Source of the DNA: Fragilariopsis cylindrus CCMP1102
Lineage: Eukaryota; Bacillariophyta; Bacillariophyceae; Bacillariales; Bacillariaceae
Reading direction: 5' to 3'
NCBI GenBank assembly: GCA_900095095.1
Contig: FMBT01000421.1
Span: 57,409 to 121,408, forward strand
Length of the DNA: 64,000 bases
The notes beneath the pieces were generated by a model. It worked only from the letters and a program-made list of their open reading frames with translations, searched no databases and had not been told where the DNA came from. A program made the translations under genes and the position numbers. Below, piece after piece: positions 1 through 64,000 of this stretch; within the stretch, counting starts at the first letter, position 1; each line of letters begins with the position of its first letter.

Positions 1-809
1 TTAACTGCACTTAATGTTTCCCAACGGCAATAAGTGGGACGCATCATCTCTGGATCTGCATCGGCATCATTGTAGGCCCGTAATTTCATGTATCGAGCAA
101 CATCATCATCAGTAATAGTATATATGTGCTCATTTGTCCAAGTAGATTCTTTCGTATACAAATCTGGTTTCGAGTTATTATCTTTGTGGTCCATAAAACG
201 TCTCATGTTCGAGTGATGTCTATCTTTTGTAAGATGTTTTTTCTTTTTTGTCTTCTTGTTAATAGAAGTGGCAACAGACGGGAGTGCTGTAGCTGTAGCA
301 GTACTACTGTCTGGTCCTGCATTCTCCGTATTATTATTGTCATCGTTATTATCCTTGTTACTGGTGTTATTATTCCCAGTAGCAGCAGCAGAAGTACTAG
401 CAATATCAGTACCATCACCCGTAGGATCATCACCAAACGCAGCAGCAAATTCTTCGTCATGTTGTCGGGAAGTAAATCGTTTTCGTTTCCCTGTTGTCCG
501 TGCCTTTTTCTTCTTCTTCTTATTGTTGTTATTGTTATTGTCTCGAGTTTGATCCCGACACGTAATACACAGCCATTCTTCTTTGTTCTCCATTGCTCCT
601 TCAATAGCAGAACACATTGATGAATGAAGATACTTTCCACAGTTCCATGTACACGGGTGCTTCGGTTTTTTTGCATCAACAGGGTCAAAACATCCTCTAG
701 TGAGATGTTTACTCCCTCCAATCTTCAAGCATCTATTATTTGGTCCCTCACACCATCCACCACATACCGGGAATTCGGATTCGTTTTGATTTAAATCTGT
801 CGTCATCAT
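1..809 (-). CDS. Cysteine-rich hypothetical protein, N-terminal 269 codons; runs off the left edge
   Basis: An open minus-strand frame starts at a double ATG at 809/806, just below an in-frame TAG, and stays open to base 1, so the C-terminus lies outside the window. Residues about 15-75 are rich in Cys, with VCGGWCEGPNNRC, then CTWNCGKYLHSSMC, then WLCITC; this suggests a zinc-binding fold of PHD or treble-clef type. A low-complexity linker follows (Asn run, Lys-rich KKKKKARTTGKRKR, Asp/Asn/Ser/Thr tracts) and could carry a nuclear localisation signal. The visible end becomes ordinary globular sequence with Tyr, Trp and acidic residues. I do not recognise the family; a transposon-derived or chromatin zinc-finger protein are both possible. 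The 269-codon frame and patterned cysteines make coding likely; the function is unknown. Confidence 0.6.
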   Translation of the reverse strand, partial: MMTTDLNQNESEFPVCGGWCEGPNNRCLKIGGSKHLTRGCFDPVDAKKPKHPCTWNCGKYLHSSMCSAIEGAMENKEEWLCITCRDQTRDNNNNNNKKKKKKARTTGKRKRFTSRQHDEEFAAAFGDDPTGDGTDIASTSAAATGNNNTSNKDNNDDNNNTENAGPDSSTATATALPSVATSINKKTKKKKHLTKDRHHSNMRRFMDHKDNNSKPDLYTKESTWTNEHIYTITDDDVARYMKLRAYNDADADPEMMRPTYCRWETLSAV

Positions 810-1343
810 CGTTATGTTCTATCTCCTTTTATTATATTATTTCTTCTTATTTCTTCTTTATGTTATCTGTTTTTCAGTACGTAGGGGTAACCCGGTTGTT
901 GATTTTTTGGTGTTTTCTACGGTTATCATGTGTTGATTAATACACGGGGTGATCAACAATTTGTTGAATAAATACCTTTGGTATATTGTTGATTTTGGCT
1001 ATGGTACGTGGTTTTGCTATATAAAAACCGCGAGAGAGGGTACTGCCAAAAAAAAAAAGCAACAGTTGTTGATTTTTCTGGGTACAGTAGATGTACAGTA
1101 TGGAGAGGCAGACACAAACACAAAAGAATCATATCTTTTTGTGTCGTGTTGATCGAAAAAATCTTTTTATTTGTTTTTGGAAGAAGAAATTGTGAAATAA
1201 TTGTAAATTCCCGTGTATATCTTTTGTTCATTTCCTTCCCCCATTATAAAAAATGTGGAATGAATGTTTTTAAGAACAACGTAGATTTTTTAAACTATTA
1301 GTCGCGTGAAATCTACTTATTAAAAGCGCGTGAACTATTCGTA
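810..1343. other. Intergenic, no gene seen
   Basis: AT-rich sequence with an A-run near 1049 and short open frames of poor composition on both strands. It contains the presumed 5' flank of the left-edge gene. Confidence 0.5.
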
Positions 1344-1717
1344 GTAGTCCTCCAGATTTATTTCTTATTGTGTCTATTGATACCGGTCATTCTTTTATCA
1401 TTTATTCCTCACGATTCGATGAATCTTCAATACCGGATCTATTACTATTCTTTTTTTCTCCAATTCTGTTCATTGATAAATTCTTCTTTTTAAAAATTAT
1501 TGACACGATTACATATTCTTTGCCACCGCAGTAGTCCTCCAGATTTATTTCTTAATTCAGTCCATTTATACCGGTCGTGGTTCTTTATGTATTCCTCACG
1601 ATTCGTTTTCAATACCGGATCAATTATTATTCTTTTTTTTCTAATTATTGTGTTCAATGATAAACTCTTTTTATAGTAATTGAAACGATTACTTATAATC
1701 TTTGCCCGTGGTGTTGG
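1344..1717. repeat. Imperfect tandem duplication, two units of about 187 bp
   Basis: The segment starting GTAGTCCTCCAGATTTATTT at 1344 recurs at 1531, and both units keep the same internal order (ACCGGTC, TTCCTCACGATTCG, AATACCGGATC, a T-run, ACGATTAC, TCTTTGCC). Small indels separate the copies. On the minus strand unit 2 has a 103-codon open frame ending in RNKSGGLLRWQRI, and unit 1 encodes a similar but stop-interrupted peptide. The unit may therefore be a decayed coding fragment; I do not recognise it. Confidence 0.75.
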
Positions 1718-2344
1718 CACCACTACATGACACCTCATTGACACTGTTAATATTTTATATGTCAACATTGTTCTTTTCGGACACAATCTCAAATAACGCA
1801 CGTTACGCGACGGCTATATTCATTCTGTGCGATCTTACAAACGCCCTAAGTAATCGCTAAAGAATTCATCGCGCTACAACCACCACGCGATTACGGTATT
1901 TTGTGTCAACACCTACTACTACGTACTGTAACACCATCCAAGAGCATGTGGCAACTGTGAGTCTTCCCTCAATCATACCAGAGTTCACGTCCTCACGTAT
2001 TGTAAAACAAGTAAGTGAAATGCGAACTGCTTTTCTACATTATTTCATCCCGTCACCTAAGGCGCTCATTACATGCACAGTAATACACTTTTAATTTATC
2101 ATTACCCTTCATAGCTAAATCATAATTCTCTTACTGTCGCAAAGAAGTTTCATTATTTGTCCATCGCTCTTCATCTTTAAAATCCCTACAGTACTTCAAA
2201 TCAAATTACCATAATTGAATACCTACTGTTCAGTAATTAATTTTTAAGTGGTAGCCTTATTCACAACAAACAACACAAATAGCTTTAGCAATAGAATCAA
2301 TATAACAGCAGTATCGACAACAACAGTAAAACAGCAACGAGAAG
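1718..2344. other. Intergenic, probable 5' flank of the HA-domain gene
   Basis: AT-rich, without a convincing open frame. The last 80 bases before the ATG at 2345 are CAA/CAG-rich, a typical leader composition in this window. Confidence 0.4.
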
Positions 2345-4582
2345 ATGAAGACGTCTCAACAGCAATCCCAGCAATCCCAGCAATCCCATAGGATGGCAAT
2401 GGCAATGGCAATGGCATTGCCTTCATCTTCAGTCGTGCCTGGGTCATTATCATTATCATCGTGGTCACAACAAGCAAGAAATAAAATCAATAATCATATC
2501 ACAGACAATGAAAATAGTTGCAGCAGTAGTAGCAGTAACTACGGGAGTACCGCCAGCAGTAACGGCTGTTACGTTTCTGAAGGAACTCGAAATTTTAATA
2601 ATCATGAAAATATTAAAAATAATTTTCGTACAAGAGAGCAAGCACGAGTAAAAGAAGTAAAACAGCAACAATTGATAGATTTCAACATCAACATCAACAG
2701 CAACAATGAAGATGATGGCGAAGATGGTACGTCGTCGAGTAATATGGAGAAGGAAACGGAACAAATTGTTACACCTCTTATTGCTGCTTTTATTATGAAG
2801 AATGATAAGAATAATGATAAGAATGAAGTACACGTACACGCGAAACTTATGAATACGATGGAACAAGAACAAGAACAAGACGGAGAACAAGAGCAACAAG
2901 TTTCAGTATCAATACATCCACATGATGTTGTGGTTGATTGGGGTAATTCTTTTCAAGTAGATAATACCAGAAATGAATTGTATCGTGCATTGATTATGAA
3001 GAATCGTCGTGCTGCTGCTGCTGCTAGTGGTTCTACTACTGCGGAAGACAATGAAGATGATGATAATAATAGTATGAAACCATGGATAAGAAAAGTGATT
3101 GTTCAAGCAATTCATCAACGAGGATTACCACATGGAAGATTCCTTAGATCATCATTATCATTATCATCAAATGATTCAGATTCAAATCCAACTACGTCAA
3201 ATCATCATCAATCATGGACGGTGGTTTCAACTGAAGAAGCTGTTGAAGTTATTAACAAGACGTTATTTCAGAACCAAAACGAAAATGCAATAGCAGCGTT
3301 GCATGATGATAATCATAATGATCAACAAGAAGTACTACTTCCGTCATCATCTCAAACATCACGGTGCAACAACAACAACAACAACAAAAGAATCGTCGTC
3401 CGTGATGCTGACAGTGATTACAATGATGACGGTAGTTGTGATAACAACGATGACCCTTCTCCTTCTCCTCGTCCGTTGAAAAAGAGATGCATTCGTCGTC
3501 AACTACCAACAAGGAAAACGAAGAAGATCACGAAGACACATCCTCCTCAAGAGACGACGGATATCGTTATCGGTAATCGTAACCGAAAACAAACGGATGC
3601 AAAGAAAACCACAACGAAGTTCGTCTCTGTTTCGAATACGTATCCTCAAGAGATTCTAGACATCGTTAATAATCAACAGACGAGTACGGAAAATGTTACA
3701 CATTATTCGCATGTCGGTGTTGAGAACACCAATATATCGATTTCTCGTGGCCTCAAGGAAGGTTGTAACAGTAAAACAACTATTGGGAGTATGGATATGA
3801 ATATGAATATGAAAATGGAACCCGAACAAGAAAGTTCTAGTAGTATTGAACAACAACACGATGATAAGTATAACAAGGATCCGACCAATAAGAAGCATCA
3901 GAAGAAACAAGTTAATAGAAAAGGCAAAACATATTATTCATTTCAAGAACGATTACTACAACTTGCTGATTATAAACAACAGAATGGTGATTGTAATGTA
4001 CCAAAACTTTATAAGGGACATGGTAATCTTGGACATTTTGTTGGTGATCAAAGATATCAATATAAAAGATATAAAGGAAATAAAAAAAGTCCAATGACTG
4101 TGGAAAGAATTACAGCATTAGAAAAGTTAAATTTTGAATGGACATTAGTTATGTCATTTGACGAACGTCTTTCACAACTTGCACTATATAAGGAACAACA
4201 TTCTATAAATAATGACTGTAATGTACCATTTCGTTACAAGGGATACAAGAATCTTGGTAGATGGGTCCGTGAACAACGACAACACTACAAGAATTATAAA
4301 GAAAATAAACCCCGATCAATCACATTACAACAAATTATGGCATTGGAAGGATTGAATTTTGAATGGCGTCTTGATAGAACATACAAAGACCAATCACCAC
4401 CAAGAACATTGTCGTCGTTTGCATCACAACAAAAGAAGAAGAAGGAGAATATCAACAGTGACAATAATAATAAAATTGTACAAGCAGCAGTTGCTGCAGA
4501 AGAAGATGGTAGCGGTGGTCCAGGATGGCGTGATGGTTGTGGTGAATACTACGACAGCGACGATGATTGTTTGGTCTTTTAG
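2345..4582 (+). CDS. Large low-complexity protein with two C-terminal helicase-associated (HA) domains
   Basis: A single-exon frame of 745 residues. About residues 1-520 are low complexity (Gln, Asn, Asp and Ser runs, plus basic stretches such as KKRCIRRQLPTRKTKK that could act as nuclear signals). Two tandem HA-type domains (PF03457-like) follow, about residues 530-600 and 604-674. Each has the pattern F-x-ER-L-x-QLA-x-YK, a DCNVP core, a YKG...LG...V...QR helix and an ending A-L-x-x-L-NFEW. HA domains are three-helix modules known from bacterial helicases and strongly expanded in diatoms, where nucleic-acid binding is suspected but unproven. The tail is acidic and ends EYYDSDDDCLVF. Domain assignment is firm from the repeated signature; the role is unknown. 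Confidence 0.85.
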   Translation: MKTSQQQSQQSQQSHRMAMAMAMALPSSSVVPGSLSLSSWSQQARNKINNHITDNENSCSSSSSNYGSTASSNGCYVSEGTRNFNNHENIKNNFRTREQARVKEVKQQQLIDFNININSNNEDDGEDGTSSSNMEKETEQIVTPLIAAFIMKNDKNNDKNEVHVHAKLMNTMEQEQEQDGEQEQQVSVSIHPHDVVVDWGNSFQVDNTRNELYRALIMKNRRAAAAASGSTTAEDNEDDDNNSMKPWIRKVIVQAIHQRGLPHGRFLRSSLSLSSNDSDSNPTTSNHHQSWTVVSTEEAVEVINKTLFQNQNENAIAALHDDNHNDQQEVLLPSSSQTSRCNNNNNNKRIVVRDADSDYNDDGSCDNNDDPSPSPRPLKKRCIRRQLPTRKTKKITKTHPPQETTDIVIGNRNRKQTDAKKTTTKFVSVSNTYPQEILDIVNNQQTSTENVTHYSHVGVENTNISISRGLKEGCNSKTTIGSMDMNMNMKMEPEQESSSSIEQQHDDKYNKDPTNKKHQKKQVNRKGKTYYSFQERLLQLADYKQQNGDCNVPKLYKGHGNLGHFVGDQRYQYKRYKGNKKSPMTVERITALEKLNFEWTLVMSFDERLSQLALYKEQHSINNDCNVPFRYKGYKNLGRWVREQRQHYKNYKENKPRSITLQQIMALEGLNFEWRLDRTYKDQSPPRTLSSFASQQKKKKENINSDNNNKIVQAAVAAEEDGSGGPGWRDGCGEYYDSDDDCLVF

Positions 4583-4663
4583 AAGAAGATGAAAGAAGAA
4601 CACGAACAAAACGATAGGATGAATGAATGAATGAAGATTGATCGCGGAAGTGAACTGAACTAA

Positions 4664-4839
4664 CCCCCCCCCCCCCCCCATTTGCATTTGTGAGAAGAAG
4701 AAATAAAAAAACGAAAAATAAAACTTAAAGCTTAATGATCGATTGATACGTGTATAGGGGAATATATATACAATTGAATCGACTCTAGAGTCGAATACAT
4801 CAACTCGACTCACTCAGCCGGGGGGGGGGGGGGGGGGGG
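4664..4839. repeat. C16 and G20 homopolymers 140 bp apart
   Basis: A run of 16 C at 4664-4679 and a run of 20 G at 4820-4839 lie in the 3' flank of the HA-domain gene. As inverted homopolymers they could pair, and the G run could form quadruplex or stalled structures. Run length is prone to sequencing error. Confidence 0.8.
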
Positions 4840-5053
4840 CTGCACATTTATCTAATGCGACCGAAAGGAAGGTAAAAAGCAAATATATATATATAGATTT
4901 ATGAGGAAGATTGTATTTTAGAATGACATGTTTTAAAGGAACGATTGCTTTTTTTAGAATTTGTACTGTACTTGATGGGGGACGTATAATACTAGACGTT
5001 CGACGTTCGATTTGACTCCTCAAATCAAAAGGGGGTATGTATGTATGTATGTA

Positions 5054-5173
5054 TGACGATCACATTAAGTAGATTGTCGCCGTCGTGTGACCTTTTTCTA
5101 TATGACTTGTTGACTTGATTCGACTCGACCCGGACCTTTTGCTTGTCTTTGTTGTTTCTCTGTTCGGAGTGTG
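5054..5173. repeat. Left copy of a 120-130 bp direct repeat
   Basis: TGACGATCACATTA through GTCGCCG, GTGACCTTTTTCTAT, TTGACTTGA, CGGACCTTTTGCTTG to TTCGGAGTG matches 5499-5631 with small indels. The two copies bracket the small membrane-protein frame. Confidence 0.8.
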
Positions 5174-5181
5174 TCTATTTA

Positions 5182-5445
5182 TTAATGCTTCTGCCATCTG
5201 TGTATCAAAACGAATCCAACAATTTGTACAATTGTCCAATGATCAATTGGACGAAATATTGTTAGTAAAAACACACCTATGAATATCTGGATTGTACCAG
5301 GAACCAAAAATAGAAGTACATCCATGATGTCTATTGTTGTGTCTCCAGCAATAAAGACCCTTGCATATAGAGATAACGTTATTGACACAATTATGGAAAA
5401 GACGATGCGGTTGCACCACCAATTGTCAGTGATATTGTACACCAT
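5182..5445 (-). CDS. Small hypothetical membrane protein
   Basis: From the ATG at 5445 the frame gives 87 residues with two or three hydrophobic segments: IVFSIIVSITLSLYARVFI, IMDVLLFLVPGTIQIFIGVFLL, and a weaker IVQIVGFVLI before a short basic end. The frame extends upstream to another ATG at 5706 (174 residues), but that part is basic and low complexity and overlaps the right copy of a local direct repeat, so I prefer the inner start. No family is recognised. Composition and clean hydrophobic blocks support a real membrane peptide; a degenerate fragment is possible. Confidence 0.4.
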   Translation of the reverse strand: MVYNITDNWWCNRIVFSIIVSITLSLYARVFIAGDTTIDIMDVLLFLVPGTIQIFIGVFLLTIFRPIDHWTIVQIVGFVLIHRWQKH

Positions 5446-5498
5446 CCTTTGTGAAAAAAAAGACTGTTGTTGGAAACAAAACGAAGGGGGTTGTACTA

Positions 5499-5631
5499 TG
5501 ACGATCACATTATAAGTGCTCGTCGATTGTATGTCGCCGTTGTGACCTTTTTCTATTTGACTTGACTTGACTCGGACCTTTTGCTTGGTGTCTTTCTTGT
5601 TTCTTCGTTTTTCTTTTCGGAGTGGTGTGAT
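5499..5631. repeat. Right copy of a 120-130 bp direct repeat
   Basis: Partner of 5054-5173, same orientation. It lies just upstream of the preferred start of the small membrane protein. Confidence 0.8.
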
Positions 5632-6051
5632 AAGAAAAAAAAATCTATTCGTGCGTGACTGATTTTTTAAAAATAGAAGGAGAGGAAAAGATTTCTTTCT
5701 TTTCATGTGAATGACTGACTGGCACGCTACATAAACGGCTATTTTATTTTACACATCCAAACAGCTAGCGCCCCGTTGTTTTGTCATTTGAATGATCAAA
5801 AAACATACCGTTTCTCGATAGTAGCTACACATAAATCTGCATACAATATTCATTTCTTTTTCTTCCGACTTTAATTATTGCATTACGGTACCAAGTACTG
5901 TTGATTCAAGCACAAACGACAGAACCAACAACGACGACAATAATTATAAGAACAACAACAAAGTCAAAGTCAAAGCATACCTATGCTTTACGATTTCAAA
6001 AAAATAATAACGTCGTCAATCAATAAATATAAAGAAGCACGAAAGACTAAA

Positions 6052-7857
6052 ATGGCATCACAACAGCAGCAACATCATCAACAACAGTATCAGCAGCCAC
6101 AGCAGTACCAAGGGCAGCAGCAACAGCAACCATCCTATGGGAATGGTAATCCAAATCCACATAATCAACAAGATAGTGGTATGGCATCAATGGGTGATGC
6201 AACAGGATCCTACGTAACAGCACGTACAATGGCAACACAATCAATAGGAGGAAATGATACCGCAACAGTTGGTACGAATATTACTGGTGGTGGTTCAGTC
6301 ACGGGTGGTGGTGGATCTGTGATTTTGGCACAACCAACTCCTGCCAAACATCCCAGTTTTTATACCACCTGTGGTTGTATTGAATGTTATAAACCAAGTC
6401 GTGAAAATTTAAAATATAATTATGAATATGATGATATTAATGGTAAAAAACCTGCACAAGCTTATCCAAGAATTCGGGAACGTGGTGAATTTTATATTGA
6501 TTCCTTTAATGGTGAACCATGGAGTTGTTCTTTTGGTACAGCTGAAAAGGTAAGTTAGTTGACAACTATTGAAATGTTGAAAGCGAAACGAAACGGATGT
6601 GTGTGATACGACACAACCCTTTTTTCATTCCGTCAGGCCCGGCCAACGAAAACAAACAGAAGCACCACTTATTCTCTCTCACCTAGCATCTTCTTTTTCT
6701 TCTTCTTCTTCTTCTGTTCATCCGACTAACAAACACGATTAAATAATAATAATATGCAATGCAATACTATAGAATGGTACATGGTTTAATTCCTCGGATC
6801 AAGCTGGATCAATTATGTCAGCATTAGTATGGGTCTTAATGTTATATTCCTCTGCCACTGTCACATTATTAACAGTGACCGAAGGGATACCAGTCACCTG
6901 TGGAATGATCTATAATATCCTATGTTTTATGGCATTAGCCTGTCATGCAAAAACATCATTGACGGATCCTGGATCGGTACCAATTGCTGCTATACCCTCC
7001 GAACGTCAACGTCTACTGAAAGATTCCCATTCGATGTGTGGACAATGTCAAACATTTAAACCACCCATGAGTCATCATTGTAGAATATGTAATCGATGTA
7101 TATCCAGAATGGATCATCATTGTCCATGGGTACGTTACGTACGTCTTACGTTTTTTTAACGATTTTACGTTTCCATTTTATAATTGATATCATAAAAAAT
7201 CGATACAAATTTAATTTCTTTCGATCCATCCCGTCCCGTCTCCCTTTAAAAAACTCACGTTTCTGTTCTGTTCTTCTCCACTCCACTCTTCCTATTTAAT
7301 TTTTACTACAAAACAAAACAAAACAACAGATGAATAATTGTGTGGGTGGTAACAATTTAAAACATTTCTTATTATTTTTAGTGTACACATGGACATGTGC
7401 GGCATACGCATTAGCATTATTTGGATGGAATTATTTCTTTTGTGCCGATGAAAATTGTACATTCCATCCACTTGTGGTACATTTAGTTCGAGTGATGACC
7501 ATACTGTGTGTTGGTGCATTCTTATTTACATCATCGATGTTAATGAATGTCTGTTATGGATTAATGACGGGCATTGGTACTATTGATCGTTTGAAGAAAA
7601 AAGCAACTAATACAATGAATCAATCCGATGAAGAACCACTACCATTAAAGGATGTATTTGGTATACAGGGATGGTTCTCATGGCCATTTCCATGTGATCC
7701 AATATTTGAAGATTTTGATCAAGCAATGGGATATTGTTTACCACAACGTTTAGATCGTGAACGTCAATTTATGGAATATAAACGTCCCATACCGGAAATT
7801 CAACCAGCCACATCAATGGAATTACCAAGATGTATTAATGATTTATTACCAGTATAA
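6052..7857 (+). CDS. DHHC-type protein S-palmitoyltransferase, three exons
   Basis: Exons 6052-6549, 6773-7129 and 7330-7857, joined at GTAAGT...TATAG and GTACGT...CAACAG in phase 0, give 460 residues. The enzyme would transfer palmitate to cysteines of membrane-associated proteins. The cysteine-rich catalytic domain is intact and is split by intron 2 inside the motif: [21 protein letters not shown], then MDHHCPW | MNNCVGGNN. Two hydrophobic segments precede it and two follow ([19 protein letters not shown] and [19 protein letters not shown]), with TDPGSVP before the core. The N-terminus is Gln-rich, then has an odd Cys cluster ([11 protein letters not shown]). I start at the ATG at 6052 (AAAATGG context); an in-frame ATG lies at 5983. 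Function is secure from the motif; substrates and compartment (Golgi or plasma membrane are usual) are not visible. Confidence 0.9.
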
Positions 7858-8761
7858 ATTAATAAATATCCAGGAAGATAAAGGTAATAAGATGAAGAAG
7901 AAGAAATTAGTGAAGGAGAAAATTAAAAAGAGAAAGAACACAAACAAACTAAAACAGAAGAGAAAGAGAAACAAAGCCAACAGAGCAGTACTGTAACTAT
8001 TACCAATAATAATAAATACTATATAAAACAATATAATTATTCCTAATATTCAAACATTACACCACCTACGTACAGTAATCAGCATATTAGCTTATTACGA
8101 TGATGAGATGAGATGCAGAATGATAGTCTTCATATAACATTCATAGTAATAATAGGCAATCAAATCCTGTGTTGGAAGATGTGTAGTAGTAGTAGTAGTA
8201 GTAGTGTTTCAATGTATCTTTTTTAGAAGGTGAGGATTACAAATTGAAGATGGCTGGTTGTTGCTATTGTTTTGCAGCCCATAGCGTAAAGAAAACCCCT
8301 AAGCATGTCTGTGTGTGTGTGTGTGTGTGTGTTTTATCCTTTTGCATGTTGTGTTCTACTCTGCGGCACCTCATATATGAATAATAATACCAGTACAGAA
8401 CCCTCAAAGGTCCACGCTGTGCTATGGAAAGGACTATCATAGTACTGCTTTATCGTACGAATAGGATAGCCCTGTATGAAGAACAATGGAAGGTTGAAGT
8501 TGAGCATATTATTAGTATGTACAGTGCTGTACAATACCATTCTAGAAATAATACTGCTGTGATTCATCCTTCCATTCGTGCCTTGAGGGCAATAATTAGT
8601 TCGTTGTTGAAGCGACGATCGGCGAGTTGTGCTTTATTGTTGTGCACTAATGCATTCGAAAACGGGCACATCACATAATAAATCTTATTTGTAAGGGTCA
8701 TACGGTACACAAAGAAAGGAAAGAACAAAGAAAGGAAAGAAAGGAAAGAACAGAAAAAAGA
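7858..8761. other. Intergenic, microsatellites only
   Basis: Holds a TAG repeat (about 8185-8206), a GT repeat (about 8309-8332) and a GAAAGGAAAGAA tract directly before the next start codon. The short open frames show no recognisable domain. Confidence 0.5.
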
Positions 8762-9784
8762 ATGACGAAAGAAGTAGAACAAATTGCTGAAACTGTCGTT
8801 TATGATGACGAGTACGACGTAGAAGAAGGAAACGGCAGAACCTCCACTAACAACAACAATAACGCATCAGAAGAAGAAGAAGAAGGAAACGCATCAGAAG
8901 AAGAAGAAGAAGAAAATGCATCGGAAGAAGAAAAAGAGCAGCAACAAATAATAATTGAAATTGAAACAAAATATGAAAGATATAGAGACGATCAAATGAA
9001 TACAGGTATTATTGCTGCATTAGTTGGTGGTTTTGCATTGACAAATTCATGGGAAATGAATATATATGAAAATAATGAAAATAATTTAGTATCAAATATT
9101 GAATTGTCCTCCTATACATTAGCAATATTAGCAGTACATGGATGTACCTGTTCGGCATTAGTATCAGCATTCTTATATAGAAGTATCACACGTGTCAAAT
9201 CACCTCAAGCAGGTGTTCAATGGGTGGAACGTCATCCAATATTAGTACAACTACCATGGTATAAGGTACGTACATTTACGTTTACGTCTAACCTTGCTAC
9301 AAACTGTTCATCATCTCGTCAGGTCTTTCTCGCTCACTATTATTATTTTTGTTCTCTTAACTTTGCATTGCATTGCATTGTATTGCTTTGTATTCTATTC
9401 TATTGTATTCTATAGTTTTTATTTGGTACAGCATCCTATATTATTAGTGTTATATTAGTAGCATGGACAACATTACAATTTAATACAGTATCAAGAATTA
9501 TTACCTTATTGGGTGGTATATGTGGATGTTCTATTGTTGTATATACATGTTATATTATAATTACTGATGCTGCATGTATTGAATGTGAAGATGAAGACGA
9601 CCATCATGATGAGGGTAATAATGAAGGTAATGAACGAAAACAACAACGTCGTCATCGTGCTGCTGATGGTTCTTCTAGTAGTACTGCATTAAAGAAAATT
9701 CCTAGTTCAATGAAGAACAAAAATAAAATGAAGAAAAATGGCTTTTCCTCGAATATTCAGTTAGGGGTTGGGGTTAGGTTTTGA
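8762..9784 (+). CDS. Four-helix membrane protein, Orai-like in topology
   Basis: Exons 8762-9265 and 9416-9784 (GTACGT donor, TATAG acceptor, phase 0) give 290 residues. The N-terminus carries three acidic tandem repeats (NASEEEEE). Four hydrophobic helices follow: TGIIAALVGGFAL, LAILAVHGCTCSALVSAFLY, FLFGTASYIISVILVAWTTL and IITLLGGICGCSIVVYTCYIII; then comes an acidic/His and Lys-rich tail. Helix order, a first helix with small residues right after a charged amphipathic stretch (YERYRDDQ), and total length near 300 resemble Orai calcium-release channels. The helix-1 glutamate of the animal selectivity filter is not placed with certainty: a Trp-Glu pair sits at the end of helix 1. The gene model is solid; the Orai reading is only a suggestion. 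Confidence 0.6.
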
Positions 9785-10427
9785 TTTTGACTTTGTTCAC
9801 TGGTGCCAAATCAAATAAAACTATGAATGAATGAATGACCGACCAACCGATCTTGCTACACATCGTATCATAGCATCTCTCCCACCCATTCACCCGTACC
9901 GTACCACAGTCCGGGCATCCAATTACTTCATTTTGCCTCTTTGGAAAATAATAGCTGACTAGAAGAAAGGAAATTCAAAGCAAAGCAAAAATCAAACCGT
10001 CTAAATTTTAATGGTAGCAACATAACAGCAACATGAGTCAATATATGTAATTAGTCAGTCAGAATTAATTGATTGATTGGATTCAGAAGATATTTCAAGA
10101 GAAAAACATGACACATGCTGTAATGATTCGTGGATCACTTCTATGCGATGCTCGATATCCCTCACCCTATACACAAATAGAGGCGGATCTAATTTAAAGA
10201 CGAATGCACAGATTTTGCTTGCCTTTGTATAAATATATAGAATTCTCAGATTAATGGTCATATTATTCAATTTAGTGTTATGCATGTTCAAAACTTTTTC
10301 CTACACTCTATAAGAAAAATATGTTATCAAAAAAATTAAAGTGCAATGTATCATGTTCAAAGTTGCTTTTTATTCAAATGTATATATACAATGTACTCAG
10401 ACATACAATTTTCATTATTACTATTGT
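9785..10427. other. Intergenic between convergent genes
   Basis: 3' flanks of the membrane-protein gene and the P-loop gene. No supported frame or structured element seen. Confidence 0.4.
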
Positions 10428-11513
10428 TTAGATCATTCCGGTATTGATCAAACTAGCACGTCTTCCCTTCATGACTTTCCTCTGTTCTTCGCTATCGTTG
10501 CTGTTTAAACTAGATCGAAGGAATTCACGCGATAAGTATTCGACGGAAGCCAATGACGAACGACGGTTTTTGGACTTTTCTTGCTCTTTTATATTCTTAA
10601 CAACATCAGCATCAGTATTGGTATTATTATCAATTTCGTCATTATCATCATCATCATCATCATCAGTACCTTCGCCATTTAATTCTTTAGAAATCTGGAT
10701 CATAATTTCTAGTGAACCATTTGATCCAAACTCCTTATCCCGAGCCTGATCAATCAATCTTACTTTATCTTTAATCTCCTCGAATGACAAGATTTCATCA
10801 TCAGTACTACGTTTCAACAAAAGTGCTTCGTCTACACCATGGAGATGGGTCAAGTCTCTTCCAGAAACATCCACAGTGTTTCCGTATCCATTTGGAATAT
10901 TTTCAAAACCACCGATAGACTTTTGCATCTGTTCTTTACTAAATTTGATGAATCCAGACAAAGTTATATCTCCCTCACCTTCCCATCCACCCGATCTCAT
11001 ACCGTCTCCAAGGGTCATACCACCACTCTCACATTGTTCTTTTGTTCGATAATATAATCCTTTCAGTTTCACATCCATATCAATTGTCAACTGGAGGATT
11101 GTAATATTTTCCCTCTTTGCGCCACCTTCGATAAGTTTTTCTACAACGCATTTTCGATATGCTTGTCGGTATGATGCATGAGTAAGAACCACGTAATCAG
11201 AATGCTTTGCTGCATCCAATGTCAGCATCGCAATCTCTTCATAAAACGGCTTCCACAATTCTTCTGGTCCATCTTCACCATGATCTTGTGCGAGATCGTA
11301 TGATTTGAGAAACCTGTAGGTTAATTCTCTGTTTTTGGGAATATAACAGTTCTTAAGGATACAATCTCCATCGACGTGAGAATATCCGTGCATCAAATTA
11401 AGATAATCGCCGGTAAAAGTTTTTCCACAACCCGCCTCTGCAACGATGTAAACAAACTTGGCGCTTGCGATCTGTTCTTGTTCGGTTCTTGTAGCAGTAG
11501 TAATAGTCATCAT
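10428..11513 (-). CDS. P-loop NTPase or kinase-like protein
   Basis: A single-exon frame of 361 residues starting at tandem ATGs (11513 and 11510). Near residue 25 there is a Walker A motif in the strand-loop context VYIVAEAGCGKTFTGDYL. The sequence then runs HVDGDCIL (possible acidic substrate- or magnesium-binding site), a helical middle region and a second strand YVVLTHASYRQAY. That order resembles small shikimate/gluconate-type kinases or adenylate-kinase-fold proteins. The rest has the composition of a folded domain (LTLSGFIKFSKEQMQ). The C-terminus is an Asp run (about residues 285-295), then a basic Ser-rich tail with RRSSLAS and RRASL, possible basophilic kinase sites. I cannot name the substrate. 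Confidence 0.7.
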   Translation of the reverse strand: MMTITTATRTEQEQIASAKFVYIVAEAGCGKTFTGDYLNLMHGYSHVDGDCILKNCYIPKNRELTYRFLKSYDLAQDHGEDGPEELWKPFYEEIAMLTLDAAKHSDYVVLTHASYRQAYRKCVVEKLIEGGAKRENITILQLTIDMDVKLKGLYYRTKEQCESGGMTLGDGMRSGGWEGEGDITLSGFIKFSKEQMQKSIGGFENIPNGYGNTVDVSGRDLTHLHGVDEALLLKRSTDDEILSFEEIKDKVRLIDQARDKEFGSNGSLEIMIQISKELNGEGTDDDDDDDNDEIDNNTNTDADVVKNIKEQEKSKNRRSSLASVEYLSREFLRSSLNSNDSEEQRKVMKGRRASLINTGMI

Positions 11514-12212
11514 ACGTAGGTTTTATGTTGCTTATTTATCTTTTATTGTAAACCGAAATCTTCTACGACAGTATTATTTGTTAGAAAAGACTTTTGGTTG
11601 AACTACGCTACAGTGCTGTACGCCGTATGAACTAAAATAAAGTAGATCTTCGCCTTTTTTCACGGTATGGCGTTTTTTTGAAACAGATTTTGTCCAAGCT
11701 CGCGAAAATCAAAAAGATTTGTTGCCACGTGTGAATGTCAAATTGCACGTTTGAATATATGAAAATAGATCAGTTTTTATTGATCTATTTTCTAAGGAGT
11801 CTATGTAATAAAATCTAGTCTTGATATGAAGACTTGTTTTCGCGCTACTGTACCAACACTTGTAGTGGTATCTACCAAGACAAACGGGATTGAACTTTTA
11901 GAATCTTTTAACGTGAGTGTAATCATTCTTTTATTGAAGTTCTTTTATTGAAGTGTGACGTTGTCGTTCATTAATATCTTTGAACCCCGAGAACACTGAA
12001 AATCAAGGTTAAGAAATGAAAGATGTATCAAAAAAAATGCTTCGTCTTTAGATTTTACGCACCTTTCCCGTTTTTCTGTTGGTAAAGCAGAACCAAGTGG
12101 ACATTACTTTCATTTGCTTTTATACATAAAATTATCATATATTCTTTCCTGAAGCATATAATCATTTATTATTCATCGATCATCGATCATCCGCCACTAG
12201 CTACCGTCCATC
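11514..12212. other. Intergenic between divergent genes
   Basis: Shared upstream region of the P-loop gene (minus) and the multicopper oxidase (plus). It contains a short direct repeat, TTCTTTTATTGAAG, about 11930-11955. No coding signal seen. Confidence 0.4.
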
Positions 12213-14756
12213 ATGAAAGTATTTATTCTGTCCATCAAATACCTTCTCGTAGTAGTCTTCGCAATAATCATTTGCTTTTTGGGTACAAACGACGTTGTAT
12301 TCGCTGCTGATGACGAAGCCGAAGAACAAGCCAGTAGTATTGTCAATGGCAATGGCAATGGCAATGTCAATGCCGATGTACAACCTGATGAAATTTATTC
12401 AAAAGATGGACTATTAGACACAATACTAACTGTGGATTATTTATTATCATTAGATGGTACACGATATGCACCGGCATATAATGGAAAAAGTGTTGGACCG
12501 ACATATCGTGTCAAACCTGGTGATACTATTCGAATTACACTTGTTAACAACTTACTACCGGAATCAGATATTGGACGTGAATTGTATAAATACGTCCTAG
12601 ATCCAAATCCTGATGATAGTATAAATCAAACTAGTAAGTACTAACTGTAAAATTTACCATGTTAAATATGGAACCGACTGTTCTGCCCGTGTTATTATCA
12701 TCATCATCGAATATATCAATCGCACCTACACACATCACAGCACGCACACAAAAACACACACAAATCTCATTCTTTTATTCTCTCTATTCTATGAATTCTT
12801 TTCTATTACTATTCTTCCATCCAGTTGTTTTTAATCGTTTAAATTCAAATGGTATATCAGAATCGTTGCTGTCCTATCAAGATTATTGGGGTAAATCATA
12901 TCAAAATTTACATTTTCATGGTTTAAACATTAATCCAAATATTGAAACAAATGCATTTGCTATTGATGGTGGTGGTAACGAATATACATATGACTTTGAT
13001 ATACCATTCGATCATGTTGGTGGTTTAAGTTTCTATCATAATCATTTTCATGGTACAGCAGCCTATTCCTCATTATCAGGATTATTTGGTGCATTTATTG
13101 TGGAAACAGAGAATGATCCATATATTACAGCATTACAAGGTAACGCTGATGGTTCTGCTGAAGAAATTATTCTACTCTTTAGTGAATCATCCACTGAAAT
13201 TGTTGACAATAATGGACAAGATGGAGTACAAGTACCAGTACCAGTGAATTTTATACCAATTATCATGTCATTTGATTGGTTCGCATTAACAAACGGAAAA
13301 ATTAATCCAGAATTTAGTTTCTCGGTTGGGACAACTATCTATTTTCGTACAGTGAATGCTGGTGAACTTCCACCTGTACCATTGTCAATTGATAATCATA
13401 CACTATATCCAATTGGTGCTGATTCTAGTTATCCAATTCCAAAAACTACTGATAATGACAATGACAATGACAATGACAATGAAGAAGTTGATAGGATTGT
13501 TATTGATGCAGGATCACGAATGGAATTTGCAGTGAAATTTGATACACCTGGTACATACCTCATGAGACGGGGTTCCTCTAATTATAATATTATTGGACCT
13601 GTTTGTGCTGCAGTATTTGGTCCTGCATTTGATGGTGTTACTACATGTATATCATATGATAAAGAGGATATTATTGGTACTATTATTGTTGTTTCTGACG
13701 ACGATGATAATAATAATGACACCGATGACGAAACGACAGCAACAACAAGCGTTGCTAGAGACGTTAACAACACTGAAGATGAAGATGATGATGATGATGA
13801 TAATGATGATAATACCGCAAATGCATTACAATTGCCAGTATTAACAGTATCACCATACTTAACAAAGTTATTAGAGCAACCAATGTCATCAGGAACATCC
13901 AGAACAGTTACAATGGATTTAACCACAGATTTGCCAATATTTCAAATCCCCTATGATGGTATTTTTCAACCAGGCGCAAGTGGTACTGGTATGAATATGT
14001 TAATTGGTAATCCGCATCACGTATCAGGAACTATCACTGCTGGTACCTGTGAAGAATGGACGATTGCATCTAATCCACCTGGTCTAAGTCCGCATGTAAG
14101 TATCACAAAAGTAGTGTAGTGTAGTAGTATAGTACTGTAATGAAAATATTGTTATTACAGTAGTTGAATACAATCTTGTTTGTATTTGTCTTTTTTGATA
14201 CGAATTGCGTACACTGTATCTATTAAGTTTTACTAACAACACTATTTTACCGTGTCCTCCCCTTTTTCTTGTATCTAAATTCATACAACAGACTTTTCAT
14301 ATTCACTCGGTACCATTTTTGGTAACATCGGAACATGGTATAGAATTAGATACACCCTTCTGGAGAGATACGTATCCTGTATTAGATAATATTACTGCTA
14401 CAGTATGTTTCCCACCCACAGATGTTGGATATTTGGTCAACGTGCATTGTCATATGCCAGCTCATCAAGATGCTGGTATGTTTGGTATGTACAAAGTTCT
14501 GCCATCAGCTGTAGAAACATCTACCACTAATACCGTAGAAGGTGAAGACGATACAGCAGGAGCAGATGATGATGATGCAGATGATGACGATGTCAATAAT
14601 GAGGAAAAGGGGAGTTCTGATAATGAGAATGCGGATGATGCGGGTATCGATGAAGAACAGGAGAGTTCTGCAACTACTACTGCAACAAATGAAAATACTC
14701 CTACTATTTTGCTTTTCGTTCCATTAGTTTTGTCTTTTTCGTTCTACTTTTTATAG
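12213..14756 (+). CDS. Multicopper oxidase, secreted and probably membrane-anchored, three exons
   Basis: Exons 12213-12633, 12825-14095 and 14292-14756 give 718 residues; both introns start GTAAGT and both joins keep the frame. Multicopper oxidases couple one-electron substrate oxidation (iron, copper, phenols) to reduction of O2 to water. All four copper-ligand motifs are present: NLHFHGLN and FYHNHFHG in exon 2, PH|TFHIH across intron 2, and VHCHMPAHQDAGMFGM in exon 3, the last with the type-1 Cys, His and axial Met. The N-terminus is a signal peptide (FLGTNDVVFAADD). A hydrophobic C-terminal end, LLFVPLVLSFSFYFL, after an acidic stalk suggests a GPI anchor or tail anchor. A ferroxidase-like role in iron uptake would fit an alga but is inference. 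Acidic Asp runs interrupt the middle domain. Confidence 0.9.
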
Positions 14757-15295
14757 ATCATAGGATAACAATTTCTTCGGCTCTATATATTCTTCCCGAC
14801 GATCTATCTGATTGAGATAGCACTACCATATTGTACGTGTTTTTCTATCTTGTGAAAAACTCTCAACTTGGACATCAACAACTATTGTACAATAATGCAC
14901 TGTATAATATCGATTATTAATCAACATTTTTCGATTGCTAATACTATTGCTGATACTTTTATAAGTCTGTTGCAGTATCTAAAATCATCATTATATTTGA
15001 TTGTCTAATTATCTAAGATACATGTTAAAGTTTATTTATGTTTCCATCAAAATGTACGTCGTACTGTACCAACTGTTCAACCTTCAACCGTATTGTTGGG
15101 GGGGGGGGCGAGAAATGTTTTTTCCTTTTTCGGGGGCGACTTTTCTGTACAGTAGTCACTGTACAGTAGTCGCTACTAGTAGGACCTAGTTTAAGTTTAA
15201 CATCGACGACGACAACACGATGCATGAAAATAGATGTACTCTTTTTATTTTATTATAGTAAGTTAGTTAGATATGAGTTGACGATTACTTACAGA
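14757..15295. other. Intergenic
   Basis: Contains a G8 run near 15100 and the near-palindromic pair CTGTACAGTAGTCACTGTACAGTAG at about 15146-15170. An in-frame ATG at 15224 could extend the next gene, but the ATG at 15296 gives a better targeting peptide. Confidence 0.4.
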
Positions 15296-16442
15296 ATGAG
15301 ATCAGTTATTAGTAGAACTACAACTAGATTATTCCTGCTAACAATACTAATAGCAACAGCGACATCCTTTACTACTAATAGTAGGACGAGTAGTAATAGA
15401 ATCGACTACGTCAACGTCAATATCAATAACAACGCCAATAGTAATAACTGCATCGGCATTATTACCATAACGAAATTATTTGCCGACATGACGTCGTCGT
15501 CGTCATCATCATCATCATCATCAACACCTATACCCATACCCATACCCAGTGCTAACACTAACACTAACACTAACACTAATGCACAGTATTCACGTTGTGG
15601 TATAGATTATCCAGAATTAGTGGTCTTTGATTTAGATGCCTGTTTTTGGGATCAAGAAATGTATCAAATGTCTACAATACCCACCAAAGAGAATATTGTT
15701 CTTGGTTCATTATCATTATCAAATGATGATGATGACAATGACAATGAAAAAGGTGATGATGATGGTGTAATTGGTGTCTATTCTGGACGGAATAAAATAT
15801 CACTTCATTCGGGTAGTATATTAGCATTACAAGAACATTTCGATGGAATCAAATATCCTGGTATGAAATTATGTTTTGCCTCCTCTGCTGATACACCATT
15901 TGCCGAACAAATTGGTCGTGCTACACTGAAGCTATTAGAAATTAAACCCGGGATCTCGATATGGGATATTGTCTGTATAAGAGATTGGAATAATTTAGAT
16001 ATTAATCAAATTGGACGTCAACCACCATTATTAAGTAGTAATAAAGCAACAAGTCATTTTCCTAATTTACGAAAGTTCACAAATATTCGATATGATAAAA
16101 TGTTATTCTTTGATGATTGGTATGTAACATATATACAATACATATATATACATATTATCTATGTGTTGGTGTATGTGTTGATATAATATGGTTCCTGTTT
16201 TCTAAACTATTTTTCTAATTCTAATCTTTCTTCTTCTATTATTCTTCTTTTATCTATTATTTATTCTTTGTATATATAGTAACTGGGGTGATCATTGTGG
16301 TATGGTGGCGAAATCATGTACAGAAAAAGATACCAATAAAGGGGTTGTGACACATCGTACACCAGATGGATTAAAAGAAAGTGATTGGAGGAAAGGGATA
16401 GAATTATATAAAAATGCCAATGCCAGTAATTCCAGTGAGTGA
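15296..16442 (+). CDS. HAD-family acid phosphatase, magnesium-dependent phosphatase-1 type
   Basis: Exons 15296-16119 and 16280-16442 (GTATGT donor, TATATAG acceptor) join inside a Cys codon, giving 328 residues. HAD motif I is VVFDLDACFW, with the nucleophilic and proton-donor aspartates; motif II is FASSADTP; the acidic motif is LFFDD|CNWGDHCG, completed only across the splice. MDP-1 enzymes dephosphorylate protein tyrosines or glycated-protein sugar phosphates. A hydrophobic N-terminus, LFLLTILIATATSFTT, has Phe after a likely signal-cleavage site, followed by Ser/Thr/Asn/Arg-rich sequence. That resembles a diatom bipartite plastid-targeting presequence, though it is not a textbook ASAFAP. 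Asp-rich and Thr-Asn repeats interrupt the domain. An earlier in-frame ATG is at 15224. Confidence 0.85.
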
Positions 16443-16628
16443 GTGAGTGCAAAATAAATATAATAGATACCTAAAACTACCGTTTTACTAGAAATATTAA
16501 AAATGAACTACTACTACTCCTATTACTACTAGAGGCCTAAGTGAAATAGGCAGGTACATAGTAGAGTACTGCAATATATATAGTATTGTATATTTTCTTT
16601 ATCTTCCTCGTCCGTCCATCCGTCCTTC

Positions 16629-19600
16629 TCAATCATAACCATTAGCTATATTTGTTCCTTTTTCTTTTTCTTCTTCTTCTTCTTGTATTGCTTGTTTTGC
16701 ATACACAGACCATCGTTTCGATGTTTTAATTTGTTTCCCAAGTAATGTACCCATACCACGTAAAATAAAACCACATCGTGCCACAAAGACAGCAACATCT
16801 GGTACCACAATTAATGGATCTAATTCGGTTAATAATTTAAAATAAGATTGAGGTGTTGGACAATTTTGATATAGCATTCGTTCGTCATCGGAATCAAAAA
16901 ATAAACGTGCATACTTTGATAGAATTAATGAATTATTATTTTTTGTGATAAAACCAAGTTGTCTCATTGCTATTGCAATTTTTTCAACCTTCAAACTGTT
17001 GCTTTTATCTGCTGCATCTGCATCTACATCTACATCATCATCTTCCAATGCAAGAATGACTTTTGCAATCCCGTATCGTTCTTTATTAGTTATTGTCTTT
17101 GTTTGTCCATAATCAATCAGACCCAAGGATGGGCCACCACGACCAAAAAACTTCTTTTTCTGATATAATTGCATGATATTACCTGAAAATTAAAACGAAA
17201 ATTAGCAATGCAATACAGTACAAAATGAGAGTAGAGAAGAGAAAGGCCAATCAAAAGATTTAAATGTATGAGAGAGAAAAGTCTCCTTTAAAGAAGGATA
17301 CAAATTTGGAAAAAAATCAAGTATACCAGCTAGAATGTACGTATACGTATACATTACAATGTGCTGTAGGACTACTGTACTGAGGTAGCTAAGTTTTCTT
17401 TATTCATACCTGGATGTGGATCACCTTGAAATACATTATTTCTAAGCATTTGATATCCTTGTACATCAACTAATAAATCAATTGTTTTTTGTGTTTTCTT
17501 ATATAATTTCAATAATTGTAGTTTCGTTTTCCATCCACAATCGTTCAAGATATCATCAATTGTAGTTGTAGTTGTAGATGGATTGGTATTAGTATTAGTA
17601 CTAGCATGCTGCTGTTTTTCATTTCCATCAAGATATTGTAATTTATCTTGTCCTAATATTAATTCCAATTGTTTTCTTTCCAATAATTGTTTTGATTTTT
17701 TAGATCCTAATATATTTGATAATTCATTTTCTATATAATCTGTTAATTTTATACCATGTAATAATTCCATAACTAGTACCTCCTTTGTACATAACGACTT
17801 GTATGGTTTTGGTATATATACCTTATTTATAAATGGACTAATGCTATCTTTACTACTACTACCTGCTTTATTATTGTTTGTTTTTTTAAAACATGTATTT
17901 GTACGTACTATGTCTAATGACGATGCTTCTTTTCTATAATCAAATTCAGACATAATTTGACGATAAGCTTCATCTAATATTGGTGTCCAACCCGTCAAAG
18001 CAACTCTACATAACCAACGAAATACTTGAAAATCATATTGAAAACGTTGTTCTGCATCAGGATGCATCACTTTAACAGCAACATCAATTGTAGCAGTATC
18101 GTCATCATCATCATCATCAATAGAGTTCGAATCAGAAGTAGAAGCATCGTTATTATCAGCAGTGATATATTTTCGTCTAATTGTTGCTTTATGACATTGT
18201 CCAATACTTGCCGAACCTATATATTTGTGTGTGTTTGTGAGTAATCATAACATAGGTTAGAGATAGAAAGAAAGAAAGAAAGAAAGAAAGAGAAGTTGAG
18301 TACCTAAGAATGCCATATTTAAGGCTCGAAAACAAAGTTCAACCAAAATACCTCCAACGCAACGCAAGTCGACGCAAGTCGACGCAAGTCGACGCAAGTC
18401 AACGCAAGTCAACGCAAGTCAACGCAAGTCAACGCAAGTCAACGCAAGTCAACGCAAGTCAACGCAAGTCAACGCAAGTCAACGCATGTCATACAGTACA
18501 GTACAGTAGCCCGATCAACTCAAACTCAACTCAAATCAACTCCCTGCCAGATCTGCTAGGAGTGATATGTAACAGTCATGTTACGTCGCCGGGCTGGTTG
18601 GAACACATCATATCATGTCACGTACTGAATCGAATCGAATCGAATTCGAATTCCAACCTTTCGGTGGAAGAATCGCTGAGATACAATGAAATAGAACGAC
18701 AACACAAGTGGTGTTAATAACGTACCTAATGCAATTTCATCAATATTAATAAATATATCATCATAGGATAGACCTTGTTCATTTGATGTCAGTAATGAAT
18801 TATTTATGATATCTTTTATTTGTTCAGTAGGATATTGTGGTAATGAATCTTGTGCTAAAATAAATAATTTTATATATTGGACTGGTATAAAATCTGGTCG
18901 ACTAGAACATATTTGCATTAATTTTATATATAAACCTTTTAAATGAAGTGCCGAATCATAACATATCGGTGCATATTTGGTATGTAATTCATTATAAACT
19001 TGATTTCGTTTTGTTATATCAGCATTAGTATTTATTTTTGTAAACCAAAATTTTGTAAATTTATAATGTACAACTACTGGTCCAATATTCCACCAAAAGT
19101 ATGTTGCACGACGTACACTCTCACTACGTATGACCGTATTGACTTTGTATAATGTTGTGGTAGTTCCAGTTATTATGGTAGCAAGAATAATCAATTTTGG
19201 TGGAACTTGCAACAGTGATCCTTTGATGTTCCGTAATGACCACGAGGATGCCAAGAAACTAAACAATGACAAAGTCTGGTGTTTATTCTGGTGTTGATCT
19301 TCATTATTACTATTGTGTCGTCTTGATGATGAAGATAAAATGATGACAGCAACATCATCGCCGTATTAAGTAAAATGGAAGGAATGAGAAGAGACAGAAG
19401 AAAAATATTAGGTTAGAAATAAGGAAAGTGGGTTTTGTATAATTGATAAAACAAGAATATGAATTCAGACGGAGAGAGAGAGAGAGGGGGGGGGGGGGGG
19501 GGGGAGGAGCACCATCATAACAACGGCAATGGATGGCATCTGCTGTTTATTCCGAAACGCGTAGAGTAAGATGGAACATGCATAAAACTTCAAATAATAG

Positions 19601-20546
19601 GAAGCAATCAGGAAACGCGAAAGAATAGAGATAGAGTCTTGGTACAGGACAGGACAGGGCAGGCTACAAGCAAAAGAAGAAACTGTTGACCGGCACAGTA
19701 TACTACCCATCGAGCTAGCCACGCAGACGGTAGAAGCATTCTTTTGTGTGTGTGTGTGTGTGTGTCGATTTGTCTTTCTTCCCCCCATCTCTCCTTTTAG
19801 AGAGAGAGAGAGAGAGTTAGAGTTAGAGAGAGTCCATGTATCACGGGTGTGCCACTACTTCCAACGCTCTCAATAATTCTTTTCTGCTTCTCTTATTTTC
19901 TTTCTCTCTCTCACACCTTCTCTTTATCCGTTTATGGCTTTCCTTTTTCTCTGGTGTTGTTTGTTTGTTTCGTTCGCTGTTTTGCCACCTCCCTCTTTTC
20001 CCGGTTGTTTATTGTGTCTCTCTTTCTTTCTCTCGCAGCCATCCATCCATCCCCTCAAAAAAACACTCAATTCGATTCGATTCTCTTCGATTCTTTCTTC
20101 TCTCTTTGTATGCAATTCTATCATTGTATCATTCAATAGTAGTATGCTTTTTACTTACTATAATAACGTAAAACGTACCTTTTTCTGATCAGAATGTTAT
20201 CATCATCATTACGATTACGATTATGACGATTTCGATTATTATTATTATAATTATAGTTATAATTAGGAACTGCAGCTCCCTGAACGAATAATAGCGTAGA
20301 CGACGACGACGGTTTTCTTTGTCGTCGTCTTTTATTCAACATTGCATTAGTATTATTACTACTGCTACTCCTGCTAGAAGAAGAATACATAGAAGCAGAT
20401 TTTGTTGGCATCATTGTCATTGTCATCGTTGATATTATCATCATCATTAGAATAACCACCATCATGGACCATAATAATTGCCGCTGTCGTTGTCGTTGTC
20501 GTTGTCTTAGATTATTATAATTCTTCTTATTACTATTATTATTCAT
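16629..20546 (-). CDS. ABC1/UbiB (ADCK-like) atypical protein kinase, four exons
   Basis: Exons in order 20546-20179, 19321-18726, 18216-17410 and 17182-16629 give 774 residues, every join in frame. ABC1 kinases act in mitochondria or plastids, notably in ubiquinone and prenyl-lipid metabolism. Visible signatures: LYIKLMQ with SRPDFIPVQY (the KxGQ region), ALG|SASIGQCHKA (Ala/Gly-rich loop, split by intron 2), VAVKVMHPD (ATP-binding Lys), FDYRKEAS, VLVMELLHG, FQGDPHPG|N (catalytic loop, split by intron 3) and LGLIDYGQ (metal-binding Asp). Exon 1 is basic, with a hydrophobic stretch and Asn runs, and may hold the targeting signal. The KxGQ glycine is Met here. The first join, over an 857-bp intron, is the least certain. 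It is convergent with the phosphatase gene, 186 bp apart. Confidence 0.85.
18361..18490. repeat. Decamer minisatellite inside intron 2 of the ABC1 kinase gene
   Basis: Thirteen head-to-tail 10-bp units: the consensus is (A/G)ACGCAAGTC, and the last unit is changed to AACGCATGTC. The unit length gives a 30-bp coding period on the plus strand, which produces a spurious repetitive peptide. An AAAG microsatellite (about 18260-18292) lies in the same intron. Confidence 0.95.
19486..19504. repeat. G19 homopolymer in intron 1 of the ABC1 kinase gene
   Basis: Nineteen G follow a GA repeat. A GT repeat (about 19745-19764) and further GA repeats lie in the same intron. Confidence 0.8.
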
Positions 20547-20922
20547 TGTGTTGTGTAAATATAATATTATGAACGGCAATAACGACGATGACGATTATAG
20601 CGATAACGATAACGATGACGATGATTTATTATTCACGAATGTTATGTTGTTGACAACTATTGGTACTACTACTACTACTAGTCCTACAACTAGAAATGGT
20701 AAGTAGAGATGCTGCCTACTGTATGATGGTACTATGTCAGTGGGGTAAGTTACTAAACTGTTGTACAAGATCTTTTTCTGTTCTTGTTTTTATATCTGTA
20801 TTTCATCACTGGAATGAAGGAATGAATGAATATGCAGAATGCCGATAATGATGATTGATGATGAAATAATAAATGATGACAGAAATATTGTTAAAATTAT
20901 GTTGCTTCTTCTTGTGTTGTCA

Positions 20923-21045
20923 CTAGCTACTAGTGATTGGATTGTTCTACTACTAGTACATGCATGCTTGATGTCACTCACTAGCTACTAGTGATTAAAT
21001 AGATGTTCTGCATTCTTGTCGTGTTTTGACGGAGAGCGAGATTTC
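20923..21045. repeat. Two copies of a dispersed CTAGCTACTAGTGATT repeat
   Basis: CTAGCTACTAGTGATTGG at 20923 and CTAGCTACTAGTGATT at 20981. The second continues with GATGTTCTGCATTCTTGTCGTGTTTTGACGG in pieces also found at 23009. The rest of 20547-21355 shows no supported gene. Confidence 0.75.
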
Positions 21046-21355
21046 TATTGAATCGAATGATGATTCATTCGAATGATAATAAATCAAAGAATCAAGGGAG
21101 AAAAAAATTTACTGTATTTTTTATTTATTGAGTTCTTTATAACATATACGACTATTTCGAGAGGAAGAACGAAATTGCAATCATTATCTTATATATATAT
21201 ATATATTCACTATCCATCATATCAGTAGTTATTTCGGTTTATCATTCATCATTTTAGCATTTCCCAACGTGTTATGGACTTTTTTCATTCCAATATGTCG
21301 TCCTTTCCTCTATGGGAACTCTAAAAGCTGGGGGTTTGCGGGGCAACAATGCTAC

Positions 21356-22279
21356 CTAACGGGTCCAACCCAGTTTTTTATCTTTTGCTGATTTTTTAAA
21401 GTCACTCGAATCGAGACAGGATTTGACACTGAATGTGAGTACTCCTTCGCATTCGTAACATCCTGAAATGTATTTGCCACCCCCTAGTTCATCGTCGGGA
21501 TCACAACGACATGCATTCAGATCATTATTTGGACCAGTATTAAAAGCATCATCACGGATCGAATTGTCATTATTCAAAACTCCAAATTCTTCATCACAAA
21601 AGATTTCCGCAATTTTACTTGGGTATACTTCTGCAATAGATCTTTGGCCTGTTACTGCTTCGTTAGATGTATCCTTACCGACAAGTTTGTAGGATCCGTT
21701 ATCAACATCACATAGATTGGCACAATCAGCATCGATACCTAAGTCCCGTCCTCTTTCATTGATTGCTCCACGGACATCCTTTAGTAATTGATCATTTGCT
21801 GCAAAGTTTGTGACATAACCACCTGAACATGGGTACGTGTACGCAACTTCTGAATCAACTTCCCACCCTGTAGCGATTTTCAAAATCCTCGAACGACAAA
21901 GCGGAACAGTCACCAACGTAGTTTTTCGATTTATTCGATTTCCCCTAATTTTCAAGTAAAATGATGATGTAGTAGTAGAAGGTGCAAAGAAAAAGATAGA
22001 ATTGGAAAGCAAAAACGAATTAATTGATGTTAGTTATTATAAATTGGAATATTCATCATATTACATTGTATTTCTCCATCGTCATCTACTTACTTTTTTC
22101 TTATGCCTCCCCGTACCACCATTTCTTGATGTTGCTGCATTCCTTGAAACATGCAGTGGTTCTGATGACGATACTGACGATATCTCATTTCCTCCCGTAA
22201 TATCCCCGACAACAGCATCAACAGAAGGCACAGCCACGACGGCAATAACAGTTAAAATGGTTGCAATAGAATATTTCAT
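21356..22279 (-). CDS. Secreted cysteine-rich hypothetical protein, two exons, junction unresolved
   Basis: Exon 1 begins at the ATG at 22279 with a clear signal peptide (MKYSIATILTVIAVVAVPSV, then DAVVG) and ends in HKKK at a consensus GTAAGT donor (intron from 22093). Exon 2 ends at 21356 and encodes a compact domain with about ten cysteines (YPCSGGY, DCANLCDVDNG, IFCDEEFG, ACRCDPDDE, SGCYECEG, KSCLD). The best acceptor, AAATTAG before 21944, leaves exon 2 one base out of frame with the GTAAGT donor; another donor or acceptor, or an indel in the A6 run beside the donor, must be assumed. Family unknown. Extracellular location follows from the signal peptide and paired cysteines. Confidence 0.6.
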
Positions 22280-23008
22280 GATGATGATGATGATGATGAT
22301 GAGAGAAGTATAGTGTTAGATTTGATTCGATTCGATTTGCTTCGATTTGTTTTTATGAGGAATGATTACTGCTTCTTTAATAAAATAATTTTTCTAAAGT
22401 TATGGTAGTATAGAATTGTGTGAGAACACAAGGATGGACCAATAAAACAAGAATTAGTAGATAATTTTGCACAATGATGATGGTGTAAAATAACGTAACA
22501 GCGCACTTCGTAACTTATTTTGGTGAGTTCCGTTTTGTTTTTGTTGATTCGTCGGTGGAAATATAAGATTGATGAGCATGTTTTTGTTGATTCATCGGTT
22601 GAAATATTATTTGGATGAGTAAGTTATTATTTTTATATCAATAAAATGTGAACGAATAAGTTGTTTGATGTGTGAATGAGAAGATATTCTTCAATTTTGT
22701 CGACGCATGCTATTCGCGTGCCAAGACTTAAAGTTTTATTAATGAATTCATCCTCATCGTGTATCATTTGCTGCGTGTAAAATAGTCTGTTTACAAACAA
22801 TTGGCGAGGAGAGCAAATACGTCGTGCTTACTATGTAAATAAAGATTTCTATTGTTTCAAAAATTATCTAAACGGTAAAACGGACGGACTATTTGTGTTT
22901 GCAATAAGTGCTTCGTAGAAAATACGACATAAGGCGCCCGTGATAAATGATCTTGTGACAGTCAATCAAGAAATCAGAATGAACTTTTTGATAGGAGGAA
23001 CGTTTCAA
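22280..23008. other. Intergenic with a short tandem duplication
   Basis: About 22531-22620 holds two similar units of roughly 45 bp built on GTTTTTGTTGATTCNTCGG and GAAATAT. No supported coding frame is visible. Confidence 0.5.
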
Positions 23009-23060
23009 GCTACTAGTGATTGGATGTTCTACATTGCGTGTTTTGTCGGAAAGGGATTCA
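23009..23060. repeat. Third copy of the AGCTACTAGTGATTGG dispersed repeat
   Basis: AGCTACTAGTGATTGGATGT, then TCTACATTGCGTGTTTTGTCGG, matches 20981-21030 in order. The copies lie on both sides of the secreted cysteine-rich gene in the same orientation. Confidence 0.75.
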
Positions 23061-23126
23061 TTCATTCTAATGAATTGAATCTGAATTGAATTGTATTTGA
23101 ATTGAATCTAGAATTGAATCGAATGA

Positions 23127-23180
23127 ATCAATCAAATCAAATCAAATCAAATCAAATCAAATCAAATCAAATCAAATCAA
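23127..23180. repeat. AAATC pentanucleotide microsatellite
   Basis: About ten uninterrupted TCAAA/AATCA units. The remaining sequence up to 23784 has no supported gene. Confidence 0.9.
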
Positions 23181-23784
23181 TCAATGTTCCCAAAACTCTG
23201 GCGATTGGTGACCGTTTTTTATTACTTCTTACTTCAACGTCAATCCTAACGCAGAGAATAAGAATACTTAGCCAAATTAAGCAGTCCTATAATATATATC
23301 TTGCGATCTTATGATGTCACGGTATGGAATATGAAATTTTCGAAATATCTAAACTGGCGATTTAATTGACCGTTAGATATATTTTGTGATACTACCATAC
23401 TACCAGTATGTAGTAAGTGGCGATTGGTCTAACCGTTCGATACCTATGTATTTAATTCTAACGTCAATGTCGTTGTATCGTTGTCAAAAGTGTATCTGCA
23501 TCGGTGTATCTTTGTCAAAGTGTATCTTTGTGCAATGTCATGTATCTTCTATTACTACAACAATAACGCACGACGTTCAAGGAAAACTCTTTTGAAATTA
23601 TTAAGAATTGAATGGAAAATTATCGTACCATACGGTACCGCCGGGCAGCAGTGCTATATAATACTATGCAAACAATTCTAAAGTTATTCACTCACAACAA
23701 TCTAAATTATCATATCAAAATAAGAGTGTGTAAGATAGAGAAGACTTTCTGATATCGAATATAATTACATCAACATAGAACAAA

Positions 23785-26025
23785 ATGGCACCTTGCATGT
23801 TCTCCTTTTCTCGGCAGGGAGTTTTTGTACTCTTGTCGTTACTGCTTTTGGCAACAGGAGTAGTTACGGCAACGACATCATCGACGACATCATCGGCGGA
23901 CGATGAAGTAGCCAGTAGCAGTTCTATCATCAGTAACAACAACATGAACAAGACGTTTCTTCTTGGGGTTTCGGTTGACAACACTACGGTAGTAGTAACG
24001 GCACCGGCATCGGCAACGACGTTATCAACGACGGCGAAAGAAGATCTTGATGAAGTAGTTACAAGCACAACATTGAAAGATATTGTTTGTTCACCTTCTA
24101 TGAGCGATCAATTTTCAAGTTTGTGTAACCTCTTCAACGAAACTACTGATTTAAGGAAAAAAATAGTTAACAGCAACGACGGTATCTTTTCATCAAGACT
24201 TTCTGTTGGTAGTTCTGCTGAAATTGATTGGAAAATTAATTCCAATGAACAGTTTACGTTATTTGCACCAGTAAATACTGCATTCAATGGACAATCATTA
24301 GACGTTTTGCTTCCACCAGGTTTATCTATTGATGATTTTCTATCAACACACGTCGTGCAACGTTCTCTTTCGCCATTTGAATTAAGTCGGAATTGTGGTA
24401 CTAGTATACCAACAAGATTCAATGGTGAAACAACAAGAACAATCTGTGGTGCAAATGGTTTACCTATCTATCAAGTTGGCGAAGGAAATGTAGACGCTGA
24501 TCGACCACAATTTATTGATAGGTCTGTAATCAGGAGGTTCAATGGGTATATATATGGAATAGATAATTTTATTAGACCAAGTCAGTTTAATAATATTCCA
24601 ACAAATAGACCAACAAATAGACCACCAACAAATAGACCACCAACAAATAGACCACCAACAGAATCACAACGTCCATCATTAAGACCAACTCTTTCTCGGT
24701 GCGCATCATTATGCGAAGCAGAAGGTGCACGTAAAACTCGACTTCGTGCAGACACAACCGCCACTGATTTTGCTGAATACATCTTTGATTTTAATGTTAA
24801 CGGTAAAGCTGGTAGTACAGCTGGAAGAATCTTCGGAAACGACATCAATTGTTGGGACGTATCAGCGGTACAAAATATGCAATTTGCGTATGGTAATAAT
24901 AGTAATTCTGACAACAGGAGTTTCGAAAATCGTATTGACTGTTGGGACGTGAGTTCTGTGACTAGTTTTGAAAGCATGTTTGAAGAAAATTTGGTCTTCA
25001 ATGGAGTTATTAGTGGTTGGAACGTGAGTTCTGCAACTACTTTTGAAAGCATGTTTGCAATAAATAATGCCTTCAATGGAGTTATTAGTGATTGGAACGT
25101 GGGTTCTGCGACTAGTTTTGAAAGTATGTTTGCATTTAGTGCCTTCGATCGAGATATTAATGATTGGAACGTGAGTTCTGCAACTAGTTTTGAAGGCATG
25201 TTTGAGTCAAGTGTCTTCGATAGAGTTATTAGTGATTGGGACGTGAGTTCTGCGACAAGTTTTGGAAGCATGTTTTTTCAAAGTGTCTTCAATAGAGTTA
25301 TTAGTGATTGGAACGTGAGTTCTGCAACTAATTTTGAAAACATGTTTGGGGCAAGTGTCTTCAATAGAGTTATTAGTGATTGGGACGTGAGTTCTGCGAC
25401 CAATTTTGGAGGCATGTTTGCAGAAAATAATGCCTTCAATGGAGTTATTAGTGATTGGAACGTGAGTTCTGCAACTAGTTTTGAAATCATGTTTGCAATA
25501 AATAATGTCTTCAATGGAAATATCAGTGATTGGAACGTGAGTTCTGCAACTAGTTTTGAAGGCATGTTTGGGGACAGTGTCTTCAATGGAAATATCAGTG
25601 ATTGGGACGTGAGTTCTGCGACCAATTTTGGAGGCATGTTTGCAGAAAATAATGCCTTCAATCGAGATATTAATGATTGGGACGTTAGTTCTGCGACTAG
25701 TTTTGAAGGCATGTTTCAAGAGAATGATGCCTTCAATCGAGATATCAGTAAATGGAACGTGAAATCTGGGACTAGTTTTCAAAGCATGTTTGAGTTAAGT
25801 GTCTTCAATCGAGATATCAGTAGATGGAACGTGAAATCTGGGACTACTTTTAAAAACATGTTTCTATCCGCAAAAAAATTCAAACAAAATCTTTGTGCAT
25901 GGGGGAAGAGAATGCGGAATACAGCCTCGGTAAACAGTATGTTTAAAAACAGTGGATGCGTTAATAAAAAAACTCCAACATCTCCCTTCGCTGAATCGAA
26001 GAGATTTTGTGAAACTTGCGAGTGA
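23785..26025 (+). CDS. Secreted FAS1-like plus BspA-type (DUF285) repeat surface protein
   Basis: A single-exon frame of 746 residues. A signal peptide (VLLSLLLLATGVVTA) is followed by a Ser/Thr-rich spacer and a fasciclin-like segment with LKDIV, FTLFAPVNTAF and THVV, about residues 95-270. Then comes a Pro-Thr linker of NRPPT repeats, a CASLCEAEGARKTRLRADTT segment, and about 14 repeats of 24-26 residues. Each repeat follows W-(D/N)-V-SSAT-x-F-x-x-MF-x-x-x-x-F-N-x-x-ISD, the BspA/DUF285 pattern. Such proteins are secreted or wall-associated and are linked to adhesion. The C-terminus has three Cys and no obvious anchor. Neighbouring repeats are nearly identical at DNA level. Start context AAAATGG is good. 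Architecture is firm; ligand and function are unknown. Confidence 0.85.
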   Translation: MAPCMFSFSRQGVFVLLSLLLLATGVVTATTSSTTSSADDEVASSSSIISNNNMNKTFLLGVSVDNTTVVVTAPASATTLSTTAKEDLDEVVTSTTLKDIVCSPSMSDQFSSLCNLFNETTDLRKKIVNSNDGIFSSRLSVGSSAEIDWKINSNEQFTLFAPVNTAFNGQSLDVLLPPGLSIDDFLSTHVVQRSLSPFELSRNCGTSIPTRFNGETTRTICGANGLPIYQVGEGNVDADRPQFIDRSVIRRFNGYIYGIDNFIRPSQFNNIPTNRPTNRPPTNRPPTNRPPTESQRPSLRPTLSRCASLCEAEGARKTRLRADTTATDFAEYIFDFNVNGKAGSTAGRIFGNDINCWDVSAVQNMQFAYGNNSNSDNRSFENRIDCWDVSSVTSFESMFEENLVFNGVISGWNVSSATTFESMFAINNAFNGVISDWNVGSATSFESMFAFSAFDRDINDWNVSSATSFEGMFESSVFDRVISDWDVSSATSFGSMFFQSVFNRVISDWNVSSATNFENMFGASVFNRVISDWDVSSATNFGGMFAENNAFNGVISDWNVSSATSFEIMFAINNVFNGNISDWNVSSATSFEGMFGDSVFNGNISDWDVSSATNFGGMFAENNAFNRDINDWDVSSATSFEGMFQENDAFNRDISKWNVKSGTSFQSMFELSVFNRDISRWNVKSGTTFKNMFLSAKKFKQNLCAWGKRMRNTASVNSMFKNSGCVNKKTPTSPFAESKRFCETCE

Positions 26026-27003
26026 ATGAATTACAGTTTAGATCTGGAACTGGAACTACAACTACCATGACAACTGCTACTGCTACTGCTACTGGGTATT
26101 GCAACTCCTACGACAACTGCAACTGCAACGACAACCGTTTGTTATTACCTTTCAATAATAATGGTAGTGGTATAATATATAATATGTGTCAATGAGTAAA
26201 ATGTATCAAGAAAAAATGAAAAAGCAGTACAATACAATATATATATCTAATAAATAATAAATAATAGTCCTAAAGTGTTAAATGTAATATAGCAGAATAT
26301 ACTATTGACAATATTCTATATATAGGAATATATAGATTCTAGTTTTACAACCACTACAGTAGTACTAATAGATATATTGTTATATGGATGTATGGATGTC
26401 CTAATAATACTAAGATAAATCATATACTACGAATCGATATCGATATCGATACCGATGTCTCTCTATTGATATCTCTCCATTGATATGCATCTGTCGGTTT
26501 GAATCACAATCACAAGGTACGAATCTATATAAATGCACCACGAACAAATGAATGAACGAATGAACGATGTACATCTTTTCCGCAATCAATCACTTCGAGT
26601 TCGTTCGTTCGTTCGTTCGTTCGTTCGTTCGTGCATTCGTTAATATTCACTTCTTGGGTTTTTTTTCATTGCGTACAGTACCGCCCGTATACAGTACAGT
26701 ACGGTATGTTATTTATTGTTCTTTTTACTTTTACGACGTAGTGATGATGACATACACGTACAAGTACACGCACTATATATGCTGTACTTGTACTTGTACT
26801 GCACTGATCTGTATACCAACCCAACGTGTACAGTACTGCACTCTCGTCACTGCCTTCTCGATCCGTGCATTGATTGTCTCTGCATATCTATTTCTTTCTT
26901 TCATTTCATTTCTTTCTTTCTTTCTTTCTTTGTCTATCTTTGTGCATGCAGTAATATTCATTACCAAGCTTTCTCTAACTACGTTCATTACTATTCCAAT
27001 ATT
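26026..27003. other. Intergenic, low-complexity
   Basis: CTGCTA/CAACTG tracts, ATCGAT repeats (about 26436-26450), a GTTC repeat (about 26600-26632) and TTTC runs. The longest plus-strand frame is Phe/Arg/Ser-rich translation of these repeats and overlaps the FKBP-like gene antisense, so I do not call it. Confidence 0.5.
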
Positions 27004-27960
27004 TTATAATTCTGAATCAAAAGAAGAATCAGGAGCATCAGGAGCACTATTATCTTCAATTTCAATTTCATCTTCCACGACTGTATCTGTATCTGTGGAT
27101 GGTGGTGGTTCTTCCACAGGTACGGGTGGTAAAATTTCTAAGATCTCATTAGTATTACTACCATCTTCACCGAGGACAGGTGCCGCAAAAATTTCTAATA
27201 ATTCTAGATCATACATTAACATATCACCTGGATAAATATTTTTTTCATTGGATCCTATGTCACCATAGGCTAATTCACTTGGACAATATAATGCCCACTA
27301 TATACCAAAAGATACAGGTTAAAAACACATTAAATTAGTTTTATTTATTTATTTATTTAGCGATAGAGTGAGAGAGAGAGAGAGGAAATGGAAACGAAAC
27401 AAACAATTAGAAAGGAAAACGAAAAAAAAACACAACGACGACGTTTTTAGACACACACACACAAAATGAATTGAACTGAACTGAGACTGAACTGAAATTC
27501 AATTCACATTCTTTATACTGTACGTTACGTATCGTACCTTATCACCCACGACCATCAGTTGCATCGCTTCTTGTAAACATAGTATAACTTGATAGGGTGC
27601 TATTATTCTACCACTACTACTTTTACTACTAGCAGCAATTTCTTTTTCTTCCTCCATATGATACATATCTTCATTATAGACAAAATTACTGGAACTAGAA
27701 TCAAATATTTTTGAATTTAATGTTTTACCAATATAATTTATTTTACAGGGACTATACAATGTTGGATGTTCTGCATTTGTAGATCCTCCTGATCGTACTA
27801 TTTTATATTGCAATCCACTCTCCAATGTAGTGATAGCAGGATTATATTTATTCCCTTTTAACATTATACTACCAACTTGATTCGTTGCAGTTACAACATT
27901 CACATTCACAACAACAACACCAAGAACTACGGTTAATAGTAGAAATAAAGAGATATTCAT
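27004..27960 (-). CDS. Divergent secreted FKBP-like protein, two exons
   Basis: Exons 27960-27538 and 27297-27004 (GTACGA donor, TATAG acceptor, phase 0) give 238 residues. A signal peptide (LFLLLTVVLGVVVVNVNVVTA) precedes an FKBP-type domain: SGLQYKIV, INYIGKTL, KIFDSS, EAMQLMVVGDK|W, PSELAYGDIGS, YPGDMLMYDLELLEI. FKBPs isomerise prolyl bonds and assist folding, here in the secretory route. The catalytic centre looks weakened: the Gly-Trp of the usual VIxGWxEA helix is Cys-Leu, the post-FDSS Arg is absent, and an acidic insertion (MEEEKEIAA) splits the domain. The C-terminus is Pro/Asp/Glu-rich. The intron sits at exactly the same codon as in the neighbouring paralogue at 28534, so the two arose by duplication. 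Confidence 0.85.
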
Positions 27961-28533
27961 GATTATATTTCGTTGTTGATTGTTGTTTGTTTGTTTGTTG
28001 TATGAGTATTAGTATTAGTGTGTTTATGACACTGTTGTTATGCTCCTAATTGTATGTTTCTATGGCGTTATGCTGCTTTTGCTTTTTTATTTATATTGTC
28101 GACTGCGTTTGATGCACTAACTTACGGTAAAAGTCAAGTATGATTGATGTGTTGTGGTGTATCGTTCGACGAAAATGACGAAATCTAAATACAAATAAAT
28201 AATGACCACTGCTTTGATATATCGAATTTTATTTATTTAACGTTACTCCTGCCTACACAGGGCCCGGCCACAAAAGTAGGTAATTACTCGTGACTTACTC
28301 ATTCATGATGGAATCGATTCGATTCACGAACGTATCTTTTTAACGACACACGTTACATAATTTTTTTTGAAAGGGAAGGGACCGACTTGTGGTGTCGTAC
28401 TACAGTATCCGAAGTTTAAGCAGAGGGAGGTCTTCCACAATCCACAGTCAATAGTAATCCAGAAGCGACAATTACCATCAGCAGCAAGCAAGCAAGCAGG
28501 AGAATATCTCATACTAAACAACAACAACAAAAA
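27961..28533. promoter_or_regulatory. Shared intergenic region between divergent FKBP genes
   Basis: 573 bp separate the start codons of two divergently transcribed paralogues, so both promoters must lie here. I see no certain core promoter element; GGGCCCGGCC near 28259 is a GC-rich outlier in AT-rich surroundings. Confidence 0.4.
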
Positions 28534-29719
28534 ATGAATATCTCTTTATTTCTATTGGCCGTTCTTGGTGTTTGGTCATCGTCAACATCAAAATTATTTG
28601 TTGTAAATGCATCCAATGAAGCTGGTATTAAATTTTTAGCAGAAAATAAATCAAATAATGGTATTCTTACTCTTGACAGTGGTTTACAATATAAAATATT
28701 AAAAAAGGGGGATGGTAAATTTCATCCAACGATTGATTCCTCCTGTAGTTGTCATTATGAAGGAAAATTATTAGATGGTACAATATTTGATTCCAGTTAT
28801 GAACGTAATTCACCAACATCCTTTGCACCAAATCAAGTGATTAAAGGTTGGACAGAAGCGATGCAACTGATGGTAGTTGGTGATAAGGTACGTTTCTACG
28901 TCTACGTTTCTATAGTTTTGTTAACCTTTAAGAAGAAGAAGACAGAAGATAATGAGTTTAAAAGGTTCTGTTGTTTGGTTAGCTCGTCTTTTGTGTGTTG
29001 TTATGTGTGTGTGTGTGTATGTGTGTGTGTACGTTTAACCCAAAGAAAGGGAAAGAGGAAGCGATGCGAAAAAGAAAAAGACATCAGTCGTCGTCGACAT
29101 TTTTTTGAAGAGGGATGTGTGTGTGTGTGTGTGTGAATGTGTTGTTAGATAGTAGGAAGAACTTCAGGAATTCACTCCTTTCTAAACGACGTTTCTCTGT
29201 TTTTTTATAATTCTTCCTTCTCAATATTACTAGTGGGAAATGTATATACCAAGTGAATTAGCCTATGGTGATCGTGGTTCACCACCAAAAATTGGTGGTG
29301 GGGATGTATTAATATTTATAATGGAAATTTTATCTATTGATGGTGAAGCAACACCAGCATTAAAATGTAATATTGATACTATTATTACTAATTCTGCTGG
29401 TGGTGGTACTACATTATCTGATAGAGTGTATGGTATTGATACTAAATCTACCTATGATATCGAAGATGAAAAAACATCCTGTACTGGACGTGAATTAGAA
29501 TATATTAAAAAAATTAGTTCAAGTTTAGTAAAAGGTTATTACCGGTATGATGATGATGATGATAAAAGGGCTACAATTAAAAAGAATCTAAAACGTATTG
29601 AAAGTATATTAAAAGATGGTAAAATGAAGGATTCGTTACGTAATTGGGCAAAACGACGTAAAAATATTTTGAATCAATTTTTATCAAATGCAGCAACAAA
29701 AATGGCAGACGAGTTATAA
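28534..29719 (+). CDS. Secreted FKBP-type peptidyl-prolyl isomerase, two exons
   Basis: Exons 28534-28887 and 29234-29719 (GTACGT donor, ATTACTAG acceptor, phase 0) give 279 residues. After a signal peptide (MNISLFLLAVLGVWSSS) the FKBP core is well conserved: SGLQYKIL, CHYEGKLLDGTIFDSSYER, QVIKGWTEAMQLMVVGDK|W, IPSELAYGDRGSP, IGGGDVLIFIMEIL. This includes the aromatic and Asp residues of the drug- and proline-binding pocket. After the domain come about 130 residues of charged helical sequence ending KMADEL; a short acidic C-terminal EL motif might favour ER retention but is not a canonical KDEL/HDEL. The first seven codons match those of the minus-strand paralogue base for base. Predicted role: prolyl isomerase and chaperone in the ER or secretory route. 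Confidence 0.9.
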
Positions 29720-30079
29720 TGCTATAAAATGTAAAGTAAAGAAAAGCTTAGTTGTAAATCATTGGTAACGATCAATATTGTGAGATTGGTAAATGAAGTA
29801 GATGGACGCATCGCGATTGATCGAATGGTCGTGGTGGTGGGTGATGAACACATAAGTATTGTACGGCACAAAAGTAACGTTACATATAAGAATGAGAAAG
29901 GAAATTTGGATTATAAGATTAAAAAAAGAAGACTAACTTAAATATATATAATATGATTAAAAATAACGCTACAGTACAGTAGTATTGCTATATGGTTGTT
30001 GTGCCTTGCTGCCTGCGTGCGTGCGTGCTTGACTCTTACGTCACTTGATCTCTCTCTCCCCCCCTCCCCCCACTTTATT
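29720..30079. other. Intergenic between convergent genes
   Basis: 3' flanks of the FKBP and MORN genes. No element seen beyond C-rich and CAGTACAG tracts. Confidence 0.4.
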
Positions 30080-32761
30080 CTAAACAACAAATTGACCATC
30101 CTTCCATATCCCTTCTCTACGAATTTTACCATCTTGTGTAATTTCTTTACCAGGTCCATGTCGTACACCATTCTTCCAATGTCCAAAAAATTGGCTGCTA
30201 CAGCAAAATGCATTATTATCATTATTAACAATTGAGTACATAACAACACCTGAACCATCCATTTCATCATCTAAGAAGTTACAACAATACGTCGTTGTTG
30301 TTGTTGTTGTCGTAACATCATTATCATTCGAATTATTAGGATTCGAATTTGAAACTTCTGTATATATTCCACGACCATATTTTAAACCATATTTATCAAA
30401 TTTACCAATATATGTTGATGTTTTTGATTTTAAATTATCTGAGTCTTTTTTATTATGACCATTATTAGGATGAATATAGGTCATTTTACCTTCCATCATT
30501 ACACCTTCATTGTATAAACCTTCAAATGTCCGTCCATCTGTATACCTTGTTGTACCATATCCATGTTTAATCGTTGTATTTTCAGGATTACCGTTACTAT
30601 CACTAGTAGAACCTGCTAAGAAGAATCCAGTATATTCTTCTTGTGTACGAACATCCAGAACTTTACCGGCACCAGTTTTTCTGTGTTTTCTTTTACTTGA
30701 TTGTGTGGCATTAATGTGTTGTTGTTGTTGATGTTGTTGTTGTTGATCTCGCACTCCCTTGTCCTTGTTCGAGGAGAAGGAGTGATGATTATTATTCTCA
30801 TGATCATGATTGTCCCCCACGGACAAGTCGCTACCGCCGCAGCCGTTCTTATTTCGATCAGCTACTGTGATGGTACTAGTATTATCCTCTAATTCTGTTG
30901 AGTAATCGTCATTATAATCGTCTTCGTAAATATCATCTTCCTCAATATCATCTTCGTCAATATCATTATCATCAGTAGCAATATTGTCAAACAAAAATTC
31001 TTCGGTAGTATCATCATCTTCTCTTAGATTGACAAAATTTCTCATTGACGATACCATATCATTACTGAAACTACTACTGTTGATATTTTTGTTCATTCTA
31101 TTCCCACTACTAGGTGATGGTAAGTGTACTGCCAATTCTGAACAAGACTTTGAACGAGACTTCTTTGAGGATAATGACGAGGATGGTGGTCTTTTTGCTG
31201 CCATTGATTCAGCTTTTGTTGACTTTGATTTTGATTTTGAACTTGAATTTGATGATCGTAGTATCATTGTCTTCATCGCCAAAAGTTTTTTTGCTCTTCT
31301 ACTACTACTTGAGTTGTTTTGATGTCTTTGTTGTTGTTGTTGTTGTTGTTGTTTCGATGATGATGGTATAACATCAGTAGAAGATGATGCGGTTGTTGTT
31401 GTTAAGGTAGGTGCTAGTATTTGAGGGGATGTTTTGATTTTCATCATCATTTTTTGTTCACTACTACTACTACTACTATTTTTACTTGATGATGAGTTAT
31501 TGGAGTTTTTACTCGATGATGAGGGTGTTGAGACTAATCTACCTCTTCTTTCTCGTATGGGTGTTGTTGTTAAGAAGAATGAATCATCACCTGAATTTGT
31601 TGGAATGAGTTTGACACGAGTTTTATCTCGTTGTGTGGGTGTAGTTCTTGGTGGCGTGATGTTTCTCTTCTTGTCTCCACCTACTTTACTCAGTTTTTGA
31701 TTTCTACCACTACATTCAGCGGAGGAATTGCCATTCAAAACAGACAACCCTGATATTCCAAATGATTCTTCATGATTGTAATTCAAATACAACGACGATG
31801 ATGGTAGTGTTCCATTATTTCCGCTTCGTTTACTTTTTGCTTTTGGACTGGAATTATTCAATGACCTTCTATTACTACTAGAACTACCAGACTTTGATGA
31901 TCCAGCAGTAGCAGTACTAATAGTATGATCTTCTTCTTCTTCGTGGCTTTTACTTTGTGGACCATGAATCCAACCAATTGTACTTTGATCATCAAAATCC
32001 TTACCACTGACAGCATAGAAATCACCCATCGAACTATGCGCATCCTGAAAGAATGTATTATTATCATCCTCATTGTTCTCGTTATTACCGTCAGCAGCAG
32101 CAGCAGCAGCAGCAGGGTTCTTTGATTCTAAAGACGTTAGTAGTGATGATAGAGATGGGTTATTACTTTGATCTTTATCTACTACTACTTTCTTCCTACT
32201 GTTTTCTCGTCGTTTCGGTGTCGTCGTTGTCGTCGTTATCGTCGTCTTTGTCGTCATCTTATTTTTATTCTTGCTACTACCAGTAATAGTAGATTTTCTT
32301 CTCAGTGATAGTGAGCATGGTGTGTGTGGCTGTGTTGATCCTACTAAAAATGATTTTCTTCTCGGTGAGGAGGAGCATGGTGGTGGTGGCGTAGTTGATC
32401 CTACTAAAACCGACGATTTTCTTCTTGGTGATGGTGAGGAGCATGGTGATATTCGTGGTGTTGATCCTACTAAAAACGCTGATTTTCTTCTCGTTCTTCT
32501 CGGTGATGGTGAGCATGGTGGTGGTGGTGGTGGTGGTGGTTTATAAGATTTCATCGTATTATTCGTCTTCTTCTTCCTGTTCTTCTTCTTATCATTCTCC
32601 GAAACGGTGACAAGTTTAATATCACCAGATTTTAATAATCCGAATAATTCGATTCTAGCAGCTTTTGCTGCTTTGATATCATCATCATCATTCTGTTGTT
32701 GGACTACCGGAATAAGGAGTGATGGACGACGAGTTGTTGTTGTTGTTTTGGTGCTATTCAT
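30080..32761 (-). CDS. MORN-repeat protein with a long low-complexity N-terminal region
   Basis: From the ATG at 32761 the single-exon frame has 893 residues. Roughly residues 1-650 are low complexity. They include four tandem repeats of about 20 residues near residues 80-165 built on SPRRKS...LVGSTxPxxPCS, where the RRKS core is a possible basophilic-kinase site. Ser, Gln and Asp/Glu runs follow. The C-terminal 190 residues hold MORN repeats: HGYGTTRYTDGRTFEGLYNE, YIGKFDKYGLKYGRGIY, a divergent central unit, and FFGHWKNGVRHGPGKE with REGIWKDGQ. MORN repeats bind phospholipid or act as scaffolds at membranes and the cytoskeleton. A GTG nine codons upstream is in frame but not needed. Confidence 0.8.
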   Translation of the reverse strand: MNSTKTTTTTRRPSLLIPVVQQQNDDDDIKAAKAARIELFGLLKSGDIKLVTVSENDKKKNRKKKTNNTMKSYKPPPPPPPPCSPSPRRTRRKSAFLVGSTPRISPCSSPSPRRKSSVLVGSTTPPPPCSSSPRRKSFLVGSTQPHTPCSLSLRRKSTITGSSKNKNKMTTKTTITTTTTTPKRRENSRKKVVVDKDQSNNPSLSSLLTSLESKNPAAAAAAADGNNENNEDDNNTFFQDAHSSMGDFYAVSGKDFDDQSTIGWIHGPQSKSHEEEEDHTISTATAGSSKSGSSSSNRRSLNNSSPKAKSKRSGNNGTLPSSSLYLNYNHEESFGISGLSVLNGNSSAECSGRNQKLSKVGGDKKRNITPPRTTPTQRDKTRVKLIPTNSGDDSFFLTTTPIRERRGRLVSTPSSSSKNSNNSSSSKNSSSSSSEQKMMMKIKTSPQILAPTLTTTTASSSTDVIPSSSKQQQQQQQQRHQNNSSSSRRAKKLLAMKTMILRSSNSSSKSKSKSTKAESMAAKRPPSSSLSSKKSRSKSCSELAVHLPSPSSGNRMNKNINSSSFSNDMVSSMRNFVNLREDDDTTEEFLFDNIATDDNDIDEDDIEEDDIYEDDYNDDYSTELEDNTSTITVADRNKNGCGGSDLSVGDNHDHENNNHHSFSSNKDKGVRDQQQQHQQQQHINATQSSKRKHRKTGAGKVLDVRTQEEYTGFFLAGSTSDSNGNPENTTIKHGYGTTRYTDGRTFEGLYNEGVMMEGKMTYIHPNNGHNKKDSDNLKSKTSTYIGKFDKYGLKYGRGIYTEVSNSNPNNSNDNDVTTTTTTTTYCCNFLDDEMDGSGVVMYSIVNNDNNAFCCSSQFFGHWKNGVRHGPGKEITQDGKIRREGIWKDGQFVV

Positions 32762-33006
32762 TTTGTTGCTTTCTCTTTTGACGAACACTGTGTTTTTTTT
32801 ATGTGTGTACTTGTAGTTCTCTTCGATTTCTTCTTCTTGTTCATGCCGGTAATAAAATGTACGTCACACATAAACACGATTGTTTCAATCAATATTCGCT
32901 TTTTGTCACATCAGTTTGTGATAAAGTAGCAAAGATGTGTTGCTTGTTTGCTGTAACACTTGTTGTGATGTGATTGATATATGTTAAAAAAAGATCCATT
33001 ACCAGG
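32762..33006. other. Upstream flank of the MORN gene
   Basis: AT-rich, with TTTTTTTT and TTC runs; no frame supported. Confidence 0.3.
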
Positions 33007-33257
33007 TTTTTCATCGCGCTGGATTGCATGCGGTGTCTAATCTTAAAATTAAAAAATGTTCTGGTAAGGGAAACTCTCATTTTTAGGGATTTAAGGGTAA
33101 GGGCATATCACGTGTCTTGTATTGCTTTTTGTTTGAACAGGCAGTGGTGCTGTGTTTCATCGCGCTGGATTGCATGCGGTATAAAGGAAATTCTCCTTTT
33201 TAGTAGGAATTTATACATAATAATATGGGTAAGGGCATATCACGTGTCTTGTATGGC
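33007..33257. repeat. Imperfect tandem duplication, two units about 140-150 bp apart
   Basis: TTTCATCGCGCTGGATTGCA, then TGCGGT, occurs at about 33007 and 33155. GGTAAGGGCATATCACGTGT, then CTTGTAT, occurs at about 33093 and 33229. Order and orientation are kept, with diverged sequence between. No coding role is visible. Confidence 0.8.
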
Positions 33258-33602
33258 AATGTAAAATAATGACCTACAGTACCGTATGACTATGACAGAG
33301 GCTGAGGTATTAAAAAAACTGACAAACTCGTTCTTAGACTCGTTCGAATCAATCGATCGATCGATCTGAAAGAAATTTTGAACCCTAAGTCGTAGAAGAT
33401 CTACGATTTTAATCCCGCACGAAAAATACACGAAAACACGCATATTTATTTTATATTCTCGCGCAACACCCAACTGAGAACAGACGACATGATTGATTGA
33501 CGGATGTTCAGATGATGTTCATCGCATCGGCAGTGTACAATTGTAGACACAATTTAAATTAAAGTGAAGTTAAATAAAACAACAGCGCACATACGGTACA
33601 CG

Positions 33603-33794
33603 ATGGTGGTTGTTTTTGGTATCGATATCGATATCGATTTTGATACAATATATGAATATGGATATGCATTATCACGTATACTGATAGCAACATCTCCTAT
33701 ACTTATCATTGGGTACATTTTATTAACAGCCAATGAAGGTGAAGAAATTGAAAAAGAAAAATTAGCCTACAGTAAAACATGTAAAAAATCATGA
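33603..33794 (+). CDS. Small single-helix membrane protein, hypothetical
   Basis: 63 residues from the ATG at 33603. A short acidic start with an Ile-Asp repeat is followed by one hydrophobic segment, ILIATSPILIIGYILL, and a charged tail (NEGEEIEKEKLAYSKTCKKS). The layout resembles small inner-membrane or ER-tail proteins. An in-frame ATG lies at 33564 but adds only a weakly protein-like stretch. The hydrophobic block with a charged end is the only support, and a single exon of a larger gene is possible. Confidence 0.35.
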   Translation: MVVVFGIDIDIDFDTIYEYGYALSRILIATSPILIIGYILLTANEGEEIEKEKLAYSKTCKKS

Positions 33795-34557
33795 TAAATA
33801 ATCAAATATACTAGAGGGGAATGGGATGGGATGGGAAATTTTTTTGTTGTTGTGTTTGCGGTTTACTGATATAAACTAATGGCATGGAAGGCGATTGAGT
33901 TATCGTGTTGTCGCTTGCTGAGTTGAAACGATTTGAGTTGAATTGAATTGAATTGAATTGAATTGAGATAGAAGTTGATCACAGGTAAAATCAGCAGCAG
34001 CAGCAGCAGTAACGGTCCGTGTTTACATCATTACAGTACATTATCACTCGAATCAATCAATCCCACTACCACTGCACTTGTTGCTGGTAGTACCCCTCTT
34101 CCCCCCCTTTATCGTAAGATGCAGTATAATTGAATATAAGAAGAAAGAAACTACCCATGATCGATCGATCAATATTTAGCATAATGATATAATATAATAT
34201 ATAAATGTATTTATTAATTGCGGAAATGACAGAGTGAGATAATAATCATTCTTGAAGAAAAATAAATATTGAATTGATAATGTATAAATGCATGCCTGCA
34301 TGCACGCACAAAGACAGATAGATAGAGTAAGAAACAAACAAACAAACAAACAAACAAACAAACACACAAGCAAACGTTAAAACAATGAACGGATCAAGAT
34401 GCGACGAGTACACGTTGGTTGGTATGCAGTACAGTACAGTACAGTATAGTATAGTATAGTATAACACTTGCACGTGCATGTATATACCATCATTACGTAA
34501 AGTCTCCTAAAACAACAACATACCTGTATACGTACGCAATCGGAAAAACAAGAAAGT
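33795..34557. other. Intergenic, microsatellite-rich
   Basis: GAATT repeat (about 33937-33966), CAG repeat (about 33990-34007), AAAC repeat (about 34332-34363), CAGTA and TATAG repeats (34430-34461). No coding signal. Confidence 0.5.
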
Positions 34558-34785
34558 GATGGACGAACAATTAATTGATCGAGTTGAGGCGAGGCGAGGC
34601 GAAAGCGATGGGGAAATGCCATGGGGAAAATGTACGTCGTTCGTTTGTTCGTGGTGCATAGATAGATGTACATTACACGACACGTCGTCGTCGTCGTCGT
34701 ACTGTATGAGAATGTGAATGGGAATGGGAATGGGAATGGGAATGGGAATGGGAATATGGATGTGGATGTGGATGTGATTCGATAG
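34558..34785. repeat. Copy A of a dispersed repeat related to the DUF2237 gene tail
   Basis: GAACAATTAATTGATCGAGT, GAGGCGA, GGGGAAAATGTACGTCGTTCG, TTCGTGGTGCATAGATAGAT, ACACGACACGTCGTC and GTGAATGGGA occur here and, in the same order, at 36880-37031. This copy carries expansions of GTC and GGGAAT. The following stretch to 35122 has no supported gene. Confidence 0.85.
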
Positions 34786-35122
34786 CTCAGTTTAAGAAGT
34801 CATTGGAAGATTCCGTTATCAACAGCGAAATAAAACTCGATTCTTAAAAAATTCGATATTAAAAACTTGTAGCATACAGAGCATTCGTATTTATGATTTG
34901 TTCAATTATTGGTTTGCTGCGTTTCTATATTGTCTCAAACAAAACTGTTTTCGAACTTAGACAGTAATCAGCTTCTTAAAACTAGGTAGGTATCACAAAT
35001 AAAACAAGACGTTTTCTGATATATGGGACAAAAATCAACATTCATACTTTAGAGCAAAATGCATTTTATTCACGGAGAAGAGTATGACAGTCTAGAGCAT
35101 GACTTCGGAAATGAATTTAGTA

Positions 35123-35692
35123 TCAACTCTGAATATCATTATTTACATTGCTGTTATCGATGAGCTCGACCAAAGGTGCTGGGTCATATGATGGTGACAA
35201 CGCTCTCCATCCTGTCGCAGGAGGTGCAGCGTGAGAGGCCTCTCCAGCACCGCCGCAGCTACTACTACTAGTAGTACCACCCCCTTGTTCTGCTGCTTGA
35301 TCCTTCGGAGCAACGTATACACCGTCTCCGTCGGGCTTGTCAATCCACCACTGACCATCCGCGGAATTTAGATAGATGTAGGCATCGTTCGAGGCTCGCC
35401 ACCACGGTTTTCCATTGTTGAGCATTTCCCAAGTACTCTCGACTCCCCAACGGTTCTGTACACATACGGATTCAAATCCAGGAGGAATGATAGTGGCGGG
35501 AGTCCATTCATAGTGTTGGTTCACACTCTCCACCCCCGATCCCTTCACTCGAACGGTACTATTAGCTGTTGTCGTAGTAGCAGCAGTCGAAAATGCAGCG
35601 GTAGTCATTGGAAACGTAAACTTTGGATTCTTGCCAATCGTATTCCAGAACGAGATCGACACGAGTAGAGTGGACACAGACGGCAGGTTCAT
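35123..35692 (-). CDS. Hypothetical protein with a Trp/Tyr-rich C-terminal domain
   Basis: From the ATG at 35692 the frame encodes 189 residues. The N-terminus (MNLPSVSTLLVSISFWNTIG) is mildly hydrophobic and may be a signal or targeting sequence, followed by Thr/Ala-rich sequence. The core reads YEWTPATIIPPGFESVCVQN, WGVESTWEMLNNGKPWWRA, AYIYLNSADGQWWIDKPDGD, GVYVA. These aromatic strands with repeated Trp suggest a small beta-rich module. A Gly/Ser-rich linker and PPATGWRALSPSYDPAP end the protein. The frame stays open upstream to about 35850 without an ATG, so a further 5' exon is possible (a GTAAGT lies near 35868). No family recognised. Confidence 0.55.
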   Translation of the reverse strand: MNLPSVSTLLVSISFWNTIGKNPKFTFPMTTAAFSTAATTTTANSTVRVKGSGVESVNQHYEWTPATIIPPGFESVCVQNRWGVESTWEMLNNGKPWWRASNDAYIYLNSADGQWWIDKPDGDGVYVAPKDQAAEQGGGTTSSSSCGGAGEASHAAPPATGWRALSPSYDPAPLVELIDNSNVNNDIQS

Positions 35693-36223
35693 CCCTTCCA
35701 CGCGAGAGGTATTATATTCAAAATCGACGCTAATATTGTCTTTGCTACGACAGCATTGATTGGGAATGTGGGATTGCCCTTTTTTCGTTTCGGATACACC
35801 GTCTCCTTCTTCGTTGCGAGAATCTATCAATGTTCCTATCGATACACCATGAATTTCAACTTGTACTTACAAAAAATAAAAAATATTGCGACGATGATAT
35901 ATTCTTTCTTCACCACCAGCACATCGTACTGTATACTTTCTGGTAGAAAATGTAAGTGCGATACAATCATGATGAGCTGATAAAGACTTCAATAGTCACT
36001 TTCTCCTTTCCTTGAGTCACGAATCGTTTGTTTACCGCGGCTGATGTTGATGGCTTCTTGCGTGGATGTGTTGAGAAAAGAATAATGAGATGATTGATTG
36101 ACGCGTCATCCAGAATTCACAATACTTTTATTTTGAAGACTAGGATCCTAAGGTTCACTAATGCCGAAACAAAAACTTCAGACGGTACAGTAGTATCATT
36201 AATTAATAACTCTAGTACTCAAG
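35693..36223. other. Intergenic between divergent genes
   Basis: Possible 5' exon of the minus-strand neighbour (35,868-35,970) and the promoter side of the DUF2237 gene. No certain element. Confidence 0.35.
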
Positions 36224-37060
36224 ATGAAATCTGTTACTATTTTATCTGCTTTGGCATTGGTCGCTTTGCCGGCTGGCAATGCTGCAGATTACAAGAACAT
36301 CTTCGGCGGTCAGCTTTCGTCGTGCAGTTCGGATGGTACGGCCTTGACAGGATACACGCGCAATGGATATTGTGTCGATCAAAACGATGATGAAGGCTCG
36401 CATCACATTTGCATTGACATGGCGAGTACAACTGGCGGAGACTTTTGTTCAGTGACAGGTCAAAGCAACTGGTGCAGCTCGGAAATGCCATGCCACGAAG
36501 ATCAGAGTTTAAACTGTCAGATTCAAAACTGGTGCGTATGCCAGTGGGCGTTTGCAAGCTACATTAAAAGTGCAGGAGGTTGCGATGCCATTCAAGATGT
36601 AGTATGTGATGCAATCAATGCCCAAGCTTTGATTGCGTACAAGCAACAAGCATCGGGAAGTCAAAAGTATCAGGATGCATTGGACTGTCTGATGCAAAAG
36701 TGTGGAGTTCAAGGAAGTAGCAATTACTTTAGCAGCCTTTCCACGGCAGCAAACGGAAACAATAAATTGCAAGTGGCATCTTCGCCGATGAATTTTGTTA
36801 TATTGGCCGCTGCTGTTGCACTCGTTGTGGGTGCGGTCACTGTCTATCAACGACGCAATTCAAAGCATTTCGATAGCAGAGTGGAACAATTGATCGACTT
36901 GAGGAGAGGCGAAGCGATGCGATGGAGAAAATGTACGTCGTTCGTTCGTTCGTTCGTGGTGCATAGATATACAGTACACGACACGACACGTCGTCTTCGT
37001 ACCATATGTGGATGTGAATGGGATTCGACTAAAGGTACTAGTAGGTCAAAAAGAGAATGA
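36224..37060 (+). CDS. Secreted/membrane DUF2237-like protein with a repeat-derived C-terminal tail
   Basis: 278 residues in one exon. A signal peptide (MKSVTILSALALVALPAGNA) is followed by a Cys-rich domain resembling DUF2237: DGTALTGYTRNGYCVDQNDD, EGSHHICIDM, ... NWCVCQWAFASYIKSAGGCD, DALDCLMQKC. A hydrophobic helix (MNFVILAAAVALVVGAVTVY) then suggests a type-I membrane protein, with the short cytosolic start QRRNSKHFDS. From about residue 220 the frame enters DNA that is a copy of the intergenic repeat at 34,558-34,785. The last 55-60 residues (Arg-rich, including RRGEAMRW) therefore look like exonised non-coding sequence. The DUF2237 role is unknown; the original stop was probably near 36,880. 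Confidence 0.8.
   Translation: MKSVTILSALALVALPAGNAADYKNIFGGQLSSCSSDGTALTGYTRNGYCVDQNDDEGSHHICIDMASTTGGDFCSVTGQSNWCSSEMPCHEDQSLNCQIQNWCVCQWAFASYIKSAGGCDAIQDVVCDAINAQALIAYKQQASGSQKYQDALDCLMQKCGVQGSSNYFSSLSTAANGNNKLQVASSPMNFVILAAAVALVVGAVTVYQRRNSKHFDSRVEQLIDLRRGEAMRWRKCTSFVRSFVVHRYTVHDTTRRLRTICGCEWDSTKGTSRSKRE
36880..37031. repeat. Copy B of the dispersed repeat, overlapping the DUF2237 gene end
   Basis: GGAACAATTGATCGACTTGA, GAGGCGAAGCGATG, GAGAAAATGTACGTCGTTCG, CGTGGTGCATAGATATACAG, CACGACACGTCGTC and GTGAATGGGATTCGA match 34,558-34,785 in order. Confidence 0.85.
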
Positions 37061-37249
37061 AGGGATATTAATATATAAATGTAGTTCAATATTACGTATA
37101 AAGATAACTTTTGTTGCTGTTGTCAACAGCTACTTATCATTCTAAGATTCTCATAGTATGTTTTATCGCCAATATTACGTTGTGAATCACACGGTAACTG
37201 GGGTACCCCATAGTTTATTTTTACTTTTTTATCTTGACTGCCTTATTTA

Positions 37250-39271
37250 TTACTCAGCTGGATGGATATTCCTACTACGGGATCGACCAGAAATTGACGT
37301 TTTACCGGATCGGCCTGAAGAATAACTGTAACCTCCCACACTTGAAGAGGTGGAACCACCGTCACTGAATCTATTCCGAAAAGCCTTACGAGATGAGTTA
37401 TCTCGGACTGAGCCAACTTTCATTGAATCGACCTTCGATTCTAGTTTAGAAATTTCATTATCTCTTTCTTGGATTAACTTTTTATGTTTCCGTTGATTAC
37501 CATCTAATTTGTTGGCCAAAGATGAAATTTCATTCATGAAATTTAATTCAGATTTTGCCTGTGTTTCTAATATTTCTTGGATGTACATACGTAAGTCCTT
37601 AACTTCACCTTCTTTGGCAATCTGATCTTGCTCGTGACGGCGTTCCATTTCATTTTGTGCTAGAACTAAATCACACTTAGTTTCAACAGCACGTCGCAAT
37701 TGTTCCGCCATTGCTTCAGCCTGTGTTTTCATTTGCTGAATCGTTACTTTGAGTGATTGGACACCATCCTTCTTTTGCTGATACTGCATACGTTGATCGA
37801 CACAACGAAGTAGACGTTTGGATGACTCGATAATGTCCTCTTCATCGTCCTCTTCCTCCTCCTCATCTTCTTCTTCTACTTCATCATCATCCTCTTCATT
37901 CTCTTCCTCCTCTACATCACATCTGGACTTGACTAAAGAACGGATCTCGACAACTCCTCTATCTTCTTGAAGGGTCGTTTCGATACAATCTTCGGAAACA
38001 ACTGTCCTTAATTCATCTTCATCAGTATCAACATCGTCGTGTTCTTCAATATCATCATCATCATTAGCTTCTGCAAATGGATTTGTATTAGCAGAAACAG
38101 CGGCCTCTCGTTGTTGTTGATTTCCACTACCATCACCACTACTGAATGGATTCTTGCTACCATCATCGTCGGCATCATCAACAACGGCCTCTCGTTGTTG
38201 TTGTTTTCCACTGCCAACACCACTACTGAATGGATTCTTGCTACCATCATCGTCGGCATCATCAACAACTACTTCTTTTTGATTCGCTGCTGCTACTGCT
38301 GGTACTTCTTCATCACGATACGTCGATCGTGGAGGAGGAATTACAGCAGAAGATGCATCACTATCATCATTGCCATCATCAAATGGATTCAATGCAGAGT
38401 TTTTGGCTGTTTCCTTAAATGGATTCCTTTGTTCATACTGTTCATTATCAGATGAAGAGTAATCATTATCGTTACTACCAAATGGATTCCTACTACCGTC
38501 ATTATCGGCAGTATCAACAACTTGTTGTTGTTTTCCTTCATTTTTAGCACTGAATGGATTCTTACTACCATCCTCATCCTCATCATCATTATCGACGGCA
38601 GCTTCATATTTTGCTTCATCTTCGGAAGAGGGATATAATGCCTTTAATTCCTCTTGTCGTTTCTGTTGCCGAGCCGACAAACGATTTTTGTTTACTGTCT
38701 TCTTTTGTTGTTGGACGATGGCAGCAGCAGCAGCGGGGAGGATGGTGGGGGTGGCAGCGATACGACGATTCTTCTCGGCCAAACGAGGAAATCTTTCTTG
38801 CTGCTTGCTCATCATCTTCGATGGGGAAAAGGAGGAGGGACTGACATTGTAATTATTGTTACTATTCGTACGGCTACCATAGTAATCATTGTTAATGTTG
38901 CTGTTATGATAATAATTGTTGTCCGTTGTTACTTCCTCAGATAAAGTTGTTAACTTACTATTATCTCCATAACCAGCTCCATGATTATTCATATTATTCA
39001 TATTACTATCATCATCACTACTAAGTTCACTTTCACTTAAGATTGAACTTAACATAGAATCTGCAATAGATGATTCTTCTTCTGATACCTTCTTCTTACG
39101 ACGTCTTCTTTTCTTTTTCTTACTGCTACTACCACTTTTCTTCCTTTCTTCTGTCTGATGATAGACATTATTATTATTGTCAACATCATTGTCATCTTCA
39201 ATGATCAAGATCGGGTTGTTACTGGTAGCATCCGATCCTTCCCATACTCGAATGTTTGCAAAGTCGTTCAT
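37250..39271 (-). CDS. NPF-repeat, coiled-coil protein, possible endocytic adaptor
   Basis: A 673-residue single-exon frame from the ATG at 39271. The N-terminal half is low complexity (SSKKKKRRRRKKK, Asn and Ser runs). Residues about 235-415 contain seven NPF tripeptides in acidic contexts (GSKNPFS, GSRNPFG, QRNPFK, ALNPFD, GSKNPFS twice, NTNPFAE). NPF is the ligand of EH domains of endocytic proteins. Two of the repeats come from a near-perfect DNA duplication of about 84 bp (about 38,100-38,280). An acidic run (about residues 455-485) leads into a coiled coil of about 130 residues (MQYQQKKDGVQSLKVTIQQM ... LIQERDNEISKLESK). The tail is Ser/Gly/Arg-rich. The EH-binding role is inferred from motif number only. 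Confidence 0.7.
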   Translation of the reverse strand: MNDFANIRVWEGSDATSNNPILIIEDDNDVDNNNNVYHQTEERKKSGSSSKKKKRRRRKKKVSEEESSIADSMLSSILSESELSSDDDSNMNNMNNHGAGYGDNSKLTTLSEEVTTDNNYYHNSNINNDYYGSRTNSNNNYNVSPSSFSPSKMMSKQQERFPRLAEKNRRIAATPTILPAAAAAIVQQQKKTVNKNRLSARQQKRQEELKALYPSSEDEAKYEAAVDNDDEDEDGSKNPFSAKNEGKQQQVVDTADNDGSRNPFGSNDNDYSSSDNEQYEQRNPFKETAKNSALNPFDDGNDDSDASSAVIPPPRSTYRDEEVPAVAAANQKEVVVDDADDDGSKNPFSSGVGSGKQQQREAVVDDADDDGSKNPFSSGDGSGNQQQREAAVSANTNPFAEANDDDDIEEHDDVDTDEDELRTVVSEDCIETTLQEDRGVVEIRSLVKSRCDVEEEENEEDDDEVEEEDEEEEEDDEEDIIESSKRLLRCVDQRMQYQQKKDGVQSLKVTIQQMKTQAEAMAEQLRRAVETKCDLVLAQNEMERRHEQDQIAKEGEVKDLRMYIQEILETQAKSELNFMNEISSLANKLDGNQRKHKKLIQERDNEISKLESKVDSMKVGSVRDNSSRKAFRNRFSDGGSTSSSVGGYSYSSGRSGKTSISGRSRSRNIHPAE

Positions 39272-40143
39272 AGTTCTTGCTTGTGTTTGCTGCTAGTGTT
39301 GTTGCTGCTAATATTATTTGTTTGTGTAATATATTTTATTAGAGAGTCAGTATTTGTGTCGTTCACGGTGGTTGTAATGTTCCGCCTTTCAATAGAATGA
39401 ACTCTGTCTCGATCGGGCGTTTCTTTTTTACGGCTACCGGTCCAATCTTTTTGTTTCCGTTTCAGATCTTGTCTATGGTAACTACTACTACTACTACTTA
39501 GAAGACTATGGTACGCCTTGTACACGTAGCTCTACCTACAACTAGGTGAAGTATGGCTGGTGGATTTGATTGAGTCTGGTAAAGAATCACGAAATGAAAT
39601 ATTTTGTTCTAACCGAAGCGTTTTATTGAAAATTTAATTTTGAAAAACAAAATATGAAGCACGAGGTGCGCGATGATGATCGCCGAGCTCGATGTCACGC
39701 ACTACGTATCCATTATCAGTATGCATCATACCTTACAGTACGTACATCAATTATTGCGAGTATGATAGGTATGAATAGTAGGCTATAGTACTTATGCTAA
39801 AATTTGAATACAACGACTGTATGTACATACCTCACAGAGTACATGAGTAGGAAACAAGTCTGTCCGCTACACCTGCCCGAACAAAAAAGAAGAAAATCGA
39901 TGAATAATAATTTCCTTCGCATCATCGCCATCTTCTTCTGTTCCATTCGTGACAGCACACAAAATGCAGTCACAGCCGCACAGCGAGTCACGTGAATTGT
40001 ATGTTTTGAAAAGCAAGAAAAGATGATGTGAAGATTTTGCATTCGCTCTCCTTTCTTACTTCTTGATCCATTCAAGCACAACAATATTACATTACATATT
40101 AACCTAACCTAACCTAACCCAAAAAAAAAGACAATCCATCATC
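39272..40143. other. Intergenic between divergent genes
   Basis: Upstream regions of the NPF gene (minus) and cpn10 (plus). TAACCTAACCTAACCC at about 40,099-40,118 is too short to be telomeric. No supported frame. Confidence 0.4.
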
Positions 40144-40906
40144 ATGTTCCGAACACGCGTAAGTATGATCAACAGAGAGAAAGAGAGAGAGAGAAGCAAA
40201 AATTTTGAAGCAATCATCGGATCGTCTTGAGCTGTCTGTTATCGAGTTCGTATGGGTTGGTTTGATTCATTCGTGAAACGACGATTGTTACTGTACCGGT
40301 AGTGTTCCAATTGAAGAATAATATCTTTTTGTGTTGGTTGTTTGTGTCGACCCAATTATTCTCGTCCTTCTTCTTTTTTATCTGTGTTCCTAACAATTTA
40401 TCTTCCTTTCGCTTGTTTCACATCTCTGAATATTTCTCTTCGTCAATACAATCCATCCATCGATATGAAATTACACCAAAAATTAAAATAAAACAATTCG
40501 CTTGAACTGGCTGACTGAAATATGGGATATTTTTTACAAACAAAACAAAAAATTCACATCGCATACATGCACACAAAACATAACGTTACGTAACGTAACA
40601 CAGACATTATTTCGTAAATTACAACCACTTGCTGATCGTGTATTAGTAAAACGTGCACCAAAAGAAACACAATTATCCTCTGGTTTATTTTTACCCACGG
40701 ATACTACCAAAGATCCAAATGAAGGTGAAATTGTTGCGGTGGGTCCTGGTGATCGTGATGTTACCGGGAACTTACATCCCACCACATTAAGTGTGGGTGA
40801 TAAAGTGTTATTACCAGAATATGGTGGTATGAAAATTAAAATTGGTGATGAGAAGGAGGAAGTATTTTTATTCCGTGAATCCGATATTTTGGGAAAATTT
40901 GAATAA
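40144..40906 (+). CDS. Mitochondrial chaperonin 10 (GroES/HSP10), two exons
   Basis: Exon 1 is only five codons (40144-40158, MFRTR). A 445-bp intron with a GTAAGT donor and CACAG acceptor leads in phase 0 to exon 2 (40604-40906), giving 105 residues, the usual length of mitochondrial cpn10. Exon 2 reads LFRKLQPLADRVLVKRAP, then SGLFLPTDTTKD as the mobile loop, GEIVAVGPGDRD, SVGDKVLLPEYGG and VFLFRESDILGKFE, all standard co-chaperonin signatures. The protein caps the cpn60 folding chamber. The basic start MFRTRTLFRK suits a mitochondrial presequence. No plastid bipartite leader is visible, so the mitochondrial rather than plastid paralogue is likely. Confidence 0.92.
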
Positions 40907-42299
40907 AGACAGAAAGAAAAAAAAAGAGAGAGAATGAATGAATGATTAATTAAAATTGGTGATGATTGATTTAGAAATGAAGATGAACAAAAAGGAAAGT
41001 TAAAAAGAAAACGTTGCTTTACATTCTATGTACTGTACGTAAGATAAAGAATTGATGGTGTGCGTTTCGAGTATGTAGCTTGTAGTAGACAAATTCAAAT
41101 CTAGTTTCTTTTTTTAAGATAATAATATAATCGTAACTGTGGTCGAGTTCTTTTCATTTTAAACAGTACTGTAGTTGATATCTCGAATGAATCACTACTT
41201 GTTCCGACAAACATAGCTGCCGCAAACAGTAGGATTTTAGATATGTCTATTCGATTTGTAATGTAGAATAGCAGTAACAAGCACCTGGTCACAACTTTGC
41301 TTAGTGTACTAGATCGCTAGTAGTACTTGAAGATATCTTTTGTAGAACTATTTATAGAGTGCACTCATAGTCTTTACTATGATAATATTACCATCAGCAG
41401 ACAATTCAGTTTTTCTCTTTCTTTTTCAAGATCACCTCTCAACATGGAGGTAAGCCTGCTGCAATAATTGCACAAGATTTAGGGAAAATTTCGCACTAAT
41501 ATTGAATCTATACCAGCAAGTCAAAGAGGAAAGTGAAATTTAGGTAGATAGCAAGAGAGAGACCAAACCTTTTACCATAAGTAAAACACAGGTATGAATG
41601 AGAAAAAAGCATAACATAGTATAGCATAGTGAGAGAGAGAGAGAGAGAGAGAGACATCACATGTATGTGTTGTGTGCCAGATGACAATCCTTCCTACGCC
41701 TGTTGATTTTACAAGGGAATTTCTAGCACTCGTCTTCTTTCAAAGGATTTGCTAACATTCAAAGGGATTGGGATTTCTAGTGAATGGTGTGGGTAGATGG
41801 TGTTGTGTATATACTTTCTGATATGTGGTATGCAATGGCAATTTTTCTGCCAAATTCCCTGCAGAGTAAAACTGTGAGTGAGAACTAGAGTCACGCTTGG
41901 TCCTGGAACTTATTATATTATCTTCTGTCCAACCACTAGAAGTTCATATGCAGTTTGTTCTTTCCTGTTGTCTCTGTTGATACAACATGTTTGTGTGGAT
42001 GAGTGACCGTGTCTTGTGAGCCACATAATTCCACAATGAAATGGTACTGTGCTACGCTTGTGTGGAAAATTCGACATTTTCCCAGATCTTACCTGCACTT
42101 AACTTGAACGCATGGGGCATTCTTTGTTCTTACTACTACCTATAGTATTAGCTAAGTAAGAGCTGGATGAGTTCCACTAGTATTTATCATTTTTTCCATT
42201 ATCTCTCTCTCTCTCTCTCTCTCTGTCTATCTATCTATCTTTCTATCTTTCTTTGCAGTAAGACTGGTGACGCTCATGACAAAGTACTAAAATGACATA
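40907..42299. other. Intergenic, no gene seen
   Basis: GA repeat (about 41,631-41,654) and CT/CTAT repeats (about 42,203-42,245). The last part may belong to the decayed retroelement that follows, but I cannot read a domain in it. Confidence 0.4.
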
Positions 42300-44011
42300 T
42301 TGCAATGCCATGAACCAATAAGAAGTAAAATACAAGTAGTGTACACGGATAGCATAAGCATGATAAACAAACTTAAAGCATATGACAAATATCCTACAGC
42401 ACCACTGGCAACAGTGTTAGACTCTGAATGGGACATCCTGTCAGCATTACACAGGGCATTGAAATGGTATTGCACATATCCAAAAATAAACTGGGTAGAG
42501 AGTCACCAAGATGGGAAAGTCTATGATGAAAAATGAAAAAGCAATGCCTCTGAATGCATACCTAAATTTGGGAGCAGATGAAATGGTAACTATAGGACTA
42601 AAAAGACTACAGGAGAAGCCCATGGTACCAATGGGTCCAGATACAGCCATCCAATTTCACATAGGAAATAGAACAATAACAAGAGACCTGAAGTGAACGA
42701 CAAGAGATATAATCAACTTAATACCACTCAAAAGTACTACTGTGGAAGGTTTAGACGGAGTGAGAATATATTTGATATATGATTGATTGGGATATATTCC
42801 GTCCAGTCTATAGGAAATATCTATCAACCAAAGGAATACAATGGAATGCACAAATTATGTATAAAGAAATGGCCACAGGAGAAAGAGTTCATAAAAGAGA
42901 TCCTTACCATGATAAAAGATGTGCATCATGCAGGCATATCAAAGAAGATGTTGACCACATATTTCAGTGTAATAAAAGAAGAAGGTTACGGAAAAGAAGG
43001 TTTTCAAACAAGAAAACACCGTTGATCCAAGACTCTGTGACATAATGAAGGAAGGGCTAATGGCATACTTTAATGGGAAAACGGAAAACAATATCAGCCA
43101 CCATGCTAAGGATTAGAGAGGACAACCAGGAATGGAAACATACAATTTCCTTATACGAAAACACATTGTAATAGGCTGGGACAACTTACTGAGGGGAAAA
43201 TGCTCAAAACAATGGAAAATACAACAAAAACAGTATATGTGAATAGAAGAAAAATGCTGCATCCAAGATAGGATGGGACACAATCTACTTATAGGAAAGT
43301 CCTCAAAACAATGGAAACTACAACAGAAAGCATATATAAACAGAAGAAACTATTGGATCCAAGAACATATGCTAGGGTGAAAAGGTACATGAAAAGAAAG
43401 GCAATCACAGACAAAAACAAATCAAAGAGGAAAAACAAAACAGAGGAATTTCATGCATTCTTTCAAGCAATCATACACATCATACAAGATATATGGACAG
43501 ACAGATGCATAGACAGAGAAACAAACCAGTTCTAGGGGGAAGAATGGTGGCAGAATAAGACTATCTAATGAAGGAAGCAACCCACCTGTACACACTGCGA
43601 CAAATGGTACTACTGGAGGATAAGCTGAAAATATTCAATGAAGAAATGGAGGAAAAATTAGAAGATACAAATCAACAACTGAAGAAATGGGTATTGAGAT
43701 GGAAACCAGTAATAGATCACAGCATGAAACGGGTACAGGAGCTAGCAAAAGGAAATAGCAAACCGGTCTGGCATCACTTCACAAAGAATAAACCAGCAAA
43801 GACAAAAGAATCCAGGAAACTACAGAAAAGGAAACATGCAAAGAAGAAAATCATGTTAAAGAACCCACTGACAAACGTGTCCACTCACCTCAGAAAGAAT
43901 AGATCAACAAGCCATCCACTACCAACTAAGAAAAAGAAATACAGAAGGACTAATCTAAATATCACAAATGTACCAGACGATAGGGAAACCGAGATCAATG
44001 AGCAGGGATAA
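42300..44011 (+). pseudogene. Decayed 3' end of a retroelement: RNase H, zinc-binding motif and tail
   Basis: Three plus-strand frames follow each other with shifts and stops. Near 42,330-42,540 a segment resembles RNase H (VVYTDSISMINKL ... INWVESHQDG). It continues in another frame as MPLNAYLNLGADEM and IQFHIGNRTITRDLK. Near 42,900-42,990 a CASC ... DHIFQC motif resembles the zinc-binding end of retroelement polyproteins. Further downstream, GWDNLLRGKCSKQW and a second copy (GKSSKQWKLQQ, about 43,290) show an internal duplication of about 95 bp. A 147-codon Lys-rich frame (43,568-44,011) closes the remnant. No reverse-transcriptase core is visible. Probably a LINE-like element; the subclass is uncertain. 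Confidence 0.6.
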
Positions 44012-44113
44012 AGCAATCACAGAAGTAGAAAACCAGATAATTGATGACAGATGTAATATTAGATAATATAGAATAATAGGCGGGTCGACTACTGACTCTT
44101 CTGTCTTTCTAAG

Positions 44114-44907
44114 ACGTTAAAGAAGCAAAGCGGCAGCTTTTAAATAACAAGTTATATATACCTGAACAAGAACAGGAACTTCGAGACCTACAGGAACTCA
44201 ATGATTCAAATTCAAATTCAAACTCGTCGTCAGTTGACAATAATCGTCCCATTAATAGCATGAACAGGAACGAGAACGTCGGCAACAACGACCGTAGTAG
44301 TAGTAGTAGTAATAATAACTGGTCACCGTACTGTGAATCTTGGTGGGATGATTTAATTAGAACTAGGAGGGCTCCTACCCCTACTTGTACTTGTACTTGT
44401 ACCAACACCTCTACCACTATAAATACCTTCACGGGGGACGAAGAATGCATCTGTTATGACGACGAGTATGACTCTACTATTTCCTCCATTGATGATCGGT
44501 ATTCATTTCCTGCAGAACTGCCTCCAGTTGCAGCCCCATTCCAAAGGACACCAGAAATAAGCAATAACGGCGGTGATTCATCATCAACATTCAGTGGTGC
44601 TGAATATGGAGATAATAATAACGGAAGCACAACCTACAGTGTTGATGCATCAATTCCGGTTATTATTATTTTCGTTGCATTCGTACTACTTTTCGTTCCA
44701 ATTGTTTGTACATGTTTTTGGAGATATAGCGATGGTGGAGGAGGTGGCCGTACTCATGGCGGAGGAGGTGGCCATACTTCCAATGGTGGTAGTGGTGTTG
44801 GAAATGTGGGTTGGGGGGAGGGTTCGGAGGTGGTGGCTGTGATGGTGGCGGCGGTGGTGGTTGTGGTGGTGGTGGTTGATTGTTACAGTGGCGAATACAC
44901 AAAATAG
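44114..44907 (+). CDS. Hypothetical single-pass membrane protein, 3' exon; upstream exon not found
   Basis: The plus frame is open from a pyrimidine-rich acceptor (TCTGTCTTTCTAAG, then 44114) to the stop at 44907. The first in-frame ATG is only at 44260 (215 residues). Upstream codons read as protein (KEAKRQLLNNKLYIPEQEQE), which suggests an earlier exon that I could not locate. Later parts: a Thr-Cys repeat (TCTCTCTNTSTT), an acidic Ser-rich ectodomain-like stretch, one helix (IPVIIIFVAFVLLFVPIVCT), then a Gly/His-rich tail and a Val run. These look like translated GGN repeats, and the stop may be in doubt. No family recognised. Confidence 0.45.
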
Positions 44908-45035
44908 AGCAGAATACAATTATTTAGTTTTTATACAATATGATTTCAGCGTGATGAGATAGAGACAAAGATCGCTTTGGAAATTTGTTATTTCGTCAGC
45001 CTGTATGCATCCGTTCGTGTTATTGTTATAACCGA

Positions 45036-45860
45036 TTAAAGCATTTTCACCTGTAATTCTATGGAGGCATTTCGTTCGTATGTTACCCTTTCAGATTCAT
45101 CAAGGTAGTAGCCACGCGATGGAACCTTTTCCCCTTGTATTATATCAAACCCATTCAAGCCATACGAATTTAGATGAGGTTGCAATTCTTCAATTGTGTA
45201 ATTAAACCTTTCTTTTTCTCCCAATTGTCGATGTATCTTTTTTGGTTCGAAGGTGAAGGAAGATTTTCCAGAAAATTGCTGCTCGAAATAGTCGAACGCA
45301 ATTTCGCATGAAATTCGTTCCACTGCTAACTTTCGATAGCTAATCTCGATGTCCTTTCGTTTGGTTTCAAAAATCTTTTTGAATCTCTCTTTTTCATAGT
45401 AATATTCTGATAATTTATGGAATGTATCATTTGGATTTGCCACACCCAGGGTGATTCGCGTCTCATCGAAGTCGATGCCGTAATATTCCATATCACTCAC
45501 AAGTTGTTGACGAGGAATAGACAACGGAAGGGAAACTTCTCCATCTCTCATATAATCTAAGACAAACTTGAATCTTCCGCCATCCCTTTCGATAAAAATT
45601 TCTTCTTCTTTCTTCGTCAGGTCCGGATCCAATAATGGATCATCATTGCTCTCATTATTCCATGTATCTGAAGTAATTCGACGCAACATTGAATCTTGGA
45701 ATTGATCCAAGAGTGAGTTCGAAACTTCATACCTCGTACCTCCAATATTCAGCTTGAATTGTTTCAGTTTCAACGTCGTCTTCCCTTCCGTGAGCGCTTC
45801 TGCTTCACATATCGTACTTTCGTTTTCCTCTGTCGTTGTTGGGATCTTTTGGGGTTCCAT
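45036..45860 (-). CDS. BTB/POZ protein with a potassium-channel-tetramerisation (KCTD-type) domain
   Basis: From the ATG at 45860 the frame gives 274 residues. About residues 30-135 form a T1/KCTD-type BTB domain: FKLNIGGTRYEVSNSLLDQF, SMLRRITSD, EIFIERDGGRFKFVLDYMRD, GEVSLP, QLVSDMEYYGID. No transmembrane segments follow, so it is a soluble KCTD-like protein rather than a channel. Such proteins often serve as adaptors for cullin-3 ubiquitin ligases or as oligomeric scaffolds. The second half is charged, partly helical, with an uncharacterised region (FNYTIEELQPHLNSYGLNGF, DIIQGEKVPSRGYY). The frame continues upstream without another ATG. Convergent with the Gly-rich membrane gene. Confidence 0.85.
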   Translation of the reverse strand: MEPQKIPTTTEENESTICEAEALTEGKTTLKLKQFKLNIGGTRYEVSNSLLDQFQDSMLRRITSDTWNNESNDDPLLDPDLTKKEEEIFIERDGGRFKFVLDYMRDGEVSLPLSIPRQQLVSDMEYYGIDFDETRITLGVANPNDTFHKLSEYYYEKERFKKIFETKRKDIEISYRKLAVERISCEIAFDYFEQQFSGKSSFTFEPKKIHRQLGEKERFNYTIEELQPHLNSYGLNGFDIIQGEKVPSRGYYLDESERVTYERNASIELQVKML

Positions 45861-46029
45861 CTCTCTACGTTCTGTATTATTTTTATTTGCTTTCTGCTGT
45901 GCTACAGTACTACTGCACAAGCAAGTGTCTCCACCGTTGCTTGTGTCGTTTAAATTTTAATACAGTACTGTAATCAATGATTCTTTAGTAACGTTTGAGG
46001 GCATTATATATCCATTTTCTCCCCCCTTC

Positions 46030-46605
46030 CGTCCCCCCGACTGGTATCTCACAATGTACTAGTAGGCTCACACACAGTAAGCACACATTTTAAGGATTTA
46101 AAATGTATGCGTACACACAACAAAATATCTCATTTGAAAGGGTTGCGAAGGACATCACCGGATGAGATGGTGTACTAGCATCCGTATAGTGTATTAGAAC
46201 ATTGTCTTAGCATCCTACAACATTTTTGGTCATGTGGTTGGGGGAAAAAAATCGTGTTGCTAATGTGGTAGGCACACAAATAATAACAAGATTTTTGGTC
46301 AAAATGAACCACAAAATATCTCATATAGGACAACACCAGCTGGGTTAGGTGCACAAACATCAACATGGTGTACTGGAACATTATGTTTGCCTCCTACCAC
46401 TTTCCTGTTTGTGTGGTTGAGGAATAAAATCCAATTTGCTGTTATGACAGGCACACAAACAACATGATTTTGGATCAGAAATAATGAACAACAAAATATC
46501 TCATTTGAAATGGCTATAGAGGACAACACCAGATGGGTCGGGTGCACAAACATCCACATAATGTACTGGAACATTGTGTTTCCCTCCTACCATCCCTGGT
46601 GGTTC
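46030..46605. repeat. Satellite-like tandem repeat, about 2.6 units of 180-190 bp
   Basis: ACAAAATATCTCAT starts units at about 46,120, 46,310 and 46,490. Within each, GGACA(A/T)CACC, TGCACAAACATC, GTACTGGAACATT and a CACACAAA motif recur in order. The segment before unit 1 (CTGGTATCTCACAATGTA, GGCTCACACACAG) and the unit itself also appear at 63,055-64,000. Confidence 0.8.
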
Positions 46606-48392
46606 ATCATCACTTGACTAAAGTAATTCTGACTGGTATCATTTTTATCTCACAACTTCTCCAGTGGAGTTTGGTTATTGGAATATTGAACAATTTTAAA
46701 TAGTAAAATTAATAACTTCTCCTTAGGTTCTAGAACCAGCATGGTGCACCAAAATACCACCCAGTCATTCATCCTATATCTATAGGAGATGAACCAAGGG
46801 TTATGATCCCTTGTACATACCTTTTTCTTGCCTCCAGATCACAAACATTGCATTTCGGCCAACATGTCATATATCCATGCCCAAAAGTACCATTCAGAAA
46901 TAGGCTGCCACAACATCAAAAAAAGGAATTGGACCATGGTTTGAACACCCAGATACCTTCCATATATGGATATAGTCAAAATACATCAACAATACCTGGA
47001 ACATTTGCCAAATTGGTGGTGTGGCGGGTCGGGGAACAATAAAATAGATATAAAATGGCCCAAAATGCACACGTTGCAATTATTAAAACATTTGAGACGC
47101 AACCTTGCCCATACCAGGTATGCTGAGTCCCAAATAAATAGCTAGGCATCAATCTAATTTATAAGGTTTTGGATTCTATCATTGTTCTAGGTAACCATAC
47201 ATATATTTGGGTTGCCACTGGTCAAAATCAACCACTATTAAAACACACAATTTCTTTAAGTGCCAAGTGCGCGTGTGATCAAGGCCCTGATGCACCATCA
47301 ATATAGACCTAATAACCTTGAATGATTGTATGGAGCTCAACATTATATCTATGGGTACAAGGTACAACTATTGCTTAGGGCTGTAGGGAGGTTAGGAAGG
47401 TGTCAGGGTGTGCTAAGCCACAGTCTGTCCTTATCTTGTGTACTATGGGAATGATAGCTTGAAAGAAGGCATGAAAGGCTTCTGTCTGTTCTTCCTCTTG
47501 GTTTTGGTTTTGTCTGTTGCTGCTTTTCTTTTCCTGTTCCTTTGCACCATAGCATGCTAAGGGGGAGATGCAGGGGGTGCGTAGATAGATGATTTATGAT
47601 GTATTATTATTCTATGACTCACTCTGATCTGTTTGTAGTATTCTTTTATGAGTACCATACCATACCAGCAGCAGGTTGAGCATACTGTACCAGGTGGCAC
47701 TGGACTTAGCACTCAGCACTAACTGGTGTAAAAACGAGAGATACAGTAAAAACAAGAAGAAAGGGAATGCAGGACCGAAATTTTATTCGATGCAATGTAG
47801 CGGCAGTAAGTAAAAATATAGTATAGTATCCTGTTATTTTTGTATAATTAATTCTTTATTATTTATTTTACATATCTTGATCTCCCTCTCTACATCATTT
47901 CAAATCAAATCGATGCGGCACGCTCCTACTGTAGCTAGCTAGCTCTCGATTCGATTGGAAAGAAGAGTTTCAATTCTTAAAATGGAAATGAAATGAAAGT
48001 AAAGGACGGAAAGAAAGATGGAGAAAGACAGCATGTATGCAAAAAGCCATTTTCAACATTCAATACTACTGTACTACGATTGATTACTATTACTACCGGT
48101 ATATACCATTTTTGATTTGTCTTGTTCTTTGCTTATATAACTTCCTCCTTCTCATCATTTCCTCTTTCCCTTTCTCACGTTGTTTGTATTTTTTTTTCTT
48201 TGATTTTTGATTTTTTTTTTCTTCTTTCTACTAGTTGTTTGAAACGTTGAAATGAAAGAAAAAGAAAAAGGGTTTCACTTCGTCCAATAAAATTACATGT
48301 ATAAAGAAAGCAAAGGTCTCTCTAGTTTTTTTTCTTCCCTCCTTCCTCCTTAAATACCCCACGTATTCTCTTTCTCTCTGATAAGCTTGATT
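46606..48392. other. Repeat-rich intergenic region, no gene seen
   Basis: Another CTGGTATC...TCTCACAA fragment near 46,632 continues the repeat family. The rest has short frames with many stops, CCATACC repeats near 47,650 and T-rich tracts near 48,190-48,230. Confidence 0.5.
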
Positions 48393-49469
48393 TTATGCAA
48401 TGTGCATTTGTTGCTGAACGTTTACTCCACCATTATTATTATTCTGCACGACGACATTCTCATTATTATTATTATTATTATTATCATCATCATCAATACC
48501 ATCCTCATCTAATGGTGACACCACCACCTCTTCTTTAAAATGTACTAATAGCAATGACATAAATGATAGTACAACAAATAACACAAATCCTAATGAGGCA
48601 AAGACTTGATTGGCACGTTGTGATCCTTGTGTATATTTATGAAACGAAGCATATAAAATAATATTTTGATTGGCTAATACTACTAAGACACCTAAAAAAA
48701 AACCCACACTAAAGGATGTGGGAAACCGTTTTAATACAAAAGTGCCTAAAACACCTAATGCTAAATGTATGATTCCGGTCCAGATTGCTGCCACAATTAA
48801 TGCCACCGATCCATCACCCGATTGTTGTAAACTAACCACTACCAGTAAGGATGGATTGGTACGTGTTTTTATTTTGTTTGATATACATGATTTTTTTTCA
48901 ATTACGAACGACGTAAAATGGAAATAAAAAGGAGAATATATAGAAACATTTAAGTAAGTAGTTAGTCACGATGATTGAGTAGGACCGAAAAAGATGCGAT
49001 GCGATTCGATACAGCATACAAGAACGTTTATTTATCCACTCGGAGCAGAGAAACGGACAACTATCGATACGCCGCCCCGTTCTGTTCGTTATTTTGTAGT
49101 ATCATTCCCATTCCGTTCTGTCCGTCCGAACCATCCATTCATCATTTATTTGTTGACAACGACAGACATAACCATTTGTTAACGGTACAGTCCGGTCCAC
49201 AGCATGGTAGTAAGGTAAACGTAAACGTAACACTTAAACTTACTTTCAAATATTGATAATGCAAAATACATCACCACAAACAATAAACTAATACCCCATG
49301 CTCGATGAACCGATCCTCTTGGATCTGGTGAACAGGATGAAAATAATTTAGTTAAGATATTATTCTTTTTCACAACAATCATGGGACTACTACCACTAGC
49401 ACTATTAGAAACACCACCGTTACCATCTATGCCTCCTACATCGATTGCTCCCTCATCATGATCAGCCAT
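48393..49469 (-). CDS. Four-helix membrane protein, two exons, hypothetical
   Basis: Exons 49469-49244 and 48838-48393 join in frame (GTAAGT donor, GGTAG acceptor, phase 1; the split codon becomes Met), giving 223 residues. After an acidic/Gly-rich N-terminus (MADHDEGAIDVGG) come four hydrophobic segments: WGISLLFVVMYFALSIF, LIVAAIWTGIIHLALGVLGT, SVGFFLGVLVVLANQNIILY and VFASLGFVLFVVLSFMSLLL. An Asn/Asp-rich tail ends QQMHIA. Loop patterns (FVLKRFPTSF, HKYTQGSQRANQ) suggest a MARVEL- or tetraspan-like fold, but I recognise no signature. The gene ends about 390 bp from the retrotransposon. Confidence 0.65.
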
Positions 49470-49860
49470 TATATTATATTTATTTATTTATTGTCGTCGT
49501 CGTCGGAAACAGACACAACTTTTTTTGAGGGGGGAAGTAAGTTAAATCAAGTCGAGTCACACAAATAAAGCTGTCGTATGTGGTCTGTAATAAGGATCTG
49601 CTGCTGCCTTTTCTGATAGCTTTAGCAGAGTTCTGATCTTCTTCTTTTTTTAAATTGATTATTGGCTTGCCATTGGAACGCACATACATACACAATTGCT
49701 TACGAGAGTGAAAGGAACGAAGCAAGAAAGCAAATACTAATAATGAAATTGTCATTTGCACATGCACGTGTGCACACATCCTGCCTTGCCAGTTTCAAGA
49801 TTCCCGCGATGATGTTAATTGACTGTTAAATTTTTCATTAAGCCCCATGTAGCGCGGGAG

Positions 49861-50322
49861 TGGCACAGGATTTTGTTAGATGAATTACAAGGTGTTTCAC
49901 ACGCACAAATATATTAACTTGAACTTTAATTGATTAGAATTATTTAATACCGGAAAGTGTACACTAGTGTTCACCTTTAGAAAGGGGGGGTCTGCCCGGC
50001 GACCGGAGTCGCCAAAAATCGCCATCTGTTAAAAACAGACAATAGTTTCCAGAAAGATGCCAGTCTTTCTGTCTAAAGCATTTCGTCAAAGATAGTGTTG
50101 TCAAAGTAGATATATTTGAAAAGCCCCCGGCTGTATAAATACAACCTTCCCCGCAGGGCCAGCTTTGACAAGGAGAGGTAGTCCTCGTCCTCGTCATTGA
50201 ATCACCAATCGGATGCCTAATCCGTTCAATCATTCAATTTCAATCTAGCTTCGGAACAGATCAGTTTCGTCAAGTTTAGTAAAACTAGAATCCTTTGAAC
50301 GAATCCAAAATCATCTCAATCC
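49861..50322. repeat. Split direct repeat B2 (462 bp), outer copy
   Basis: Starts TGGCACAGGATTTTGTTAGA and ends TCATCTCAATCC. I see no difference from 50,593-51,054; both contain the same 89-codon frame without a domain. It forms the element's 3' boundary on the minus strand. Confidence 0.93.
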
Positions 50323-50340
50323 AGGGTGGGTGGGCGGGAA

Positions 50341-50592
50341 AATAAAAATCGTACAATAGATTCGGCGGATACAGTTCTGATCTGGAATTGTATCTTATAA
50401 TCTTGCTGATTAACTGACTCTAGTCCAAGGGTAAGCTTGTTGTATTAACCTTGATATTTCAAAGTTGTGAGGATAACAGCACCTTGATAAATTCCAATCG
50501 TCAAGACGAGACGCATTGGTTCCAAATGTTTGTGTGGTTCACCTTGATATTTCGTCTGGCCTTGTCCCGTACCATCGTAGCTTTCGCATGTT
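50341..50592. repeat. Split direct repeat A2 (252 bp)
   Basis: AATAAAAATCGTACAATAGA ... CTTTCGCATGTT, identical as read to 60,241-60,492. It directly abuts the inner 462-bp repeat at 50,593. Confidence 0.93.
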
Positions 50593-51054
50593 TGGCACAG
50601 GATTTTGTTAGATGAATTACAAGGTGTTTCACACGCACAAATATATTAACTTGAACTTTAATTGATTAGAATTATTTAATACCGGAAAGTGTACACTAGT
50701 GTTCACCTTTAGAAAGGGGGGGTCTGCCCGGCGACCGGAGTCGCCAAAAATCGCCATCTGTTAAAAACAGACAATAGTTTCCAGAAAGATGCCAGTCTTT
50801 CTGTCTAAAGCATTTCGTCAAAGATAGTGTTGTCAAAGTAGATATATTTGAAAAGCCCCCGGCTGTATAAATACAACCTTCCCCGCAGGGCCAGCTTTGA
50901 CAAGGAGAGGTAGTCCTCGTCCTCGTCATTGAATCACCAATCGGATGCCTAATCCGTTCAATCATTCAATTTCAATCTAGCTTCGGAACAGATCAGTTTC
51001 GTCAAGTTTAGTAAAACTAGAATCCTTTGAACGAATCCAAAATCATCTCAATCC
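50593..51054. repeat. Split direct repeat B1 (462 bp), inner copy
   Basis: Identical as read to 49,861-50,322. Followed inward by the plus-strand gene's 5' flank. Confidence 0.93.
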
Positions 51055-51720
51055 CCCTCCCGACATTTATACTTCATCAAATCGTGCACCATCCGGTAAC
51101 TCATACCTGATCAAGGAGTCAGCCTCTTTCAGTATTCCAAAGCCTGGTGCATGATCCACATTGGTAAGACTTTAGTGCGTTTTTAATGCACTCGGTGTCT
51201 TGCCAACCCGATAACAAAACTCGTCTTTTGTTTCCCTTTTCCTTATTTTGTAATCGAAATTATTTCTTCGCTCGCCCTTCTCTCTGTTTTTCAACGTGTC
51301 GCATCTATTCCTTGTCGCGGCATGGCGCGCGCTCCACGATCGGCTCTCTCCTTTTCTTAACTTCCTTTTGGTCGCGCGTGTGACTGAAACAATATGAATT
51401 TCTTTTATTTCATTCCACGCTCTTCACAAAATCTTTTCAAAACGTGTCTTATCCGTTTTTTCCTGTTCGTTTCCTTTTTTGCCTGGACAGTGATCATTCC
51501 GTTTCATGTTTAGAACCAATTTCGTAAACCACTCCGATACTGGGTGATAGGACAGCACTCGGGATTTTCCATGGCCTGTTTCCTACTTCCTTCATCGTAA
51601 TTTTCCTCCTTTCCTTTTTCTCACAATCTCAAAACAAACTACATTCGAAAGCCAACTTTCGATTTGTTTGCTACTTCTCCTGTATTATCGTTTCCAATTC
51701 TTTTGCTTTCTAACTTCAAA
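51055..51720 (+). promoter_or_regulatory. Internal flank between repeat B1 and the plus-strand element gene
   Basis: About 670 bp, pyrimidine-rich on the plus strand (TTCCC, CTTTTCC and TTTTT tracts) without a long frame. It must carry the leader of the plus-strand gene and, on the minus strand, the 3' untranslated end of the main transcript. Confidence 0.35.
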
Positions 51721-52500
51721 ATGGTTGACAACGGTTCCAAAGCAATTGCCTATGAACTCATCGATGCCGTTGACGTTCCTTCTTCTGTCGAGCAGGGCCT
51801 CGTCAACGATGCGACAACTCGTTGTGCTTCCCAGAAGAGCGAGCTCTTGAAGGATTCCAGTGCTCTTGTTGCAATTGCAACAATTATCACTGCTGACAAG
51901 GCGAAGCTGCTGCATGATGAGACTAGTCGTGACCTCCTTCGGACGAAAATGGACGAGCGTCGCGACTCCCGGAATGATTCCAAAATGGTGTTGGACAATG
52001 CCGAGTCAACTCTCGCGGACGGCCGTCGTCTGAACTCTCAAGTTATCAAGAGGTTCCTCAAACGGCACAAGATGAAGCACTGGTCACGAAAACGCCGCAA
52101 GTTGTTTGTTCCTGCTGTTAAATTGTTGACTGACATGATCTCAAGTCCGGGACCTTTGTCTCGACAGATTCGGTGTGATAACACAGGCCTGTCGCCTAGG
52201 TGTCATACGGTTGGTCCATCCCTGGATCGTTTAGTAGCTGTCGGTGCAGTTATTATGAGCGGGGGCAACAATGAGCTTACCTGGGAGCTTTCTCCGGAGT
52301 TCATTGCAGAGTTGGTCGTGAAGCCTGTACCTCCTCCAAAAGAACCTGTAGTGTATTCTTCTGGCTCCGATTCGTCTCAAAATTCCAGCGGCTCTGGTTC
52401 TTCTGACGACGGTTCCTCTTCTGACTCCTCTAGCGAAGGTTCCTCTTCTGATTTCTCTCGCTCTTCTGACGACGAGGAATCCGAGGATGACCAAGAATAA
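51721..52500 (+). CDS. Antisense accessory gene of the retrotransposon: winged-helix-like protein with acidic Ser tail
   Basis: 259 residues from the ATG at 51721 (AAAATGG context; a further in-frame ATG at 51664 adds 19 hydrophobic residues). It lies on the strand opposite to gag-pol and converges on the recombinase frame, with 158 bp between stops. Residues about 1-110 are charged and helical. A basic patch follows (VIKRFLKRHKMKHWSRKRRK). Then comes a stretch with winged-helix spacing, LLTDMISSPGPLSRQI ... TGLSPRCHTVGPSLDRLVAV, GAVIMSGGNNELTWELS: helix-turn-helix, then a hairpin. The last 60 residues are Ser/Asp/Glu repeats. This suggests DNA binding plus an acidic activation- or histone-mimic-like tail. 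It is uninterrupted, unlike gag and pol. No homologue is known to me, so function is inference. Confidence 0.65.
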   Translation: MVDNGSKAIAYELIDAVDVPSSVEQGLVNDATTRCASQKSELLKDSSALVAIATIITADKAKLLHDETSRDLLRTKMDERRDSRNDSKMVLDNAESTLADGRRLNSQVIKRFLKRHKMKHWSRKRRKLFVPAVKLLTDMISSPGPLSRQIRCDNTGLSPRCHTVGPSLDRLVAVGAVIMSGGNNELTWELSPEFIAELVVKPVPPPKEPVVYSSGSDSSQNSSGSGSSDDGSSSDSSSEGSSSDFSRSSDDEESEDDQE

Positions 52501-52658
52501 CAGGTTGACTGTCCGTAATCGCAAACAAAAGGATGTTATGAAGGAATTGCTATTGAACTCGAATGTGACACTGATACAGAATCACGATCATAGAAGAATA
52601 GTTTTTTAACATATAATAGTTATCACTTTTATTTGAAATATTGGAAACACGTATTGCT

Positions 52659-53768
52659 CTATGGCAAATTAGCCGAGAACCGCGTTAGAGCCAGTACTGA
52701 CACTCTGGCATCGGTGTATCGTTCCATCATTGATCCACCAGGGGTTAGACCTTTGGCTCTACACAGCTTCCTCCAACGATTGTTTGCTTCTATGACATCT
52801 TGTGGAATTTGTGCATTTTGTGCCTCGGATGTCGCTCCTCGTCGTAACGATCTGTAGACACTGAATTCCTCATAAACTTTCACGGTATCCGCTAATACCC
52901 GTGGAAATTGTCTCTGAACATCCAGCAAAATTGCATGTAAATACTCATCCATTTCAGCAATGGACATGCGCTTTCCGTTGCGGCCTAGGAACATGGGTCC
53001 CTTGACCATTCCTTCCTGCCCCTGGATGTTCAACAACCGATTGAACCATTTCTCAATGTTTCTTCCTCCTTTTGTCTTAGACACCAACGGTTGGCAAAAC
53101 AATTTCTGTCCGATTTCATTTTTGAATGTGCCAGCCAGCATCAATGGAATATGTGGATGCGCCTCATGAGTGACCGCCTCCGTCCAATGCTTTCGCATTG
53201 CACCTACGTCTACTCTGTTGATTTCCTCTCCTCGTAATGCCGCGTAATATCCTGCAATGAGGATACACGCTGTGGTACTTACACTCTTTCTACCGACCGG
53301 ATCATTCTCGAACGTTTTCCACTTCGTTTCTAACACTTCGAAGCTGCTGCTCAGTTCGTACTGACTCAGAGCTCTATCCGGCATCCATACGTCTCCCATC
53401 CGCCGATGAACTCCTATCATAAACCTTTTAAACCAGAGTTGATTTGTCTTGGAGTTGGACACCGATGCTCCAGTGCCATCATCCTTGACGAACGTCGATC
53501 CTACTCCTCCTTGGCACGTATGTACAAAGTTGGAGTAAAACGACCGTTGCTTCCTCAACGTCTCGTATTGAATGGTTGCTGCGTTCCTTCCTGGGTCCTT
53601 GGATCGCATCAACATGCCGCAGGCGATCGCCATGCCCCACACGTCTCGTGGTGGATGTGGTCCCCTTGGAGGCAAACACTCTCTTTCGAAACCTAGTTCC
53701 CTCTGATTCGAATGAAACTTCTTGCCCTCCAATCGTTTGAATTCACTGTTGATCTTTCTCTTGCCCAA
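52659..53768 (-). CDS. Tyrosine recombinase domain of the retrotransposon polyprotein
   Basis: A 369-codon open frame without its own ATG (first codon TTG). It is the C-terminal part of the pol polyprotein, entered by a frame change from the preceding frame near 53,770. Numbering from 53,768: Arg179 in ALRGEEINRV is the first catalytic Arg; YRSLRRGATSEA (305-316) is the second box; Trp332 (NNRWRK) fills the His/Trp position; Tyr351 (MMERYTD) is the nucleophile. In the second box the expected His of HxxR is Arg306. The N-terminal half is SAM-like and helical, as in phage-type recombinases. The enzyme would integrate the circular DNA intermediate by strand exchange. Confidence 0.85.
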   Translation of the reverse strand: MGKRKINSEFKRLEGKKFHSNQRELGFERECLPPRGPHPPRDVWGMAIACGMLMRSKDPGRNAATIQYETLRKQRSFYSNFVHTCQGGVGSTFVKDDGTGASVSNSKTNQLWFKRFMIGVHRRMGDVWMPDRALSQYELSSSFEVLETKWKTFENDPVGRKSVSTTACILIAGYYAALRGEEINRVDVGAMRKHWTEAVTHEAHPHIPLMLAGTFKNEIGQKLFCQPLVSKTKGGRNIEKWFNRLLNIQGQEGMVKGPMFLGRNGKRMSIAEMDEYLHAILLDVQRQFPRVLADTVKVYEEFSVYRSLRRGATSEAQNAQIPQDVIEANNRWRKLCRAKGLTPGGSMMERYTDARVSVLALTRFSANLP

Positions 53769-56700
53769 AAACTATCCAACGTCGCTCTCTTAATACACAC
53801 CAAAGCCAAAGCATCGATCGAATTGGTCGCTGCTGGCAGCCTTTTAGTGATGTTGAAGAAATGACAGTCTGGACATTGAAAAGGAGTCATGAGATAGTCT
53901 CCCTCCCTTGCTTCCTTGAACCTCATGGGGTCATCGTCCTCGAGAGCGCTCTCGTCCATGAGTGAATCGTCGAGGTCCTGCACCTGTAGGACTGGGAACT
54001 TGTCTTGTTCGTCCTGCACGAAGCAGGATCCATGCCAAGCATTTCTGCATTCCTTGTTATCGTTCTTGCGACAACCAAAATTTCCGCATATGATTCCTGA
54101 CATCTCGGGGATTGTCCCCATCGCATTTCACGCAAATTTCCTTTCCACGTCGACACTCGATTAAGTCTTCCTGCTTTCCAAGGTCTGGACGATAATAAGG
54201 GGCGAACAAAGCAATCGTTAGTGGTTCAAACATGTCCTTCTCCCAAGTCCCATTCTCCGTCGCTTTGATTGTGAAGCTTGTGTCGGCCAGTTTTCCCAGT
54301 TGCTTTCGCCAGTACCCTGTCATCAATGCCGGACAAACGAAGACATGTTTCGAATTCGGAAAAATGTGTTTCGCCTCGCACATTTGCTCCACCGCAACCT
54401 TGGCCAGCGCAGGTGGCGGAGCCCATATCCATGCTCCATTAGGATCCTGGAACACGCCATGGAACCAATCGGCCGTGGTGGCTACTTTCCAATCGTCCGT
54501 GACCAGCCATCCCTGTATACGACTCCTTCAGCTTAGGGTCTCTGTCGAAGGCGGTCTCATTCAGAGGTAAGTAAGGTAGAAAATCTTTTCCCGACATCAC
54601 TCCACTTGAAAGTTTCCCCTTGACATCCATCTGTCCCTTTGGCAATCATTCTCTTTCCCGCGATCCACACAAAGTGAATTATCAAATCACCTTCCATTTC
54701 CATCTTTCGTAATCCCAATATCAATTGATGAAGTTTTGAATTATTGGACGATCCTCTAAAGTATGTGCGTTCTGCAACCATGTTGTCGGTGAACACCCAA
54801 ACTTCCGATCCTTTGGCAATTCTCCTGATGCAACCATTCGCTTCAACCGGATGACTAAATTCCCTGCCTCACGAAGTTTGATGATTCTCCTTCCGTGACA
54901 GCCTTGCTCCAATTGCCCAAAATCCGCATGCACTTCGTCGGTTCCTTCCACCAACTGGAAGATCCGAATCCAGCTCCTGATGCGTCCCTACTAAATACAT
55001 TGCATGCTTGTGCTTTTGATCGAATAGGAACGTCAGGTGGATGTTTGTAACACGTTAATTCCAATAGCGCTTGCATGTCGTGCTTCAGCCGTGGCACCAC
55101 GTCGACCCACTTTGGAGCCTTCTCTCTCTTGTACTTCTTGTTGTTCACTTGTGGCCTGCGTTTCATCTCTTTCCAACCCTCTTTATCTCGGTCAGACCTC
55201 CATGAATTCAACGTGAGGTATATTCCCTTAAGATAAGGGATCAATGTTGTGTAGGTCATAGACACGTACACTATGAACCCCACGTATTGTTCTGTGGTTT
55301 TGAAACGTATCTTGCCCTCTGGTGTCTCCTCTGCTCTTGACTACCCGCTCCAACGTCTTCCTCCGTGAACTCGTCTCTCAGTCCGACTTGGTGAGCGATC
55401 CACCTTATCTTCTTCTGTAACTTGTTCCACCGTTCTTGGGTTACGCCTTTTGTCACCACATCTCCGTCTGAGGCTATAGTAGCTCCTGCCCACGCCCCTG
55501 GTCTCTGACTTTGAGGTCTACGTTTTCTTGCAGCGTCTTGCAACCCTAAATGACACAGTGTCTTCGCGGTTCGACTGCTGCATTGCCACGCCAATTCTTT
55601 TGTAGCTGCTATGATTCTCATATCGTCGACGTACTGTGCAATGTCTGAGGCTGATTTCCATCTCTCCGCATTTTCATGATCCATGGTAGTGAAGGATCGT
55701 ATTCCTGTGTACCAGGAAGATTTTCAATCACCCTATCCATTGAAAAGGATTGTTCTCATCTGCTGGATCTCCTAGTGCGATGTGTTTCGCCCGCAACGCT
55801 CCTTGGACCGACGCATACGGTGAGCTTCGCAATCCCATGGCGTTTCGCAACCATCTTGCGACCATCACGCTGGCTTCTCCCCCTTTCATATTTGGATATA
55901 GTTGAGTGAGGTCGATTCCGCAATACTTTTGCCATGAGCGTGAAGTGGAAAATTGAGGAACATATCGCCATAATCATTATCTGCCAGCCATGAACCGGCT
56001 ATCACCCACCTAGACATGGCGTCAATGGTGGGTAAACTAAACCAAGGTGCCCACAGCGCATTGTTTAATCCAGACTTGGAACCATCGTATACCATTCGGA
56101 TGTCATCTCCTTTTGGTACATGAAACATATACATATACGCCTCGATTTGCTTGATGTCTACCAGATCCACATAACCCTTCATCATTACACTGTCTACTTT
56201 CTTCTTCACCTGCTCTCTTATTTTATCATCGTCGTACGGTGGTTGACGATCGCTGTTGGATGGAGGATCCGTATCGAACATTGGAAGGAGACCTTCTCTG
56301 ACGACATCTTGGTAGTCGGGAGGCCATCTCCAGAAGAAGATAGTAGATCCTCGTTTCCATTCCCACCACGAAGTTTCTGCTGCTTTCGCAACCGAGGCTT
56401 CGCCAGCTACTTTTATCGCTTCGTGATCCTTATGCTGCTTTCCTACCCGTTCAAACCAATCATGAAAACTCTTCTTGACGAGGTGTTCCAATATTTTGAC
56501 GCTGCTTTTCTCAACATTCGCAACATCCTGTTTCAATTTCAACCTGTCCAACGGGACGTCAACATCCAACTTTGGTTGTGTTGTAGCGGGTCGTCGACCT
56601 GGACTGCCATCTTTCTTTTGAGTTGGTGGGGGATTCTTGTAGTCAGCTGATTTCCAAAATTCCCCCAGCTTACTGGCTATCCTGTCGTTCCATAAATGAT

Positions 56701-57766
56701 ACGGGATGGACGCGCCATCCGACCTCGTAGCCTTGTCTTGGTCATGCTCTTTACTAGGATCACTCCATTCTCCCATTTTCCATACGTATTCCTCACTCTC
56801 GTCTTGTTCTGCATCCTCCTCGACTGTGCTTACTTCGACTTCCGACACCTCGGCTTCTATGGGTGCGTTGACTGGATCCGCTCGATTGCGCTTCGTCCTC
56901 CTGTCTTCACATTCACTTGCTGTCGTGTCCCTTGTCCTTTTGCCGGAGGCCGGCCTTCGCCATGTGTAAGAAAATACATGCTGGCGACTATCACTTTTCC
57001 TGGTACTTCGTTTTCTATCAAGAGGTTTAAATCCTCCTCTATCATTCGATTTGTTCGTGTATCCGGGAAATCTAATACTCGCGCTTTTTCTTTCCTAACA
57101 TTGATCTAATCACTCCCTCTTCCTGGCCGAAATATTGAAGTAAGTGTGAATCCTTCCACTTCGATTTCCCCATTCCAATAACCCACGCGATGAGTTAATT
57201 TGGTTGTTCTCTGGTTTAACCACATCCCTTCCGGATTGCATGTTATCCAAAGCTTCACCCAGTTTTCCTGACACGCTTGGTTGAGCGATCGGAGTAATTT
57301 GCGTGCATGCAATTGTTAGATCGAATCTCCACCTGAAACTCTCCATCTGTTACTCCTCCAACTTCATGATGGTGTATCGAATATGTGCATTTCTCTACCC
57401 ATCCATCTGGGAGCGTGACTTTGGCCTTCTTGCTTCGTCTCCTTTGTTTCACGTGTACTCGGACGGCGACTGTCAAGCTAGCCATGCTCCATATAGGAAT
57501 CGTCAATGCAGGCAACTGCCTTGTACCAAAATCGCTTCTACATCGGTCATGCCTTTCCCTTCCATCGCATCGCCAATCCATGGAGGATCGTGCTTGGTAC
57601 ATCCTCGCGGTTGCTTCGGACTTCGCATCCACTGCACGCTTCCTATCGCACCGACGTGCCACATCCATGTCGAATAGCGATTCGATATGATTCCTAACTT
57701 TACTGTAGCTTTGATCAGCGATACTTCAGCTCGCTCTGCTATGTAGTTGTCTCCTTCCACATACAT
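53693..57766 (-). pseudogene. Frame-disrupted pol region: reverse transcriptase, RNase H and linker
   Basis: A succession of minus-strand frames covers one polyprotein. 56,848-55,886: N-terminal RT region with FHVPKGDDIRMVYDGSKSGL, LPTIDAMSRWV and DYGDMFLNF. 55,930-55,730: CGIDLTQLYPNM and RSSPYASVQGALRA in another frame. 55,684-55,271: AQYVDDMRIIA, the YxDD catalytic site. 55,283-54,855: PYLKGIYLTLNSWRSDRD and DASGAGFGSS. 54,954-54,557: RNase H with VFTDN and FVWIAGKRMIAKGTDG, over two frames. 54,455-53,693: PNGAWIWAPPPALAKV, then a Cys-rich linker (CRKNDNKEC ... FQCPDCHFF). Frames 57,766-57,110 upstream are unassigned. Adjacent frames continue each other, so single-base indels rather than missing segments separate them. 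Confidence 0.75.
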
Positions 57767-57919
57767 TTCTTCTGTTGTCGATCAATCGTCTTGGCTTCTC
57801 GGCCTGTCCGATCTAAGTCACGACCCTGAAGGATCACTAGTACTACTCTCCTCGCTTGCCCTTTTCTGCCTCTCGGCGGCTAGCTCCTTTTCCTTCTTCT
57901 TCTTCGCTGGACTTGGTTC

Positions 57920-60230
57920 TCATCCCTTCTTTTGCGCTGCTGTCAGTGCCTGATTGGCTTTCTTTGATACCGCATCCAGTTCCTTTTTCAAGAATTCAAT
58001 TGTCTTAGTGTATTCCGATTTCATCACTGCGGATGCCTGCAAGTGTTGATTTAAGACGTCCACTACTGCACTGTGTCCTGATATGTCCTTGGCCAAAATC
58101 GCTGCTTGTGCTTTACCTCCTTTGAAACATGACCAGACGATTTCATGAATCTCGGTCGCTGAGTTTCCCTCATATCGTTCTTCTGCTAGCTTTTCAAAGA
58201 TTGCATTTACTGCTTGCGAAATATATTTCCAATTGTCCGTTTCCGTTGCACTTCCGTGCTCTTGTTTCATGGTGATGTTGGTCACTGTCATCCAATTCAT
58301 CAAGTCGTTTACGAAACCATGTGCATCATTTATACATTCTTTTGCCACATTCTTTGCCTCTCCCGTAAGTAGCTCTCCAGCTTGGCCTCTCAGACTCCTC
58401 ACCTGTTTGTCCAATGCCTTCTTCATCTTCGACTTGAAAGACGTGGACGGTATTCCCGAATCGAACTTTTGGGCGTCATGGCCATCGGTATCATCCTTGA
58501 ATCAGTATCAGCTTTCGCTGTTCCGAATACCTTCGGGAGACTCGAGTCGAAAGATCCCATGAATGCCGCATCTACCTCTCCGTGGTAACCTGCTTTCTTC
58601 GCTATTGCTTTGTACTCCATGGTCCTTGTCAACGATCCTCCGGCAAGAGTGCTATCCAATAAGATCATACCCATCAACCCCAACGCATCTGGAAAAAGAG
58701 TGTGGATCGATGTCTTGCCTTTGACTAAATTCTCCTCTTGTCCTCGAACGTTCAATTTTAACCACGCCTGCAATTCCCTCTTCGTGTTAAACCGCACGCC
58801 TCCTACGTCGATTACAGTGTCATCCAATTGTTCCTTAATGGTCGCTACCTCATGTTGGATCGTTCTCACGGATGCCATGAGCTGCTCCATGGATTCCGTA
58901 CTCCCAGGTTGGTCTTCTGCTTGATTGTGTTCTAGCGAAAGTCCCTGAAGTCCCATTCCATATGATGGCGAAGCTGGTTCTGGTGCTCGTTCATTCAGTC
59001 GAAAATCAAACCTAGCATGTGATTGCTGTTGAGTACGTGGTGCAGCCGCCACTATCGAATTCAACTTGGCTTCCAACATGTCTAATTTTGAAGCCAGTTT
59101 GTCTCCGTACACTTGTGGCCTGGCAGTTAGTCCCTCCCTCGAAGTCCAGTGCTCGAAGAACGCTTCTGGCACCTTGAATCGGTCATTTATTCCTTGGCGT
59201 AGTTGCGACACCAATTGGCTCGTGAGTATAGACAAATCGGATCCATTGATGGCGACCAGGGTTCTGAACGTTTCCACTTCCGAATCGGTCATTTGCGTTT
59301 TTCGCTCCGCTAGGAGCTGCATCACTGACTTCTCTTCTTCTCCTTCACTCCTCGTTCCCACGATTTGTGTCAGATTGTGTACTGATTCCATGACCGACAG
59401 CGGCCCCATTCCTTCTTGACGGGTCCCTACCAAATTTCGCAAACTTACTAGACTCCTATCTGTCTGGTCAGACGGATAGCTCAACTGGTTCATTTCCGTC
59501 TTCTTAACCTTCTTTGTCAAGAATCCCATCTGGGCGTGCAAATCATCGATCGAGTTCGAAATATCTTCCTGAGACTCTGCACCTCCATCTTCGATACAAC
59601 GTGTGTTCACAAATTGACCGAAGGTGTTATACTCTTCTTCAAGGAGCCTGTGGTCGATAGTCCGTTTCTTTGGAGATGCCGATCCCCCGGATGATTCTCT
59701 CTCCTGTGCTATCGCATCAGCATCGTCTGCCGCAAGTCTGACGTCTTCTTTATCTTTCACACCCTGTTTGATGGATCTGAAGAACATGTCCCAGTTATCA
59801 ACCGTACGCCTTTCGTTGGCGTAGGTCTCTTGATCAGCCTTGAAACATTCCACTGGAACTATATGTGACAAGTAAGCTTGGTCCTGTTGAAGTCCCACTC
59901 CCATCAACACATATTGTCCAGACGCCGACTGGCGATGCGTAACGAACGGTGCCTTTAACTTCTTATGACATTGAACATCACACTTATCCTTTGCTTAATG
60001 CACATCTTGGACCCACCTTCTCCTCCGATCTGGCCTCCACAATACTTCGTCGGCAACTCTTTTTCACAAATGAACACAAGCGAACAAAGGCCAGTTACAC
60101 AAACCCCCCCCTCGGACGTACCTTTAGGAGTAGACACCGGCACATTTGCCAGTGCCCCTCCCGCTATGAACCCGCTCTGGCCTGACGAGGCCAAAGGCGA
60201 CTCAAAATTAATGTTAAAATTGCGGTCCAT
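57920..60230 (-). CDS. Gag-like region of the retrotransposon, frame-disrupted
   Basis: The first ATG (60,230) lies 10 bp inside the A1 repeat. It opens a 91-codon frame with a Cys-rich start (MDRNFNINFESPLASSGQSG ... KYCGGQIGGEGG). After a frame change near 60,000 the main 495-codon frame (59,910-58,423) follows. It contains charged helical sequence, for example MDEEYN-like acidic regions and long coiled stretches such as EQLMASVRTIQHEVATIKEQ. A third frame (58,426-57,920, 168 codons) continues it. Its ATG overlaps the stop as ATGA, but the better reading is a frame change near 58,500, because the alternative frame through HDAQKFDSGIPSTSF joins smoothly. The C-terminal part is coiled coil (SEYTKTIEFLKKELDAVSKK). 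The particle-forming role is inferred from position. Confidence 0.65.
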
Positions 60231-60240
60231 GATACACTAG

Positions 60241-60492
60241 AATAAAAATCGTACAATAGATTCGGCGGATACAGTTCTGATCTGGAATTGTATCTTATAA
60301 TCTTGCTGATTAACTGACTCTAGTCCAAGGGTAAGCTTGTTGTATTAACCTTGATATTTCAAAGTTGTGAGGATAACAGCACCTTGATAAATTCCAATCG
60401 TCAAGACGAGACGCATTGGTTCCAAATGTTTGTGTGGTTCACCTTGATATTTCGTCTGGCCTTGTCCCGTACCATCGTAGCTTTCGCATGTT
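60241..60492. repeat. Split direct repeat A1 (252 bp), 5' end of the element
   Basis: Identical as read to 50,341-50,592. On the minus strand it forms the element's 5' terminus just ahead of the gag start. Confidence 0.93.
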
Positions 60493-61061
60493 GTAGGCGA
60501 GCACAAAGATCTTTTTATTTAACGGTTATTATTTATTTTTTGTTCTCTTTCTTACCAATAATTCACAGAGACTTAAAAGATATTTTATTTTTTGTACAAC
60601 GCAATGCAGCAATGCATCTGGGCCTGGTGATCTTGACGTCGTCAGTAATCATCTGGGCCTTGTGATCTTGACTTCTCATTGCGATTTGTGCATGTCGCAC
60701 ATGTGCTACAGAAACCAACAGTTAAGCAAGTCTTCGCCCCGCCCCCTTTCTGAAATATTTTTTTGGACATGACAAAGAACAAGAATCGAATTCGCGAATC
60801 AATCCCAAATGATGTCAATCGTGATTGATTCATTGATTGATGAAGGCAATCATCATTTGCTTGATTGATGCATGCCGTGATTTGAAATCTAGAAAGAATT
60901 CACAGAATAATTCACGTCTATTCGCATCACCTTTTATGACACAAATTCTTTTTTTCTAAGATAAAAGCATACTAGTACCCCATGCCATCACAATCAGAAC
61001 GCTTGAAAGGACAATAGATCAGACTTCTAGTTAGCTGTCATAGCTAGTGACGTCAAAAATA
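60493..61061. other. Intergenic between the element and the acyl-CoA dehydrogenase gene
   Basis: CATCTGGGCCT(G/T)GTGATCTTGAC is duplicated at about 60,616 and 60,651. TGATTGATTCATTGATTGATG repeats lie near 60,825. No supported frame. Confidence 0.5.
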
Positions 61062-61258
61062 ATGTTCTCAAAACACCGATTTATATATTGTACATTATTT
61101 GAGTCGTCATAATCGTCGTTGTAGCACAGTGGTAACGGCGACGACGGCGACGACGACAGTAGGATCAACATCATTACAAGCTACTACTACAAGTCCTAAT
61201 AAAACTGTACTATTACACAAACCATCATCACGATATAATACTCTTCGTTACAATTATC

Positions 61259-62787
61259 GTGCATTTTCTTCATCGCCGTCATCTTTCTTCTTCGTTTTCT
61301 TCTGGAGAAATAACGCCATCTCCTCCACCTCCACCTCCATCTCCTCTTCCTATAACATCATTTACCGAAGATGAAATAATGATACAAGAAGCTGTTCGAT
61401 CATGGTCCAAACAAGTATTAAATCCAATCAAGGTACGTCAAATGGACAATGAATCAAAAATATGTCCAATAGTTTTAAAGGATTTATTTACACAAGGATT
61501 TATGGGTATTGAAATTGATCCAGAAAAGTATGATGGTGGATCCGGATTATCATTTACATCGTCCTGTATCATAATAGAAGAACTAGCAAGAATGGATCCC
61601 AGTATTGCTATTCTAGTCGATATACATAATACCTGTATCATCAATGCCATCCGATGTTGGGGTTCGAAACAATTAAAAAAACAATTTTTATCGAAATTAG
61701 CTACAACTTCGGTATCCTCCTTTTGTTTAAGTGAATCCGAGAGTGGTTCCGATGCCTTTAGTTTAAAGACAACTGCCATTCAATCGAAAAAATCGAAAGC
61801 TGAAAAATCGAAGTCGAATGATAATGAATCCTATCATTATATAATTAATGGTACTAAAATGTGGATATCCAATGCAAAAGATGCATCTACGTTATTAGTG
61901 TTTGCGAATGTTGCACCATCATTAGGATATAAAGGTATAACAGCATTCGTATTAGACGTCAATGATTATGAGCATATCCTTCTGAATAATGATAATAGTA
62001 ATGATAATGATAGTAGTAATAATAATAATAGTAAGAAGAAGAATGGTACTATAACAATTGGTATACCAGAAAAGAAATTAGGTTTAAAAGCAAGTTCGAC
62101 CTGTACCATACATTTTGAAAATGTAAAAATTCCATCATCACAAATATTAGGGGAAATTGGTTTCGGATATAAATATTGTATCGAAATATTAAATGAAGGA
62201 CGGATTGGTATTGCTGCACAACAACTTGGTATAGCAAAAGCATGTTTGTATGATATTGCCTTGCCCTATATGAAAGAAAGAAAACAATTTAATACATCAA
62301 TTAGTGAATTTCAGGTAAGAGAAGAAACATAAACGTAAATGTACATTATATTGAATATAGGACTAGTATATATTGTATCGTAGTAACGAATATCAATGCG
62401 TCGGTTATATGATTTATTTCTCATCCTCTACCTTTTTTTCTCGTTTTTTTTTTTTCCTATACTGTGTATCGTATTGTATAGGGTATGGAACATCAGTATG
62501 CACAAATTGCTACCGAGATTCATGCCGTGGAACTGATGACCTATAATGCCTGTCGACGAAAAGAACATGGTATGCCATTCATTAAGGAAGCAAGTATGGT
62601 CAAATTATATTCCGCACAAATAGCTGAAAAAACGGCATCGAAAACAATTGAATGGTTAGGTGGTATCGGATATACACAAGATGTATTAGCTGAAAAATTC
62701 TATAGAGATTGTAAAGTTGGTTCGATATATGAAGGTACAACGAATATAGAATTACAAACTATAGCAAAATTATTACGATCCGAATAA
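61259..62787 (+). CDS. Short/branched-chain acyl-CoA dehydrogenase, mitochondrial; N-terminus uncertain
   Basis: Exons up to 62314 and 62482-62787 (GTAAGA donor, GTATAG acceptor, phase 0). The flavoprotein oxidises short or 2-methyl-branched acyl-CoA to the enoyl-CoA in beta-oxidation or isoleucine/valine breakdown. Evidence: YDGGSGLSFTSSCIIIEELA, SSFCLSESESGSDAFSLKTT (FAD/substrate loop), INGTKMWISNA, ILGEIGFGYKYCIEILNEGR, and exon 2 with EASMVKLYSAQIAEKTASKT, IEWLGGIGYTQDVLAEKFYR, and the catalytic Glu in IYEGTTNIEL. Similarity is closest to the ACADSB class. A Lys/Ser insertion and an Asn/Asp run break two surface loops. The frame starts at a GTG at 61259 without an ATG. Either an intron from 61,091 links the ATG at 61,062, or an indel near 61,290 links a presequence-like frame (RYNYRAFSSS). 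Confidence 0.85.
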
Positions 62788-63054
62788 ATAATTATATATG
62801 TACTCATACTAAAAATCAAAAGGAAACAAAAAAGTCATAATATGAAAAAAGCATACTAGAAAACAAGCTAATACTACTACTGTTCTACCGTAACTGCGAT
62901 AATAAGATTACTTCATGATAATATCACGCAAGATCTTATCTTTTTCTGATTTATATAATGTTAGTGTGTTTGTTTTGGTATATCTATATATCATTCATGC
63001 CCTTCAATTCAACTTTACCTGTCTATGTTCAATTCTATTGTTTTTCTTTTTGTA
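62788..63054. other. 3' flank of the acyl-CoA dehydrogenase gene
   Basis: AT-rich, no feature seen. Confidence 0.3.
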
Positions 63055-64000
63055 AGCCTACTGGTATCTCACAATGTAGGCTCACACACAGCACACATCA
63101 TCTTTTTATGAGATATCATGTTCAGGACACAAAGCAGGGTAGAACTTCCAAGAAAATGCTTCTTACCATGTGTGTAACAAATAATGGTTCCAAAATATGC
63201 TGTAGGTGCTCTTTCAATTCATGCACACATTTGTGTACTATGACTAGCGTTAAAATGCACAATGTTACTAGTTAATTTCTTGCGGCTATTATGCTTGCCA
63301 GAAAAATTTTCTTGAAAATATAGTTATGTAACCCAATTTGTGTTTAGTCTTAATACATCTGCCAGACAACATTAGTGAACAGGGGTTTACTTTCTTCGCC
63401 AAGGGCCAAAAACCTATTTTTACCCTATATTAGCTAAAATCCACTAACATTATTTTGCGCAAGGTTTACCATGTAAACCAGCGCCCTATGAATGGGGATT
63501 TTAGATGGGTTAGTTTATTTTGTGAGTTTTGTGTGGATTTTTCTGTCAAAATTGTTGTGTGAGCATTTTCCAACCAACAGTGAGTATTTTAATTATGGTC
63601 CTCGATTGCTTTTATGAGATATTTTTGAAAATAGGGGTAAACTACAATTACATCCAAAAGAATAGTGGGTTGGGATGATTATGCTTTCCATTCACAAGTA
63701 ATATGTCCTAGTGAGGACAATACATCAATTCTGTGTTCTAATTTACCTGGTGGTGTGTGAAGATAAGGATATATCTTACTGTGTAGTGTGGGATGGCCTG
63801 TTTATTTCTTTTTTTAATATAATAAATGGCGGTAACAAATACAAGCTGTATTGGTTTATCTTAGCAAAAGTAGTATGGAGATGGTTAGTTGGTGTTTCAG
63901 TGGGTATGTTTTGAAGTTCATTTCTATTTCACTGTTGTGGAAGGAAAAACAACATCAAGATCTTGATCAGAAATGAAACCACAAAATATCTCAATAAGAG
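63055..64000. repeat. Dispersed repeat related to the 46-kb satellite-like region
   Basis: CTGGTATCTCACAATGTA, then GGCTCACACACAG, at about 63,060 matches 46,040-46,080. GATCAGAAATGAAACCACAA, then AATATCTCA, at the right edge matches the start of the 46-kb units. The interior is AT-rich with no supported frame. The repeat continues past the window. Confidence 0.65.

Follow-up and report, generated by a model that had tools for sequence, protein, structure and literature searches.

The window, by which we mean the whole stretch of 64,000 nucleotides that was analysed, comes from Fragilariopsis cylindrus CCMP1102 (GCA_900095095.1, FMBT01000421.1, positions 57,409-121,408 forward) and is part of the contig here called C565. 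The genome searched comprised 67.9 Mb in 818 contigs. A retrotransposon of 10.6 kb occupies positions 49861-60492 and has the minus-strand order A1-gag-pol-YR-B1-A2-B2, where YR is the gene of a tyrosine recombinase. A further frame lies between YR and B1, reads in the opposite direction and ends tail-to-tail with YR at a spacing of 158 bp; we call it the accessory gene. Papers are cited by PMC accession. The features are, from the start of the element's gag side:

60241..60492, no strand: repeat A1, 252 bp, same as A2
57923..59994, minus strand: frames at the gag position, gag by position only
54057..57725, minus strand: pol region, interrupted, with gaps peculiar to the window copy or its assembly
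52659..54121, minus strand: DIRS-type tyrosine recombinase (YR) gene and preceding Cys-rich region, fragmented in the window copy
52501..52658, no strand: gap that separates the convergent accessory gene and YR; over 157 bp its identity to three sister copies is 99.4-100%
51721..52500, plus strand: accessory gene of 259 aa with a helical N-terminal half, a C-terminal winged-helix-like domain and an acidic Ser/Asp/Glu tail; an open frame with relatives at 10 places
52096..52338, plus strand: winged-helix-like domain (residues 126-206), the best conserved part, whose profile weakly matches Vfr (C-terminal part) and CRP
51330..51720, plus strand: upstream, promoter-like stretch, from a three-way alignment and local shuffle scores; the box AAACCACTCCG...TACTGG starts at 51526
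50593..51054, no strand: repeat B1, same as B2
50341..50592, no strand: repeat A2, same as A1
49861..50322, no strand: repeat B2 and the element's left end, same as B1

Repeats A1 and A2 are 100% identical over 252 bp, and B1 and B2 are identical over about 460 bp. The window element has the split direct repeats of the PAT and Ngaro type (A1-[genes]-B1-A2-B2), a plan described for those elements (PMC4157794, PMC8547959). In the second of the two subfamilies distinguished below, the C529 element has an identical B pair, and a single B copy was found in the stretch read from C414. The YR frames (519 and 522 codons) are conserved, carry the pattern LRRGATSEA...RW...Y, which we take to resemble the recombinases of DIRS elements, and have no significant Pfam match. 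They open with a conserved Cys/His-rich, finger-like region that is followed by the recombinase core (L044:6529-8085, L040:5288-6853), again with no significant Pfam match. The pol frames contain a YVDD motif, recognized by eye, and are presumably reverse transcriptase (RT) by this motif, with no significant Pfam match. Upstream of the RT part (L040:6699-9998 on the minus strand and L044:2959-6021) are stretches HHEVGGVTDG and RTLTIQEQARVLDFP, also unmatched by Pfam, which we take to resemble the C-terminal part of C5 DNA methyltransferases. A DAM-like methyltransferase (MT) domain, the mark that separates PAT from Ngaro, has no Pfam match in pol; because RT and YR are unmatched as well, this result does not show that MT is absent.

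The original prediction held that an intact opposite-strand gene of 259 codons belongs to the element, between the recombinase and the terminal repeats, and the ATG frame at 51721-52500 (+) is present as claimed. ATG frames of at least 259 codons did not occur in any of 300 dinucleotide shuffles of the element (mean 144 codons, largest 251). The frame does not overlap YR, from which positions 52501-52658 separate it, and reading it as the shadow of an opposite-strand gene was therefore rejected. Homology gives stronger evidence than the shuffles: a genome search with the protein and two relatives located matches at 10 places, none of which (0/10) has an internal stop. Four are subfamily 1 frames (C565, which holds the window, C384, C210 and C478; 97-100% identity), and two are subfamily 2 frames (C529 and C414; 96% identical to each other and 20-22% to subfamily 1). 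The remaining relatives lie on C46, C88 and C164, which we call the solo locus, and on C91, where the frame is fused to a MYND-finger gene. These 10 places are not 10 independent loci, because C46, C88 and C164, at 99.3-99.5% identity across 5-9.7 kb, represent a single locus, and because C565, C210 and C478 have a common right flank.

We compared the distribution of the accessory frame with that of the element's other genes. The YR search returned 12 rows, of which nine make up six elements (four of subfamily 1 and two of subfamily 2) and three are short or decayed fragments on C279, C580 and C84. The accessory frame lies beside YR, in the same place and on the opposite strand, in all six elements with a substantial YR. 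While the YR proteins of the two subfamilies are 66-67% identical, the accessory frames are about 20% identical. The pol search returned 33 rows and adds C279 (87% to subfamily 2), C580 (decayed) and 39-residue scraps on C494 and C538. On C279 and C580, where YR matched over only 34 and 75 residues and the flanks were unread, the genome search gave no accessory-frame match. Relatives outside F. cylindrus were sought in IMG/VR (with the protein, its alignment and two YR alignments) and in prokaryote genomes (with one YR alignment), no eukaryote collection being covered, and these searches found none.

Simulated random substitution at the observed divergence (2000 runs, gaps ignored) left the frame free of stops in 0.1% of runs for C529/C46, 0.4% for C46/C91 and 0.2% for the window/C529. 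For near-identical pairs, 79% and 68% of the simulations stayed stop-free, and such pairs are therefore uninformative about retention of the frame. The frame is a real gene, kept as a coding frame across copies and subfamilies. Conservation in other copies was one of the checks on which the original prediction had been staked, and since the frame is open at every one of the places found, a lack of conservation in other copies is excluded.

It had also been claimed that the frame stays open while gag and pol are broken, which is true of the window copy. The gag, pol and YR frames of C384 are long (772, 1021, 270 and 519 codons), and in C210 and C478 long frames occur beside interrupted ones, with fewer interruptions in pol than in the window copy. 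YR is a single 519-codon frame in C384 and C210 and is split into two frames in C478. In each of two pol segments of 1.7 kb, the window copy differs from every one of the three sister copies by 11-13 one-base gaps but by only 5-8 mismatches. Based on these gaps and the long C384 frames, many of the breaks are particular to the window copy or its assembly, and so, largely, is the contrast between a broken gag-pol and an intact accessory gene.

The surroundings of these copies were also compared. The right flank of the element (window 60493-64000) is identical on C210 and C565 and near identical on C478, while the left flanks of C565 and C210 differ. To the left (window 49633-49862), C648 is homologous up to the element's edge and then continues, element-free, into other sequence; it is apparently an unoccupied site. 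One or more of these contigs may have been misjoined at the element, or the assembly may have collapsed.

We next consider the flanks of the accessory gene. The start contexts are AAAATGG, ACCATGG and ATCATGG, that is, ATGG with an A at position -3, in five copies that represent both subfamilies and the solo locus. Over some 300 bp upstream, subfamily 2 shows about 72% identity to the solo locus; the local score is 228, where shuffles reached at most 42. Between subfamilies 1 and 2 the score is 47 and the maximum of 300 shuffles is 46; between subfamily 1 and the solo locus it is 34, which 14 of the 300 shuffles reached. The box AAACCAC(TC)CG...TACTGG lies 195, 204 and 202 bp upstream of the ATG in the window, C414 and C46, respectively; the three-way alignment places it in register in all three clades, and the pairwise alignment of the two subfamilies set the window box against a neighbouring stretch. 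A weak similarity of subfamily 2 to the solo locus (64%) continues for about 165 bp downstream of the gene and is lost before the end of YR. Because the similarity to the solo locus extends on both sides, the common unit consists of the upstream stretch, the gene and the downstream stretch. From the upstream alignments we infer a putative promoter of the accessory gene's own, between B1 and the gene.

An operator-like repeat array common to the subfamilies was not seen. A dense TTAATGATT array lies about 0.55-0.8 kb upstream of the gene in C529 and was considered as an array of binding sites; we rejected it because it is inside an insert with terminal inverted repeats (L040, about 3504-3912) that is nested in C529 and absent from C414. 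Separately, C306:91949-92177 and C83:318314-318542 carry a 79% copy of part of the accessory upstream stretch, and the gene itself is unmatched on both contigs.

The protein has a C-terminal domain with 15 of 81 columns invariant across eight rows. Searches of Pfam, NCBIfam and winged-helix families with the accessory protein gave no significant match, and when the PDB was searched with a profile of the C-terminal 80 residues, the best matches were five Vfr chains (E 0.37-0.42, profile positions 12-56), which are not significant and are followed by dihydrolipoyl dehydrogenases (E 0.5). The matched C-terminal part of Vfr is presumably its helix-turn-helix (HTH). A PDB profile of the whole protein matched two unrelated chains only (E 0.31 and 1.8). 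In a local profile test on 245 sequences (CRP, MarR, 43 window frames and 200 shuffles), 139 of which scored, E. coli CRP came first (10.8 bits), and MarR, with 2.7 bits, came fifth, two shuffles and one window frame scoring higher; CRP was chosen for this test after the Vfr match was known. When hhalign was applied to 105 members of the set, including 60 shuffles, CRP was again first (probability 42%), followed by MarR (7%), and the best shuffle reached 5%.

Structure prediction with AlphaFold from a single sequence gave pLDDT values below 50 for residues 135-237 and an unusable mean of 49.5 for the domain, together with a long N-terminal helix (residues 21-115) at moderate confidence. A crude, family-averaged estimate of secondary structure gives helix in the N-terminal half and nothing clear in the domain. 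The single PHROGs match was weak (E 0.0035) and linked the helical half of the protein from subfamily 2 to a family of unknown function. The winged helix of the original prediction thus has the HTH part of Vfr as its top profile match in the PDB (E about 0.4), but neither a significant Pfam match nor a confident AlphaFold model, and we consider it probable that the C-terminal domain is a winged helix. The basic patch (residues about 110-127) and the long acidic Ser/Asp/Glu tail that had been described are present in the window protein, but they are features of subfamily 1 only; both are absent from the subfamily 2 and solo proteins, which end in a short acidic tail. DNA binding and self-association of the accessory protein are putative properties.

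The accessory gene changes faster than its neighbours. Between subfamilies 1 and 2, dN is 0.26 for YR, 0.34 for pol, 0.73 for gag (silent sites are saturated) and about 1.1 for the accessory gene. Its dN/dS is 0.53-1.44 in six pairs within subfamily 1, 0.83 for C529/C414, 0.75 for C529/C46 and 0.90 for C46/C91 (solo versus fused); values of 0.23-0.57, where computable, between subfamily 1 and the solo and C91 relatives have a dS of 1.9-4.9 and are saturated. The purifying selection for which the original prediction had proposed a dN/dS test did not emerge, either within subfamily 1 or in the wider unsaturated pairs (0.75 and 0.90). The reading frame thus persists through rapid amino acid change, and strong purifying selection is not supported.

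These changes are unevenly distributed. The C-terminal 80 residues are better conserved in six of six wide comparisons (for example, 50% versus 32% in C529/C46). Among the variable codons of subfamily 1, the C-terminal domain has 1 replacement and 3 silent changes, against 15 and 3 elsewhere (Fisher p = 0.046, with domain boundaries fixed beforehand). Eight variable codons of subfamily 1, all replacements, cluster at codons 47-61 (p = 0.00035 for clustering). The accessory frame of the window copy differs from that of the three sister copies by 8-11 mismatches per 780 bp (1.0-1.4%), compared with 0-1 per 1142 bp (0-0.1%) for YR (p < 0.001 each). The N-terminal half, as read from these alignments, is evolving very fast.

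Rapid change of this kind could reflect an arms race in which the protein counters the host's silencing of the element or otherwise interacts with the host. The accessory gene is the fastest-evolving of the element's genes between the subfamilies, the replacement cluster at codons 47-61 falls in it, and it outpaces YR even among sister copies. However, seven of the eight clustered codons changed in one copy, C478, so that one conversion, or one assembly event, could account for them; fast evolution also fits relaxed constraint, and no host partner is known. We regard an anti-silencing or host-interaction factor as rather unlikely. The values of dN/dS near 1 in several comparisons would also fit a frame that has no function, or whose only function is as a convergent antisense RNA; in Dictyostelium, antisense transcription of DIRS-1 (PMC5633606) and its control by RNAi (PMC4482531) have been reported. 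A frame without a protein function is highly improbable, however, since all 10 places are stop-free, the start context is common to the copies and the probability of remaining stop-free is 0.001-0.004 in the wide comparisons.

We then examined the relatives outside elements. Five stretches of 5.5-10 kb around the relatives on C46, C88, C164 and C91 were searched by tblastn with pieces of gag, pol and YR from both subfamilies; at E 0.01 the only match was to the subfamily 2 accessory protein, which had been included as a positive control. At the solo locus, the gene is accompanied by the upstream stretch and by about 165 bp of the downstream sequence. On C91, the relative forms the C-terminal part of a 684-codon open frame on the minus strand (L052, C91:885000-894999), in the earlier part of which lies a MYND finger (PF01753, E 1.3e-8). 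The best other genome match to the C91 frame is on C265 and covers positions 33-393 of a 419-residue query, ahead of the added part. The C91 frame is, from this layout, a candidate host-retroelement fusion gene.

Such relatives could also mean that the accessory gene is a passenger, a host gene captured and carried by the elements without a role in transposition, with the solo locus as its host ancestor. This reading would account for a solo gene that has both flanks and no trace of gag, pol or YR in 5.5-10 kb, and for the second relative fused to a MYND-finger gene. The order of relatedness argues against it, as the solo and C91 relatives are 39-45% identical to subfamily 2, closer than subfamily 1 is (about 20%), and retention in both subfamilies, whose YR proteins have diverged to 66-67% identity, argues for use by the element. 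We consider a captured passenger very unlikely. With both host-side relatives closer to subfamily 2 than the two subfamilies are to each other, they would most simply derive from subfamily-2-like elements; compared with capture of a host gene, escape from an element is the simpler account, although the tree has few branches. A retrocopy origin of the solo locus is not supported, because no poly(A) was seen where the downstream homology ends. A gene that evolves far faster than the adjoining YR and has relatives outside the element, one of them fused to a MYND-finger gene, is therefore a tractable case of the escape of a retroelement gene into the host.

In our favoured explanation, a lineage of DIRS-order retrotransposons carries the frame as an accessory gene, which encodes a DNA-binding regulator of the element's own transcription; we predict this from the arrangement and the protein's features, and we put the chance that the explanation holds as a whole slightly below even. 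The accessory gene would be transcribed against gag-pol from its putative own promoter between B1 and the gene, and its transcript would end tail-to-tail with YR. The product would be a helical, probably self-associating protein with a C-terminal winged-helix-like, predicted DNA-binding domain, acting in the nucleus as an element-encoded transcription regulator. By binding the element's own repeats or linker, the regulator would set the balance between the convergent antisense and gag-pol transcripts.

In favour of the regulator, we counted the presence of the frame in 6/6 elements with a substantial YR, its freedom from stops at 10/10 places and in only 0.1-0.4% of simulations, the common ATGG context, the upstream identity between subfamily 2 and the solo locus, the box, the conserved domain and the five Vfr chains at the top of the PDB matches. 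Against it, we counted the lack of a significant winged-helix match, the AlphaFold value of 49.5 for the domain, the failure to see an operator-like array in common between the subfamilies, the solo/fused dN/dS of 0.90, the upstream comparisons of subfamily 1 (within chance for the solo locus and barely above shuffles for subfamily 2) and C279 and C580, which are without a frame match.

The regulator reading draws on arrangement, which is like that of antisense accessory genes in plant LTR elements and of HBZ in HTLV-1; the likeness is one of arrangement, not descent. HBZ is a bZIP protein. It acts in the nucleus and its gene lies antisense in a retroelement (PMC11963269), so that it resembles the predicted product by arrangement, and it differs in belonging to a retrovirus. 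In plants, antisense additional ORFs (aORF-3R) of LTR retrotransposons include the TRP28 proteins of Retand, GENE23 of Grande and those of RIRE2; like the accessory gene, they are extra genes between pol and the 3' repeat, antisense to gag-pol and kept in most copies of some families, with DNA binding predicted for TRP28 and nuclear localization and an own promoter reported for Grande (PMC11963269, PMC7264820). In contrast, the elements that carry them are of the Ty3/gypsy LTR type, have a DDE integrase and occur in flowering plants. Here, an antisense gene between pol and the 3' repeats is kept in 6/6 elements with a substantial YR, with no match in C279 and C580. The TRP28 domain (PF04195, of the Retand family proper) had no Pfam match in our sequences at E up to 1.

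Closer in class are elements of the DIRS order, and Cafeteria, in which one of them occurs, is a stramenopile. Ngaro has been reported there, and Ngaro and PAT elements have the same A1-[ORFs]-B1A2B2 split direct repeats and a YR in place of an integrase, but their described genes are gag, RT-RH, YR and sometimes MT, without an antisense accessory gene (PMC4157794, PMC3783388, PMC8547959); this comparison is limited by pol and YR frames here that have no significant Pfam match. Amphibian Ngaro elements carry an extra gene after YR, for an SGNH hydrolase, but its frame overlaps others, whereas the gene here is antisense and separate and has no hydrolase match (PMC9210276). Kangaroo of Volvox is likewise an algal DIRS-order element with an opposite-strand gene, but the inverted gene is the YR itself, whereas here YR follows the direction of gag-pol and a separate gene is inverted (PMC4157794). 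In the available portions of the literature searched, with subscription journals thinly covered, we found no description of an antisense accessory gene in a DIRS-order element, and the terms sought were absent from PMC6681497 and PMC3266345.

The same position in the element would suit a protein that assists recombination. Winged-helix Xis proteins assist phage integrases, and the accessory protein could by analogy help the element's YR on the A/B repeats of circular cDNA, in an architectural role or as a directionality factor. The gene has YR on one side and, on the other, the repeats that YR has to act on; it is found in all six elements with a substantial YR, and a DNA-binding protein that changes quickly together with its sites would fit about 20% identity beside a YR of 66-67%. 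On the other hand, the gene runs against YR and has its own upstream region, its relatives persist without a trace of YR in the stretches read, and the gene lists of the DIRS order (gag, RT-RH, YR and sometimes MT) hold no such factor in the portions available (PMC3783388, PMC4157794). Taken together, a recombination factor appears quite unlikely.

If the favoured regulator is expressed and binds DNA, this would suggest independent origins of antisense regulatory genes in YR retrotransposons, plant LTR elements and retroviruses, and the poorly understood DIRS order would gain a candidate self-encoded regulator. A bolder version, to which we assign only a small probability, would make the antisense winged-helix gene a switch of the element, acting on transcription from the repeats or on the direction of YR recombination, that has escaped to the host twice, once as the solo gene with its flanks and once as the tail of a MYND protein. 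If this were true, the host would have gained element-derived DNA-binding factors.

Two further features were noted. A tandem repeat with units of about 190-204 bp adjoins the subfamily 2 element of C414 (L042, 715-1438). Elsewhere in the window, positions 23785-26025 hold a 746-codon frame whose start is presumably fasciclin-like and is followed by many repeats of the kind DWNVSSATSFESMF.
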